Source: Gammaproteobacteria bacterium (GTDB lineage: Bacteria > Pseudomonadota > Gammaproteobacteria > Magnimaribacterales > AG-339-G14). From it: 50,032 nt of DNA. Positions 1 to 50,032 of the stretch are shown here, in pieces (the first letter of the stretch is position 1; every line of letters begins with the position of its first letter). Both the position numbers and the translations under genes were made by a program. The stretch lies in contig QOPF01000009.1 of the NCBI GenBank assembly GCA_003331625.1, positions 1 through 50,032 on the forward strand, in the 5' to 3' direction. A model generated the notes under the pieces. The model was not told the DNA's origin, searched no databases, and saw only the letters and a program-made list of their open reading frames with translations.

Positions 1-385
1 GACGTTAATTTTTTAAAAGTTCGTTTTAAAAATTAATTTCTTAAAAGTAAGTAACATTCTTAAAATCGAGAGCATTATACAACTTAAAAAAAGCCTCAAA
101 ATCACGTAAAAATGGCAAAAAAGACAATTTTTGCACTTTTTTTGAAAATTTTATGTTTCAAAATTTTACAGACTCTCGAAATTGAGGAAAGTATATTGCT
201 TATTGGGTTTTTTACTAGATAGAAAGACTATTTTTTTGTTAATTTGAGCGAAAAATTATAAGTTTTTTCGAAAAGGTTATAAAAAATTATTTTTTAATTA
301 CTTTTTATAGAAATTTAAAAACCTATTTTAATTTTCTTCGAGTAACTTTTTTGTTCTAATAAAGAAAACCTAGAGGACTATAAAA
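1..385. other. Non-coding AT-rich region at left edge
   Basis: I find no convincing coding frame and no tRNA- or rRNA-like sequence. The stretch is dominated by A and T runs. A 7-base inverted match (TCGAGAG at 66-72, CTCTCGA at 173-179) lies 100 bases apart and is probably chance. A leftward promoter-like motif sits at 74-79 (listed separately). The right end supplies the ribosome site of the next gene (AGAGGA at 372-377). Confidence 0.6.
66..100 (-). promoter_or_regulatory. Candidate leftward promoter with a stable-RNA-like discriminator
   Basis: On the minus strand a perfect TATAAT (plus-strand ATTATA at 74-79) is followed directly by GCTCTCG, a GC-rich stretch in otherwise very AT-rich DNA, and is preceded by long A/T tracts like an UP element. 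The -35 is unclear: TTGAGG is only 14 bases upstream and TTTTGA at 16 bases matches poorly. If real it would drive a gene or RNA lying left of the window. This is motif reading only. Confidence 0.3.
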
Positions 386-1393
386 ATGAGACAGATGAAA
401 CTTTCGAAACCTGGTGGATTGGATAAATTTTCTTTACAAGAGATAGACATTCCCAAAGTCAAAGATAATGAAATCTTAATTAAAGTTAATTCAAGCAGCC
501 TTAACTATCATGATTTAATGTGTGCCTTAGGATTAATACCAACCGATGATGGACGTGTGTTGCTTGGTGATGCTGCTGGTGAAGTAGTCGAAATTGGAGA
601 AGCAGTAAGAAATTGGCAAGTTGGTGACAAAGTTATTAGTGCTTGTTTTCCAAATTGGATTGATGGACCTCCGCGTTATGAGTTATTAAGTTTTATTGGA
701 GACAATCAAGATGGTTATGCTACTGAGTATATTGCCATTGATGAGAAAGCGGTCACGAAAATGCCTTCTAAATGGTCTTTGCAAGAGGCAGCTACCCTGC
801 CCTGCGCTGGCTTAACTGCATGGCGTGCTTTAGTTGACGAAGGAAAACTTGAGTCGGGTCAATCGGTTTTAGTTCAAGGCACTGGCGGTGTTTCCATTAT
901 CGCCTTGCAATTTGCAAAAGAAATGGGTGCCAAAGTTATTGCCACAACTTCTTCAGAAGAAAAAGCCGAAAAATTAAAAGTCCTTGGCGCTGATGAAATC
1001 ATTAACTACAAAGAACATCCTAAATGGGGCGAAAAAGTTTTGGAACTCACAAACAATGAAGGTGTAGACCATGTCGTTGAAGTTGGAGGAGGAGAAACTT
1101 TTAGTGAATCGATTAGAGCTGTAAAACTTGGCGGCCATATTGCGTTGATTGGTGTTTTAAGTGGACCTGCCGCAAATGAGTTAGTCTTACCACGAATTTT
1201 CCTTAAACAAGTTAGAACAAGTGGTATTGCCATGGCGAACCATCAATCCCAAAAAGCGATGGTTGACTATCTTGAGAATTCTAAAATCAAACCTGTCATT
1301 AGTGATTCTTTTGATTTATCCGAATTGGCAAGCGCCTTCCAACATCAAATCGATAATAAACATTTTGGGAAAATTTCCATAACTATGGAATAA
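386..1393 (+). CDS. Zinc-independent MDR family NAD(P)-dependent alcohol dehydrogenase / quinone oxidoreductase
   Basis: A 335-residue medium-chain dehydrogenase/reductase. The N-terminal half is the GroES-like catalytic domain (SSLNYHD near residues 37-43). The Rossmann domain begins with VLVQGTGGVS at 161-170, followed by the family's GADEIINY near 201-208. The structural-zinc cysteine cluster of classical alcohol dehydrogenases is absent, which points to the quinone-oxidoreductase side of the family. AGAGGA at 372-377 lies 8 bases before this ATG; Met4 (395) is an alternative start. It reads in the same direction as the nitronate monooxygenase-like gene after a 112-base gap. The substrate cannot be read from sequence. 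A second MDR protein is at 41226-42197. Confidence 0.88.
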   Translation: MRQMKLSKPGGLDKFSLQEIDIPKVKDNEILIKVNSSSLNYHDLMCALGLIPTDDGRVLLGDAAGEVVEIGEAVRNWQVGDKVISACFPNWIDGPPRYELLSFIGDNQDGYATEYIAIDEKAVTKMPSKWSLQEAATLPCAGLTAWRALVDEGKLESGQSVLVQGTGGVSIIALQFAKEMGAKVIATTSSEEKAEKLKVLGADEIINYKEHPKWGEKVLELTNNEGVDHVVEVGGGETFSESIRAVKLGGHIALIGVLSGPAANELVLPRIFLKQVRTSGIAMANHQSQKAMVDYLENSKIKPVISDSFDLSELASAFQHQIDNKHFGKISITME

Positions 1394-1441
1394 AAATTGT
1401 GAATTAGATTTGAAATAATCTTATTGGGCATAAAAATACAG

Positions 1442-1460
1442 CCTTTTGGTAGACAAAAGG
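1442..1460 (+). repeat. Small hairpin between the MDR and nitronate monooxygenase genes
   Basis: CCTTTTG (1442-1448) and CAAAAGG (1454-1460) form a perfect 7-bp stem with a 5-base loop. Flanking AGCC (1440-1443) and GGCT (1468-1471) could pair outside it. No T-run follows, so a classic intrinsic terminator is not supported. It could be an attenuated end for the first gene, an mRNA-stability element, or chance. Confidence 0.3.
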
Positions 1461-1505
1461 TCTTTCGGGCTTTAAATTAAGCTTTTCAACTTATAGGAAG
1501 AGAAA

Positions 1506-2483
1506 ATGATTAAAACAAAAATTACAGAACTTTTTGATATAGAACATCCAGTTATTCAAGGTGGAATGCATTATGTTGGCTTTGCTGAAATGGCAGCAGC
1601 AGTTGCTAATGCTGGAGGACTTGGAATTATTACGGGACTGACTCAAAAAAGCCCAGAAGATCTTGCCAAAGAAATTGCAAAATGTCATGAAATGACAGAT
1701 AAACCTTTTGGCGTGAACTTAACTTTTTTACCTGGTTTTCAAGAACCGGATTATCCTGGATATATAAAAGCAATAGTGGAAGGTGGGATTAAAATAGTAG
1801 AGACAGCTGGAAGAAGTCCTGAAGCTTACATGCCGGACCTCAAAGGCGCAGGCATTAAAGTGATACATAAATGCACGTCTGTAAGACACTCTTTGAAAGC
1901 AGAAAAAATTGGTTGTGATGCTGTTAGTGTTGATGGCTTTGAATGTGGTGGCCATCCTGGTGAAGATGATATTCCAAACATGATTCTTCTTCCAAGAGCT
2001 GCCGAGGAACTTTCAATTCCTTTTGTTGCATCCGGTGGAATGGGTAATGGTCAACAACTTGCTGCAGCACTTTCTATGGGAGCTGATGGAATTAACATGG
2101 GAACAAGATTCATTGCTACTAAAGAAGCGCCTGTTCATCAAAATGTTAAAGAGGCTCTTGTTGCAGCTTCAGAATTAGATACTAAACTCATTATGAGACC
2201 TTTAAGAAATACTGAGAGAGTTTTAGCAAATGATGCTGTTAATAAAATCTTAGAAAAAGAAAAAGCCTTAGGTGATGAAATTCAAATTACCGATATCATG
2301 GATGAAGTTGCTGGGGTATATCCCAAAATTATGCAAGAAGGAACAATGGATGCTGGAGCATGGAGTTGTGGAATGGTGGCAGGATTAATTCATGACATTC
2401 CAACTTGCAAGGAATTAGTTGAAAGAATTGTTTCTGATGCTGAGGAAATAATTAAAAGCAGACTTTCCAAGTTTGTAGCCTAA
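1506..2483 (+). CDS. Nitronate monooxygenase family (2-nitropropane dioxygenase-like) FMN protein
   Basis: A 325-residue TIM-barrel flavoprotein. It opens with the family signature HPVIQGGM (14-21), and FGVNLTFLP near 68-76 is the second conserved strand. GGHPGED at 148-154 carries the histidine (H150) used as catalytic base in nitronate monooxygenases, and GADGINMGTRF near 193-203 is the FMN phosphate-binding region. Length is normal for the family. AGGAAGAG lies just before the ATG. Known members oxidise alkyl nitronates; several relatives act as enoyl reductases, so the exact substrate is open. It ends 47 bases from a convergent gene, with a stem-loop between. Confidence 0.87.
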   Translation: MIKTKITELFDIEHPVIQGGMHYVGFAEMAAAVANAGGLGIITGLTQKSPEDLAKEIAKCHEMTDKPFGVNLTFLPGFQEPDYPGYIKAIVEGGIKIVETAGRSPEAYMPDLKGAGIKVIHKCTSVRHSLKAEKIGCDAVSVDGFECGGHPGEDDIPNMILLPRAAEELSIPFVASGGMGNGQQLAAALSMGADGINMGTRFIATKEAPVHQNVKEALVAASELDTKLIMRPLRNTERVLANDAVNKILEKEKALGDEIQITDIMDEVAGVYPKIMQEGTMDAGAWSCGMVAGLIHDIPTCKELVERIVSDAEEIIKSRLSKFVA

Positions 2484-2493
2484 ATTGAGATAT

Positions 2494-2518
2494 CTCAGGG
2501 TGCTAATGGCGCTCTGAG
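2494..2518. terminator. Stem-loop between convergent genes, possible bidirectional terminator
   Basis: CTCAGGGTGC (2494-2503) pairs with GCGCTCTGAG (2509-2518) as a 10-bp stem with two G-U wobbles and loop TAATG. It fills the 47-base gap between two convergent stop codons. It lacks the strong T-run seen at the other three terminators in this window, so termination is an inference from position. Confidence 0.45.
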
Positions 2519-2530
2519 AATCTTGCTAAC

Positions 2531-3391
2531 TTAAGAAATCGCAGAGATGTAATCGGGCCCTATCCCGCAGCACCCTCCAACAATTTCTGCTCCAATTTCC
2601 TCCCAAACATTTTTATATTGAACAAATTGTTCAACAGTTAGATTTCTGGGATCAACCTCTACTTTGTTATCCAAAGTCCAATCATATGGAACGCCAAAAA
2701 CGTTCGGATAAGCTCCAATGGGTTTATCAGTTAATTTTTTCAAAGTCTTTAATCCTTCAGTAATGGCTTCGGGATCAGTGCAGTTAAAAAGATAGGCGTC
2801 GGGATTAAATTTTTCTGCAAAATTGAATGCTTCTTCGATACTTTCACCACTTCTTAACCTGCAATTTTTATCTTCCAGTAAAGTCCAAGAAAGCCAAATT
2901 TTTTTATCTGCTAATGCTGTATTTTTTATAGCATTCAAGACGTGGGAAGATTCGTTGATTGAAGAGATAGTTTCACAAATAAAAAAATCTACAAAAGGAT
3001 TTAAAAGGGTAATCATTTTTTCATAAATTGGAATTGCAATATCTTTATTGGGAACTAGGTCTGGCCTATAGCTTTCATCTAATGGAGGCAATCCTCCAGC
3101 AACAAGAATATTTTTCTTAAGATTTGAATTTGAAACTTCCCTGGCTATAGAACCTGCTTTTATTATTAAATCTTCCATTAAATGAGACGCGTTTTGCTTC
3201 GAAAGATAACTGGGAATAGTTGAATAAGTATTTGTAGTTATAACTTTGGCTCCGGCATTTATATAGTCTTGATGAACTTCCTCAACTAAGTTTGGAGAAT
3301 CCAACAAAAATTGAGCTGACCACAAGCCAGCTGAAGATATATTTGTTCTTTTGAGCAATTCATTGCCCATGCCGCCGTCAAGAATTATCAA
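2531..3391 (-). CDS. Homocysteine S-methyltransferase family protein
   Basis: A 286-residue barrel starting MIILDGGMGNEL, the usual opening of this family. The three zinc-ligand cysteines are present: C204 in LFNCTDPEAI, and C274/C275 in GGCCG at 272-276. TNTYST near 53-58 is the conserved early strand. Family members transfer a methyl group from S-methylmethionine, betaine or a similar donor to homocysteine, or to selenocysteine. The cobalamin-binding part of MetH is absent, so this is a stand-alone methyltransferase of MmuM/BHMT type; the donor is unknown. Its start overlaps the upstream TPR gene's stop by 14 bases, so translational coupling is likely. Confidence 0.85.
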   Translation of the reverse strand: MIILDGGMGNELLKRTNISSAGLWSAQFLLDSPNLVEEVHQDYINAGAKVITTNTYSTIPSYLSKQNASHLMEDLIIKAGSIAREVSNSNLKKNILVAGGLPPLDESYRPDLVPNKDIAIPIYEKMITLLNPFVDFFICETISSINESSHVLNAIKNTALADKKIWLSWTLLEDKNCRLRSGESIEEAFNFAEKFNPDAYLFNCTDPEAITEGLKTLKKLTDKPIGAYPNVFGVPYDWTLDNKVEVDPRNLTVEQFVQYKNVWEEIGAEIVGGCCGIGPDYISAIS

Positions 3392-3839
3392 AGGTTTTTT
3401 CTGCTTCTTTATTTATATAAAGTTTTAATTGTTCTAACTCATCACAAGAGGTAGGACAAAGTTCTTTGAGCTTATTTAAATTAACTTGGGCTAAACCAGA
3501 TCTATCTGTTTCAACAAATAACTCTCCTTGGTATTCCAAAGCTATCTTGTTTTCAGGATCTAATTTCAAAGCTTTTTCATAGTTAGCTTCTGCCTTTCGG
3601 AAATTTTTAAGCTTTCTTTGAGCAAAGGCATAAAGCGTCCAGCCGTCAGAATCTTTGGGTTTTGCTTTTGTGTACTTATTTAAAACTCGTAAAGCTTTTC
3701 GATATTCTTCTTTTTTTAAAAAAGTTGTAGCTTCTTCATAAAGCTTAGATGAATCTACTTTCTTATCATATTTAGCAGAATAGATTGCAGACGATAAAAC
3801 TAAAATTACTAAAAAACTGAATATCCTAAAAAATTTCAT
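3378..3839 (-). CDS. Exported tetratricopeptide-repeat protein
   Basis: A 153-residue protein with an N-terminal hydrophobic signal (about 1-22) followed by lysine-rich helices. At least two TPR units are visible at roughly 33-66 and 68-101; the second carries the typical small and aromatic pattern A.A..NYEKAL..DPEN. Two cysteines (CPTSC) lie near the C-terminus and could form a disulfide in the periplasm. TPR proteins mediate protein-protein contact; no partner is evident. It overlaps both neighbours by 14 bases within a four-gene leftward operon (OYE, DUF1330, TPR, methyltransferase). Confidence 0.75.
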   Translation of the reverse strand: MKFFRIFSFLVILVLSSAIYSAKYDKKVDSSKLYEEATTFLKKEEYRKALRVLNKYTKAKPKDSDGWTLYAFAQRKLKNFRKAEANYEKALKLDPENKIALEYQGELFVETDRSGLAQVNLNKLKELCPTSCDELEQLKLYINKEAEKTFDNS

Positions 3840-4251
3840 TTGTACCCATTAAATCTGTTTCAATATTTAATTGACCTGCTAAACCAGCTACTCGATGTTG
3901 AGCGCTTTTTATATAGTCTGGATCTGAAATCATTTTTAGCATTGCTTTTCTATTTGGATACATAGCTATTGCAACTTGGTCCCATAGATCTTCAACTTCA
4001 CCCAACATAAGCCTTGTTACTTCGGCGCCAAATATTCCTTTTCCACCTACTTTTTCTAAATGTCCCTGTACTTCTTTACCATAAATTGCATAGGCCTCTT
4101 TCCCACTTAGATTTGTTTCACGCTTATCTGGATACTCAGCTTGGTCTTTAAATTTTAATAAATTCACCATAAAAATTGGTTTGTCGTGACCTTCTTCTAG
4201 GAACTCTTCCATTTGTTTTTCATTTGGCATAACTGCGTTTTCAACTTTCAT
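3826..4251 (-). CDS. DUF1330-like dimeric alpha/beta-barrel protein
   Basis: A 141-residue protein with FMVNLLKFKDQAEYP near 27-41, GKEAYAIYG near 50-58 and VAIAMYPNRKAML near 93-105. This pattern is typical of DUF1330/NIPSNAP-like ferredoxin-fold proteins, in which a conserved N-L-L-K-F strand and an M-Y-P-[ND] strand surround the pocket. There is no signal peptide, so it is cytoplasmic. Function is not established for the family; dimeric alpha/beta barrels often bind or degrade small aromatic or polyketide molecules. It lies 19 bases after the Old Yellow Enzyme gene, and a joint role in small-molecule turnover is an inference. Confidence 0.7.
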   Translation of the reverse strand: MKVENAVMPNEKQMEEFLEEGHDKPIFMVNLLKFKDQAEYPDKRETNLSGKEAYAIYGKEVQGHLEKVGGKGIFGAEVTRLMLGEVEDLWDQVAIAMYPNRKAMLKMISDPDYIKSAQHRVAGLAGQLNIETDLMGTNEIF

Positions 4252-4270
4252 TTTCTTTCTCCATTTAAAT

Positions 4271-5569
4271 TTAATTTTTTTTATATTCTAGAATAGCAGT
4301 TTGATCCTCTTTGGCATCATTTCGAAAAGCTTTAAAAGGTTTTAAAGCTAAGTCTGGCATTTTTCCTGAACTCATTTTTTTAATTTGTTGATAAAACCAA
4401 GCTTGTGCGCTGAAAGCATTTATAGCCTGGATAAGCCTAAATGGACTTGATGGTGATAATAACCAAGGACCAATCGATAAAGTTTTCTCAAATTTGGGAA
4501 GCTGATTTATTTCACCATTAAGAAGTTCTTTTATTGCGTAAGGATTTGCACACAAAGGTCTTCCAACACCAACTATCTGACAAGCTCCATCGCCTAATGC
4601 AGCCTCCATGCCTTCTTTTGTTCTAAATCCTCCTGTAACCATAAGAGGTATATCAACAGCTTCAGCTATTTTTTCAGCATAAGATAAAAAATATGCTTCT
4701 CTTGCTACAGTGCTCTCTCTTCTATTTTCGCTTCTTTCTGGGTTTATACTTACTTTGTCCAATCCCAATAATCTTGGCTGTTCATAAGTTCCTCCAGAAA
4801 TCTCTAAATTATCAATTCCAGAATTACTCAATATTTTTGCAACCTCAATAGAATCTTCGGAGCTAAAGCCTCCTTTCTGAAAATCTGCTGAGTTCATTTT
4901 TACTGAAATTGCAAAATCAGATCCTACTTCTTCCCGACATCTTTTAATTATTTCCAAATGAATACGCGTACGATTTTCTATTGTTCCTCCCCAAGCATCT
5001 GTTCTTTGATTTATATCTGGAGAAAGAAATTGAGATAATAAATATCCATGCGCTGAGTGAAGTTGAATTCCGTCAAACCCCGATTCTCTGGCTACTTTTG
5101 CCGTAAAAACAAATCTTCTTATAACGTCTTGAATGTCTTCTTCGGTCATAGGAACAGGCTTGCCATATTTTCTTCCTGGAATTTTTAGTTGCACAGAAGA
5201 AGGAGACATTGGACTCATATTTATTTCTCCAGGAGTCTGCCTGCCGGCATGAGAAATTTGCATCCAAACTTTGCTTCCTTCGGCTTTTGAAACCTCAGCC
5301 CATTTTTTTAGCATTGGTAGTTGTTCTTGGTATGAATTTTCTTCGATGGCTATATTTGCTGGTCCCTCTAAGTTTTCTCTATGGACTTGAACATTTCCTG
5401 TTAAAAGTATTCCTATGTCGCCTGCGCCCCATTTTCTATAAAGTTCAATATGTTTTTCATTGGTAAAGTTGTTTCCTAATGCAATCCTTTCAGTCATAGC
5501 AGCCTTACAAACTCTATTTTTAATAATTTGCCCACAAGGCAATGTCAAAGAATCAGTTATTTTTGTCAT
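4271..5569 (-). CDS. Old Yellow Enzyme family NADH:flavin oxidoreductase
   Basis: A 432-residue FMN barrel. Q.SHAGRQ at 104-111 is the conserved strand 3. HSAHGYLLSQFLSP (171-184) carries the H-x-x-H pair that binds substrate carbonyl or nitro groups (H171, H174), followed by NQRTD.WGG.ENR, the family signature. MVTGGFR and GVGRP further on form the FMN phosphate site. It lacks the iron-sulfur and FAD domains of 2,4-dienoyl-CoA reductase, so it is a single-domain type. It is about 60-70 residues longer than classic members because of a basic C-terminal tail of unknown role. It heads a leftward operon and diverges from the MBL gene at 5666. Confidence 0.88.
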   Translation of the reverse strand: MTKITDSLTLPCGQIIKNRVCKAAMTERIALGNNFTNEKHIELYRKWGAGDIGILLTGNVQVHRENLEGPANIAIEENSYQEQLPMLKKWAEVSKAEGSKVWMQISHAGRQTPGEINMSPMSPSSVQLKIPGRKYGKPVPMTEEDIQDVIRRFVFTAKVARESGFDGIQLHSAHGYLLSQFLSPDINQRTDAWGGTIENRTRIHLEIIKRCREEVGSDFAISVKMNSADFQKGGFSSEDSIEVAKILSNSGIDNLEISGGTYEQPRLLGLDKVSINPERSENRRESTVAREAYFLSYAEKIAEAVDIPLMVTGGFRTKEGMEAALGDGACQIVGVGRPLCANPYAIKELLNGEINQLPKFEKTLSIGPWLLSPSSPFRLIQAINAFSAQAWFYQQIKKMSSGKMPDLALKPFKAFRNDAKEDQTAILEYKKN

Positions 5570-5597
5570 CGAAACTTTTTTAAAAAATTAAAGGAAC

Positions 5598-5639
5598 ATA
5601 CTAAATTTTTTTATATTAAAAAAAAATTTTTTTTAGTAT
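5598..5639. repeat. AT-rich inverted repeat in a divergent intergenic region
   Basis: ATACTAAA (5598-5605) and TTTAGTAT (5632-5639) are a perfect 8-base inverted pair enclosing T and A tracts that can pair as an inner stem. It sits between the divergent Old Yellow Enzyme and MBL genes, where an operator would be expected. In DNA this AT-rich it could also be chance. Confidence 0.35.
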
Positions 5640-5665
5640 ATTTATATCTATATTCTAAAAAAAAG

Positions 5666-6724
5666 ATGAAATTTTGGAAAGCAATTTTAGTAGTTGTAAT
5701 TATAGGTTCGGGACTTTATTTCTCATTACGTATCCCGTTCGTTCAAGATTTGGTCATAAAGACTGCCGTTTCAAATTTAGCTACAGCCGATAGTCCATTC
5801 CCTGAAGAAGATGCGCTTAGTGCTCTGATATGTGGATCAAGATCGCCTTTACCGTCTCCAGGAAGAGCGCAAACTTGTGTGGCTGTTAAAGCAGGAGAGG
5901 ATATTTTTATCGTTGATATAGGTGATGGTGGTAATGTTAACTTGGGAAAATATGGTGTCCCAACAAATCAAATTAAAGCAGTGTTATTCACCCACTTGCA
6001 CTCAGATCATATTTCAGACTTAGCCGATCTTCATTTGGCAACTTGGCTGCCAGGTCGTCCAAAAGCACTTCCTGTCTATGGGCCTGAAGGCACAGACATC
6101 GTAACCGAAGGCTTCGAAATGGCATATAAATTGGACTATGGATTTAGAAATGAACATCATGGTGAGGCTCTTGCACCAATTAAGTCTGTCGGTTTCGAGA
6201 CAACCATTGTAGATTTAAACAACCCAATCATTTACAACGAAAACGGCTTAAAAATAACGGCATTTAAAGTAACCCATGAACCGATTGAGCCTGCCTTGGG
6301 TTATCGTTTTGATTACAAAGGAAGATCTTTAGTCATAACAGGAGATTCTTCTTACGATGAAAATATAGCTCTTAATTCTAAAAATGCTGATGTTTTAATT
6401 GCTGAGGCTCAGGCAAATCACATTATTAACATAATGCAAAAGGCATTATTAGACCGAGACCCAAATCAACCCTTAGTAAAAGTGCTTGAAGACATCAAGA
6501 CCTATCACATGACACCCATAGAGGCAGCCAAACTAGCTAACATGGCTAATGTTAAACACCTGATTTTTTATCACCTTACTCCAGCCCCGCGAAACGGGAT
6601 TATGGAAAATGTTTTTGTAAGAGGTGTTGATGAGATTAGAACAGATTGGACTTTATCCAGAGACGGAACTTTCGTTGTCTTGCCTGTTGGTACAGAGCAA
6701 ATAAACCTCTCGGATTTAAATTAG
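5666..6724 (+). CDS. Membrane-anchored metallo-beta-lactamase-fold hydrolase (RNase Z/arylsulfatase-like)
   Basis: I place the start at 5666 (MKFWKAILVV), giving 352 residues. The frame is open back to 5528, but that extension is Lys/Phe/Tyr-rich low-complexity sequence overlapping the divergent gene's start. An N-terminal membrane helix (about 5-22) anchors the enzyme facing the periplasm. The metal motif THLHSDH is complete (H110, H112, D114, H115), and later ligands are plausible in VTGDSSYDE and IFYHLTP. Relatives include RNase Z-like phosphodiesterases and arylsulfatases; export makes a tRNA role unlikely. Substrate unknown. A DUF3604 lipoprotein follows in the same direction after 48 bases. 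Confidence 0.85.
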   Translation: MKFWKAILVVVIIGSGLYFSLRIPFVQDLVIKTAVSNLATADSPFPEEDALSALICGSRSPLPSPGRAQTCVAVKAGEDIFIVDIGDGGNVNLGKYGVPTNQIKAVLFTHLHSDHISDLADLHLATWLPGRPKALPVYGPEGTDIVTEGFEMAYKLDYGFRNEHHGEALAPIKSVGFETTIVDLNNPIIYNENGLKITAFKVTHEPIEPALGYRFDYKGRSLVITGDSSYDENIALNSKNADVLIAEAQANHIINIMQKALLDRDPNQPLVKVLEDIKTYHMTPIEAAKLANMANVKHLIFYHLTPAPRNGIMENVFVRGVDEIRTDWTLSRDGTFVVLPVGTEQINLSDLN

Positions 6725-6772
6725 AAGTTTTCTTGCTATTACTTTAAGATAAATCTTGCTGAGGGGAAAAAT

Positions 6773-8848
6773 ATGAAAAAAATTATCAGTTTATTAATCA
6801 TCGCAATTTTTATTGCGGGTTGCACAGATTCATCTTTAGAAATTAAAGATTTTTCAATTAAAGGTAAAGAGCCTTCTAGTCCCAGCAAAGACTTTAACGA
6901 AGAAAGAAATGCATATTATGGGGACTTACATGTACATACCATGTACTCATTTGATGCATATGTTTTTGGAACTACTGCCTCTCCTGATGATGCGTATCGT
7001 TTTGCAAAAGGAGGAACAATCAAACACGCATTAGGCTTCGATATGGAACTTAGAAGACCTCTAGATTTTTATGGTGTAACTGATCATGGTTTTTATCTCG
7101 GAATGATTAGAGCTTGGGCAGATACTTCTACAGAAATTTCTAAAACAGAAGGTGTAGAAGGTTTTCATAATATAAATCGTCCTGAAAATTTAACAGTAGA
7201 GTCTTCAGCAGAAAGAGCAAACAGCTTTAGAGGAGCTATAGGAGCTATCGTTCAACCTTATCCTTGGTATCACCCAAAGATGATTCAGGCTTACTTATCA
7301 AATCATGTTTCTTTAGCTCTTAAATCTTTCGATGATGACATTCACAAATCAGCCTGGGCTGATATTGCTAGATCAGCCAACGAACATAATGACCCTGGAA
7401 ATTTCACTGCTTTTATTGGCTATGAATACACGACTTCTACAGACGTAGAGAATGGAAATCTTCATAGAAATGTCATTTTTAATTCTTCGAGCGCTCCGGA
7501 AAGACCTTTTTCCAGGATTGACTCTATTAATCCTGAAGACCTTTGGTCTTGGATGGATAAACTTAGGGAAAAAGGTATTGATTCTATTGCCATGCCGCAC
7601 AACAGTAATGGCTCTAATGGTCAAATGTTTGAAATGGAAAAATATAATGGTACGGCTATAAACAAAGAATATGCCGAATTAAGAATGAGAAATGAACCTA
7701 TTGTAGAAATGACTCAGGTTAAAGGAACTAGTGATACTCACCCTTTATTATCGCCCAATGACGAGTGGGCAGATTTTGGAATCATGGATACCAGGGTAGG
7801 AAGTTTTCCAAGAACTTATTCTGCTCCTGCTGGAGGTTATGTAAGAGATGCTTTCTCTAGAGGTTTAGTTCTTGAATGGGAAGATAGAGGAAATCCATAT
7901 AAATTTGGTCTTATTGGTTCTTCCGATACTCATACCGCTGCTAGCTCATTTGATGAATCTAATTATTGGTCAAAAGTTGGAATACTAGATGGTACGCCAG
8001 AAGGAAGAGGCACACTTCCTATCACTGAAGCTCAACAAGAACTATTAGGAAGGCCGAATCCAGAAGATACAGGTCTAGGCCTGGAACTTGTTTCTGGTCC
8101 AGAGGGAAATTATATCGAATCAGGCTTTTCTCAATGGGGAGCAGCCGGACTTGCTGGGGTTTGGGCAGAAGAAAATACTAGAGATTCACTTTTTCAAGCT
8201 ATGAGAAGAAAGGAAACCTTCGCTACTAGTGGAAATAGGATTACGGTTCGTTTTTTTGCAGGCTATCGAATGGATGAACTTGATTTAAATGATGAAAATA
8301 TGATTAAAGAAGCTTATAGGAATGGCGTACCAATGGGGGCTGACCTTGTTTCTAGTGGTGAAAAAGTTCCTAATTTCTTAGTATGGGCTCAACGTGATAA
8401 AAATGGTGCGCCCTTACAAAGAATTCAAATAATCAAAGGGTCAATTGATAAATTTACTGCTCGACCGTCTGAAAAAGTATACGACGTAGCTTGTTCTAAT
8501 GGTCTTAAAGTTAATCCTGAAACTAATCGTTGCCCAGATAATGGAGCTTCTGTAAGCATTGAGACTTGTGAAATTTCAAAAGACGTTGGTTCTGCTGAAA
8601 TAAAAGCTGTTTGGGAAGATCCTGACTTCGATAAAGATGAAAAGGCTTTTTACTATGTTAGAGTTTTAGAAAATCCAAGTTGTCCTTGGAGAATCTGGGA
8701 TGCGATAAAAGCTGGGAAGAAACCAAGACCTGATTTGGCTGAGCCATTTCAAGAAAGAGCTTGGTCTAGTCCGATATGGTATATACCAAACCTTAAAAGT
8801 CCCGGTTCGGCTTTCACCATAGAAAATAATGTTTTAAATAACAATTAA
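6773..8848 (+). CDS. DUF3604 domain lipoprotein (PHP-like)
   Basis: A 691-residue protein with a lipoprotein signal ending IAGC (Cys17), so it is membrane-tethered outside the cytoplasm. The DUF3604 hallmarks are in order: YYGDLHVHT (48-56), GVTDHGFYLG, FIGYEYTT, AMPHNSN, and GSSDTHT. These histidine and aspartate clusters resemble the metal site of PHP-fold phosphoesterases. Length is typical (600-700). DUF3604 proteins are common in marine gammaproteobacteria but have no established substrate; a metal-dependent hydrolase role is inferred from the motif pattern. A ribosome site (GAGGGG) precedes the ATG. Neighbours are an exported MBL hydrolase and an amidase. Confidence 0.88.
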   Translation: MKKIISLLIIAIFIAGCTDSSLEIKDFSIKGKEPSSPSKDFNEERNAYYGDLHVHTMYSFDAYVFGTTASPDDAYRFAKGGTIKHALGFDMELRRPLDFYGVTDHGFYLGMIRAWADTSTEISKTEGVEGFHNINRPENLTVESSAERANSFRGAIGAIVQPYPWYHPKMIQAYLSNHVSLALKSFDDDIHKSAWADIARSANEHNDPGNFTAFIGYEYTTSTDVENGNLHRNVIFNSSSAPERPFSRIDSINPEDLWSWMDKLREKGIDSIAMPHNSNGSNGQMFEMEKYNGTAINKEYAELRMRNEPIVEMTQVKGTSDTHPLLSPNDEWADFGIMDTRVGSFPRTYSAPAGGYVRDAFSRGLVLEWEDRGNPYKFGLIGSSDTHTAASSFDESNYWSKVGILDGTPEGRGTLPITEAQQELLGRPNPEDTGLGLELVSGPEGNYIESGFSQWGAAGLAGVWAEENTRDSLFQAMRRKETFATSGNRITVRFFAGYRMDELDLNDENMIKEAYRNGVPMGADLVSSGEKVPNFLVWAQRDKNGAPLQRIQIIKGSIDKFTARPSEKVYDVACSNGLKVNPETNRCPDNGASVSIETCEISKDVGSAEIKAVWEDPDFDKDEKAFYYVRVLENPSCPWRIWDAIKAGKKPRPDLAEPFQERAWSSPIWYIPNLKSPGSAFTIENNVLNNN

Positions 8849-8901
8849 ACATTAAGATTAGTGACAAGTTAAAATATTTAAGAATCTGCTAAGTAGAAAA
8901 A

Positions 8902-10350
8902 ATGATTTATGAAAATGCACATTCTTTAATTTCTAAAATTAAAAATAAAGAAGCATCATGTGTTGAAATCCTAGATGCCTTTCTTAAAAGAGTCGAAGAA
9001 GTTAACCCAAAGATAAATGCTGTTGTTGCTTTAGATGCTGAAAGAGCATTAGAAAGGGCTAAAAAAGCCGATGAGCAAGTTTTTAAAGGAGAAAAATTAG
9101 GGCCTCTGCATGGTCTTCCAATGACTATTAAAGATGCTTTTGAAGTAGAAGGAATTGTTTCAACTGGGGGAAATCCTCAATGGCAAGAAAATATTCCCAA
9201 AAGAAATGCTGAGGCAGTTCAAAGATTAGTTGATGCTGGAGCAATAATTTTTGGCAAAACAAACGTGCCATATTTATCTTCTGACTTGCAAAGTTATAAC
9301 AAAATATATGGAACAACCAATAATCCATGGGATTTAGAAAGAACTCCCGGAGGATCATCAGGAGGTTCTGCTGCAGCTCTTTCATCTGGAATGACTCCGC
9401 TAGAATTAGGGTCTGACATTGGGGGTTCTATAAGAGTGCCTGCACACTTTTGCGGACTCTTTGGCCACAAGCCTAGCTACAATATTATTTCCGAAGTGGG
9501 TCATATGCCTCCACCGCCGGGACAAATACTAACTGGTAATGGATTATCTGTGGCTGGCCCTCTTGCTAGATCTCCTGAAGATTTAGAAATCGCCCTAGAT
9601 GTCTTGGTTGCCGCTCAAGAACAAGATAGTCACGCTTGGAGTCTAAAATTACCAAAAGCAAGAACAACAAAAACAAGCGAACTTAGAATAGCTATTTGGC
9701 CAGACGAACCTTACGCCGAAGTTGATAAGGAAATAACAAAATTAATTAAAGAAACAGGTGAAAATTTAAAAGAATCTGGTGCTTTGGTTGAGACTGCCAA
9801 ATTGCCTTTTACTTTTGCTGAAATAGATAAGGTTTATAGCCAATTGCTAAATCCCTTAATGCTTGCCGGTTCGCCGAAAGAGACATTTGAGATGCTTGAA
9901 AAACTTAACGAAGGTCTCAATCCAGAGGATATGTCCGAACTTGCAAAAGTAGCAAGAGGTTCTGTTTTAAAATATTCCGACTGGGTTGTTGTTAATGCTA
10001 TGAGACAAAACATGCGCCAAAAATGGCGTGAGTTTTTTGGTAATTATGATGTTATCTTGTGTCCTACTTCTATAACGCCTGCTTTCAAACATAATCATGA
10101 GCCAGTTCATGAACGAAAGTTGAGCATAAATGGTAATGATCAAGAATATTTAAGAGCTACTTTGTGGGCAGGGCCTGCTGTGATTGCAGGTTTACCAAGT
10201 ACTAATGTTCCAATAGGCTTATCTTCGAATGGATTACCTATCGGCATGCAAATTACAGGTCCTTATTTAGAAGACAAAACTTGTTTAGAAGTTGCTAAGT
10301 TGGTTAGGGACTTAAGAGGTGAATTCAAGATTCCGCCCAATTTTAAATAG
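8902..10350 (+). CDS. Amidase-signature family hydrolase
   Basis: A 482-residue amidase of the GatA/FAAH superfamily. The Ser-cisSer-Lys triad is intact: K78 in LPMTIKDAF, the cis-serine in PGGSSGGSAA (149-158), and nucleophile S176 in GSDIGGSIRVP. There is no signal peptide, so it is cytoplasmic. It is unlikely to be GatA itself, because gatB and gatC are absent nearby and the C-terminal half (WPDEPYAEVD, RDLRGEF) resembles stand-alone amidases. Members hydrolyse amides or amide-like esters; the substrate is unknown. It follows the DUF3604 gene by 53 bases and precedes the parvulin gene by 11, so they may be co-transcribed. Confidence 0.87.
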   Translation: MIYENAHSLISKIKNKEASCVEILDAFLKRVEEVNPKINAVVALDAERALERAKKADEQVFKGEKLGPLHGLPMTIKDAFEVEGIVSTGGNPQWQENIPKRNAEAVQRLVDAGAIIFGKTNVPYLSSDLQSYNKIYGTTNNPWDLERTPGGSSGGSAAALSSGMTPLELGSDIGGSIRVPAHFCGLFGHKPSYNIISEVGHMPPPPGQILTGNGLSVAGPLARSPEDLEIALDVLVAAQEQDSHAWSLKLPKARTTKTSELRIAIWPDEPYAEVDKEITKLIKETGENLKESGALVETAKLPFTFAEIDKVYSQLLNPLMLAGSPKETFEMLEKLNEGLNPEDMSELAKVARGSVLKYSDWVVVNAMRQNMRQKWREFFGNYDVILCPTSITPAFKHNHEPVHERKLSINGNDQEYLRATLWAGPAVIAGLPSTNVPIGLSSNGLPIGMQITGPYLEDKTCLEVAKLVRDLRGEFKIPPNFK

Positions 10351-10361
10351 AAAGTCCATAT

Positions 10362-11162
10362 ATGAAGAAACTTTTAATTTTCTTTATTGTTGGAATTTTT
10401 ATTATTCTACTCGATTTTGTTTTTAACTATGATGAAGATGAACTTAATATTTTTATTTCTGATCAAGAAATAGAAAGCTTAATTTATGCTTGGCAACTTC
10501 AAGTAGGAAGAGCTCCAGAACCAGAAGATATCCAAAATATTATTAGCGACGTCGTTAAAGAAGAAATTCTATATCGGGAAGCCCTAAGATTGAATCTTGA
10601 TTTAGAAGATAGAATTATTAAAAGAAGAATGGCACAAAAAGTTTCTTTTTTAAGAGAAGAAACTTCAATTGCCCCGCCTCAATTGAGTGAACTTGAAGAG
10701 TTTTTTGAAAAAAACATAGAGTCTTACATTTTTCCTGAAAGGTTTACTTTTACCCATCTTTATTTCTCTGCAGAAAAAAATGGCAGGCAAAGAGCAAAAG
10801 AAGCTATCGATAATATTGCTGTAAATGAATCTCCAGGAAGTGATCCATTCATGCTTGGAAAGAATTTTGTAGAAAAATCTAGAGAAGAGATCCAAAGAGA
10901 CTTTGGGAAAAAATTTACGGAGATTTTGATAAAACCTGTTTTTGGGTCATGGGTTGGGCCCATAGAGTCTGCTTATGGGTTCCATATAGTAAAAATATTA
11001 AAGAAAGTAGATAGTTTCAAGCCAAGTCTCAATCAGGTAAGAGAAAAAGTTGAAGTAGATTATTATCTTGAAGAAAAACAAAAAAGTCTGGATTCATACC
11101 TAATTGAACTAAAGGATAAATATCAAGTGATCATCAATCCAAAATATCTATTTAATGAATAA
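10362..11162 (+). CDS. Membrane-anchored parvulin-type peptidyl-prolyl isomerase (PpiC/SurA-like)
   Basis: A 266-residue protein. One N-terminal membrane helix (about 3-22) is followed by a SurA_N-like helical region (IESLIYAWQLQVGR, then KEEILYREALRLNL). The rotamase domain runs from FTFTHLYFS to WVGPIESAYGFHIVKIL, with the conserved G-P-x-x-S-x-[FY]-G-[FW]-H-[IV] ending. It probably helps fold exported proteins at the outer face of the inner membrane. It overlaps the HupE/UreJ-like gene by 8 bases, which suggests coupling; the same pairing with HupE-like genes without hydrogenase is known to me from other marine proteobacteria, but I cannot verify it here. Confidence 0.82.
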   Translation: MKKLLIFFIVGIFIILLDFVFNYDEDELNIFISDQEIESLIYAWQLQVGRAPEPEDIQNIISDVVKEEILYREALRLNLDLEDRIIKRRMAQKVSFLREETSIAPPQLSELEEFFEKNIESYIFPERFTFTHLYFSAEKNGRQRAKEAIDNIAVNESPGSDPFMLGKNFVEKSREEIQRDFGKKFTEILIKPVFGSWVGPIESAYGFHIVKILKKVDSFKPSLNQVREKVEVDYYLEEKQKSLDSYLIELKDKYQVIINPKYLFNE

Positions 11163-12102
11163 ATTAATCCTTTCATTAATTTTTATTTTCTCTTCAAATT
11201 TTTTTAGTCATGAATTTAACCCAGCTCACTTATTAATAAATGAAACAGAAGAGCTTAAGTATGAAGCTTTATGGATGACGCCCATAAAAAATCTAGGTAC
11301 TTCTCCGGAACTTTCCTTTCCAAAAATTTGTGAAATTGAAAAAGAGCTTCCTTTCCGTCAAGGAAAATACTTATCAGAAAAAATTTTCTTAAAGTGTGGT
11401 GAATCTCTCAGAGGAAAAGCTATTCAGGTCAGCGGTTTAAGTATTCTTAATGATGCTTTAGTCACAATAAATCATTTCGACGGCGATAGATTTGAAGGCC
11501 TAATGAATCTCAAGGTACCAGAAATCATTATTCCAAAAGATAAACAAGTTTATCCAACTGGATATTTTTATTTAGGAGTGGAACATTTACTTGGGGGTGT
11601 TGATCATGTCGTCTTTGTTTTAGGATTAATTTTTTTAATCTCTGGTTTTATTCCTTTACTCAAGACAGTCACAGCATTTACTTTGGCACATAGTATTACT
11701 CTAGCTATTTCTGTACTTGGAGTTTTTAAATTACCTTCGGCAAGCACTGAGGCTTTAATTGCCCTTACCATTATTTATTTAGCTTTTGAATTAACAAAAA
11801 CAGAATCTCAAATTAAAAGACCTTGGCTTATGGCCTTTGGATTTGGACTCTTGCATGGTTTTGGTTTTGCAGGTGCTTTATCTGAAATAGGCATTGCTAA
11901 TGACCAGCTGTTTCTTTCTTTATTATTTTTCAACATTGGAATAGAAATTGGTCAGCTGATGATCATTCCTTTAGTTGGTTTAGTTATTTATGTTCTTAAT
12001 TTTATTAATTTAAAAAATCAATTTAGGATGCTGATAACTTATGGCATTGGGGGGATGGGTGTATTTTGGTTTGTGACAAGAATATGGAGTATTGTTAATT
12101 AA
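11155..12102 (+). CDS. HupE/UreJ-like membrane protein with periplasmic N-terminal domain
   Basis: A 315-residue protein. A signal-like segment (1-18) leads to a soluble domain of about 120 residues, then five or six membrane helices with the HupE/UreJ_2 signatures: LGVEHLLGGVDHVVFVLGL, TLAHSITL, FGLLHGFGFAGAL and FNIGIEIGQL. The conserved histidines in these motifs suggest metal (Ni or Co) handling, as proposed for HupE and UreJ. No hydrogenase, urease or cobalamin gene is visible in the window, so a role in those pathways is not supported locally. It shares one base with the next gene (TAATG). Confidence 0.82.
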   Translation: MNKLILSLIFIFSSNFFSHEFNPAHLLINETEELKYEALWMTPIKNLGTSPELSFPKICEIEKELPFRQGKYLSEKIFLKCGESLRGKAIQVSGLSILNDALVTINHFDGDRFEGLMNLKVPEIIIPKDKQVYPTGYFYLGVEHLLGGVDHVVFVLGLIFLISGFIPLLKTVTAFTLAHSITLAISVLGVFKLPSASTEALIALTIIYLAFELTKTESQIKRPWLMAFGFGLLHGFGFAGALSEIGIANDQLFLSLLFFNIGIEIGQLMIIPLVGLVIYVLNFINLKNQFRMLITYGIGGMGVFWFVTRIWSIVN

Positions 12103-12680
12103 TGAATGCAACCTTTAATGCTCCTTTAGTTCTGTTAATGCAGAATTTTTTCTCAATAAGTTTTCTTATCTTATTAGGGATAAGTATTTATCTTTACAAG
12201 TTAAGGAGTAAGTATTTTCTTGCCCTTTTACCCTTGTTGGCTTTATCCATTCATCAAGTTGAAGAATATGTTTTATCCCCATTTTTATTTGGAGATTATT
12301 ACCATTTTTTAAATTGGGCCTTCAGAAATGGTATGGATATCTCTCCAATGGAAGTAATGCTAATAAATCTTGCGCCTTATTTGATACTTTTGCCTGCTTT
12401 GATTATTACACGAGCGCAATCGAAAAATATTTTTGGCATACTTTTCCTTTTCAATAATGGGCTTACCATGGCTAATGCAAGTTTTCATATTGGTATTTCA
12501 ACGGCGCAAAATTTATTCAGTCCGGGTATGGTTAGTTCTTTATTTTTCTACATACCTTTATTCATTTATGCGATTTTATTTAATAAAGAAATCGGACTTA
12601 GCAATAAACCCATAATTGCAATTAGCCTTTACGGCTTTGTAGGACACTATATTTTAATCTGGTTAATTAATATTTTTTAA
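12102..12680 (+). CDS. HXXEE-domain integral membrane protein
   Basis: A 192-residue protein with about five or six hydrophobic helices. The family motif HQVEE (H51, E54, E55) lies at a membrane edge and is followed by YVLSP, FLNWAFRN and a later NASFHIG. HXXEE proteins are widespread but uncharacterised; the His and Glu residues in membrane segments suggest metal binding or an intramembrane active site (inference). The start overlaps the HupE-like stop by one base, so it is probably translated from the same mRNA. It ends one base before a convergent esterase gene. Confidence 0.72.
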   Translation: MNATFNAPLVLLMQNFFSISFLILLGISIYLYKLRSKYFLALLPLLALSIHQVEEYVLSPFLFGDYYHFLNWAFRNGMDISPMEVMLINLAPYLILLPALIITRAQSKNIFGILFLFNNGLTMANASFHIGISTAQNLFSPGMVSSLFFYIPLFIYAILFNKEIGLSNKPIIAISLYGFVGHYILIWLINIF

Positions 12681-12681
12681 A

Positions 12682-13713
12682 TTAATCTCCAGTGAAAGCG
12701 GCAATACTTCTCGCAGTTTCCGCGCTAACTTCAGGGCAAGAAGTTACCATGGTGTCTGTACCATGGATTGTTCCAGAAAGAACTCTGCATTGAGCCTCAA
12801 CCCCTGCTCTTCTTAAGAGTCTGTAAAAATTGATGCCCTCATCTCTAAGGGGGTCGCATTCATTTACGCTGATAAAAGTTTTAGGAAAATCTTTGACATC
12901 TTCTTCTTTTGAAAAACCAGGCCAAGCTAAGGGATTCCTTTTTTCTAACTCTTCAATTCCATACACGATCGCTCCATGATCGTTGTGCAAATCTAACATG
13001 ATTCCATTATTTTCAGTTGATGAAGGGTTTTCTGGTAAAGGCCAAATTCCAGCTATGTAAGGACATAGTGCATAAAGACCTTTTACCTCATTCGATCTTC
13101 CTTCTTTAGCCAATTTCATTCCCGTTGCTAATGTTAAATTACCGCCTCCGCTTTCACCTGAAATAACAATCCTATTAGCGTCTATGTTAAGACTCTCGGC
13201 ATTTGTTTTTATGTAAGTAAACCCTGAAACACAATCATTTAAGCCAGCAGGGAAAGGTGCAACTTCAGGAGCAGATGATGGCACTCGAGCATTCCTAAAA
13301 TCTACCATAATCACAGAAACATTTTGGTGCGCAATAAGCCTTCCAAATGCTTGATACAGTTTATAAAAACATGACCCAATTTCCATTCCGCCCCCATGAA
13401 TATAGTAAACGCAAGGCAAAACCTCATTATTATCAGGTCTTATGTTTAAGAGTTTTATTGTGTTTCCATCTGGTTCTGATTTTATTTCAATTGTTTCATT
13501 TTTAAGCCCCTCTGAAGATATAGCATCATCTAAAGCAGGGTCATTAAAGACTACCTCGTAAATCATCAATTCTATTTTCCCCTCTTCTGAATCTACTTGG
13601 GCAAGCATCTCTTCTCTGGATAAACCGCCCGCCATATCTGGAAAGTCTATATTTTCAAATTGCGCTTTGATGCGAGGGTCTATTCTTGGATCTTCGGTAA
13701 TTTTATTTGTCAT
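12682..13713 (-). CDS. Alpha/beta hydrolase, hormone-sensitive-lipase-type esterase
   Basis: A 343-residue cytoplasmic esterase. HGGG at 106-109 forms the oxyanion hole and GESGGG at 186-191 carries nucleophile S188. The acid is probably the Asp in NECDPLRDEG (near 288), and the base the His in GTIHGTD (near 318). This set defines the bacterial HSL family (family IV), which acts on short-chain carboxyl esters. The N-terminal 90 residues form the usual cap. It is divergent from the SDR gene at 13884 across 170 bases containing a short palindrome. Substrate unknown. Confidence 0.87.
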   Translation of the reverse strand: MTNKITEDPRIDPRIKAQFENIDFPDMAGGLSREEMLAQVDSEEGKIELMIYEVVFNDPALDDAISSEGLKNETIEIKSEPDGNTIKLLNIRPDNNEVLPCVYYIHGGGMEIGSCFYKLYQAFGRLIAHQNVSVIMVDFRNARVPSSAPEVAPFPAGLNDCVSGFTYIKTNAESLNIDANRIVISGESGGGNLTLATGMKLAKEGRSNEVKGLYALCPYIAGIWPLPENPSSTENNGIMLDLHNDHGAIVYGIEELEKRNPLAWPGFSKEEDVKDFPKTFISVNECDPLRDEGINFYRLLRRAGVEAQCRVLSGTIHGTDTMVTSCPEVSAETARSIAAFTGD

Positions 13714-13786
13714 TTAATTCTCCCAAAAAAAATTTAAAACTATTTTAAATTATAGTTATATCTAGACAGCATTATCAATTTTTTAG

Positions 13787-13804
13787 ATGGTTTGAAAAAA
13801 CCAT
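13787..13804. repeat. Short perfect palindrome in a divergent promoter region
   Basis: ATGGTTT (13787-13793) and AAACCAT (13798-13804) flank GAAA. It lies about 80 bases upstream of the SDR start (13884) and 73 bases upstream of the divergent esterase start (13713), so it could be an operator shared by both or an RNA hairpin. No T-run makes it a terminator. The rest of the 170-base gap is AT-rich with no coding potential. Confidence 0.35.
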
Positions 13805-13883
13805 TTATTAAGGTTTAATAGCAAAGAAAGATTAAGATTTAATGGGAAATAAATCTATGTATTTAAACTGATAGGAGAAAAGG

Positions 13884-14903
13884 ATGTCTTACCAAAAACC
13901 CGGATTACTGAGTAAACACTACGATGAACTTTTTAATTCTCTTCCTTCTCTAGAAACTAAAACCATTGCAATTACTGGAACGACTTCCGGCACCGGTTTT
14001 GTAGCAGCCAATGCCTGTGGAAAACTGGGAGCAAAAGTAATTCTTTTGAATAGACCGTCAGAGAGATCAAAAAAAGGTTTATCTGATTTAATTGCTATGA
14101 CTCCAAATGGAAACTTTAATCAAGTAGATTGCGACCTTCAAGATTTTGAGTCTGTGAGATTAGCTGCAAGTGAATTAGAAAGTATTTGTCCTGAAGGCAT
14201 AGACGTTATTTGCAATAATGCTGGCGTCATGGCGCTTGAAGATATTCCAACCAAAGATGGTTTTGATGTTCAAATGCAAACTAATCATCTTTCTCATTTC
14301 TTGTTAGTTAAGTTAATTTTTCCTTTATTGCAAAAAGCTGCTGACCTTAGAGGTGAGGCAAGGATTATCAATCATTCAAGCATTGCAAGAAAACAGCCCA
14401 AAAAAGTTTTAGAAGCTAAATACCTTGAAAAAAAAGGCGGAAATCTTGGCGGGAATGGTTCAAGTATGTTTTTTGGCGGAGCAAGATGGCTTAGATATAA
14501 TCAAACTAAACTGGCTAATGCTGCATTCACGGCTTGCCTACATGAAAAATTAAATGCAATGGGTTCTAAAGTAAAAGCGATGGTAGCCCATCCTGGGCTT
14601 GCTGAAACTGATTTACAAAGTACCACTGTTAAAGACGGCGGTATGGGAAAATGGATTACAAATCAAATGATGAAAACGGGTCAATCAAGAGAAGATGGTG
14701 CTTTGGGAATACTAAGATGTATCGCTGATCCTAAAGTTAAATCTGGGCAATTCGTTGGACCAGGCATGGGAGGAATGTTCACTGCAATGAAAGGAGAAGC
14801 ACACTGTTATCCTCTTGAAGAATTTTATGATAATCCCGCTACCAAAAACCTTCTTTGGGAGAAAAGCTGTGAAGCTATCGGTGAAAAATTTGAAATATCC
14901 TAA
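13884..14903 (+). CDS. Short-chain dehydrogenase/reductase (retinol dehydrogenase/protochlorophyllide reductase-like)
   Basis: A 339-residue SDR. The cofactor motif is TGTTSGTG (31-38), NNAGVM lies near 111-116, and the catalytic set is S165/S166 in NHSSIAR with Y205-x-x-x-K209 in YNQTK. It is longer than classical SDRs, with an N-terminal 25-residue leader and an extended C-terminus like retinol-dehydrogenase-type members. It probably oxidises or reduces a hydrophobic alcohol or ketone with NADP(H) (inference). AGGAGAAAAGG precedes the ATG. The saccharopine-dehydrogenase-like gene starts 7 bases after its stop, so the two oxidoreductases likely form an operon. Confidence 0.87.
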   Translation: MSYQKPGLLSKHYDELFNSLPSLETKTIAITGTTSGTGFVAANACGKLGAKVILLNRPSERSKKGLSDLIAMTPNGNFNQVDCDLQDFESVRLAASELESICPEGIDVICNNAGVMALEDIPTKDGFDVQMQTNHLSHFLLVKLIFPLLQKAADLRGEARIINHSSIARKQPKKVLEAKYLEKKGGNLGGNGSSMFFGGARWLRYNQTKLANAAFTACLHEKLNAMGSKVKAMVAHPGLAETDLQSTTVKDGGMGKWITNQMMKTGQSREDGALGILRCIADPKVKSGQFVGPGMGGMFTAMKGEAHCYPLEEFYDNPATKNLLWEKSCEAIGEKFEIS

Positions 14904-14910
14904 TTAAACA

Positions 14911-16074
14911 ATGCGTATTTTAATTTTAGGTGGAAGTGGCGGAATGGGAAGATTCGCCTCCTCAGCGATTGCTAAATTCGATAACTTTGATTCGCTGATT
15001 ATCGCGGATTTAAATGAAGAGGCTGCAAAAAAATTTGCTGCTTCATTAGATAATGAAAAAATCTCTGGAATTGGTGTTGATGTCACTGATGAGATTTTAC
15101 TGAAAAAAATGCTTTCTCAGAATGATGTAGTTCTTAACTTGACAGGCCCTTTTTTTAAATTTGCTTACCCTATTCTTAAGTTAGCTTTAGAAGAAGATTG
15201 TCACTATTTAGATATTTGCGATGATTGGGAGCCGACTGAAAAAATGTTTACACTCCACGATTTAGCCAAAGAAAAAGGGAAACTAGCCCTATTGGGTTTG
15301 GGAGCTAGTCCAGGAATAACTAATCTTCTCGCCTTAAAAGCAATGAATGAATTAGATACAATCTCGAAAGTCTATACAGGTTGGGACATGTCTTCGGCAA
15401 CTCCTGAAGAGGAAAGTTCTCAAATAGGTACGAATGCTGCAATGGTTCATGCTATTGAACAAATGATTGGAAAGGTAAAGATCTTCAAAGACAAAAAATA
15501 TAAAATGGCTAGGCCTTTGGACAAAGTTGCTTTTGAATATCCAGAAATTGGAGAATTCAAAGCTAATATATTTGGTCATCCAGAGGCTATAACCTTTCCC
15601 CATCATTATCCTGAAATTTCAGAGAGTTTTAACTTAATGCATGGCGATAATGGACTTTTTAACATCGTAATAAAAGTGATGAGGTTTTTTATTGAAATAA
15701 AGCTTCTTTCTAAAAATGCAGCTGCAAGAATATTAGGATGGTTAGAAATGCTAGATAAAAACTCAGAAGATAGCGAAAATGACCTCCCTCCAGTTTATGG
15801 TTTTGCAAAAGGTTTGAAAGATGGAAAGGAAACACTGGTTGCAGCTACTCTTGATGGAGATGATGAATACAAGGATATGTCTATGGGCGAAGCAACTGGA
15901 TATCCTTTAGCCGTTGGTCTGAAAATGTTGGTAGAAGGAAAAATTACCTCAACTGGAGTTTTAGCTCCTGAAGCTTGTGGAGTTGATCCAGATGAGTTCT
16001 TCCATGAACTTAGTAATATTTTCGGTGAATCTGTTCAAATGCAAACTATCGTCACAAAAAAAGTTTTAGCTTAG
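14911..16074 (+). CDS. Saccharopine-dehydrogenase-family NAD(P)-binding protein
   Basis: A 387-residue protein beginning with a Rossmann motif GGSGGMG (6-12). The pattern VVLNLTGPFFKFAYPIL, then YLDICDDWEP, then GLGASPGITNLLA is typical of the saccharopine dehydrogenase NADP-binding domain and its central domain. These proteins include lysine-pathway enzymes, but many bacterial members have unknown reductase roles; no lysine biosynthesis or catabolism neighbours are seen. It shares an operon with the SDR upstream. It ends 13 bases from the convergent methyltransferase gene with no visible terminator between. Confidence 0.82.
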   Translation: MRILILGGSGGMGRFASSAIAKFDNFDSLIIADLNEEAAKKFAASLDNEKISGIGVDVTDEILLKKMLSQNDVVLNLTGPFFKFAYPILKLALEEDCHYLDICDDWEPTEKMFTLHDLAKEKGKLALLGLGASPGITNLLALKAMNELDTISKVYTGWDMSSATPEEESSQIGTNAAMVHAIEQMIGKVKIFKDKKYKMARPLDKVAFEYPEIGEFKANIFGHPEAITFPHHYPEISESFNLMHGDNGLFNIVIKVMRFFIEIKLLSKNAAARILGWLEMLDKNSEDSENDLPPVYGFAKGLKDGKETLVAATLDGDDEYKDMSMGEATGYPLAVGLKMLVEGKITSTGVLAPEACGVDPDEFFHELSNIFGESVQMQTIVTKKVLA

Positions 16075-16087
16075 ATAAGCAGAGTTT

Positions 16088-16525
16088 TTAAAGCCAGCGC
16101 CTTACTTTTTTCTTATAAGATAAATATTCTTCGCCAAAAGTTTCTTCCATTTGAACTTCTTCCTTCAGAACAAATAGATTTCTAACGATAAGAAAAAAGA
16201 TAATCACAAAAATTAAGTTAAAGAAATTATTTAAAGTAATCAATAAGCCAATTAAAAAAACATTCATACCCACATACATGGGATTTCTCGTGAATTTATA
16301 AAAGCCTTCTATAATTAAAGTGGTTGATTTACTAAAAGGCACTATTCCAGTTTCTGCCTTTCTAAATCTAAACATTGAATTTAAAGCAAAGACAAATCCT
16401 AAAACAATCAAACTAAGTCCTAAAATCGTGAAATAAAAGCTTTGTGGCTCTGTATTTCCAAAGTACCAAGTGCTTAACATACAAAGACTCAACAGCAATA
16501 AATAGTGAGGGGGATAAAATTTCAT
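16088..16525 (-). CDS. Isoprenylcysteine carboxyl methyltransferase (ICMT/PEMT)-like membrane protein
   Basis: A 145-residue integral membrane protein with four hydrophobic helices. The conserved RNPMYVG (80-86) and the C-terminal E-E.F.EEYLSYKKKV.RWL are the S-adenosylmethionine-binding hallmarks of the ICMT/phospholipid methyltransferase superfamily. It probably methylates a lipid or a hydrophobic small molecule in the inner membrane (inference). Length is normal for bacterial members. It is monocistronic as far as can be seen. Confidence 0.78.
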   Translation of the reverse strand: MKFYPPHYLLLLSLCMLSTWYFGNTEPQSFYFTILGLSLIVLGFVFALNSMFRFRKAETGIVPFSKSTTLIIEGFYKFTRNPMYVGMNVFLIGLLITLNNFFNLIFVIIFFLIVRNLFVLKEEVQMEETFGEEYLSYKKKVRRWL

Positions 16526-16605
16526 ACTTCAATTGTAATATTTATAGAATAAAAATCACTACCCTCTTTCAAATTAAAGTTAATTTTGACTTAATAGCTT
16601 TTTTT

Positions 16606-16722
16606 ATGGATGACCCTACTTTTCTAGCCAACGTATTTTTCTTTACGTTCTCTTTTGTCTGGTTTATCTTTGTAGCCATCGGTAGCAGTATCTTCCGAAG
16701 GTATTACAAAGATACACAATGA
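16606..16722 (+). CDS. Small single-helix membrane protein upstream of glucokinase
   Basis: A 38-residue frame starting MDDPTF, with one strongly hydrophobic aromatic helix (about 6-28) and a basic tail FRRYYKDTQ. The frame is open further upstream to 16444, but that part is antisense to the methyltransferase gene and not protein-like, so I take the internal ATG. Its TGA overlaps the glucokinase ATG as ATGA (16719-16722), a strong sign of translation and coupling. No family is recognised. Confidence 0.5.
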   Translation: MDDPTFLANVFFFTFSFVWFIFVAIGSSIFRRYYKDTQ

Positions 16723-17618
16723 AAGACTCCTTATTAATAGACTTAGGCGGTACAAATATTCGACATGCATTTCTAATTGATAATGTATTAGCCAAACCTG
16801 TAAAAAAAAAGATTGAAGATAAAGATTTTTACTCTTATTTATCGGAACTTATATCTAACATAGATAAGAATATAGTTAATCTAGTTATAGCGGCAGCGGG
16901 TCCAAATATCCAGCATTCTATTAATCTCACCAATAGAAATTTAGTAATTGACGCGAAAGAACTTGAAGATAAATTAAAAATTCAGAACTGTTATTTACTA
17001 AATGATTGGGAAGCAGTTGGACATTCTTTAAAAGAATTGAATTCAAATAGTTTTCAAATACTGAGAAATGGCAGTCCTAAAAACGAAAATTATTTATTGA
17101 TTGGTCCGGGTACTGGGTTAGGTTTGACTTTGATATTAAATAATCAAGTCATTCCTACAGAGCTAGGTAATACTTTAAGTAGCTCATCCAATCTATTAAA
17201 GAATTTTAATCTCTCTGAAAACGATTCTTTTAATACTATTGAAGATGTATTAAGCGGGCCAGGATTAGAGAAACTTTATAAAGAAAAATATAAAGAAATA
17301 AAATCTGCAGAAGATATAGTTAATTTTGCTTTGTCCGGTGAAGAAAAAGAAAAGTTTATTGTAGAAGCTTTTTTAAAGTCTCTAATTCAAATAATAAATG
17401 ATCTAATACTTTCTTTCTCTATTGAAAATGTAATTCTTGGCGGATCGATCTTAAATTCTTTAGAATCTTTCTTATTAAATGAAAAATTTATAAATTATTT
17501 TCATTCGGAGATTAATCCTAAATATTCTTATCTAGCAGATAGAGCAGAAATAAAATTAATTAAAGAAAGCGAACCTGGAATTTATGGCTGTTTAGCCTTC
17601 TTAAAAAAAGCGGGCTAA
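16719..17618 (+). CDS. glk: Glucokinase (Glk family)
   Basis: A 299-residue ASKHA-fold sugar kinase that phosphorylates glucose to glucose 6-phosphate with ATP. The phosphate-1 motif is DLGGTN (8-13), LLNDWEA (93-99) contains the likely catalytic base D96, and GPGTGLG (129-135) is the Glk-family phosphate-2 motif. LGGSI near 240 is the adenosine loop. It lacks the ROK-family zinc cysteine cluster, so it is Glk-type rather than ROK. It is somewhat shorter than E. coli Glk (321). The TPTEL/GNT segment after the GTGLG motif diverges from the usual GGH, so the sugar preference is a little uncertain. The stop codon lies in the loop of the terminator. Confidence 0.82.
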   Translation: MKDSLLIDLGGTNIRHAFLIDNVLAKPVKKKIEDKDFYSYLSELISNIDKNIVNLVIAAAGPNIQHSINLTNRNLVIDAKELEDKLKIQNCYLLNDWEAVGHSLKELNSNSFQILRNGSPKNENYLLIGPGTGLGLTLILNNQVIPTELGNTLSSSSNLLKNFNLSENDSFNTIEDVLSGPGLEKLYKEKYKEIKSAEDIVNFALSGEEKEKFIVEAFLKSLIQIINDLILSFSIENVILGGSILNSLESFLLNEKFINYFHSEINPKYSYLADRAEIKLIKESEPGIYGCLAFLKKAG

Positions 17619-17630
17619 GCCCGCTTTTTT
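17610..17630. terminator. Bidirectional intrinsic terminator containing the glk stop codon
   Basis: GCGGGC (17610-17615) pairs with GCCCGC (17619-17624), followed by T-run 17625-17632 and preceded by an A-run. The loop TAA (17616-17618) is the glk stop codon. The A-run makes it work equally for the leftward lipoprotein gene ending at 17631. Confidence 0.9.
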
Positions 17631-18431
17631 TTAACTTCTTGGTACCAAGCCCGAATTGTAATATCTTGGTTCTTGGCAATCAGTTACTGAATTCCAATTA
17701 TCCTCTACCTGTGGATTTAATTTTTGCCACTCTGTATCAAAGGCTAAACGCGCCTCTTCAGATTGGTAAAAATTTCCCCAAAAGAAATCAACTTCGTCGT
17801 CTTCATAATCAGGACCTAAGACTACATAACTGAATGGTCCAGGTAATGATTTTGCTTCTTCCAAGAAAGCTTCAAGCTGATTGATTATTTCTCTAAGATC
17901 TTTGCCCTCTTTACCATCTTGATAAAGACATTGATGATATTCAGATACAAAGTTTTCGGGATTGAACTCTCCTAAAGAATCGTTCGATCTAGCGATATAA
18001 GCATCGAAGGAATATTTTTTTTCACCATCGCATGAAAGGATATCTGCAGTATCTTCTTCCCAAGATGTAGCATTCTCATTAGAATTCCAGACTTCCCAAG
18101 CATTTTCAGCTTCAGCTTTGCTGTTCCAAATCAATTGCCAAAATCCATCTTCTTCATCACTAGTTATTCTTTGCACTCTTTGAATCCCATAAGCAGATAC
18201 TAATGGAGAATTTACTTCGACTAATAAATCTTGCCATTCTGGAAGAACATTATTCCTAAAGTTTTCAGCTGTGTAATAAACTCCTTCCTGACATGGGACG
18301 TACTCCATATAAAACATTTGAGGATAGTCGTCAGACCCTAGGCTAGAAAAAGATACTTCAGCTTCACCTTCAGAAGAGCTACACGCAAGAAATGTAAGAA
18401 CAGCTATAGCTGTCATTAGAGTATTCTTCAT
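17631..18431 (-). CDS. Lipoprotein with two internally duplicated domains
   Basis: A 266-residue protein with a lipoprotein signal ending LAC (Cys17). Two halves repeat the same layout. EYVPC (C47) recurs as EYHQC (C168). EEDGFWQL (93-100) recurs as DEVDFFWGN (212-220), and SKAEAENAW (104-112) as SEEARLAF (224-231). Each half closes with another Cys (C134, C252). The spacings match within three residues (Cys-Cys 87 and 84; Cys-Trp 51 and 50). The strand-helix pattern resembles NIPSNAP/ABM ferredoxin-like domains, each possibly pinned by a disulfide. No family name recognised. It starts 2 bases after the next exported protein's stop. Confidence 0.72.
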   Translation of the reverse strand: MKNTLMTAIAVLTFLACSSSEGEAEVSFSSLGSDDYPQMFYMEYVPCQEGVYYTAENFRNNVLPEWQDLLVEVNSPLVSAYGIQRVQRITSDEEDGFWQLIWNSKAEAENAWEVWNSNENATSWEEDTADILSCDGEKKYSFDAYIARSNDSLGEFNPENFVSEYHQCLYQDGKEGKDLREIINQLEAFLEEAKSLPGPFSYVVLGPDYEDDEVDFFWGNFYQSEEARLAFDTEWQKLNPQVEDNWNSVTDCQEPRYYNSGLVPRS

Positions 18432-18433
18432 TT

Positions 18434-19171
18434 TTATTCTACGAAATCCTTTAAGGTTATAGCGATATCATAAACGCGAATATTCCTTACTATTTCTCTT
18501 TCATGCCATTCTGCTAATTTATCCATTTCTCTGTCGAATGGTGAAACGCCTTGATCTCTAGATGCAGAATCTTCCCATTGTTCAAATTCTGCTAGCGATT
18601 CGTAACCCACAGTGAATAGGTGAGTTTGCATGCCGCCACCAGCCATTCTTTCAGAAAGACCAAACTGGCCTGGGAAAGTATCTTTAATAGCTTTATCTAA
18701 ATCCTCTGTTGCCTCGATAATATCTGCAACGTTTGATGGCTGAGTTCTAAAAGGATAGATAGCCCAAACCGTATCTTTGTTTGAAGGTGTGCCGTATGTC
18801 TGAATAAAAGTATTTATTTTGGTTCCTTTGCCTTCTGAATTTGCATTCAAAACAGAAAAGTATTTTTGAACTTCTTGATTATTGGGATCACTTAATTTTG
18901 CCATCCAAATTTCGTGCTCAGCAAGACTTGGCTGAAGAACAGCAAAAGAATGGGTTTCTTCTACTTTACCGCCGGCTATGTAAGCGTTTAAGTGCAAAGA
19001 TCCTTTGAAGTTATTTTTTACAAAATCAGACTCCATAAATTTATCAGTTGCAGCAACGATTTTTGCTGCATTTTGTGGACTGTCTACTTTAATTAAGTAC
19101 TCTATCCAAGTAGGTGATGCGAAACTTAATGTTGCATTCAACAAACAAATTAAAAATATAAATTTTTTCAT
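18434..19171 (-). CDS. Exported protein, two ferredoxin-like (ABM/NIPSNAP-like) domains
   Basis: A 245-residue protein with a Sec signal (1-18, cleavage after SFA) and no lipobox, so it is periplasmic or secreted. Two similar halves are suggested: WIEYLIKVDSPQNAAKI with a later THSFAVLQPSLAEHEIW, then TVWAIYPFRTQPSNVADI with THLFTVGYESLAEFEQWE. The recurring pattern TH.F.V...SLAE.E.W in both halves supports duplication. It belongs with the proteins at 17631, 22807 and 23563 as a local set of exported two-domain proteins. No function known. AGGAGAAAAA precedes the ATG. Confidence 0.7.
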   Translation of the reverse strand: MKKFIFLICLLNATLSFASPTWIEYLIKVDSPQNAAKIVAATDKFMESDFVKNNFKGSLHLNAYIAGGKVEETHSFAVLQPSLAEHEIWMAKLSDPNNQEVQKYFSVLNANSEGKGTKINTFIQTYGTPSNKDTVWAIYPFRTQPSNVADIIEATEDLDKAIKDTFPGQFGLSERMAGGGMQTHLFTVGYESLAEFEQWEDSASRDQGVSPFDREMDKLAEWHEREIVRNIRVYDIAITLKDFVE

Positions 19172-19189
19172 TTTTTCTCCTAAAAATTT

Positions 19190-19218
19190 TTAAGAATTTA
19201 CTATATCAAAGATATAAT
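19190..19218 (+). promoter_or_regulatory. Promoter of the DUF4136 lipoprotein gene, likely leaderless transcript
   Basis: TTAAGA (19190-19195), 17 bases, then a perfect TATAAT (19213-19218). Initiation 6-8 bases downstream would fall at 19224-19226, on the GTG start at 19225. An inverted repeat TATATC-AAA-GATATA (19202-19216) overlaps the spacer and -10. Confidence 0.55.
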
Positions 19219-19224
19219 CTTTAG

Positions 19225-19740
19225 GTGTTGTCTAGGTTTATCATAATTTTTTTTCTCGCATCTTGTGCAAGTGGTTTTATTGTAAAAATTGATTCGGATG
19301 ATGCCTTCAATGCAACCAAATACAAAACTTTTAAAGTTTTTAAGCCAGATCCATTCAACGTTGAATCTGATGAAGAAGAAAATCCAATTAGGATTAACAG
19401 AATTGCTAAAGCATTAGTTGTTCAGCTGACAGAGCGAGGATTGGCTGAAAACGATGGTTCACCCTTAAAAATAAGCTTTGCAGTGAAGGAAAAAAATAGA
19501 CAAAGAGATGGATTTTCGAGCCGTTTTTCTTATGGCTTTAGAAATGATCCCTTTTCATATAGATTTTATTCTCATGAACAGCCACCATTAAACTATCTTT
19601 CAGTAAGATTTTTTGATGAAGATTTAGATAAAGTGGTTTGGTACGCAAATTTGAGAATCAATCCTTCAGCATTAGACAATCAAGAATTAGTCAATGAAAT
19701 AATTTTAAAAGTATTATCTAAATATCCAAATAGCTCTTAA
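19225..19740 (+). CDS. DUF4136-like lipoprotein
   Basis: A 171-residue lipoprotein: short signal, lipobox LASC, Cys14. The opening of the mature part (FIVKIDSDD...YKTFKVFKPDP) is typical of DUF4136 outer-membrane-associated proteins, where the D-x-x-x-F/Y-K-T-[FY] strand is conserved, and IAKALVVQLTERGL matches the following helix. The start must be GTG at 19225 or TTG at 19228: an in-frame TAG lies directly upstream (19222-19224) and the predicted protein contains no other methionine. No Shine-Dalgarno is visible. Function unknown. It is divergent from the exported protein at 18434-19171. Confidence 0.75.
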   Translation: MLSRFIIIFFLASCASGFIVKIDSDDAFNATKYKTFKVFKPDPFNVESDEEENPIRINRIAKALVVQLTERGLAENDGSPLKISFAVKEKNRQRDGFSSRFSYGFRNDPFSYRFYSHEQPPLNYLSVRFFDEDLDKVVWYANLRINPSALDNQELVNEIILKVLSKYPNSS

Positions 19741-19753
19741 AACGCCCTTTTAT

Positions 19754-19770
19754 AGTGCATTTTTTGCACT
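19754..19770. promoter_or_regulatory. Perfect palindrome upstream of amtB
   Basis: AGTGCA (19754-19759), TTTTT, TGCACT (19765-19770). It lies 69 bases before the amtB start and just upstream of a -10-like TATAAA (19779-19784), a good operator position. It is not followed by a T-run, so it is a poor terminator for the preceding gene. The half-sites have the opposite order to the NtrC consensus. Confidence 0.45.
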
Positions 19771-19838
19771 AATTTAGATATAAAACTGAAAATCTTTTTT
19801 GCTAAAGTTCTTTGAGATTTAAATAAAAGGGGAATTTT

Positions 19839-21050
19839 ATGGATACCGGTAATACTGCCTGGATAATCACTTCAACTGCTTTAGTACTTTTTATGACCTT
19901 GCCAGGTCTTGCACTTTTTTATGCAGGTCTAGTAAGAGCAAGCAATATTCTTTCTGTTTTAATGCACTGCTTTACCATCGCCTGTGTAAGTTCTATAGCT
20001 TGGCTGGTAATAGCTTACAGCATAGCTTTTAGTGGTAATGGAGCTTACGTAGGAGACTTAGGTAATTTGTTCTTAGCCAATTTATCGAGAGATAGTATGG
20101 CGGGAGATATACCTGAAAGTGTATTTTTTATGTTCCAAATGACATTTGCCATTATCACCCCTGCTTTAATAGTTGGTGCTTATCCTGAAAGAATAAAATT
20201 TAGTTTTGTTGTTGTCTTTTCATTGCTTTGGGTAATTTTGATTTACGCTCCCGTAGTTCATTGGATTTGGGCTGAAGGCGGCTGGCTTTTCGAAATGGGT
20301 CTAAGGGATTTTGCAGGAGGTCTTGTAGTTCATTTGACAGCAGGTATAACTGCTCTTGTAATAGCTTTTTTTCTTGGGCCAAGAGATGGCTTCCCTAATT
20401 CTGTTCAACCGCCTCATAACCCAGGTTTAACCATGATGGGTGCTTGTATGCTATGGGTTGGTTGGTTTGGTTTTAACGGCGGAAGCGCTCTAGCCGCAAA
20501 TGGGGACGCTGGTATGGCAATTTTAGTCACCCATATATCTGCTGCGACGGCAACGATTGTTTGGATAGTGATTGAAAAAGTTAAATTTGGAAAATCTTCT
20601 TTAGTTGGGGCTGTTACAGGATGTATTGCTGGATTGGCTTCAATAACTCCTGCTAGTGGATCTGTTGGTCCAATGGGAGGTCTAGTGATTGGTCTTATTG
20701 CCGGTGTGGTTTGCTACTACATGGTTAATGTAGTTAAAGATAATTTTAAAATTGATGATTCATTAGATGTCTTTGCAGTACATGGTATTGGTGGTCTTTT
20801 AGGAATCCTATTAATACCTTTTCTTACATCAGAATCTTATGGCGGCATTGGCTATGACGAAGGTTCAAGTTTTAGCGATTTAATGACAACTCAGATAATT
20901 GGAGCAGTTAGTGTTGGGTTATTCACCCTTATCGGTTCGGTAATTTTATTACTAATTACAAAATCCATTTTTGGACTAAGAGTTACAGATGATTCTCAAG
21001 AAGAAGGTTTGGATATTGCTGAACACGGCCAGTCTGGATATAAGCTTTAA
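19839..21050 (+). CDS. amtB: Ammonium transporter AmtB
   Basis: A 403-residue, 11-helix Amt/MEP/Rh channel for ammonium uptake through the inner membrane. Key residues are visible: D157 and H165 in RDFAGGLVVHLTAG, H315 in FAVHGIGGLLG (the twin pore histidines), and the W/F-rich recruitment region near 140-150. The C-terminal tail (FGLRVTDDSQEEGLDIAEHG) has the expected E-x-x-G-[LM]-D-x-x-x-H-G element that contacts a PII protein. AAGGGGA precedes the ATG. No glnK is adjacent, unlike the usual pairing; the regulator would have to be encoded elsewhere. Three rightward genes follow with short gaps. Confidence 0.96.
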   Translation: MDTGNTAWIITSTALVLFMTLPGLALFYAGLVRASNILSVLMHCFTIACVSSIAWLVIAYSIAFSGNGAYVGDLGNLFLANLSRDSMAGDIPESVFFMFQMTFAIITPALIVGAYPERIKFSFVVVFSLLWVILIYAPVVHWIWAEGGWLFEMGLRDFAGGLVVHLTAGITALVIAFFLGPRDGFPNSVQPPHNPGLTMMGACMLWVGWFGFNGGSALAANGDAGMAILVTHISAATATIVWIVIEKVKFGKSSLVGAVTGCIAGLASITPASGSVGPMGGLVIGLIAGVVCYYMVNVVKDNFKIDDSLDVFAVHGIGGLLGILLIPFLTSESYGGIGYDEGSSFSDLMTTQIIGAVSVGLFTLIGSVILLLITKSIFGLRVTDDSQEEGLDIAEHGQSGYKL

Positions 21051-21070
21051 AAACTGAAATACTTTAGTTT

Positions 21071-21295
21071 ATGAACTCTGGAATATTCATCCTTGGGGGT
21101 ATAACTTTTATTGTTGCTTTTGCTTTTTTTAAAATAAGCGCTTTCATTTATTTACATCAAGATATCAAAGAAGGCAAAGAAAGATCTTGGTTAAAACTTT
21201 TTCAGGTATTCGTTGTAGACCTAACTATTCTAATAGCTGGCGTTATTGGAACAGGTATACTTTTCATGACTATGTTAAAAATGGCTCATGGATAA
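21071..21295 (+). CDS. Small two-helix membrane protein
   Basis: A 74-residue protein with two hydrophobic helices (about 4-28 and 46-70) separated by a charged loop HQDIKEGKERSW. It lies 20 bases after amtB, and the next ATG begins at the base after its stop codon, so it is probably part of the amtB transcript. No family is recognised. It occupies the place where glnK often lies, but shows no similarity to PII proteins. Confidence 0.62.
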   Translation: MNSGIFILGGITFIVAFAFFKISAFIYLHQDIKEGKERSWLKLFQVFVVDLTILIAGVIGTGILFMTMLKMAHG

Positions 21296-21712
21296 ATGCA
21301 AACTAAAATCTTCCTAGGTTATTTAGGCTTTCTACCCTTTACAGCTTTCACAATCTTGCCTTGGATTCTTGGAGAAACTTACGAAGAAATTTCTTTTCAA
21401 TTGTTGGTTGTATATGGGGGAGTAATAATTTCTTTTCTATCAGGAATCATTTGGGGGCTTAATTCATACAAGCCAAAAGATCTTATACTAAGTATTTCTT
21501 TTTCGATTTCAGGTTTTTTTGCAGTTTTATTAGCCTATATTAATCTTGCATATTCGATGGGGTTTTTAATTGTATTGTTCTCTCTTTTTTATAATTTTGA
21601 GTCTCATCTGAATCCTGAATTCGAAGAAGAAAATTATTTAAAACTTAGAAGAAATTTAACTACAGGAGTTTGTGGCTGTTATATGTTTTCAATAGTTATA
21701 TGGATTTATTAA
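21296..21712 (+). CDS. DUF3429-like integral membrane protein
   Basis: A 138-residue protein with four hydrophobic helices. The pattern LGYLGFLPFTAF near the start and YGGVIISFLSGIIWGLN near 40-56 matches DUF3429, in which the L-G-x-L-P-F and Y-[GA]-x-x-I-x-S-F-x-[GS]-x-x-W/H-W-G motifs are conserved. Function unknown. It begins immediately after the stop of the 74-residue protein and ends 10 bases before the glycosidase gene. Confidence 0.72.
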   Translation: MQTKIFLGYLGFLPFTAFTILPWILGETYEEISFQLLVVYGGVIISFLSGIIWGLNSYKPKDLILSISFSISGFFAVLLAYINLAYSMGFLIVLFSLFYNFESHLNPEFEEENYLKLRRNLTTGVCGCYMFSIVIWIY

Positions 21713-21722
21713 ACTTGATCAA

Positions 21723-22769
21723 ATGAAGTGGACAGAAAAGCAATCTAATACTTGGTACTCTCAGCAGCCTTGGTTGGTGGGATGTAACTTTTTGCCGAGC
21801 TCTGCTATAAATCAACTTGAAATGTTTCAAGAAGATTCTTTTGATCAGAAAACAATTGAAAGAGAATTAGATTGGGCTAAGGGTCTTGGCTTTAATTCTT
21901 TAAGGGTTTATTTGCATGATTTGCTTTGGTCAGAGAAGGAAAAATTTAAAAAAACTTTTGAAAAATTTTTAAATATTTGCGATGAAAGAGAAATTAAACC
22001 TATCATTGTTCTTTTTGATGATTGTCATAGACCTTATCCAAAAATAGGAAAACAACCTATTCCTGTTAGGGGTGTTCATAACTCTGGCTGGAAGCAAAGT
22101 CCTGGGATGGAAATAGTAAATCAAGTAGTTGAAGACAAAATTGACGCAAAAGAGTTAAATAGATTGAAAGAATTTATCCAAGGTATTCTTGTAGATTATT
22201 CAAATGACGAAAGAATCTTAATGTGGGACATTTATAATGAACCAGGTCAATTTGGTTTAGGTGATAAATCTCTTAGCTTGCTTCAACTTTGTTGGGAATG
22301 GGCTCATGAAATTAGGCCTTCGCAACCTTTAACATCGTGTTTGGATGGTGCCATCGGCGACGAAATCATAAAGCTCAATGGCAAGAATTCAGATGTTATA
22401 ACCTTTCATACTTATGAAGCTGAAAAATTAGATCCTACTATCCAAAGACTTAAAGAATTTAAACGGCCAATAATGTGTACCGAATATATGGCAAGAGAAT
22501 TTGGAACTACCTTTGAATTTTCTTTACCAATATTTAAAAAAGAAAATATAGGCTGTTATAACTGGGGATTAGTTGCAGGAAAGAGCCAAACTCATTTTGG
22601 ATGGTCAACTATCTTAGAGCTGCAGAAAAGGAAAAAAAATGGTGATTTTCTTAATGATCTAGATGAAATCCCTGAGCCAGAAGAATGGTTTCATGATATT
22701 TTTAGAAAGGATGGAAGTCCTTTTAAAGAAACAGAGATAAGCTTTATTAAACAAATTCTTAAGGTTTAA
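21723..22769 (+). CDS. GH5-like glycoside hydrolase
   Basis: A 348-residue (beta/alpha)8 barrel with clan GH-A features. GFNSLRVYLHD near 56-66 is the strand-2/3 Arg motif and WDIYNEPG (168-175) carries the acid/base E173. FHTYE near 228-232 is the conserved His/Tyr strand. MCTEYMARE (251-259) carries the nucleophile E254, and CYNWGLV with W281 is the aromatic stacking site. There is no signal peptide, so it acts in the cytoplasm on small glycosides rather than on polymers outside (inference). Substrate unknown. It ends at a strong terminator. Confidence 0.8.
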   Translation: MKWTEKQSNTWYSQQPWLVGCNFLPSSAINQLEMFQEDSFDQKTIERELDWAKGLGFNSLRVYLHDLLWSEKEKFKKTFEKFLNICDEREIKPIIVLFDDCHRPYPKIGKQPIPVRGVHNSGWKQSPGMEIVNQVVEDKIDAKELNRLKEFIQGILVDYSNDERILMWDIYNEPGQFGLGDKSLSLLQLCWEWAHEIRPSQPLTSCLDGAIGDEIIKLNGKNSDVITFHTYEAEKLDPTIQRLKEFKRPIMCTEYMAREFGTTFEFSLPIFKKENIGCYNWGLVAGKSQTHFGWSTILELQKRKKNGDFLNDLDEIPEPEEWFHDIFRKDGSPFKETEISFIKQILKV

Positions 22770-22773
22770 AAAA

Positions 22774-22797
22774 GGCGGGGTTACCCCGCCTTTTTTT
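22774..22797. terminator. Bidirectional intrinsic terminator
   Basis: GGCGGGG (22774-22780), loop TTA, CCCCGCC (22784-22790), then T-run 22791-22797, with an A-run on the left side. It separates the GH5-like gene from the convergent exported protein ending at 22807 and can serve both. Confidence 0.9.
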
Positions 22798-22806
22798 AGT
22801 ATTCAA

Positions 22807-23547
22807 TTATTCTGTATAAAGATTCCCATTCCATAGAGCTAATTGAGTAGAGATCTCATTTGCTACTATTGAAGAAAAACTTTGGGTCTTGGCATTGAAC
22901 CTTGCAAATCCTTCTGAAGAATTAAAAACCGCTAATTGATCAAGCATTTGTTGTTGATTTTCATATCCAGCCCAAACAAATAAACTTTCGCCGTGCAGAC
23001 CGCCCGCAAAGGCTACTTTCATTCCATAGGAATCTCCAGCTACACCTTCATCCTCTATATCTTCAATCATTTTATCCCACTCTCTAAGATATCTAGGCAG
23101 ATCAGTTGTTTCCACGCGCCAAACATAAAAAACTTTATTTTTTTCTACATCGGCTGCAGTAATTTTTTCTCTGACATTGATGTAGACAGATTCATAAGTA
23201 TTTTGGGTTCCGTTTTGTGCAGCAGTTGATAGTAAATTAGCAACTGCAGATGAAGTGGCAGCCATATCAACAGCTTTTTGATAAGACGCAGCATCTGGAT
23301 AATAAAACTCAATAAGATGAGTTGTATCATCAGCACCATTAACGTTGTTTGCATACAAGCCAGCAGTAATACCTAGTTTTTTAAAATCTTCAGATTCCAT
23401 GTATTTGCTAACGTTTTGAAAAGTAGCAACTGGATTTACTGAATTTACTCCAAAACCAGCATGCATGCCTGTCGCTGAAAACTGCTGCGCAACTGCTGAC
23501 GTGCTAATTAAAAGCAAAGAAAGTAAAGTTATTTTTATAAATTTCAT
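22807..23547 (-). CDS. Exported protein, two ferredoxin-like domains
   Basis: A 246-residue protein with a clear Sec signal (1-20, cleavage after AVA). The mature part contains two similar strand-helix modules: AGFGVNSVNPVATFQNV...THLIEFYYPDAASYQKA, and VFYVWRVETTDLPRYLREW...SLFVWAGYENQQQMLDQL. This matches the architecture of the exported proteins at 17631, 18434 and 23563. The fold looks like tandem ABM/NIPSNAP domains. No enzyme motif recognised. It follows the 228-residue exported protein gene by 15 bases, so the two are likely co-transcribed. Confidence 0.7.
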   Translation of the reverse strand: MKFIKITLLSLLLISTSAVAQQFSATGMHAGFGVNSVNPVATFQNVSKYMESEDFKKLGITAGLYANNVNGADDTTHLIEFYYPDAASYQKAVDMAATSSAVANLLSTAAQNGTQNTYESVYINVREKITAADVEKNKVFYVWRVETTDLPRYLREWDKMIEDIEDEGVAGDSYGMKVAFAGGLHGESLFVWAGYENQQQMLDQLAVFNSSEGFARFNAKTQSFSSIVANEISTQLALWNGNLYTE

Positions 23548-23562
23548 AATTTTCTCCTTAAA

Positions 23563-24249
23563 TTATCTAACGTAGACAACTTCACAGTTCATCATGATTC
23601 CTCTCTTGAGCTTCCTTAATTTTGGAAATCTATTTCCGAGAGATGTAGACCATGTTTCATTTCTGGCATCCATAAATTGTCCGAGTCTTTTCGCATTAGG
23701 TGCTTGTGTTACAACCAAAATTTGACCTGAATAATCGCCGGTATTTATTTGAAACGCGCTCAAAGAAACATCTTCAAATCCATTAGCTTGAGCTGCAGCC
23801 TCATACTCGTTGAGAGCCTCTAAATAAGCCTGAGGATTTTTAGTATAAATATTTAAATTATAATTTGAGTAAGTCAGACCCACTTCAAAACCTTCCCCAG
23901 CTGGTTCCATAGGGGAGTAGTGATCTATCATTCTGACAGTTCTTTTGTTAGCAATCTTTGCAATTTCAGCTGCAACTTCTGGACTGTAATAATCTCCGCT
24001 TAAAGAATCTTCATGACTATCAAAAAGATTAAAAAAGTACATATCGCCAAATTCCTCAGCTCCTGAAGTAGCCAAGCATACGCCAGCTGCTGACGTATTT
24101 GATGGAGGTGCTGTAATTGGAGCACTTTTTCTCGCCCAATCCATATATCCCATAGGATCAGAAGTATTGATCGTAAAGACATTCATTGCCGGGGCAGCAT
24201 AAGCTACACTCGCAACAATAGAAGTCGCAATTAATATTAATTTTTTCAT
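23563..24249 (-). CDS. Exported protein of the same two-domain type
   Basis: A 228-residue protein with a Sec signal (1-18, cleavage after AYA). Two modules can be seen: MNVFTINTSDPMGYMDWA...MYFFNLFDSHEDSL, and LNIYTKNPQAYLEALNEY...GQILVVTQAPNAKRLGQF. The closing segment contains one cysteine (MMNCEVVYV) plus another at CLATSG. It leads the pair 24249-22807 and has an AGGAGAAAAA ribosome site nearly identical to that of 18434-19171. No function known. Confidence 0.68.
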   Translation of the reverse strand: MKKLILIATSIVASVAYAAPAMNVFTINTSDPMGYMDWARKSAPITAPPSNTSAAGVCLATSGAEEFGDMYFFNLFDSHEDSLSGDYYSPEVAAEIAKIANKRTVRMIDHYSPMEPAGEGFEVGLTYSNYNLNIYTKNPQAYLEALNEYEAAAQANGFEDVSLSAFQINTGDYSGQILVVTQAPNAKRLGQFMDARNETWSTSLGNRFPKLRKLKRGIMMNCEVVYVR

Positions 24250-24299
24250 TTTTTCTCCTAAAAAATTGAATAATTAATATAGCAAAAAAAGAATATCAA

Positions 24300-25472
24300 T
24301 CAAGACTTAGAATAATTTTCTACTTCTGCCCAAACTCTAAGAAGATTTCCGCCTAAAATCTTTTTTATTTCACTCTTTGAGTAATTTCTTTTTAGCAACT
24401 CTTTAATCAAATTTGGGTAAGTTGAAGTATCCTCAAGTCCGACTGGAAAATTTCGCCAGCCATCATAATCTGAACCAATTCCAACATGATCGATCCCAAC
24501 TAAATTTTTAACTCTATCTATGTGATCTGCGACGTCTTCTACAGTCACAACTAATTCTGGATATTTTTTCTTTTCAGCTATAAATTCGGAACCGAAACAT
24601 ATTTGAATTACTCCACCGTTAAGTGCCAATTTTTTTAACATATCGTCTGAAACATTTCTCTCGAATCCAGGAACAAAATATCTAAGGGAACTGTGTGATG
24701 CAATAACTGGTGTTTTGGTCAATTCCAAAACTTCATAAAATGCGGCATCTGAAACATGGCTTATATCTATCATGACTCCTTGTTTGTTCATTTCAGGAAC
24801 AACCTTTCTACCAAATGGGCTTAGTCCTCCCCAGTTTTTATTTTCGTCATAAGATGAGTCAGAAATATGATTGCTCTTAGAATGAGCTAAAGTTATGTAG
24901 TTAATTCCTAAATCAGAAAACAATTTAATGTTTGAAAGTTTCTTTTCCAAAGGCGCTCCGTTTTCCATGCCATATACGACATGCATCAGGCTTTTATCAT
25001 CAGAAATTTCTTCGGGAGACTTAATTAAGCGGAATTTCTTAGGATTTTTATTCATGATGTCTTCAAGAATTAGAATTAGTTCCTGAGCCATCGAGAATGC
25101 TGTACCTTTTTCTTCTGCAGAGGGAGGAGTAAAAATTACGAAAAAAGGTACATTTAAACCACCTGACAAAGCCCTTTCGTAATCAAAGTGCAAACTCGTA
25201 GGTCTAGAAATATCTTCGTAAGAACCGTCTTTATTTTTTTGCATATAAAGTTGTATAGGGGTGTCTAGATGGGTATCAATAATGGTTAATTCCTGAGCTA
25301 GTTCTATAGCTTGCTTTTCTAAATTATCCCTTTCTCTTTTTTTATTCATCAATTTTCTTGCATGCATGACGTCTTGAAGGCGAGCCTGATAGTTTTGATC
25401 ACTATCATCGGAAATTGAAATAGGAGAAATAACTAAAAGAAATAAAATCGAAAGAGTTTTGAAAGTTTTCAC
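24300..25472 (-). CDS. Exported membrane dipeptidase (peptidase family M19)
   Basis: A 390-residue zinc dipeptidase with a Sec signal (1-20). The binuclear zinc and substrate ligands are visible: DTHLDTP (H-x-D), the Glu in YGMENGAPL, HSKSNHISDS, DISHVSD, ASHSSLRYF and VGIGSDYDG. Members cleave dipeptides, including those with a D-residue at the second position. The protein probably acts in the periplasm. Its start overlaps the stop of the symporter by four bases, so the three-gene operon (DUF4212, symporter, dipeptidase) suggests scavenging of dipeptide-derived amino acids (inference). Confidence 0.9.
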   Translation of the reverse strand: MKTFKTLSILFLLVISPISISDDSDQNYQARLQDVMHARKLMNKKRERDNLEKQAIELAQELTIIDTHLDTPIQLYMQKNKDGSYEDISRPTSLHFDYERALSGGLNVPFFVIFTPPSAEEKGTAFSMAQELILILEDIMNKNPKKFRLIKSPEEISDDKSLMHVVYGMENGAPLEKKLSNIKLFSDLGINYITLAHSKSNHISDSSYDENKNWGGLSPFGRKVVPEMNKQGVMIDISHVSDAAFYEVLELTKTPVIASHSSLRYFVPGFERNVSDDMLKKLALNGGVIQICFGSEFIAEKKKYPELVVTVEDVADHIDRVKNLVGIDHVGIGSDYDGWRNFPVGLEDTSTYPNLIKELLKRNYSKSEIKKILGGNLLRVWAEVENYSKS

Positions 25473-27217
25473 GGTAATCTTATTTTATCAACCATTTGGT
25501 CTACTTCAATGGGAGGTTTTGGTGTTAAGTAAGTCACTAATAAGGCAATTATAAGATTGATCAACATGCCAATAAATCCTATACCTTCTGGCGAAATACC
25601 AAATAGCCAGTTAGCATTTGTATTTAAATCTTTAAATAAGAATTTAAAATAAATTATGTAGCTTGTTGTGAAAAAAAGCCCTGACAACATTCCTGCAATT
25701 GCTCCTTCCTTAGTTACGCGTTTAAAGAATATTCCTAAAAGTAAAGCAGGGAAAATAGTTGAGGCTGCTAAACCAAAAGCAAATGCTACTACCTGCGCTA
25801 CAAACCCAGGAGGATAGATACCAAATAATCCGGCTATTAAAATAGCAAATGCTGCTGAGCATCTTGCATAAAAAAGCTCCTGTCTTTCATTAATTTTTGG
25901 CATAAAGGTTTTTTTTAATAAATCATGAGAAATAGAAGAAGAAATAACTAGTAATAGACCGGCGGCAGTAGATAGAGCAGCTGCTAAGCCTCCAGCAGCT
26001 ACCAAGGCCATAACCCAGGCTGGTAATTTTGCTATTTCAGGGTTGGCTAATACTATTATGTCTCGATCAATGTAAACCTCATTTTGATTGTCTTTAGTTA
26101 TTGAATTATTAATCTCTCTTTCTCCTTGAGGTCCATTAGTTCCGGAAAAAATGGGCCTGCCTCCTTCAAAGGCCTCTCCAACTGAGTAATTTATTAAGCC
26201 ATCGTCATTTTTATCTTTCCAAGCAATAAGGCCAATGCTTTCCCAGTTTTTAAACCAATCTGGAGAATCAAAGTAACTTTTCTCTTGAATAGATTCAATG
26301 AAGTTTACTCTTGAAAAAGCAGCAACTGCAGGAGCTGTTGTGTAGAGCAAGGCTATAAATACTAAAGCATAACCAGCAGATTTTCTGGCATCACTAACTT
26401 TGGGAACAGTAAAAAACCTTACTATGACGTGAGGCAACCCGCCAGTTCCAAACATCAATGCTGCTGTGATACAAAATATATCTATATTGGATTTACTATT
26501 TTCTGTGTAAGCACTAAAGCCAAGGTCAATTGATATTTGATCTAGCTTGTCCAGAAGATAAGTTGAACTGTTAACTAGCGTATCTCCAAAACCTAGTTGC
26601 GGTATTGGGTTTCCAGTTATTAAAATCGAAATAAAAATTGCTGGTACTAAATAAGCAAAAATCATTACGCAATATTGTGCTACCTGAGTGTAAGTGATTC
26701 CTTTCATGCCTCCTAGAACGGCATAGAAAAAGACAACAACCATTCCGATAATAACTCCAACGTGAATTTCAACTTCTAAAAATCTTGAGAAAACTATTCC
26801 TACTCCCCGCATTTGACCTGCGACATAAGTAAAAGAGATAAAGATCAAACAGAGTACTGCAACTAACCTTGCTGTTTTTGAATAGTATCTTGTGCCGAAA
26901 AAATCAGGAACAGTGTATTGACCAAATTTTCTTAGATAAGGAGCTAATAATAATGCGAGTAATACATACCCTCCTGTCCAACCCATTAAATACACAGAGC
27001 CATCCTTGCCAAGAAATGAAATAATCCCGGCCATTGATATAAATGAAGATGCAGACATCCAATCAGCTGCAGTGGCCATGCCATTGGCAACTGGATTTAC
27101 ACCTTTTCCAGCGACATAAAATTCATTTGTAGAACTTGCTCTGGACCAAAGAGCTATTCCTATATAAACGGAAAATGTGAGCCCAACAAATAAATACGTT
27201 AAAAGCTGACTGCTCAT
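25469..27217 (-). CDS. Sodium:solute symporter family protein (ActP-like)
   Basis: A 582-residue SSS-family permease with about 13 membrane helices. EFYVAGKGVNPVANGMATAADWMSA-type sequence near 31-55 is the conserved helix-1 region with the unwound sodium site, AGQMRGVG near 113-120 and GGLAAALSTAAGLLL near 411-425 are further conserved helices. It belongs to the subgroup that pairs with DUF4212 (acetate or carboxylate permease-like), although the co-transcribed dipeptidase makes amino acids another possible cargo. A large hydrophilic loop with acidic residues (DKNDDGLINY, resembling an EF-hand) lies in the middle. Start and stop both overlap neighbours by 4 bases. Confidence 0.9.
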   Translation of the reverse strand: MSSQLLTYLFVGLTFSVYIGIALWSRASSTNEFYVAGKGVNPVANGMATAADWMSASSFISMAGIISFLGKDGSVYLMGWTGGYVLLALLLAPYLRKFGQYTVPDFFGTRYYSKTARLVAVLCLIFISFTYVAGQMRGVGIVFSRFLEVEIHVGVIIGMVVVFFYAVLGGMKGITYTQVAQYCVMIFAYLVPAIFISILITGNPIPQLGFGDTLVNSSTYLLDKLDQISIDLGFSAYTENSKSNIDIFCITAALMFGTGGLPHVIVRFFTVPKVSDARKSAGYALVFIALLYTTAPAVAAFSRVNFIESIQEKSYFDSPDWFKNWESIGLIAWKDKNDDGLINYSVGEAFEGGRPIFSGTNGPQGEREINNSITKDNQNEVYIDRDIIVLANPEIAKLPAWVMALVAAGGLAAALSTAAGLLLVISSSISHDLLKKTFMPKINERQELFYARCSAAFAILIAGLFGIYPPGFVAQVVAFAFGLAASTIFPALLLGIFFKRVTKEGAIAGMLSGLFFTTSYIIYFKFLFKDLNTNANWLFGISPEGIGFIGMLINLIIALLVTYLTPKPPIEVDQMVDKIRLP

Positions 27218-27468
27218 GTATCTTTATTATTCTCTTGAACCTTTTTTTCTATACGGCTCATACCAATTACGTAAGCAAAAATAAGCAAAACAAATCCGTA
27301 AATACTTCCTTGTTGAGCAAACCAAAAGCCTAATTTAAAGCCTCCTAAAGAGAACTGATCTAAAAAATCCGAAAGGATGATGCCAAAACCGAAAGATATT
27401 ACAAACCATATAATTAATAAAATAGTAAGAAGTTTTAAATTTGCCTTCCAATAGTCTCGTGGTGTCAT
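27214..27468 (-). CDS. DUF4212 small subunit of sodium:solute symporter
   Basis: An 84-residue protein with two membrane helices (about 13-36 and 48-70). YWKANL near the start and GGFKLGFWFAQQGSIYGFVLL are the DUF4212 signatures. The family almost always lies immediately upstream of an SSS permease, as here, with a 4-base start/stop overlap (27214-27217), and is thought to be its accessory subunit. It is the first gene of the operon and diverges from the epimerase-like gene across 63 bases. Confidence 0.88.
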   Translation of the reverse strand: MTPRDYWKANLKLLTILLIIWFVISFGFGIILSDFLDQFSLGGFKLGFWFAQQGSIYGFVLLIFAYVIGMSRIEKKVQENNKDT

Positions 27469-27531
27469 TATTTTATTAAGTTTAAAAAAATTATTATAAG
27501 ATGATTCTTTAACTATTATTAATTAAGAATT

Positions 27532-28575
27532 ATGGAAAATAAAGAAACAGTTTTGGTCACTGGCGGATCCGGCTTTATAGGAAGCCATTGCATCATAAAA
27601 TTAGCGGCTGCTGGATATAATGTAAAGGCTACTGTTAGAGATTTATCTAGAACTAATAAACTAAATCAAGTCATTCAAAATGGTTTAGAAAAGTATGAAG
27701 GACAAAAGGATTTATCTATTGATTGGAGAGTAGCAAATTTAATGGAAGACAGTGGCTGGGAAGAAGCTATGCAAGGATGTGATTACGTTTTGCACGTAGC
27801 TTCTCCGGTTGCAATGCAGCTTCCTAAGGATGAAGATGAAATGATTAGGCCTGCTGTTGATGGCACTATGAGAGTTTTAAAAGCAGCATCTAAAGCTGGC
27901 GTAAAGCGAGTAGTCATTACCTCTTCGGTAGCTTCAATAACTTACGGGACAAATAAACAAGGAAATTTTAATGAAGATGATTGGACAGATCCTTCAAGCA
28001 AAACTACTAATATTTATGCGAAATCTAAAACTTTAGCTGAAAAAGCTGCTTGGGAATTCATTGAAAGCGATTCTTCGGGAATGGAGCTTGCGACGATTCT
28101 GCCATCGATGGTTTTTGGTCCAATTTTAGAGGAAGATTTTGGAGTGAGTGTTGGCGCAGTAATAGATATGATGAATGGTAAATATCCTATAGTTCCGGAC
28201 TGGGATATGGGAGTAGTTGATGTGAGAGATGTAGCTAGCTTAGAGGTTTTAGCTATGACGAAGCCTGAAGCAGCAGGCAAAAGATTTGTATGCTCAGCTG
28301 ATAATATTTTGATGAAGGATCAAAATAATTACTTGATTGGTTTATATCCCGACCTTGCTAAACGAATTCCTACGCGTGTTCCGCCAAATTGGTTCATTAA
28401 GTTCTTATCTTTATTTATGCCTGCCTTAAAAATGACTGCAGAAAGTGTTGGAAAAGTAAGAAAGATGGATTCCTCAAGAGCTAGAGAAACTTTAGGATGG
28501 AAACCTAGAACTGCCAAAGAAGCTATAAAGTCGGCTGCGGAAAGCGCTTACGAATTTGACCTAATTAAAGACTAA
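27532..28575 (+). CDS. NAD(P)-dependent epimerase/dihydroflavonol-4-reductase-like protein
   Basis: A 347-residue extended SDR. The cofactor motif is TGGSGFIGSH (10-19), followed by the R-D-L-S-[RK]-T-N-K loop that binds NADPH in dihydroflavonol-reductase types. HVASPV near 87-92 is the family signature, SSVASI marks the catalytic serine, and Y-A-K-S-K (near 162-166) is the catalytic Tyr/Lys. Substrates in bacteria are usually unknown ketones or aldehydes. It is monocistronic and ends 16 bases before a convergent small gene. Confidence 0.88.
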   Translation: MENKETVLVTGGSGFIGSHCIIKLAAAGYNVKATVRDLSRTNKLNQVIQNGLEKYEGQKDLSIDWRVANLMEDSGWEEAMQGCDYVLHVASPVAMQLPKDEDEMIRPAVDGTMRVLKAASKAGVKRVVITSSVASITYGTNKQGNFNEDDWTDPSSKTTNIYAKSKTLAEKAAWEFIESDSSGMELATILPSMVFGPILEEDFGVSVGAVIDMMNGKYPIVPDWDMGVVDVRDVASLEVLAMTKPEAAGKRFVCSADNILMKDQNNYLIGLYPDLAKRIPTRVPPNWFIKFLSLFMPALKMTAESVGKVRKMDSSRARETLGWKPRTAKEAIKSAAESAYEFDLIKD

Positions 28576-28591
28576 ATAATTACTTTCATCT

Positions 28592-28771
28592 TTATGAATC
28601 TAACTTATTTTCTTCAACCCAAAATTCTTCAAAATATTCTCCTTTATGAGGGGTCTTTTTGTATAAAGAAGTGTAATAACCACCAAAGATTTTTCCATCC
28701 TGGATGTCTGAAGATGCTCTGACATCACCAATTTGAAAAGGCTTGCCGGTATCAGGGTTTATACGTTTCAT
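28592..28771 (-). CDS. Small hypothetical protein, 59 residues
   Basis: I translated this frame by hand: MKRINPDTGKPFQIGDVR at the start, SSDIQDGKIFGGYY in the middle and FEEFWVEENKLDS at the end. It is soluble, uses common codons and fits neatly between neighbours: 16 bases from the convergent reductase stop and 6 bases after the 71-residue membrane protein's stop. NPDTGKPF followed by GDVR looks like a conserved motif of short uncharacterised proteins rather than random sequence. No function is known. Confidence 0.6.
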   Translation of the reverse strand: MKRINPDTGKPFQIGDVRASSDIQDGKIFGGYYTSLYKKTPHKGEYFEEFWVEENKLDS

Positions 28772-28777
28772 TTATTT

Positions 28778-28993
28778 TTAACCTGAAATCATACTGCTTA
28801 ATAAATTCAAGCCAAGATAAGTTAAAAAGCCTATCGATAAAGAACCAATGAATAACATCAATGCAACTGAAACAATTTCTGTCCATAGCCATATTGTTTT
28901 TTTATCGTCATTAAGACGAATGTATATTTCAACTGCACCAAAGCAAATGGCAAACAATGTTGCCAGCAAGACAATTACAATTACTTCATCCAT
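28778..28993 (-). CDS. Small two-helix membrane protein
   Basis: A 71-residue protein with two hydrophobic helices (about 3-26 and 40-66) joined by a charged stretch RLNDDKKTIW. It is preceded by the MBL gene (stop at 29004) after 10 bases and followed by the 59-residue gene, so the block from the amine oxidase to here may be one transcript. No family recognised. Confidence 0.6.
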   Translation of the reverse strand: MDEVIVIVLLATLFAICFGAVEIYIRLNDDKKTIWLWTEIVSVALMLFIGSLSIGFLTYLGLNLLSSMISG

Positions 28994-29003
28994 TTATCAA
29001 TTA

Positions 29004-30722
29004 TTAACTATTTAAGGTTTTATGGTCAAAACAAGTGAAGAATTTTTTTACTTCTTCTTCTTGCTCGGTTTCAATAGCTTTCTCATCTAACGCTTCCGAT
29101 AAAGTTTTTTTTCCGCTTAAAATATCAAACCAACAATCCTCGTTAACAGAGATACTAAGGTTAGGTTTTGTTTCTTTACATACTACAGCTACAGAGTTTC
29201 TCAGCGAATAAAAGACGTTTTCGACTTTGTTAAAATTAATCTTAATTGTCAGATCCAGACCATCAGCTTTTTCAGGAATTAACAAAACTCTTAATAAACT
29301 CAAAGAATCAGCAGGTGAGCGTCTGCAGAGATCTTTTTTGTTAAAACGATGTCGTCTGAATCGACTTAGGTTAAGGGACTCATCTAATTCTAACGCCCTT
29401 GTTATACACCAATTACGAATGTTTGCTGCAGATGTAGAATAGGCCACTCCCCTCAACGAAGTTGCCAAGCGCTTTCTATCTTCGGGTTCGCCCGCATCTG
29501 CTGTTCCTTGATCATTTAATTCAGAACGAACCAACCAAGAAGATAATTCAATAGCCCAGCGAAAATCTTCTTCTTTTAAAGAATTATCGATAATTTCTCT
29601 AACTTTATTTTTTCCACCGAAACCTTCTATCAATCGTTTGGAACGTTCGGGCGAAGGAACTGGAAAAAGATTAGCTTCGTCTTCGTCAAACCAACCAAAA
29701 AGTCCTGTGTAAATTTGTCTTACGTGATGCTCAACAACTCCATATAGCTGTTGCGTTGTGTAATGTTTTTTGAAGTGCTTAGGAAGTTTTATTGTTGCGA
29801 TAGTCTCGTTGAGAGTTAAGCCGAGATTGGCGCACCTTACAGTCTGATCCCATAGAAACTGCATGGTATCTCGGTAGTTAATAATACATTTTTTTATTTC
29901 TGTTTCTCCTAAAATTGGCGGTCCATGTGCACCAATAAGATTCTTAGCGCCTAATTCTGCTAGTTGGTCTAAACCTTTCATCAAAATACGCGGATCTCGA
30001 TACTCTTCGCCTCTAATCGCAAACACATTGAACAAAACAGGCCACAAAAGATTATTGATAGCTAATTTCAATTCTGGAAACCAAACAGTTATTGAATCCG
30101 TTGCATCGGATGGCGCTGGGTAAAACTCTACCTTCAGCCCTGCGATTTTAGTTTTTGTGGGCTCATCAAAAGTATTTTTTGGAGGAATATAACCATTAGT
30201 GAAAGGAGCATGCTCTGGATTTCGAAAAAAATTTCCTAAGCCAAGATTAACAACACCATCAGGTCCTTCCTGAGGCATGGAAGTAGCAAATTGATGAGCT
30301 AAACCTCGCGTTACCCTTGGTGCAATTTCTCCACCAAATCTATTTAAATTTGCTTGGATGCCAGAATGTCCCCAAATTGGGAGGTTCTTATTTTCTTCTA
30401 TTAAAGTTTGGGTTCCGCCTACATAGTGAAAATGGGTATAAATACACCCTGCTATTGGAGCTTTAGTTTGTTTTCTAACCTCCGCTAAAGCGAACTTCAT
30501 TTCTTGGTTACTTTCGCCAGTATCAATACAAATTAAGCCCTTAGGTCCTTCGACAAAGGATTGATTAGAAAGTCCGTTTCCTATTAATGACCAGGCCTTG
30601 TCGCCGACCTTATAAAGTTTTTTTTCTAAGCGTTTGCTGTGCTCTATAGTTTCTGGATGAGCTAGCTGTCCTTTTGGTCCGGTTTGAGTAATTCCAGGCT
30701 CAAAAGAATCATCGATACTCAT
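29004..30722 (-). CDS. Alkyl-sulfatase-like MBL-fold protein with degenerate metal site
   Basis: A 572-residue protein with the layout of SdsA1/BDS1 alkyl sulfatases: an MBL domain (about 40-285), a helical dimerisation region (HHVRQIYTGLFGWFDEDEANLFP near 335-357 is its signature), and an SCP2-like C-terminus (about 450-570). The metal motif is altered. Where the family has T-H-x-H-x-D-H, this protein has THFHYVG: H97 and H99 are kept, but Asp and the third His are V101 and G102. The later N/E-T-H-T segment is also unlike the family (NNLLWPVLFN), while a late His (GAHGPP) remains. It has no signal peptide. Whether it is a hydrolase at all is uncertain. It lies 3 bases after the amine oxidase gene. 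Confidence 0.82.
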   Translation of the reverse strand: MSIDDSFEPGITQTGPKGQLAHPETIEHSKRLEKKLYKVGDKAWSLIGNGLSNQSFVEGPKGLICIDTGESNQEMKFALAEVRKQTKAPIAGCIYTHFHYVGGTQTLIEENKNLPIWGHSGIQANLNRFGGEIAPRVTRGLAHQFATSMPQEGPDGVVNLGLGNFFRNPEHAPFTNGYIPPKNTFDEPTKTKIAGLKVEFYPAPSDATDSITVWFPELKLAINNLLWPVLFNVFAIRGEEYRDPRILMKGLDQLAELGAKNLIGAHGPPILGETEIKKCIINYRDTMQFLWDQTVRCANLGLTLNETIATIKLPKHFKKHYTTQQLYGVVEHHVRQIYTGLFGWFDEDEANLFPVPSPERSKRLIEGFGGKNKVREIIDNSLKEEDFRWAIELSSWLVRSELNDQGTADAGEPEDRKRLATSLRGVAYSTSAANIRNWCITRALELDESLNLSRFRRHRFNKKDLCRRSPADSLSLLRVLLIPEKADGLDLTIKINFNKVENVFYSLRNSVAVVCKETKPNLSISVNEDCWFDILSGKKTLSEALDEKAIETEQEEEVKKFFTCFDHKTLNS

Positions 30723-30725
30723 AAC

Positions 30726-32642
30726 TTATGATTTGTTGCTCTTAGATTTTTTAGAACAAGATGGCGGTAGATTAATTGTCGGGTTTTGATCAAAAAAGCC
30801 AACAGGTATTAAATGAAAACCGCAATACTCAACTGGCATTACTGGCCAATCTTCAGGACGGGGTACATGAGTTACGCCAAAGGTATGCCAAGTTACTAAA
30901 TCACACTCACTTATATCTCGATCAGAAGCTGTCATTTCATCTAAGCCGCCTTCGCCTGAGTGCATAACTGTGTGCCTACCGCCTCCAGATCTTTCTTCGC
31001 TTTTGAAAGGCGTTCCCCAAAGGTTATGTTTTGCAAAAGATGCGCGTTTACCGGCAGGTGAATCAGAATGCGATAATAATGTAGGCGTGTTTCCTAAAAG
31101 AACTTTGTAGGCAGTTGGGGCGCCTATCTTATTTAATTTATTTGGATTAATAATTTTCCAAGTTCTACTTTTTTCAGGAGAAATATCTCTTTTTGCATCT
31201 CCCTCTTTAGTTAGATGTGTTGCAACTGCTTTAAATTGAGTGCCATGAGGATTTTCTTCACCGATTGGTAAGGCTTCTACATTAGTTTCAAATAACTGAT
31301 TAGCGCCTCCATCCAAATCCCAATCTATTCGCATATTGAATAAATGTTGGTGAATAGGAGAAGCTAATTCATCAGTAATTTTGAAATCTTGACCTTGTTT
31401 GTGAATATCTTGGTGATAGGCGCTGATGCCTATTATGCCGGTCAATTTAATTTCTAATTGTACCGTCCCATCTAGATAGAGATACCAGAAAATTCCATAA
31501 TCGTAATTCCCTATTGTTGAAAGAGAGCTAATAACTAAACGACGCGATCTTCTTACTTCGTTATAGCCCATCATAGTGGCATCAGTATGTTTCCATTGAA
31601 TTCCAAAATCTTCTTCGTGTAAGCAGATAGCATTTTCGATTGTTTCTACTGAACCATCGAAAGTTAATTTGTGGGTATCAAAGTAATAAATTTCCCCCAA
31701 ACAGTCGCATCCAAGAGTTAAAGAATTAGCCATGGTACCAAAAGCAAATTCTGTTCCATCATGAACCGCTTTCCAAGAATGCATGGGGTCGGAAGAGCCA
31801 TATGGGACCACCATATCCGACATCCCGGCTCTAAAGAAAATTGGTCTATCATTTAAAGAAAGCTCATGAAGAACCAAGCCTTCTATGGGATCAATTGATA
31901 CCCTTGTTTTCCAGCCTTCCCATGAAACTTGATTCCCTTGAACAGAAAAACCTGTGCCTTCTGGTTGTGTTATTGAAATTTCCTTAGGGTTATCTCTTAG
32001 ATTTTCTTGCCCATCAGCATCGTATCTTGCGTGAGTCTTCGGCACATCAACCAAACCATGATCTTCAATTTCAACAACTTTTTTTTCGGTCAAGTCTATG
32101 TGAGCAATTAGACCTTGAATCGGTCTTGCGTATGCATTGTCCTTTGGACTATCTTTCAAAAAAGATATCGCTTTGAGAGCCCTGTTTCCTTTTTTTATAT
32201 TTTTATTAACAAATCCGCCGCCTGGCCATGGATCTATGTGAATGAGACTTAAATCTGTAATACCTCTCTTTTCCAAAGCCTTTTGATAATCAGAATCTTC
32301 CAAAGTTAGTTGAATAGCAGAATATATTTCAGTCAGAGTATAAGTAGGCCCTGCATCATTAGATATTTTTGATAAGTCTAATAGTTTTTTTTCGACCAAA
32401 TCAATTTCAGCCTCAAATCCTTCAGAATTTTCATCTACACCGACAATCTTTACTCTTCTTTCTAATTCCTCTGTTAAGGATAAACTCCTCAGAGTTGCCT
32501 TTTCAGGCTCTTCTAAAACTATATAACTAAAAGATGAGTTCTCGTGTTTTGGATTGTCTTTTTTTAAAATCGTTACAGCACTTTCTATCTCAGATCGATT
32601 TAGCATATCTAAGGGATGCTTATTATTTTCTTGCATAGACAA
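30726..32642 (-). CDS. Copper-containing primary amine oxidase
   Basis: A 638-residue copper amine oxidase, which oxidises primary amines to aldehydes with release of ammonia and hydrogen peroxide. The TPQ-forming tyrosine is Y380 in GNYDYG. The copper ligands include H431 and H433 in HQHLFNMR and a third His near residue 590 in WHTFGVTH. The catalytic Asp is likely D285 in PYGSSDP. N2/N3-like domains precede the catalytic domain. There is no signal peptide, so it is cytoplasmic or intracellular, as in some actinobacterial members. The close coupling with the downstream MBL protein (3-base gap) suggests a shared pathway. Confidence 0.93.
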   Translation of the reverse strand: MSMQENNKHPLDMLNRSEIESAVTILKKDNPKHENSSFSYIVLEEPEKATLRSLSLTEELERRVKIVGVDENSEGFEAEIDLVEKKLLDLSKISNDAGPTYTLTEIYSAIQLTLEDSDYQKALEKRGITDLSLIHIDPWPGGGFVNKNIKKGNRALKAISFLKDSPKDNAYARPIQGLIAHIDLTEKKVVEIEDHGLVDVPKTHARYDADGQENLRDNPKEISITQPEGTGFSVQGNQVSWEGWKTRVSIDPIEGLVLHELSLNDRPIFFRAGMSDMVVPYGSSDPMHSWKAVHDGTEFAFGTMANSLTLGCDCLGEIYYFDTHKLTFDGSVETIENAICLHEEDFGIQWKHTDATMMGYNEVRRSRRLVISSLSTIGNYDYGIFWYLYLDGTVQLEIKLTGIIGISAYHQDIHKQGQDFKITDELASPIHQHLFNMRIDWDLDGGANQLFETNVEALPIGEENPHGTQFKAVATHLTKEGDAKRDISPEKSRTWKIINPNKLNKIGAPTAYKVLLGNTPTLLSHSDSPAGKRASFAKHNLWGTPFKSEERSGGGRHTVMHSGEGGLDEMTASDRDISECDLVTWHTFGVTHVPRPEDWPVMPVEYCGFHLIPVGFFDQNPTINLPPSCSKKSKSNKS

Positions 32643-32694
32643 AAGTATATAAGATTAATTTTATTTAAAGGTTATGAATTGAAACTTTAAAAAA

Positions 32695-32982
32695 TTAATT
32701 ATTTTTATTTGCTTCGTAGGTTTTTGATTTTTTTGTACTAGACCCTTTCACTACAGAACCTCTTTTAAGAATTTCATCATATTTTACGCAATCAAATTCT
32801 CTAAACTTCATATAATCTTTAAGCATATCTTTTTTATTAAAACTTATTGCAGAGCGATAAATAAGAAAACATGCATCAAATTCCGTAAGGTCTTTAAAAG
32901 GAATTGTTTCTTTTTCCTGTTGGGAGGAAACACATGAGACCAGTATTAAGAAAAATAAGACTGAGTATTTTTTTATGAACAT
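32695..32982 (-). CDS. Small lipoprotein, 95 residues
   Basis: The signal peptide ends in LVSC (Cys17) followed by VSSQQEKE. The mature part has two further cysteines (DACF and FDCV) that could pair, an arginine/lysine-rich middle and a basic tail STKKSKTYEANKN. No family is recognised. It is located 52 bases upstream of the amine oxidase and reads in the same direction; it may or may not share its transcript. Confidence 0.55.
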   Translation of the reverse strand: MFIKKYSVLFFLILVSCVSSQQEKETIPFKDLTEFDACFLIYRSAISFNKKDMLKDYMKFREFDCVKYDEILKRGSVVKGSSTKKSKTYEANKNN

Positions 32983-33057
32983 AGATTATCAAAAATATAT
33001 TTTTTACAATTTTAAAGAATTGGATAAATTTTTTAAAGAGCAGATAATCGTAAGTAT

Positions 33058-33219
33058 ATGGATAGAAACGAACGGTTATGCCGATCAATCCATGCAAGAG
33101 AAAGAAGGGCTCGTTTGAAAAAAACGCTCTCGCAAAGAAGCGACAATTTACATGCCCATCTTGATAGATTGAGACATAAAAAAAGAAAATTTCACTATAA
33201 ACATCCTTTAGTTCATTGA
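33058..33219 (+). CDS. Possible small basic protein, 53 residues
   Basis: Hand translation of 33058-33219 gives MDRNERLCRSIHARERRARL, then KKTLSQRSDNLHAHLDRLRH and KKRKFHYKHPLVH. It is extremely rich in Arg, Lys and His (about half the residues), and has no membrane segment. It fills most of the gap between two leftward genes and stops 13 bases before the convergent gene's end. No good ribosome site precedes it. It resembles small nucleic-acid-binding proteins in charge only. It could be an unannotated gene or a chance frame. Confidence 0.4.
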   Translation: MDRNERLCRSIHARERRARLKKTLSQRSDNLHAHLDRLRHKKRKFHYKHPLVH

Positions 33220-33232
33220 AAACTTAAGATGT

Positions 33233-34102
33233 TCAAGAGGTTGTTCTGGCTTCCTCGTCTTTAATCATTTTGATCAAAGGCTTTAAATGCATTGAATCTT
33301 CTTTTCCAAAAACACTGTTGATGTCACCGTATTCTTTGTCGCCAAGAAAATTTAATATGCCTATCTTATAACTATCTCTGCCTTTTAATAACTTCCAATA
33401 TTTAGAGAGGTTGGGAAGCTCTTCTAGATCTAACAACTTATCCAACTTAACATCTGTCAAGCGATGAAAACAACACATTAAGTTGATGTCTATGTGAGAA
33501 AACTTTCCAAGAAAGAAAGGTCCAGACTCAGCTAAATTAGTTTCAATCTCCATCAAACTTTTTGCTAAAACTTTATAAGATTGTGCTGCAACTGGTTTTT
33601 GAATATTAAAAAACTTCATAACCAAAAAAAATCTACCTCTTTCTCTAAAAGGGTGATTCCAGAAAACCTTTATAGTTTGAAAGACAGATAAATATTTTTG
33701 AATCATTTTGTTTATTAAAATCAATGAAAAAGGCGGTATCGCTGTGCCCAATGATTTTCCAAAAGGAACACCATCTGTCAAAGTTGTTTCTTCTACCCAA
33801 GCGTTTAATTTTTCTTGATCAACATCATCGGGCCATAAATCAATATTAATGTCACCGGACAAGGAATTTATTCTTTTAATAATGTTTGTGCTCTCTAAGA
33901 CGATTTCTCCATCGAGATCTAGAGACGGCACGATGCCTTTGGGGTTTATGGCCAGATATTCTGGAGAAAGGTTTTCCGCTTCAGGATATTGATCGCACAG
34001 TTTTATTAATTTACTTTCGTATGAAAGACCTTTTTCTGCCAAAGCAACGCGAACCATCTGACTACATAGTGACCACCTCGCATGATAGAGCTTTAACTTA
34101 AT
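33233..34102 (-). CDS. Glutathione S-transferase family protein, apparent ATT start
   Basis: The thioredoxin-like GST N-domain is only complete if translation starts at ATT (34100-34102): then KLKLYHARWSLCSQMVRVAL gives the usual first strand and helix with the S/C active-site region. The first ATG (34055-34057) would remove the first strand and the catalytic residue. NPKGIVPSLDLDG is the cis-proline region and ESTNII the glutathione gamma-glutamyl site (E-S). The C-domain is all-helical. Full length is 289 residues, a little long for the family. It follows the SGNH hydrolase by 45 bases in the same direction. Either a rare ATT start or a degraded start codon explains the case. Confidence 0.78.
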   Translation of the reverse strand: MKLKLYHARWSLCSQMVRVALAEKGLSYESKLIKLCDQYPEAENLSPEYLAINPKGIVPSLDLDGEIVLESTNIIKRINSLSGDINIDLWPDDVDQEKLNAWVEETTLTDGVPFGKSLGTAIPPFSLILINKMIQKYLSVFQTIKVFWNHPFRERGRFFLVMKFFNIQKPVAAQSYKVLAKSLMEIETNLAESGPFFLGKFSHIDINLMCCFHRLTDVKLDKLLDLEELPNLSKYWKLLKGRDSYKIGILNFLGDKEYGDINSVFGKEDSMHLKPLIKMIKDEEARTTS

Positions 34103-34147
34103 GTGAGTAACCCGCCTTCTCTAAAAATAGAATAAAGTTGTGTATTT

Positions 34148-34948
34148 TTATATTTCGACATCAAAATCTTTTGGAAAAAACTTTTTTAAGTTTTCTCTAA
34201 TTATTTTAGCCCATATTTCGTATCCTTTTTCGTTCATGTGAAGCATGTCATCCGTATATAGCTCTGGCATAGGTTTATTATCTTCTGTAAGCATTTTTGG
34301 AGACACATTAATATAGATTAAATTGGTTTGAGATTCAGCAAGGTCTTCAACAGATTTATTCCAACTTAACTGTCTTTTTCTTTGATCAAACCTGCTGGGT
34401 GAAGGTTGAATGCTAATTGCAAAGACTTTTGTGTTTGGCAGTTTTTCTTGGACAGAAAAATAAAATTTTTTAAATTCTTTAAAAACCTCTCTGGGAGCAT
34501 TCCATCCATTTATATCGTTTGTTCCACAAAAGAAAATAATTGCTTTAGGCTCATAGGGGAAAACAATCTTATCTTTATGTCGATTTATGTGCTTGGTATG
34601 CGCACCTCCAAACCCTCTATTTACAACCTTAAGCGGTTGCATATCATCTTTTAATGACTTCCAAAGTCTGATGGACGAACTTCCAATAAATAAAAAAGCA
34701 TTCTTCGGTGGCGGAGAAATTTGATCTTGATTGATAAATTCCTCAATATCCTCGTCAAATCCGTCTACTCGATTGTAATTGCGAATTCTTTTAACCCAAT
34801 ATTTTACTTCTTCATCATTTAGCTCATAACCCAAAGCTTTGGCTCCTTCTTTGATTCGATACTCCCAGTATTTTTCATATGCAAACCAGCCAGAAAAAAT
34901 AATAATCAAAGAGATAAATATAAAATATAAAAATGCTTTTTTACTCAT
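34148..34948 (-). CDS. SGNH/GDSL-type esterase, membrane-anchored
   Basis: A 266-residue protein with an N-terminal membrane helix (about 6-26). SGNH blocks: FIGSSSIRLW (nucleophile Ser, block I), NRGFGGA (Gly, block II), FFCGTNDING (Asn, block III) and DDMLHMNEKGY (Asp and His, block V). This is the set seen in platelet-activating-factor acetylhydrolase-like and lipase/acylhydrolase proteins. It probably removes acyl or acetyl groups from lipids or glycans on the periplasmic side (inference). It is divergent from the gene at 35003 across 54 bases. Confidence 0.85.
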   Translation of the reverse strand: MSKKAFLYFIFISLIIIFSGWFAYEKYWEYRIKEGAKALGYELNDEEVKYWVKRIRNYNRVDGFDEDIEEFINQDQISPPPKNAFLFIGSSSIRLWKSLKDDMQPLKVVNRGFGGAHTKHINRHKDKIVFPYEPKAIIFFCGTNDINGWNAPREVFKEFKKFYFSVQEKLPNTKVFAISIQPSPSRFDQRKRQLSWNKSVEDLAESQTNLIYINVSPKMLTEDNKPMPELYTDDMLHMNEKGYEIWAKIIRENLKKFFPKDFDVEI

Positions 34949-35002
34949 AATTCACTTTTATGGTTAAATAAATGAATATGCTATCAAAAAAAATAAAATA
35001 CT

Positions 35003-35383
35003 GTGCTAGATAAAATATTTCTTTTTATATTCGGTATTGAATGGCTAGGTTTTGGTGTCTTGGGTCTATTTTTTCCAGAAATTATTTCGGGAATGATTGG
35101 TATAGAAGAAAGTTCAGACTTTTTCTTAAGCGAGACTAGAGCTTGGTATTCGTTCTTTACAATTCTAGGTCTTATGTCTCTTTTAAGTATCTTCAGAATA
35201 AAATTAAGAAAAAAAGTTTATTTAACTTTTGGAATTCTTATGGGTAGTTTTCTCATTGGTCGAACTTTAAGCTTTTTCCTTGACGACAGTTTTGGTACAG
35301 GAACAGCTATAGCTTTTGCCAACGAATTTATAGTCTTCGTCATTGCATATTGGCGCTATACAAAGAGAGATTTTATTTTTTGA
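35003..35383 (+). CDS. Four-helix membrane protein (DUF4345-like)
   Basis: A 126-residue integral membrane protein starting with GTG. Helices at about 3-24, 45-62, 72-90 and 100-118. The pattern F-G-x-x-x-P, then R-A-x-Y (here ETRAWYSFFTILGL), is similar to DUF4345 small membrane proteins. There is no clear Shine-Dalgarno. Its stop shares one base with the carboxylesterase start (TGATG at 35381-35385), a coupling arrangement. Function unknown. Confidence 0.62.
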   Translation: MLDKIFLFIFGIEWLGFGVLGLFFPEIISGMIGIEESSDFFLSETRAWYSFFTILGLMSLLSIFRIKLRKKVYLTFGILMGSFLIGRTLSFFLDDSFGTGTAIAFANEFIVFVIAYWRYTKRDFIF

Positions 35384-37035
35384 TGAAGAAACTATCTCTA
35401 TTTCTTATTATTTTTTTTATAGGTTGTTCAAACGCTCCTACAGACGTTGTAGCTACTTCTGCTGGAAAATTACAAGGCTATGAGAAAAATAATACGAATT
35501 ACTTTTTAGGTATTCCTTTTGCTGAAGCCCCTGTTGGAGATTTAAGATGGCAAGCGCCTAAAGCAATAAAAAATTGGGATGGTGTAAAAATCACTCAAGA
35601 AGTTGGTCCAGCATGCATGCAACCAACAAATGTAGGAAACACTGCTTTTTTAGACTTCATGTTGAATGGTTTTGGTTTGGCTTGGTATGAAAAGTTTATT
35701 ATTAATACTCTTGCTCTATTTGGCTCAACTTTTGAGGAAAGTAATTTTTCTGAAGATTGTTTATTTTTAAACGTAATAGCTCCTAAAAATGCAAAGAACC
35801 TTCCTGTGATGTTTTGGATTCATGGTGGAGCAAGTAGATTTGGTTCTGGAGGAGATAGTATTTATCTTACTTCTAGATTTGCTGAAAAGGATGTGATTCT
35901 GGTAACTGTTAATTACCGCTTAGGCTCTCTTGGATGGTTTTCACATCCTGCCCTTTCACAAGAATCAGAAAAAGGAGTTTCTGGTAATTATGGTTCCTTG
36001 GACATGATAGCTGCTTTAAATTGGGTTAAAAGAAATATTAATTCTTTTGGAGGAAATCCAGAAAACGTAACTATATTTGGAGAATCAGCTGGCGGTCAAG
36101 CTGTTGGTACTCTTTTATCTAGCCCTCTTTCAAAAGGGCTATTTCATAAAGCTATATCCCAAAGTGGTTCAGGAATTCTTACTTCTCGCTCTCTAAAAAA
36201 TGGCTTACAAAGAAGATCGGCAGAAAGTATTGGGGAAGAATTATCGGAATATTTTGGTATTAAAAATGATGAAAATGTATTGTTAAATCTAAGAAATATT
36301 CCCGCAAAAGACTTCATGCAAATTTCAAATTTAGAAAAAGATAATGAGTTAATTGGAAGTGTTGCACAGGTTGTTGATGGCTATGTTTTCCCAAATAAAT
36401 TCGAAGAAGCTTTCAAAAATAAGTCAACTCATAATATTCCTTACATTACTGGTTTTAATGCAAATGAGGGAACTACTTTAGTGCCTTTAATCTTTCCGGA
36501 AAAAGATTTTGAACTGCTGTTCAAAGACGAAACTTGGCTTGATGAATTTTGGAAAATTTTAATGGAAGGCTACGAAGGAGAAATTCCTGATGCTGTCGAG
36601 TCTTACGTGACTTCAATGAAATTGAAAAAATATGATGCTGCAGCACAAATTTGGGGTGACATTTGGTTTGGTGGACCTGCATATTATTCAGCACAAAAAA
36701 GAAGTGATGACGATCTGGAAACTTATATGTATTTTTTTGAACGCTCTGTTCCATCTGAACGACAAACTGTTGGAGCTACACATGCCTTAGAGCTTTCATA
36801 CCTCTTTGGATCTTTTTTTCCATTTGTAGCAAGAGATGCATGGGATGAAGAATTAAGCGAAATCATGTTGAATGATTGGACAGAATTTGCAAAAACAGGA
36901 AAACCCAAGGGTGATTGGCCAAAATTCTCTTCAGCAAAACCTATAGTCAAAATTTATGGGGATTCAGTTTATGAAGCGCAACTCAAAGAGAATAAAGTTT
37001 TTGAGGCCCTGGCTGATTATATTGACAGAAATTAA
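35383..37035 (+). CDS. Type-B carboxylesterase lipoprotein
   Basis: I start this at the ATG at 35383, which gives a 550-residue protein whose signal ends FIGC (lipobox); the upstream extension to 35350 only adds antisense-like residues. Hallmarks: FLGIPFAEAPVGDLRW near the N-terminus, EDCLFLNV, the oxyanion loop WIHGGA, and nucleophile Ser in FGESAGGQ. NEGTTL holds the acid Glu region, and the His is in THALEL. It hydrolyses carboxyl esters; as a lipoprotein it works in the periplasm or outside. Its length matches the family (about 500-560). Confidence 0.9.
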   Translation: MKKLSLFLIIFFIGCSNAPTDVVATSAGKLQGYEKNNTNYFLGIPFAEAPVGDLRWQAPKAIKNWDGVKITQEVGPACMQPTNVGNTAFLDFMLNGFGLAWYEKFIINTLALFGSTFEESNFSEDCLFLNVIAPKNAKNLPVMFWIHGGASRFGSGGDSIYLTSRFAEKDVILVTVNYRLGSLGWFSHPALSQESEKGVSGNYGSLDMIAALNWVKRNINSFGGNPENVTIFGESAGGQAVGTLLSSPLSKGLFHKAISQSGSGILTSRSLKNGLQRRSAESIGEELSEYFGIKNDENVLLNLRNIPAKDFMQISNLEKDNELIGSVAQVVDGYVFPNKFEEAFKNKSTHNIPYITGFNANEGTTLVPLIFPEKDFELLFKDETWLDEFWKILMEGYEGEIPDAVESYVTSMKLKKYDAAAQIWGDIWFGGPAYYSAQKRSDDDLETYMYFFERSVPSERQTVGATHALELSYLFGSFFPFVARDAWDEELSEIMLNDWTEFAKTGKPKGDWPKFSSAKPIVKIYGDSVYEAQLKENKVFEALADYIDRN

Positions 37036-37045
37036 TTCTTAAAGC

Positions 37046-37984
37046 TTAAAGGTTGCTTTTAAAAAAATCTAAAGCATCTTTCATGCATTGTCTTCGAATC
37101 GACCAATCTCCTCCAGTACTGGCTCCAAAATTAATTTCACCCGATTCAAAAATCTTAAGTCTGTCTTCTGGTTGATTCATACCTATCTGTTCGCCAGCAT
37201 CAGTTTCATATGTCATGTTTCCATCCTTGGCAACAGTGCAAAATTTTTCTGATACAGCTATGGCATCAGGCCAGTGGGTAACAGGATTTATAGAATCAAA
37301 ACTATGTTCTCCTCCAGGATAAGAGATGACTGAACTATTGCCTCCAGAGGCATTAACAATATCCGACATCTGATGAACTAGAGCTGCCGGCGTATAATTA
37401 TCGCTCTCTCCTACAAGATTTAACATTGGACCAGAGTTCCATCTATTTTCTTCGGGTTTAATATATGTGGCTGGATAAAAAGGAAGACAACATTTAAATC
37501 TCTCACCATTTGGAGCAAGTTTTTCTGCTAAAGGCTCCCAAAAAGAATAAAAACTTACTGTCCCACCTAAACTCCAACCAGTTATTCCTATTCTTGAGGA
37601 GTCTATATCTGGATGCTTTGAGACAATCTTCAATGCTTCAAAAGTATCGACCATCATCATTGCAGCTGTAACCGACATTTGGTCTTCTACAGTTGACGCG
37701 ATTCCTCTCGAATCAAAACTATGGACTCTGAAAACAGCAAAGCCAGCTTCTAAAAAATTAACAACGTGTTCGTGATGATGCCCTGCCCAATTGTCGCTCC
37801 CGTGGACACAAAAAATAACTGGATAAGGGCCAGTTCCCTTTTCAGGAAATATAAGCCAACCTTGAGCATCTATTTCATCAGCTTTATCTAACTCGTTTAA
37901 AATATGATAGAACTCGAAAGGATTTGAAGATTTGTATTCTATGAAGCCTTGTTGACCTGAATTTAGTTGTATAGTTTCATTCAT
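37046..37984 (-). CDS. Dienelactone-hydrolase-like alpha/beta hydrolase
   Basis: A 312-residue alpha/beta hydrolase. YPVIFCVHGSDNW near 54-66 is the oxyanion strand and GITGWSLGG the nucleophile elbow (Ser). LVGESDNYTPA holds the acid Asp and GGEHSFDS the catalytic His. Instead of the cysteine nucleophile of true dienelactone hydrolase it has serine. The protein has no signal peptide. The substrate is unknown. It ends 10 bases from the convergent carboxylesterase gene. Confidence 0.82.
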   Translation of the reverse strand: MNETIQLNSGQQGFIEYKSSNPFEFYHILNELDKADEIDAQGWLIFPEKGTGPYPVIFCVHGSDNWAGHHHEHVVNFLEAGFAVFRVHSFDSRGIASTVEDQMSVTAAMMMVDTFEALKIVSKHPDIDSSRIGITGWSLGGTVSFYSFWEPLAEKLAPNGERFKCCLPFYPATYIKPEENRWNSGPMLNLVGESDNYTPAALVHQMSDIVNASGGNSSVISYPGGEHSFDSINPVTHWPDAIAVSEKFCTVAKDGNMTYETDAGEQIGMNQPEDRLKIFESGEINFGASTGGDWSIRRQCMKDALDFFKSNL

Positions 37985-38109
37985 TATAAAATAAGATTAA
38001 TTCTTAATTAATTTAAAACAAGGAAGATAATTTTGTCATACTAAAAGCGAGTATTTTTTGGCATAATACATGACCCTTGAATCTTAAAAAATTATATCTG
38101 GAATAAACT

Positions 38110-39633
38110 TTGAACGCGAATTTACCAATTGATCAACTTCTTAAAATAGCTGTCGAGAACAATGAGGGCACTATTGCAAGTAACGGGGCGCTGGTTGTGA
38201 CTACTGGTAAAAGAACAGGAAGAAGTCCTGCTGATAAATTCATAGTCGATGATGCTATCACTCACGATTCGGTAAATTGGAATAATGATAGTCAGCCAAT
38301 TGAACAAGAAAAATTTACAAAATTATGGCAAGAATCCGACACTTATATAAAAGATAAAAATATTTTTACTGCCGACATGCACGTTGGAGCAAGTGAACAA
38401 CACTATCAGCCGGTTCATGTTGAAAATGAATTAGCTTGGCATAATATCTTCTGCCAAAGCCTTTTTATAAAACCCAAATCTTTTAACCCATCCAACAAAG
38501 ACGTCTGGACACTTAGATCTCTACCTTCTTTAAAATGCGATCCAGATATCCATGACACAAATTCAGATGGCATCATCATTGTTAACTTCACAGAAAAAAA
38601 AGTTTTAATTCTCGGCATTGCTTATGCTGGAGAGATGAAGAAATCTATGTTTGGTGTCATGAACTTTATGTTGCCAGATGCGGATGTTTTACCAATGCAT
38701 TGTGCGGCTAATGCTGGTTCTGACGGAGATGTTTCTCTGTTTTTCGGTTTATCTGGTACTGGAAAAACAACTCTATCTGCTGATCCAGAGAGATGGCTTA
38801 TTGGAGACGATGAACACGGCTGGGGCAATGGTATTGTCTTCAATATCGAAGGTGGGTGCTACGCAAAGACAGTGGATCTTTCTCAGAAAAATGAACCCGT
38901 TATCTGGAACGCTATTAAAAATGGTTCTGTAGTTGAGAACGTCGTATTTGATCCTCACACCAAAGAAATAGATTATAAAGACCAAACTCTTACAGAAAAT
39001 ACAAGGGCTGTTTATCCTCTAAGTCATGTAGAACAGCATCTTGAACAAAATTATGGTGGAGAGCCTAAAAATATTATATTTCTCACTTGTGATTTAACAG
39101 GCGTTATGCCACCAGTTTCAATCTTGTCAAAAGAAGCTGCTGCTTATCACTTTTTAAGTGGTTATACAGCCAAAGTTGGCTCGACTGAATTAGGATCGTC
39201 AGCAGATATCGACTCAACTTTTTCTAATTGCTATGGCGCTCCATTCTTTCCGAGACCTGCAAAAGTTTATGCCGAACTGCTAATCAAAAGAATAGAAGAA
39301 TTCGGCAGCAAAGTTTTCATCGTTAACTCGGGTTGGACTGGTGGTCCTTATGGGGTAGGAAAAAGGTTTGATATTCCTGTCACTAGAGCCGTGATTAAAG
39401 CTATTCAAGATGGTTCAATAAATAACGTTGAAACTGAAAAACTAGAAATAATGAATGTTGAAGTTCCTACAAAATTGAATGATGTCGAGACTAAACTTTT
39501 AAACCCATCTGAAACATGGTCCAATAAAGAAGAATACGAAGCTGCAGCAAAAGTTCTTGCTGCTAAATTTAAGGAGAATATTGATAAATTCGATATCTCC
39601 GAAGAAATAAGACAAGCTGGGCCGATTACTTAA
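38110..39633 (+). CDS. pckA: Phosphoenolpyruvate carboxykinase (ATP)
   Basis: A 507-residue enzyme converting oxaloacetate and ATP to phosphoenolpyruvate, the entry step of gluconeogenesis. Motifs: GRSPADKF (37-44, oxaloacetate site), P-loop [10 protein letters not shown] (213-222), IGDDEHGW (231-238, metal site) and [12 protein letters not shown] near 408-419. It is a little shorter than E. coli PckA (540) because the N-terminus is brief. The start must be TTG at 38110 or later: an in-frame stop lies two codons upstream (38104-38106), and the next Met is far inside. A weak GGA ribosome site precedes it. gshA follows after 15 bases. Confidence 0.96.
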
Positions 39634-39648
39634 TTATTTTAAAAATCT

Positions 39649-41199
39649 ATGACAAGGTCTTTGGGAGAGACCTTATCGCTTTTAGCTGATAAGGGAAAAT
39701 CTAACATTTCCAACCACTTTTTCCGGGGGATTGAAAAAGAGTCATTACGAATATCTTCAAACGGTTCCATCTCGAACTCTGACCATCCCTCTTCTCTTGG
39801 TTCTGCCCTAACTAATGCATATATAACTACCGATTTCTCAGAAGCTTTATTGGAGTTAATTACTCCAAAGAAAGATTCTATAGAATCTGCTTTACAATGC
39901 CTTCAAGAGATTTGTAAATTTCTAGAAAATAGCACTGATGATAGAGTCTGGCCTAGCAGCATTCCTTGCAGTATAGAAAACGAAGCAAGTATCAGACTTG
40001 CTGATTATGGAAGTTCTAATTCTGGAAGATTAAAAACTCTTTACCGTTCGGGATTGAGTCATAGATATGGTTCGATGATGCAAACTGTTTCAGGAATTCA
40101 CTATAACTTTTCTTTTGATGATGCTTTTTTTAATGCATTAAGAGAAGAAGAATCATTAAAAGAATTTAAGAATAAAGCTTACTTAAATCTAATAAGAAAT
40201 TTTAGAAGAAATGCTTGGGTAATTTTATATTTATTTGGTTCGAGCCCTGTTGTACCTAAAACATTTATCACTAATAGAGAGAATTTTTTAGACGAGTTAA
40301 ATGCTGAAGATTTGTTTTTAGAAAATGCAACTTGTCTAAGAATGAGTGAGCTGGGCTATATGTCAAAAGCACAAGACAATCTTTTTATAGCTTACAATGA
40401 TATTGAAGAATATCTCTCAGACTTAAAAAATGCATTAGTAACTGAGCATTCCAGATATGCAGAAGTTGGGTTGGAAAAGAATGGTGTTCCTATTCAAATC
40501 AATACTTCAATCATTCAGATCGAGAATGAATATTACAGCTCTATAAGACCTAAAAGAGTCACCCCTTCTGGAGAACGCCCAATAAATATTCTCAGAGAAA
40601 AAGGCATCGATTATGTTGAAATTAGAGCCTTAGATAATAATACTTTTCTACCAGGGGGTATCGATGAAGAAACAAGTTATTTTCTTGAGGGTTATTTGCT
40701 TTACTCTTTTTTTGGAGAAGATAAAAAATCTGATAGGAAAGAAATTGAAGAATTATTATCAAACTGGCAGGCAGTGGTTAGAAATGGGAGAGATGAAAAT
40801 CAAATGCTTGTTAAAAATGGAGAAGAAGTCAGTATTAAAAAAGCAGGATTACAGCTTATTGATGGAATAGCATCTTTTATAAATGAGTTACCTAAAGAAA
40901 TGGAAATTTTCAAAGAAAAAGTAATGGCTTCTTTGGATAAACAAAAGCTAAAGTTTGAGGATTCTGATCTAACCCCTTCCGGTAAGATTGTTAGGCAATT
41001 AAAGGAAAAAAACCAGTCATGGCAAGAATTAAATTATGATTTAATAAAGTCTCACAAAGAATTTTATGAAAAACAAAATCTTAATACTGAATACTTAACA
41101 AAAGAAGCAATCTCATCGCTTCAAGAATTTAAAAGACTACAAGATGTTAAGGAAATGCCTTTTGAAAAGTTCCTTGAAGAATACTTAAAGGAAATCTAA
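39649..41199 (+). CDS. gshA: Glutamate-cysteine ligase (proteobacterial type)
   Basis: A 516-residue enzyme catalysing the first step of glutathione synthesis (glutamate + cysteine + ATP). The family signatures are present: FRGIEKESLRIS near 24-35, YITTDFSEALLELITP near 54-69, YRSGLSHRYGSMMQTVSGIHYNFS-type region near 126-149, and YVEIRALDNN with the following FLPGGID near 322-340. The length matches E. coli GshA (518). It shares the direction and a short spacing with pckA and the quinone oxidoreductase gene, an unusual but probably housekeeping neighbourhood. Confidence 0.95.
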   Translation: MTRSLGETLSLLADKGKSNISNHFFRGIEKESLRISSNGSISNSDHPSSLGSALTNAYITTDFSEALLELITPKKDSIESALQCLQEICKFLENSTDDRVWPSSIPCSIENEASIRLADYGSSNSGRLKTLYRSGLSHRYGSMMQTVSGIHYNFSFDDAFFNALREEESLKEFKNKAYLNLIRNFRRNAWVILYLFGSSPVVPKTFITNRENFLDELNAEDLFLENATCLRMSELGYMSKAQDNLFIAYNDIEEYLSDLKNALVTEHSRYAEVGLEKNGVPIQINTSIIQIENEYYSSIRPKRVTPSGERPINILREKGIDYVEIRALDNNTFLPGGIDEETSYFLEGYLLYSFFGEDKKSDRKEIEELLSNWQAVVRNGRDENQMLVKNGEEVSIKKAGLQLIDGIASFINELPKEMEIFKEKVMASLDKQKLKFEDSDLTPSGKIVRQLKEKNQSWQELNYDLIKSHKEFYEKQNLNTEYLTKEAISSLQEFKRLQDVKEMPFEKFLEEYLKEI

Positions 41200-41225
41200 A
41201 CTAATTTTTTAAATACAGGAGAAAA

Positions 41226-42197
41226 ATGAAAGCATACGTTTGTAGAGAATTTGGTCCAGTGGACTCACACAAAGTAGAAGAAATAGAAGATCCTCGTGCT
41301 GAACCCGGCATGGTCATCATGGATGTTAAAGCAGCGGGCGTAAGCTTTCCTGATGTGCTCATTGTTCAAGGAAAATATCAGTTTCAACCTCCCTTTCCAT
41401 TTTCTCCAGGTGGAGAAGTAGCAGGAATTGTTACAGAGATTGGTGAAGGCGTTACAGATTGGAAAGTTGGAGATCGGGCTATAGCAATGACTGGAAATGG
41501 TGGAATAGCTGAAAAAGTTGCTGCATATGCAGCTACTTTAATGCCTTTGCCAGAATCTATGGGCTTTAAAGATGGTGCTGCTTTCCCTCTAAATTATGGA
41601 ACCACTTACTACGCTCTTAAGCAAAGAGGTGAGCTTAAGCCAGGAGAAACGCTTTTGGTAACTGGTGCCGGTGGCGGTGTTGGAACCACTGCTATTGAAA
41701 TAGGTAAGGCAATGGGAGCTAGAGTTATTGCCGCTGCAAGCAACCAAGAAAAACTAGATATAGCTAAGAGACTTGGTGCAGATGAAGTAGTTAATTATGG
41801 TGATGGAGAATTAAAAGAAAAAGTTAAAGCTCTGACTGACGGACAAGGAGCTGATGTAATTTATGATGCAGTTGGAGGAGACATTTTTATGCAATGCATG
41901 AGATGCATTAATTGGAAAGGTAGAGTCTTGGTCATTGGTTTTCCTGCTGGAATCCCGGCGGTGCCAACTAACTTGGCTTTATTGAAAGGATGCTCAATTG
42001 TAGGAGTTTTTTGGGGAAGATTTACTGGGACAGAGCCCGAAGAAAACGCAAAAAACTTTGATGAGTTATTTGCCCTTCATGCTGAGGGCAAGCTAAAACC
42101 TGAAATTACCAAAAGCTATTCTTTAGATGAAGCTATTGTCGCCATCAAGTCTTTAGAAGATAGAACGGCTACAGGAAAAGTTGTAATAGAGATATAA
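41226..42197 (+). CDS. NADPH:quinone oxidoreductase (MDR family)
   Basis: A 323-residue zinc-free quinone oxidoreductase. The N-domain begins MKAYVCREFGPVDSH, F-P-D-V-L-I-x-x-G-x-Y near 49-60 is the substrate-side motif, and VTGAGGGVGTTAIEIGKAMG near 141-160 is the NADP Rossmann motif with the following GADEVVNY. Members reduce quinones or enones using NADPH. GGAGAAAA precedes the ATG. A strong terminator ends the transcript 5 bases after the stop. Confidence 0.9.
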   Translation: MKAYVCREFGPVDSHKVEEIEDPRAEPGMVIMDVKAAGVSFPDVLIVQGKYQFQPPFPFSPGGEVAGIVTEIGEGVTDWKVGDRAIAMTGNGGIAEKVAAYAATLMPLPESMGFKDGAAFPLNYGTTYYALKQRGELKPGETLLVTGAGGGVGTTAIEIGKAMGARVIAAASNQEKLDIAKRLGADEVVNYGDGELKEKVKALTDGQGADVIYDAVGGDIFMQCMRCINWKGRVLVIGFPAGIPAVPTNLALLKGCSIVGVFWGRFTGTEPEENAKNFDELFALHAEGKLKPEITKSYSLDEAIVAIKSLEDRTATGKVVIEI

Positions 42198-42202
42198 AAA
42201 AA

Positions 42203-42228
42203 AGGAGGCATAAGCCTCCTTTTTTTTT
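42203..42228. terminator. Bidirectional intrinsic terminator
   Basis: AGGAGGC (42203-42209), loop ATAA, GCCTCCT (42214-42220), then T-run 42221-42228, with an A-run on the left side. It lies between the quinone oxidoreductase and the convergent small membrane protein ending at 42239. Confidence 0.9.
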
Positions 42229-42238
42229 GACAGATTAT

Positions 42239-42658
42239 TTACTCTTTAGGGCCTGGCGCTGTCCACATACCGCCAATAAGACCAACAAGTATTGCCAATA
42301 CAAATACTATTCCAATTGGATCGGAAGGTATTAAGCCTGGCGTCATATATTGAGTTGCTCCCATACTATCGACGAACTGTTGCATTCCACCCGTCAACTC
42401 CTCTCCGGTCTCAGAGACTGCAAGAGCCCAGTTATTAGTGGTTGAAGCAGCAAATGAAAAGGTGTTCGATACAAAAGCTACTACGCAAAGTGATAGCACT
42501 GAATGCAATACTTTTCCAAAAGTATTAGCGCCATATATATATGCATTTGATACACCTCTAAACATCATCCATAAAAGAATGACATTAGCTATAAGGTATA
42601 AACCATTTAATTGCATGACTGCAACATATGATTGATTTAAAAGTGATATTTGTTCCAT
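42239..42658 (-). CDS. Small three-helix membrane protein, paralogue 2 of an apparently Fur-controlled pair
   Basis: A 139-residue protein with three hydrophobic helices (about 17-35, 48-72 and 112-132). It shares with the upstream neighbour an IANVILLW/IATVLLIW helix, NTFGK at 45-49 (NLFGK at exactly 45-49 in the paralogue), an NNWALAVSE/TNWVITARS segment, and a [IM]WT[AP] end. It lacks cysteines that would suggest a cofactor. AGGAGAAAAA precedes the ATG. It lies 22 bases after paralogue 1, so it is in the same operon. No family recognised. Confidence 0.68.
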   Translation of the reverse strand: MEQISLLNQSYVAVMQLNGLYLIANVILLWMMFRGVSNAYIYGANTFGKVLHSVLSLCVVAFVSNTFSFAASTTNNWALAVSETGEELTGGMQQFVDSMGATQYMTPGLIPSDPIGIVFVLAILVGLIGGMWTAPGPKE

Positions 42659-42680
42659 ATTTTTCTCCTAAAATATTAAG

Positions 42681-43076
42681 TTATTTTTTTGGCGTCCAAA
42701 TCTGAGCCAGAATTATTATTGCCACTATAGCTAAAAGAACCATAGCTCCTGTTGTTGGAGTATTAGGCGGAACAGTTGTCCCGACATACTCAATAAAACC
42801 TACTGCGGTTTCAGATTTATCTTCCAAAGAATCCAAACTTCTCGCTGTAATTACCCAATTTGTAACTGCGTTAGTCCATTGCATGAAAGAAGCAGCAAGA
42901 ACACTTAAGCCAAAAGCTGTTGAAACTAGCTTTCCAAAAAGATTTGTTTCATCAGAAGCTCTCGTAGCTGCTGCAACTCTTAGAGCAAGCCATATTAAAA
43001 GCACAGTTGCTATGAAGTTTAGACCATCTCCTATTCTATTAGAGCTCCAAAGAGTCCATATTTGATATTCATCCAT
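42681..43076 (-). CDS. Small three-helix membrane protein, paralogue 1, behind a Fur-box-like operator
   Basis: A 131-residue protein with hydrophobic helices at about 18-36, 46-72 and 108-127. N-terminal WTLWSSNRIGDG precedes the first helix; NLFGK sits at 45-49. The loop after helix 2 is acidic (SLEDKSET). It is the first gene of the pair and follows a perfect TGAGAAT-A-ATTCTCA palindrome at 43104-43118 and a -10-like TATAAT, so iron-dependent control is likely (inference). GGGAGA lies before the ATG. Function unknown; the arrangement suggests a role under iron limitation. Confidence 0.68.
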   Translation of the reverse strand: MDEYQIWTLWSSNRIGDGLNFIATVLLIWLALRVAAATRASDETNLFGKLVSTAFGLSVLAASFMQWTNAVTNWVITARSLDSLEDKSETAVGFIEYVGTTVPPNTPTTGAMVLLAIVAIIILAQIWTPKK

Positions 43077-43103
43077 GATTTTTTTCTCCCAAAAAAAAGT
43101 TAA

Positions 43104-43118
43104 TGAGAATAATTCTCA
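43104..43118 (-). promoter_or_regulatory. Fur-box-like operator
   Basis: TGAGAAT (43104-43110), A, ATTCTCA (43112-43118) is a perfect 7-1-7 palindrome. The Fur consensus in gammaproteobacteria is TGATAAT-n-ATTATCA with TGAGAAT-n-ATTCTCA a frequent variant. It lies 28-42 bases upstream of the 131-residue protein and directly downstream of the -10 hexamer, where a repressor would block the start site. Confidence 0.65.
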
Positions 43119-43124
43119 ATTATA
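43119..43124 (-). promoter_or_regulatory. -10 element of the small membrane protein pair
   Basis: TATAAT on the minus strand (plus-strand ATTATA at 43119-43124) sits immediately next to the Fur-like palindrome. The -35 region (around 43142-43147, ATTTAT) is weak. Transcription would start inside the palindrome, about 35 bases before the ATG. Confidence 0.5.
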
Positions 43125-43167
43125 ACTATATAATAGTTTCTATAAATTTTGAAATAAAATAATTTTA

Positions 43168-43806
43168 CTAATTAAAATTTACGATGCTTGTCAAGACTTC
43201 TGACATCTTGTCCGGTGTGTGCGGAGACTTGAAGAATCCAAAATAATTTCCTTCTGGATCGATAACGGCTAAATTCATACTATGATCCATGTCGTAGCTT
43301 GAATTGTTAGAGTTCACAACAGGGACAAAAGGCAGAGTTAAGTCTGTCGCCAATTTGTAAATTATTTCTATTTTTCCTGCAATTCCAGAAAAGTTAGGGT
43401 TAAACGCTTTAGCATATTGTTGCATTTTTTCTGGAGTATCTCGGTCAGGATCTATAGAGATCATTCTAAAATTTACTCTGGAAGATACTTCGGGAGATAA
43501 TTGACTATTAGCCATTGCCATTTTTTTCATCGTCATAGGACACATGTCTGGGCAAGAGGCAAAACCTAAAAATAATATGTCCCAAGACCCTTTTAAATCT
43601 TCATTAGTAAACTTATCTGAGCCATCAATTAACTCAAAAGTATTGAGCTGTCTTGTACGAACTAACTTATAAAATCCAATTTGCTTATATTCTTCTGCTG
43701 TTAGCTCTTTGGGCGCAATTGTTGAATAAACAAACAAGCCCGCTACCATCGATACAATTAATAGGCATGATGCAACGGTAATTCTTATGGATCTTTTGTT
43801 GTTCAT
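43168..43806 (-). CDS. SCO1/SenC family copper chaperone
   Basis: A 212-residue membrane-anchored thioredoxin-fold protein (helix about 9-28) that delivers copper to the CuA site of cytochrome c oxidase. The copper ligands are C85 and C89 in FASCPDMCPMT and a His in MDHSMNL near 172. IDPDRDTPE follows the family pattern. It is the last gene of the oxidase assembly cluster, overlapping ctaB by 4 bases. Downstream, 91 bases separate it from the Fur-box-associated genes. Confidence 0.92.
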   Translation of the reverse strand: MNNKRSIRITVASCLLIVSMVAGLFVYSTIAPKELTAEEYKQIGFYKLVRTRQLNTFELIDGSDKFTNEDLKGSWDILFLGFASCPDMCPMTMKKMAMANSQLSPEVSSRVNFRMISIDPDRDTPEKMQQYAKAFNPNFSGIAGKIEIIYKLATDLTLPFVPVVNSNNSSYDMDHSMNLAVIDPEGNYFGFFKSPHTPDKMSEVLTSIVNFN

Positions 43807-44702
43807 ATTTGAATTGGAATTAATTTATCAAGGACCATGAAAATAAATAATAGTGTTAAGTAAACAATTGAATAAAGAAATAGAGGCAAGGCCAATTTGT
43901 TAGATTTATCAATCATCAAAGCTAAAGAAAAGCCGATAAAAATAGTGTTTAAAACTAAAGCGCTTAAAAAATAAAATCCACCAAGATACCCTGTAGCAAA
44001 AGGAAACAAAGAAGTTACTGTTAAGAGTATTGAGTAAAGAAATATTTGTATCTTTGTATACTCAGTACCCTTTACTACCGGCATCATTGGTACCTTTGCA
44101 GCAACATAATCATCTTTTCTATTTATAGCTAGAGCCCAAAAATGAGGCGGCGTCCAAATGAAAATAATCAAAACCATTAGTAAGGGCAAAGCATCAATTG
44201 AATTGGTGATCGCTGTCCAGCCTAATAAAGGCGGCATAGCACCTGCTATTCCGCCAATTACAATATTCTGTGTACCAGCGAATTTAAGGATTTTGGTATA
44301 AAAAAAAGAATAAAAAGCCCAAGTTAACAAGGTTAGAAAAATAGTTAGTACATTATTAAAAGCGAATAGAATAATAATCCCAGATACCAGAAGGGCTGCA
44401 GCGAAAGTCTTTGCACTTTTTTGTGAGATTTCTCCGATAACAAGAGGTCTATTTTTAGTTCTAACCATTTTGCTATCGATTTCTATGTCTAAAATCTGAT
44501 TAATAACTGCGCTTGAAGAAGCTATCAAAGCGATGCCAATAAGTCCAAAAATAATTTTTGACAGACTACCATCAAAACCATTAGCCAAAAACATTGAAGT
44601 AGCGGCGGTTAAAACTAGCAAATAGATAATTGATGGTTTGGTTAGCTTCAGATAACCAGATAAAGGAAATCTTTGTGTTTCAATGGCTGCTTCAGTATTC
44701 AC
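43803..44702 (-). CDS. ctaB: Protohaem IX farnesyltransferase (haem O synthase)
   Basis: A 299-residue UbiA-family enzyme with about nine membrane helices that adds a farnesyl group to haem B, making haem O. The signatures NQILDIEIDSKMVRTKNRPL (first Asp-rich motif and Arg-rich loop) and NRKDDYVAAKVPMMPVVKG (second motif) are complete. The start overlaps the ctaA stop by 11 bases and the stop overlaps SCO by 4. It acts just before CtaA in haem A synthesis for the aa3 oxidase encoded to the right. Confidence 0.95.
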   Translation of the reverse strand: MNTEAAIETQRFPLSGYLKLTKPSIIYLLVLTAATSMFLANGFDGSLSKIIFGLIGIALIASSSAVINQILDIEIDSKMVRTKNRPLVIGEISQKSAKTFAAALLVSGIIILFAFNNVLTIFLTLLTWAFYSFFYTKILKFAGTQNIVIGGIAGAMPPLLGWTAITNSIDALPLLMVLIIFIWTPPHFWALAINRKDDYVAAKVPMMPVVKGTEYTKIQIFLYSILLTVTSLFPFATGYLGGFYFLSALVLNTIFIGFSLALMIDKSNKLALPLFLYSIVYLTLLFIFMVLDKLIPIQI

Positions 44703-45687
44703 GTGTTCTTAATCTAACATAAGAGAGCCCTAATAAAAGGAAAAGAGCTCCAAGGTTATGGGCAATGGCAACATATAAAGGCAGTCTGTAAATTATGTTT
44801 GATACACCTAAAACAAGTTGTAAAAAAAGCAATCCAGCTATTAGTCCAGAAACGAAATAATTTTTGTTTCTAGCAAAAAGATAGGCTAGTGCTAGAAAAT
44901 ACACCGTAACAACTAGAGCTCCAAATCTATGAACCAAGTGGATAGCCACTCTAGACTGATGATCTAATTGTCCTCCCAAATAATCTGGCCCGATACTTTG
45001 AAGAAAATTAAAACCCTTGGTGTAATCTGCTTCAGGCAGGATTACTCCTTTGCAAAGAGGAAAGTCTGAACAGGCTAATGCAGCATAGTTTGAACTAAGC
45101 CAAACTCCTAAAATAATTTGAATAATCAAGATAGGAAAAGCAAAATTTAGAATTCTTAGGGTATTTCTAGAAACTGAAAAATAATTAGCTGTGCCAAGAT
45201 TTATCTCTTTCAACTTCAAATAAGTAAGAAATATTAAGGTTGTTGTGGCAAATCCTCCGAGGAGATGCATCGAAACTACTTGAGGCCAAAGTTTTAAGCT
45301 TACTGTGAAATAACCCAATAATGATTGAAAAAGAACTAACACTGACATAGCTCCAGTTATTTTTACAATAAAAGAATTTCTAGGTTTAGAAAAAATTGAA
45401 TACAAGAAGAGACCGAGTATTAGTAGCCCCAAAGATCCTGCAAAGTACCTATGAACTACTTCTGGGACTGCTTTTGCTAATTCAAATTTTCTTTCTGGAT
45501 AAAGCTCATTAGCCAGAGAAATTTCGTCCTCAGACATTGGAAAAATTGCATAGCCATAACAACCTGGCCAATCTGGGCAACCTAGCCCAGCGTCAACTAA
45601 TCTTGTCCATGCTCCCAAACCTACTACGTTAAGGGCAAGAAAAAAACCTAACAAAGCAATTAACTGAATTTTTTTTAAATTATCCAA
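44692..45687 (-). CDS. ctaA: Haem A synthase
   Basis: A 331-residue, eight-helix protein converting haem O to haem A. Conserved RLVDAGLGCPDWPGC (near 29-43), EVVHRYFAG, MHLLGG, the Cys pair ACSDFPLC in the second half, HQSRVAIHLVHRFGA and AHNLGA provide the four haem-ligand histidines. The cysteine pattern (GCPDWPGC plus a second C-x6-C) is like the proteobacterial/mitochondrial COX15 group. It overlaps the upstream thioredoxin-like gene by 8 bases. Confidence 0.95.
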   Translation of the reverse strand: MDNLKKIQLIALLGFFLALNVVGLGAWTRLVDAGLGCPDWPGCYGYAIFPMSEDEISLANELYPERKFELAKAVPEVVHRYFAGSLGLLILGLFLYSIFSKPRNSFIVKITGAMSVLVLFQSLLGYFTVSLKLWPQVVSMHLLGGFATTTLIFLTYLKLKEINLGTANYFSVSRNTLRILNFAFPILIIQIILGVWLSSNYAALACSDFPLCKGVILPEADYTKGFNFLQSIGPDYLGGQLDHQSRVAIHLVHRFGALVVTVYFLALAYLFARNKNYFVSGLIAGLLFLQLVLGVSNIIYRLPLYVAIAHNLGALFLLLGLSYVRLRTREY

Positions 45688-46261
45688 CTTTAGAGGCCCT
45701 CAATAGTTTTTTTATATCTGACAGAATTTTTTTTGGATCTATTTCTCCTTGGTAGGATAAAATTACATTTCCAAGTGGATCTGCAAGGAGAAATCCGGGT
45801 TGCTTAAAAGGGTCTAATCCTGCTTGAAGCATTTGTTTCTTTATAAGATCAATATTTTTTGCGGTAATGCTTTTTAAGTTAAGATCAGATTGAAAAAGCA
45901 TCTTTAAGTTATCTTGCGTTTTAAGGGAGCTTACGTAAAAACGTTGCACTCTTTCTTGCTCTCTGCCGATAGCGGTTTTAATTTGCTTAGAAAAATAAAA
46001 AGCTTCCAAGCAATCCTCGTTGCATCGCTGATCTACAAAGTGAATGATCATCCACTTTCTTTCCATAGAATCTATATTTAAAGGCTGAAAATCTAATTCA
46101 AGATCCAATCTTCCCAAATCCACTGGAGGATTTATCATTTTGCCGTAATTGACAGTAGCCTTGGGTCCAAAGCCTGCGTAGTACCAAAAAGTTGAGAGCG
46201 AAATCACCAGAAATGGTGTCGCGAAAATTATAAGCGCTATTAAAAAACCTTTTCGTTTCAT
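45680..46261 (-). CDS. SCO-like thioredoxin-fold oxidase accessory protein
   Basis: I start at the ATG at 46261 (MKRKGFLIALII), giving 193 residues; the extension to 46309 is antisense-like and overlaps the SURF1 end. One membrane helix (about 5-25) is followed by a periplasmic domain with a thioredoxin-like pattern: WMIIHFVDQRCNEDC with C80 and C84 in C-x3-C spacing, as in SCO proteins, then QRFYVSSL and a C-terminal GFLLADPLGNVILSY. The His ligand of SCO is not obvious. In gammaproteobacteria an uncharacterised protein normally sits here between SURF1 and CtaA; copper or redox work on the oxidase is likely. Confidence 0.78.
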   Translation of the reverse strand: MKRKGFLIALIIFATPFLVISLSTFWYYAGFGPKATVNYGKMINPPVDLGRLDLELDFQPLNIDSMERKWMIIHFVDQRCNEDCLEAFYFSKQIKTAIGREQERVQRFYVSSLKTQDNLKMLFQSDLNLKSITAKNIDLIKKQMLQAGLDPFKQPGFLLADPLGNVILSYQGEIDPKKILSDIKKLLRASKVG

Positions 46262-46262
46262 T

Positions 46263-46946
46263 TTATTTATTTCTTTTTGTAAACAAGTAAGCTCCTCCGA
46301 AAAGCACAACTAGGGAGAGGGCAAACCATTGAACTGCGTAACCGAAATGTCTGACGGCTTTCATTGAGACTGGTTTCCAAATTGGTTCTAAACTAAGTTT
46401 TGAGAGTGCTGACAATTCAAAAACGTATGGCAGAAATTCTTCACCACTTAAGTTTTCCATTAACTCTTTATCCAAACCTTGAATAATGAAATTAGTTTCT
46501 ATTTTTTTTGCTTCATCGTTGAGCACAAAGTCTTTTGAAAAAGGTCTTATCATTCCATCAATATTTAATTTTCTTTCTGGCAAGGAGAGTTCAGGAATTG
46601 AATTTCTGTCGCTTGACTCAATCCAGCCTCTTGAGACTAGTATTGTTTTGTTGCCTGGCGTCGTGAAGGGTACGAAAACCACGAATCCTGCCTTTCCATC
46701 TAGGAGCTTATTATCCACAAAAAAAATATTCTTTCCGAAAAAACCTGAAATTTGTATATTCCTATAATATAAATCTTCATTTAGCATGCCGGGGTTGGTT
46801 TCAACCGGTAAAGATTGTCTTTGGGAAAAAATATTTTCTAATGCTTTTTTGTCATAGCCCCTGTCTATTTGCCATAGACCAAGAGATAATGAGCCGACAA
46901 ACACAAAAATAAATATTATCAAGATTAAATATTCAGAGAGTTTCAT
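46263..46946 (-). CDS. SURF1 family cytochrome oxidase assembly protein
   Basis: A 227-residue protein with two membrane helices at the ends (about 5-25 and 200-220) and a periplasmic domain between. LGLWQIDRGYDKK near 23-35, the GKAGFVVFVPF strand, VSRGWI near 104-109, and HFGYAVQWFALS near the C-terminus are SURF1 signatures. SURF1 helps insert haem A into subunit I. It leaves 1 base before the next gene's start. Its start codon lies only 5 bases from the divergent DUF2909 start. Confidence 0.92.
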   Translation of the reverse strand: MKLSEYLILIIFIFVFVGSLSLGLWQIDRGYDKKALENIFSQRQSLPVETNPGMLNEDLYYRNIQISGFFGKNIFFVDNKLLDGKAGFVVFVPFTTPGNKTILVSRGWIESSDRNSIPELSLPERKLNIDGMIRPFSKDFVLNDEAKKIETNFIIQGLDKELMENLSGEEFLPYVFELSALSKLSLEPIWKPVSMKAVRHFGYAVQWFALSLVVLFGGAYLFTKRNK

Positions 46947-46951
46947 AAATA

Positions 46952-47158
46952 ATGCTTAAATTTATAATTGCAGTTTTAGCTATCGCCATGTTGATTAGTC
47001 TTTTTTCGAGCGCATTCTTTTTGTTGAAGGATAAAGGCAACACAGTAAGAGCTTTTTATACTTTAAGAGTGAGAGTAACAATTGCGATGTTACTTCTGGC
47101 AACTATTGGATATGGTCTCTTCACAGGGCAACTTGGATTGAACTCCCCTTGGGGTTAA
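46952..47158 (+). CDS. DUF2909 twin-transmembrane protein
   Basis: A 68-residue protein with two helices (about 3-26 and 42-62) and a basic loop LKDKGNTVRAFYTLRVRV between them, the DUF2909 pattern. This protein is typically found in the oxidase gene cluster between subunit III and SURF1, as here. It is the only rightward gene in the cluster: its start is 5 bases from the SURF1 start and its stop overlaps the coxC stop by 4 bases, so its promoter must lie within SURF1 coding sequence. Role unknown, presumably in oxidase assembly. Confidence 0.85.
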   Translation: MLKFIIAVLAIAMLISLFSSAFFLLKDKGNTVRAFYTLRVRVTIAMLLLATIGYGLFTGQLGLNSPWG

Positions 47159-48057
47159 AAAACGTAGACAACCAAGACTAATAAAATCCACACAACATCG
47201 ACAAAATGCCAATACCAAGATCCGGCAGCTAGTCCAAAATGATCGTGTTCTGAAAAAGCGCCATTAAATGCTCTGATAGTCATTATCGTTAAAATTATTG
47301 CTCCCAAACACACGTGAAATCCATGGAAGCCTGTTAACAAGAAAAAAGTAGTGCCATAAATTCCAGCACCCAGTGTTAGGCCCATATGGGCATAGGCTTC
47401 GTAATACTCTAGGCCTTGGAGGAAGACAAAAATAAAACCAAGAGAAATAGTAGCTACCATCCAGGATTTAAATGATCTTCTATTTCCTTTTTTTAATGCT
47501 GATTCTGCTAGGGCTATTGTTCCACTTGATGTTACTAAACATAAGGTATTCCAGAAAGGAAGCCAAGTATGTAATTTGGTAAACCCTGGAATTGCCATAC
47601 TATGCTCTGCACCAGGAAAGTTTTCATTATCAGGTGTTTCCATGACAGGCCACGTTGCTTCAAAAGCTGGCCATAAGATATTAGCAATGCCCTTTTCTCC
47701 CTCTCCACCTAGCCACGGGACAGCAAACAGTCTTACATATCCTAGCGCCAGGAAAAATGCGAAGAAAAACATTACTTCGGAAAAAATAAACCAGGCCATA
47801 CCATGAACAAAAGATTGATTTAATTGATCGCTATAGAGTTTCTTATCATTTTCACTTATTACGTTGCTGAACCAAATAAACATGACTCCCCAAATAATGG
47901 CAAATGAAGCCATGAGTAAGAGATATGAATTTGAACTTTCCTTGCCTAGATCATTGATTGTGCTTCCGGCACCCAAAACAAAAAGTAATAAACCGAAAGC
48001 CATAAAAATTGGCAGCTTGCTACTTTCTGGAACGTAATACGAAGATTCTGAGCTCAT
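47155..48057 (-). CDS. coxC: Cytochrome c oxidase subunit III
   Basis: A 300-residue, seven-helix subunit. W-F-S-E-V-M-F-F (near 111-120) matches the conserved heme-copper subunit III helix, TSSGTIALAESALKKGNR the middle signature, and GFHGFHVCLGAI plus SWYWHFVDVVWILLVLVVY the C-terminal signature. Subunit III stabilises the catalytic core of the aa3 oxidase. It follows ctaG by 1 base. A long loop (FPGAEHSMAIPGFTKLHTWL) between helices is a proteobacterial feature. Confidence 0.95.
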   Translation of the reverse strand: MSSESSYYVPESSKLPIFMAFGLLLFVLGAGSTINDLGKESSNSYLLLMASFAIIWGVMFIWFSNVISENDKKLYSDQLNQSFVHGMAWFIFSEVMFFFAFFLALGYVRLFAVPWLGGEGEKGIANILWPAFEATWPVMETPDNENFPGAEHSMAIPGFTKLHTWLPFWNTLCLVTSSGTIALAESALKKGNRRSFKSWMVATISLGFIFVFLQGLEYYEAYAHMGLTLGAGIYGTTFFLLTGFHGFHVCLGAIILTIMTIRAFNGAFSEHDHFGLAAGSWYWHFVDVVWILLVLVVYVF

Positions 48058-48058
48058 T

Positions 48059-48595
48059 TTAATTGCTAGCTTGTTTAAGCATGTATTCCTTAGTTACATC
48101 AAATAAAGTATACCCCAATGCCAGAGAAGAAATATCTTTGGGTAAATCAGGATCTATAACGAACTTCACAGGAATCGATATGCTTTCACCAGGTTCGAGA
48201 TGTTGTTGTTCAAAACAAAAACATTCTGTTTTGTGAAAGTATTGTGCTCCTCGTCCGGGCGAAACACTTGGAATAGCTTGCGCTATCATTGGTTTTTCAG
48301 ATGTATTGGTAAAAACGTACTCCATAAAGTATTGCTCGCCAGTTTTAACTTTCATTTGAGAATCCTCAGAATCAAAGAACCACGGCATATCTTTATTATT
48401 GGTGGTTGTAAAAATAATGTTCAATTCTCGATTACCAACACTTTCATATTCTGAAAAGGTAGGCCCGGTGATCTTTCCATTTAAACCAGTAATTTCACAA
48501 AAGACATCGTAAATTGGCACTAAAGCAAAGCCAAATAAAAACATACCAAAGGTAGCTAGGAATAGTTTCGAAACGCTTTTTCTAACGCCGTTCAT
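48059..48595 (-). CDS. ctaG: Cytochrome c oxidase assembly protein CtaG/Cox11
   Basis: A 178-residue copper chaperone that loads CuB in subunit I. One membrane helix (about 10-30) is followed by a periplasmic immunoglobulin-like domain with the copper motif CFCF (C125, C127 in KTECFCFEQQ) and a third cysteine near the membrane (C33). GPGRGAQYFHK-type sequence precedes the motif, and FVIDPDLP follows. It sits between subunits I and III, as in other proteobacteria, one base apart from each. Confidence 0.94.
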   Translation of the reverse strand: MNGVRKSVSKLFLATFGMFLFGFALVPIYDVFCEITGLNGKITGPTFSEYESVGNRELNIIFTTTNNKDMPWFFDSEDSQMKVKTGEQYFMEYVFTNTSEKPMIAQAIPSVSPGRGAQYFHKTECFCFEQQHLEPGESISIPVKFVIDPDLPKDISSLALGYTLFDVTKEYMLKQASN

Positions 48596-48596
48596 C

Positions 48597-50032
48597 TTAA
48601 CCTTTAGCCTCTCCGGTTTCTATATTAGGAGGTGTACTGAACGTATGATATGCAGGTGGAGAATCTAAAGTCCACTCAAGACCTTTTGCCCCTTCCCAAA
48701 CTTGGCCTGTAGCTTTTTTTCCATAGAAAATAGCTTTTAAAACAACATATAAAAATAATAGTTGAGACAAGCCGAATAAGAAAGCTCCCACACTGACAAT
48801 CATATTGTAGTCAGCGAACTGCATAGCGTAATCTGGAATTCTTCTAGGCATTCCTGCTAAACCTACAAAATGCATCGGGAAAAAAGTTAAGTTTACTGAA
48901 ACGAAAGAAAGCCAAAAATGGGTTTTACCCATAAATTCATCGTACATATAGCCTGTCCATTTTGGCAGCCAATAATAGACTCCAGCAATAATTGAAAATA
49001 AAGCGCCTGGAACTAGGACGTAATGAAAGTGAGCTACTACAAAGTAAGTGTCGTGATATTGAAAGTCTGCTGGTGCAATGGCAAGCATTATTCCTGATAG
49101 CCCTCCGATGGTAAATAGCGCAACAAAAGCTATGGCAAACAACATTGGTGTTTCAAAAGTTAATGATCCTTTGAACATAGTTGATAACCAATTAAAAACT
49201 TTTACTCCTGTTGGAATTGCGATGAGCATAGTGGAATACATAAAGAATAGCTCACCAGCTATCGGCATTCCCACTGTGAACATGTGATGCGCCCAAACAA
49301 CAAATGACAATAGAGCTATCGAAGCAATTGCATACACCATCGACTCATAGCCGAAAATTGGTTTTCTAGAAAAGGTCTCTATGATGTGAGAGACGATTCC
49401 AAAAGCAGGTAAAATCATAATGTAAACTTCTGGATGCCCAAAGAACCAAAATATATGCTGGAATAGGACTGGATCTCCTCCGCCTCCGGCTTTGAAAAAA
49501 CTAGTCCCAAAATGGATATCCATGAGCATCATAGTTACAGCTCCGGCTAGCACTGGCATAACAGCAATTAGCAAGTACGCAGTAATAAGCCATGTCCAAA
49601 CAAAGAGAGGCATTTTCATCAATGTCATATCAGGTGCTCTCATGTTTAAAATAGTGGTAATTACATTTATTGAACCCATGATGGAAGACGCTCCCATGAT
49701 ATGTACGGCAAAAATAAAGTAAGTTACCGTCGGCGGGGCATACTCCGTAGAAAGAGGAGCATAAAACGTCCACCCAAAATTAGGGGCTCCGCCTTCCATA
49801 AAAAATGTTGAAAGCAATACTCCAAAGGCAGCGGGTAGAATCCAAAAACTTAGATTGTTTAATCTAGGAAGCGCCATATCAGGGGCTCCAATTTGCATAG
49901 GAACAAGCCAATTTGCAAAACCAACAAAGGCCGGCATGATAACTCCAAAAACCATGATTAATCCATGATTGGTAACCATTTGATTATAAAATTCAGGGGA
50001 AACAATCTGACTTCCTGGCTCAAAGAGTTCCG
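48597..50032 (-). CDS. coxA: Cytochrome c oxidase subunit I, 5' end beyond the window
   Basis: The frame is open to the right edge, past the internal Met at 49979: the residues before it (ELFEPGSQIVSPEFYNQ) match conserved subunit I sequence, so the gene is partial, lacking about 60 residues. Visible: haem a ligand His in NHGLIMVFG, GHPEVYI with the CuB His and cross-linked Tyr, VWAHHMFTVGM (CuB His pair), and HFHYVLVPGA (haem a3 and a His). A1-type proton-path Glu is present in GHPE. It is the catalytic subunit of an aa3 terminal oxidase. Subunit II would lie to the right. Confidence 0.96.
   Translation of the reverse strand, partial: ELFEPGSQIVSPEFYNQMVTNHGLIMVFGVIMPAFVGFANWLVPMQIGAPDMALPRLNNLSFWILPAAFGVLLSTFFMEGGAPNFGWTFYAPLSTEYAPPTVTYFIFAVHIMGASSIMGSINVITTILNMRAPDMTLMKMPLFVWTWLITAYLLIAVMPVLAGAVTMMLMDIHFGTSFFKAGGGGDPVLFQHIFWFFGHPEVYIMILPAFGIVSHIIETFSRKPIFGYESMVYAIASIALLSFVVWAHHMFTVGMPIAGELFFMYSTMLIAIPTGVKVFNWLSTMFKGSLTFETPMLFAIAFVALFTIGGLSGIMLAIAPADFQYHDTYFVVAHFHYVLVPGALFSIIAGVYYWLPKWTGYMYDEFMGKTHFWLSFVSVNLTFFPMHFVGLAGMPRRIPDYAMQFADYNMIVSVGAFLFGLSQLLFLYVVLKAIFYGKKATGQVWEGAKGLEWTLDSPPAYHTFSTPPNIETGEAKG

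Follow-up and report, generated by a model that had tools for sequence, protein, structure and literature searches.

Here, we report that two adjacent genes for small membrane proteins in a SAR86-type genome very probably form a Fur-regulated operon, and that the protein family to which they belong is seen only in SAR86. In our full proposal, Fur would repress a variable, sometimes exchanged array of such genes, and the products would be accessory to iron uptake; taken as a whole, we hold this statement to be evenly balanced between right and wrong. The genes lie in a stretch of 50,032 nucleotides (the window), to which coordinates refer. The source genome is 1.09 Mb in 11 contigs and 92.5% complete. 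Within SAR86, f1 to f4 are family labels and g1 to g4 genus labels (the source genome belongs to f1 and g1); genomes carry G-numbers and the loci taken for comparison L-numbers.

The first gene (42681..43076, minus strand), recognized from its ORF, a profile match and an AlphaFold model, encodes a membrane protein of 131 residues with three predicted spans. Directly 3' of it in the ORF listing, on the same minus strand, is a gene for a protein of 139 residues (42239..42658; ORF, own-genome and pairwise searches, profile and model). The two proteins share 27% identity in a search of their own genome (E = 1.7e-4), match in a pairwise comparison (E = 2e-5), and are both matched by a single family profile (E = 1.7e-43 and 1.7e-38). 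Read side by side, NLFGK in the 131-residue protein and NTFGK in the 139-residue protein both occupy residues 45-49. Judged by these similarities the genes are paralogues, and the ORFs, sequence and searches bear out their description as an adjacent pair in the initial annotation. A third profile match in the genome (E = 0.04, inside a 455-codon frame) was taken as noise. Close copies of the 131-residue protein (84-85% identity) come from uncultured SAR86 cluster bacteria.

The pair is bounded by a SCO1/SenC gene (43168..43806, minus strand) and by a convergent gene for a zinc-binding-dehydrogenase/quinone-oxidoreductase-like protein (41226..42197, plus strand). SCO lies upstream in 38 of the 39 f1 main loci and is the next gene upstream in 30 of them; in eight g3 loci other genes intervene between SCO and the array, and one further contig ends. 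The quinone-oxidoreductase-like gene adjoins the array in all 39. An inverted repeat, GGAGGC-ATAA-GCCTCC with runs of A and T (42196..42228, no strand; noticed on reading the sequence), could serve as a terminator in both directions, separating the pair from the quinone oxidoreductase gene; it was absent from the output of a terminator scan. The median cross-genus identity of the quinone-oxidoreductase-like gene in f1 is 0.85, compared with 0.57 for SCO and 0.52 for gshA. Its recent transfer was considered and rejected, as saturation at its fourfold sites is close to that in the other flanking genes. In f2, a gene that falls distantly into its sequence cluster (0.41-0.43) is found near the array.

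By profile, the family occurs in 74 of 101 SAR86 genomes, the source genome included, and in all 40 f1 genomes. In a class-wide sample it was found in four of 369 genomes (again counting the source genome), all of the source genome's order. Members are 125-145 residues long with three predicted spans. Across 79 members, Pfam, NCBIfam, PHROGs and PADLOC gave no consistent match above cut-off, only scattered weak ones, the widest being Colicin_V (9 of 79 members, best E = 0.001). Among PDB sequences the profile had one weak match, to photosystem I apoprotein A2 (E = 0.0024). A Foldseek search of the PDB with the model of the 131-residue protein returned a best E of 0.57, and in structural comparison its best hit (Z 8.9, rmsd 3.8 over 105 residues) was a designed channel, which scored no better than unrelated bundles. 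No phage record matched the 139-residue protein, and viral contigs, searched with short peptide patterns that find close relatives only, held no relative of either protein. The earlier statement that the proteins have no known family therefore holds for the curated families, PDB sequences, phage records and defence profiles searched.

The AlphaFold models of both proteins have the same predicted layout of four helices (131 residues: 3-40, 46-82, 89-98 and 109-127, pLDDT 92.8; 139 residues: 2-42, 46-82, 90-99 and 114-132, pLDDT 95.6), three of which are taken as membrane spans from the hydrophobicity of each column. From hydrophobicity and charge per alignment column (79 members), we infer that the amino terminus lies outside, as does the second loop, which is acidic, and that the first loop (with R33 and K49) and the basic carboxyl end are inside. 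W29, R33, K49 and W127 are nearly invariant, and all four would lie near the inner face. Histidine and cysteine make up 0.28% and 0.53% of residues in the family alignment, and no column conserves either: in the best column for each residue, His reaches 12, Cys 20 and internal Met 30 of the 79 members. It is therefore unlikely that the proteins bind haem or iron directly by way of His or Cys, and the alignment shows no conserved metal ligand. Haem anchors of the SdhC/D or cytochrome b561 kind are expected to have a conserved transmembrane histidine, which this family lacks. Haem handling, which had been suggested for the pair, is thus unsupported and was rejected as the main reading.

Upstream of the first gene is a perfect 15-bp palindrome, TGAGAATAATTCTCA (43104..43118, minus strand), predicted to be a Fur box from its exact match, its conservation and its occurrence at iron genes. 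As originally described, it has no mismatch and abuts a minus-strand TATAAT. That TATAAT (43124-43119) and TATAGT (43130-43125) are possible -10 elements from a consensus scan (43119..43130, minus strand), although promoter-like sites in that scan were no commoner than in shuffled sequence (four, against a mean of 4.1). On our own reading of upstream regions, most orthologues from g1 and g4 have an ATATAGT-like element ahead of the box, which the TATAGT of the window resembles. With either -10 element, the box would cover or abut the transcription start. An Rfam scan found nothing. The form TGAGAAT-A-ATTCTCA is a common variant of the Fur box in gammaproteobacteria; our literature search found no paper that states this. 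Fur sites can be read as a 7-1-7 inverted repeat, according to the accessible text of one report (PMC11353095).

A pattern scan of the window gave six other matches, each with three mismatches, a total equal to chance. The palindrome itself exceeds chance because the exact 15-mer occurs at 36 places in 25 of 61 SAR86 genomes and the reversed control pattern at none. Twelve of these places are in f1: 11 at the array operon and one, the only other in the source genome, at C6:25501 between a gene for a TonB siderophore receptor and one for FTR1, where a canonical TGATAATGATTATCA lies 28 bases from the exact box. The FTR1 scores above its Pfam cut-off; NCBIfam scores for the receptor and the permease are strong, yet below the strict cut-offs of those models. 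The remaining 24 places are in families other than f1, and of the 14 that we read, seven precede a TonB receptor gene, six FTR1 and one a gene for a periplasmic solute-binding protein. Thus, 13 of 14 stand before genes for TonB receptors or FTR1, as would be expected if the 15-mer is a Fur box. Broader scans of the source genome were uninformative, both with a loose Fur pattern (131 places against 101 for the control) and with the strict pattern at up to two mismatches (15 against 13); 11 of the 12 weaker sites in the strict scan fall inside genes.

The source genome encodes a single Fur-family protein (PF01475), and its score against NCBIfam PRK09462, the ferric uptake regulator (179.5 bits, cut-off 146), identifies it as a true Fur. 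Three f3 genomes (G062, G065 and G074) encode an additional Fur-family protein with a weaker score (55-64 bits), which may be Zur- or PerR-like. If a regulator other than Fur used the palindrome, the iron link would be indirect, and the operon boxes do keep the outer TGAGA...TCTCA best around a variable centre, unlike the canonical TGATAAT-N-ATTATCA. However, the same 15-mer stands before TonB receptor and FTR1 genes and adjoins a canonical Fur site, and the source genome has no second Fur-family protein; we consider such a regulator very improbable.

The C6 cluster of siderophore receptor and FTR1 adjoins a gene for 5-aminolevulinate synthase of the C4 pathway (3742-5022 of L127, which is C6:18000-34000 of the source genome; TIGR01821, 547.7 bits, cut-off 338.6), accompanied by hemE-, hemB- and hemC-like genes. 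Most gammaproteobacteria use the C5 route.

From 71 genomes with a match (the source genome included), 80 loci were taken, in which iterated hmmsearch identified 143 family members; a box was scored at 12 or more matches of 14. Absence of the palindrome before orthologues had been named as one observation that would refute the initial annotation; it is present in 30 of the 39 f1 main loci, 35-50 bases before the start codon. Only two of 2706 other 120-base windows of those loci reach a score of 12, and none reaches 13. The genomes are species representatives, many of them incomplete, and related genomes are not independent, so that the independent events behind the 30 of 39 are fewer than this figure suggests. 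By genus, the box precedes the array in 15 of 16 g1, all seven g2, all eight g4 and none of eight g3 genomes; the g1 exception, G008, has only a half-site on our own reading. Two secondary f1 loci (L053 and L059) have no box and are excluded from the f1 counts. Within f1 arrays, the 44 gaps between genes all score 10 or lower, and one box therefore serves the whole array.

Outside f1, a box scoring at least 12 lies within 120 bases in four of eight f2 genomes, and a ninth (G046) has TGATAAC-T-ATTATCA on our own reading, with no site passing for the TGAGAAT form. In two f2 loci (L100 and L126, from G052 and G100) two family genes are divergent with one common box between them; the arrays of f1 are tandem. 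No box precedes family genes in f3 (0 of 23 loci) or f4 (0 of 8), that is, in none of 31 loci together. Three f4 loci score 12 of 14 at -11 (GGATAATTATTATGA) in a rescan with a 300-base window that included the canonical variant, and these were read as ribosome site plus start codon.

The genus g3 lacks the box both at the array (L066, L069, L072, L075, L078, L081, L084 and L086) and at FTR1 (L171-L177). Upstream of FTR1, a box was found in none of seven g3 genomes against all 10 from other f1 genera, and in f3 in all three that were fetched of eight; shuffled sequence reaches the FTR1-box score in seven of 400 trials. Loss of Fur as the cause was rejected, as Fur was matched in eight of nine g3 genomes, the exception (G039) being 60% complete, and the stretch GLATVYRVLTQFES is identical to that of the source genome's Fur in the six g3 Fur proteins read. 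The g3 Fur regulon may use another site or may have shrunk. Across f1, five of 40 genomes have no Fur match, each of them at most 88% complete.

The conserved box, the sites at iron genes and the true Fur support well the control of the operon by Fur, which we regard as very probable; the derepression at low iron that had originally been suggested would follow from it. With iron plentiful, Fe-Fur would occupy the palindrome at the transcription start and block it. When iron is short, both proteins would be made alongside the siderophore receptor and the FTR1 permease that carry the same box. We infer, then, repression with iron and induction without it.

The boxless f3, f4 and g3 mean that the basic job of the family need not be linked to iron. 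Its members could be housekeeping membrane proteins of SAR86 that have come under Fur in some lineages without a direct iron role, and the relatives without a box are what such proteins would leave. That 30 of the 39 f1 loci, with arrays that differ greatly, retain the box argues against this explanation, which we consider unlikely.

The f1 operon holds one to four family genes between SCO and the quinone-oxidoreductase-like gene. Grouping members into types at 48% identity by single linkage (group A is loose, with a least identity of 0.31) distinguishes 25 arrays in the 39 f1 loci: 12 in 16 g1 genomes, eight in eight g4, five in eight g3 and one in seven g2. From these comparisons, a species-variable array of one to four paralogues is highly probable. 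The clade of the window's first gene takes the leading position in all 22 arrays that contain it, in a family tree built on few alignment columns. Copies of one group within a genus have median identities of 0.58-0.72, compared with 0.84-0.97 for SCO and 0.76-0.86 for gshA. The array types are under purifying selection: no positive selection was seen in 74 within-type pairs (median dN/dS 0.076, maximum 0.17), a set that excludes pairs below 75% identity or with dS outside 0.05-1.5 and so covers within-type divergence only. The comparison genes gave 0.022 (quinone oxidoreductase), 0.045 (SCO) and 0.088 (gshA). Two things had been missed in the initial annotation: the two genes are one form of an array whose make-up varies, and g3, f3 and f4 are without the box.

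Some cassettes appear to have moved between genera. Seven cross-genus genome pairs were chosen first for high identity, and four of them showed a signal of exchange. G014 (g1) has cassettes in common with G018 and G021 (g4) at 91-96% identity; substitutions affect 0.31-0.44 of their fourfold sites, compared with 0.58-0.73 in six flanking genes (quinone oxidoreductase, SCO, gshA, pckA, ctaB and ctaA); between G027 (g4) and G005 and G012 (g1) the values are 0.30-0.38 against 0.56-0.72. No such signal was seen at fourfold sites for G024-G031, G006-G031 or G026-G038. The SCO on the G014 contig is g1-like (82-89% identity to two g1 genomes, 58% to g4), which makes a chimera less likely, although the G014 genome has a completeness of 59%. 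Among 544 cross-genus genome pairs, 209 cassette pairs were eligible; 17 are significant at p < 0.01 and three after Bonferroni correction (G012-G027, G014-G018 and G014-G021), which the other 206 fail. In protein comparisons, a cassette exceeds all the flanks compared by 0.1 or more in identity in only one of the 544 genome pairs. Exchange between genera, with at least two likely events, is thus probable on the substitution patterns; it would be rare, perhaps limited to those two. As the main source of array differences it is unsupported, with three of 209 pairs passing, and gain and loss must therefore explain most of the variation.

The initial annotation also pointed to the adjoining haem/copper oxidase cluster. 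That neighbourhood is constant within f1, but relatives in f2, f3 and f4 sit elsewhere. With SCO and cta genes adjoining the array in f1 and a Fur-type box upstream, the proteins might alter, or stand in for, components of the oxidase or another iron-rich complex when iron is low. However, because the neighbourhood is specific to f1 a role in the cytochrome oxidase cluster is weakened, and the proteins have no haem ligand; we think this function quite unlikely.

Of the component for iron or haem handling proposed at the outset, the haem part is unsupported for want of a conserved His or Cys, and for iron we tentatively propose a part in uptake. As small proteins predicted to span the inner membrane three times, the family members would be accessory to iron uptake there, each type partnering or accepting one particular periplasmic form of iron or siderophore. 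Such type-specific partnering would explain why sets of types change while each f1 species retains at least one. SAR86 has many siderophore receptor genes, according to the available portion of one study (PMC11582366). FecCD siderophore permeases, in contrast, were found in 10 of 101 SAR86 genomes, the source genome not among them, and FTR1 in 43 of 101, which for these two importers leaves the passage of siderophore iron across the inner membrane unexplained in many genomes. It is this combination of many receptors, few FecCD and a family member in each f1 genome that suggests the role in uptake. Presence in 40 of 40 f1 genomes and purifying selection on the types are consistent with it; against it, FTR1 was not found in several genomes that carry the array. 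An accessory role in inner-membrane iron uptake with type-specific partners is the most likely job that we can name, and we offer it tentatively, as somewhat short of an even chance.

The same evidence might be read in terms of protection, with each type an immunity-like protein of the inner membrane, specific for one toxin or phage that uses siderophore receptors as its way in. More fully, a combinatorial array timed by Fur would supply shields exactly when the receptors are made, and genera would sometimes trade them. The proteins are small and predicted to be in the inner membrane, their types are discrete and under purifying selection, the sets vary at one site, and array and siderophore receptor genes have the Fur box in common. 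Class II microcin immunity proteins, in the accessible part of PMC10233263, are likewise type-specific and predicted to be in the inner membrane, with 51-216 residues. However, neighbouring ORFs of at least 90 residues include no recognized toxin or exporter, PADLOC gave no match, and at least one copy in all 40 f1 genomes would be unusual for an accessory shield. Moreover, mceBA, the immunity operon of microcin E492, gave no direct response to iron or Fur in the available text of PMC6071977. Immunity of this kind is improbable, in the simple form and equally in the fuller one, and accessory iron uptake remains our preferred reading.

The exact strong box is found at just two loci of a small genome, that of the siderophore receptor and FTR1 and that of the pair. 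The position of the pair behind a box of the iron-responsive kind, and the differing sets of these proteins at the corresponding site in related species, point to an unrecognized response to iron starvation in an abundant ocean bacterium. The family is a target for learning how SAR86 moves iron across the inner membrane; alternatively, it may reveal a cost of opening siderophore receptors. Through its array types, specificity could be studied as a natural experiment. In a mostly open-access literature we recognized nothing corresponding to this SAR86 family or to a study of Fur boxes in SAR86, and the word 'Fur' is absent from the main text of PMC11582366.

Several known systems resemble the array in part. 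Class II microcin immunity proteins (Cvi and MceB) are also small, predicted inner-membrane proteins of discrete types with a link to siderophore receptors; unlike them, the SAR86 array has no recognized toxin partner but a direct Fur-type box, near-invariant residues and at least one copy in each f1 genome searched. Replacement flexible genomic islands of aquatic prokaryotes, as set out in the accessible text of PMC4033161, similarly keep a fixed place in all strains and fill it with different genes of similar function, whereas in SAR86 the changing genes form a short operon, all from a single paralogous family, under a promoter that stays in place. The hypervariable region of a SAR86 subgroup III single cell is another variable SAR86 locus, but in the available part of its description (PMC3569297) it carries genes for outer-membrane modification. 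The array also resembles the Fur regulon operons of gammaproteobacteria, with a 7-1-7 inverted repeat at the promoter, a true Fur, and a box common to siderophore receptor and FTR1 genes; the SAR86 array differs in that its products are of no described family and that the gene content driven by the box varies by species. A Fur-controlled operon is of a known kind; what is new is its content, a family seen only in SAR86 whose genes form an array of changing composition under a predicted iron switch that stays in place.
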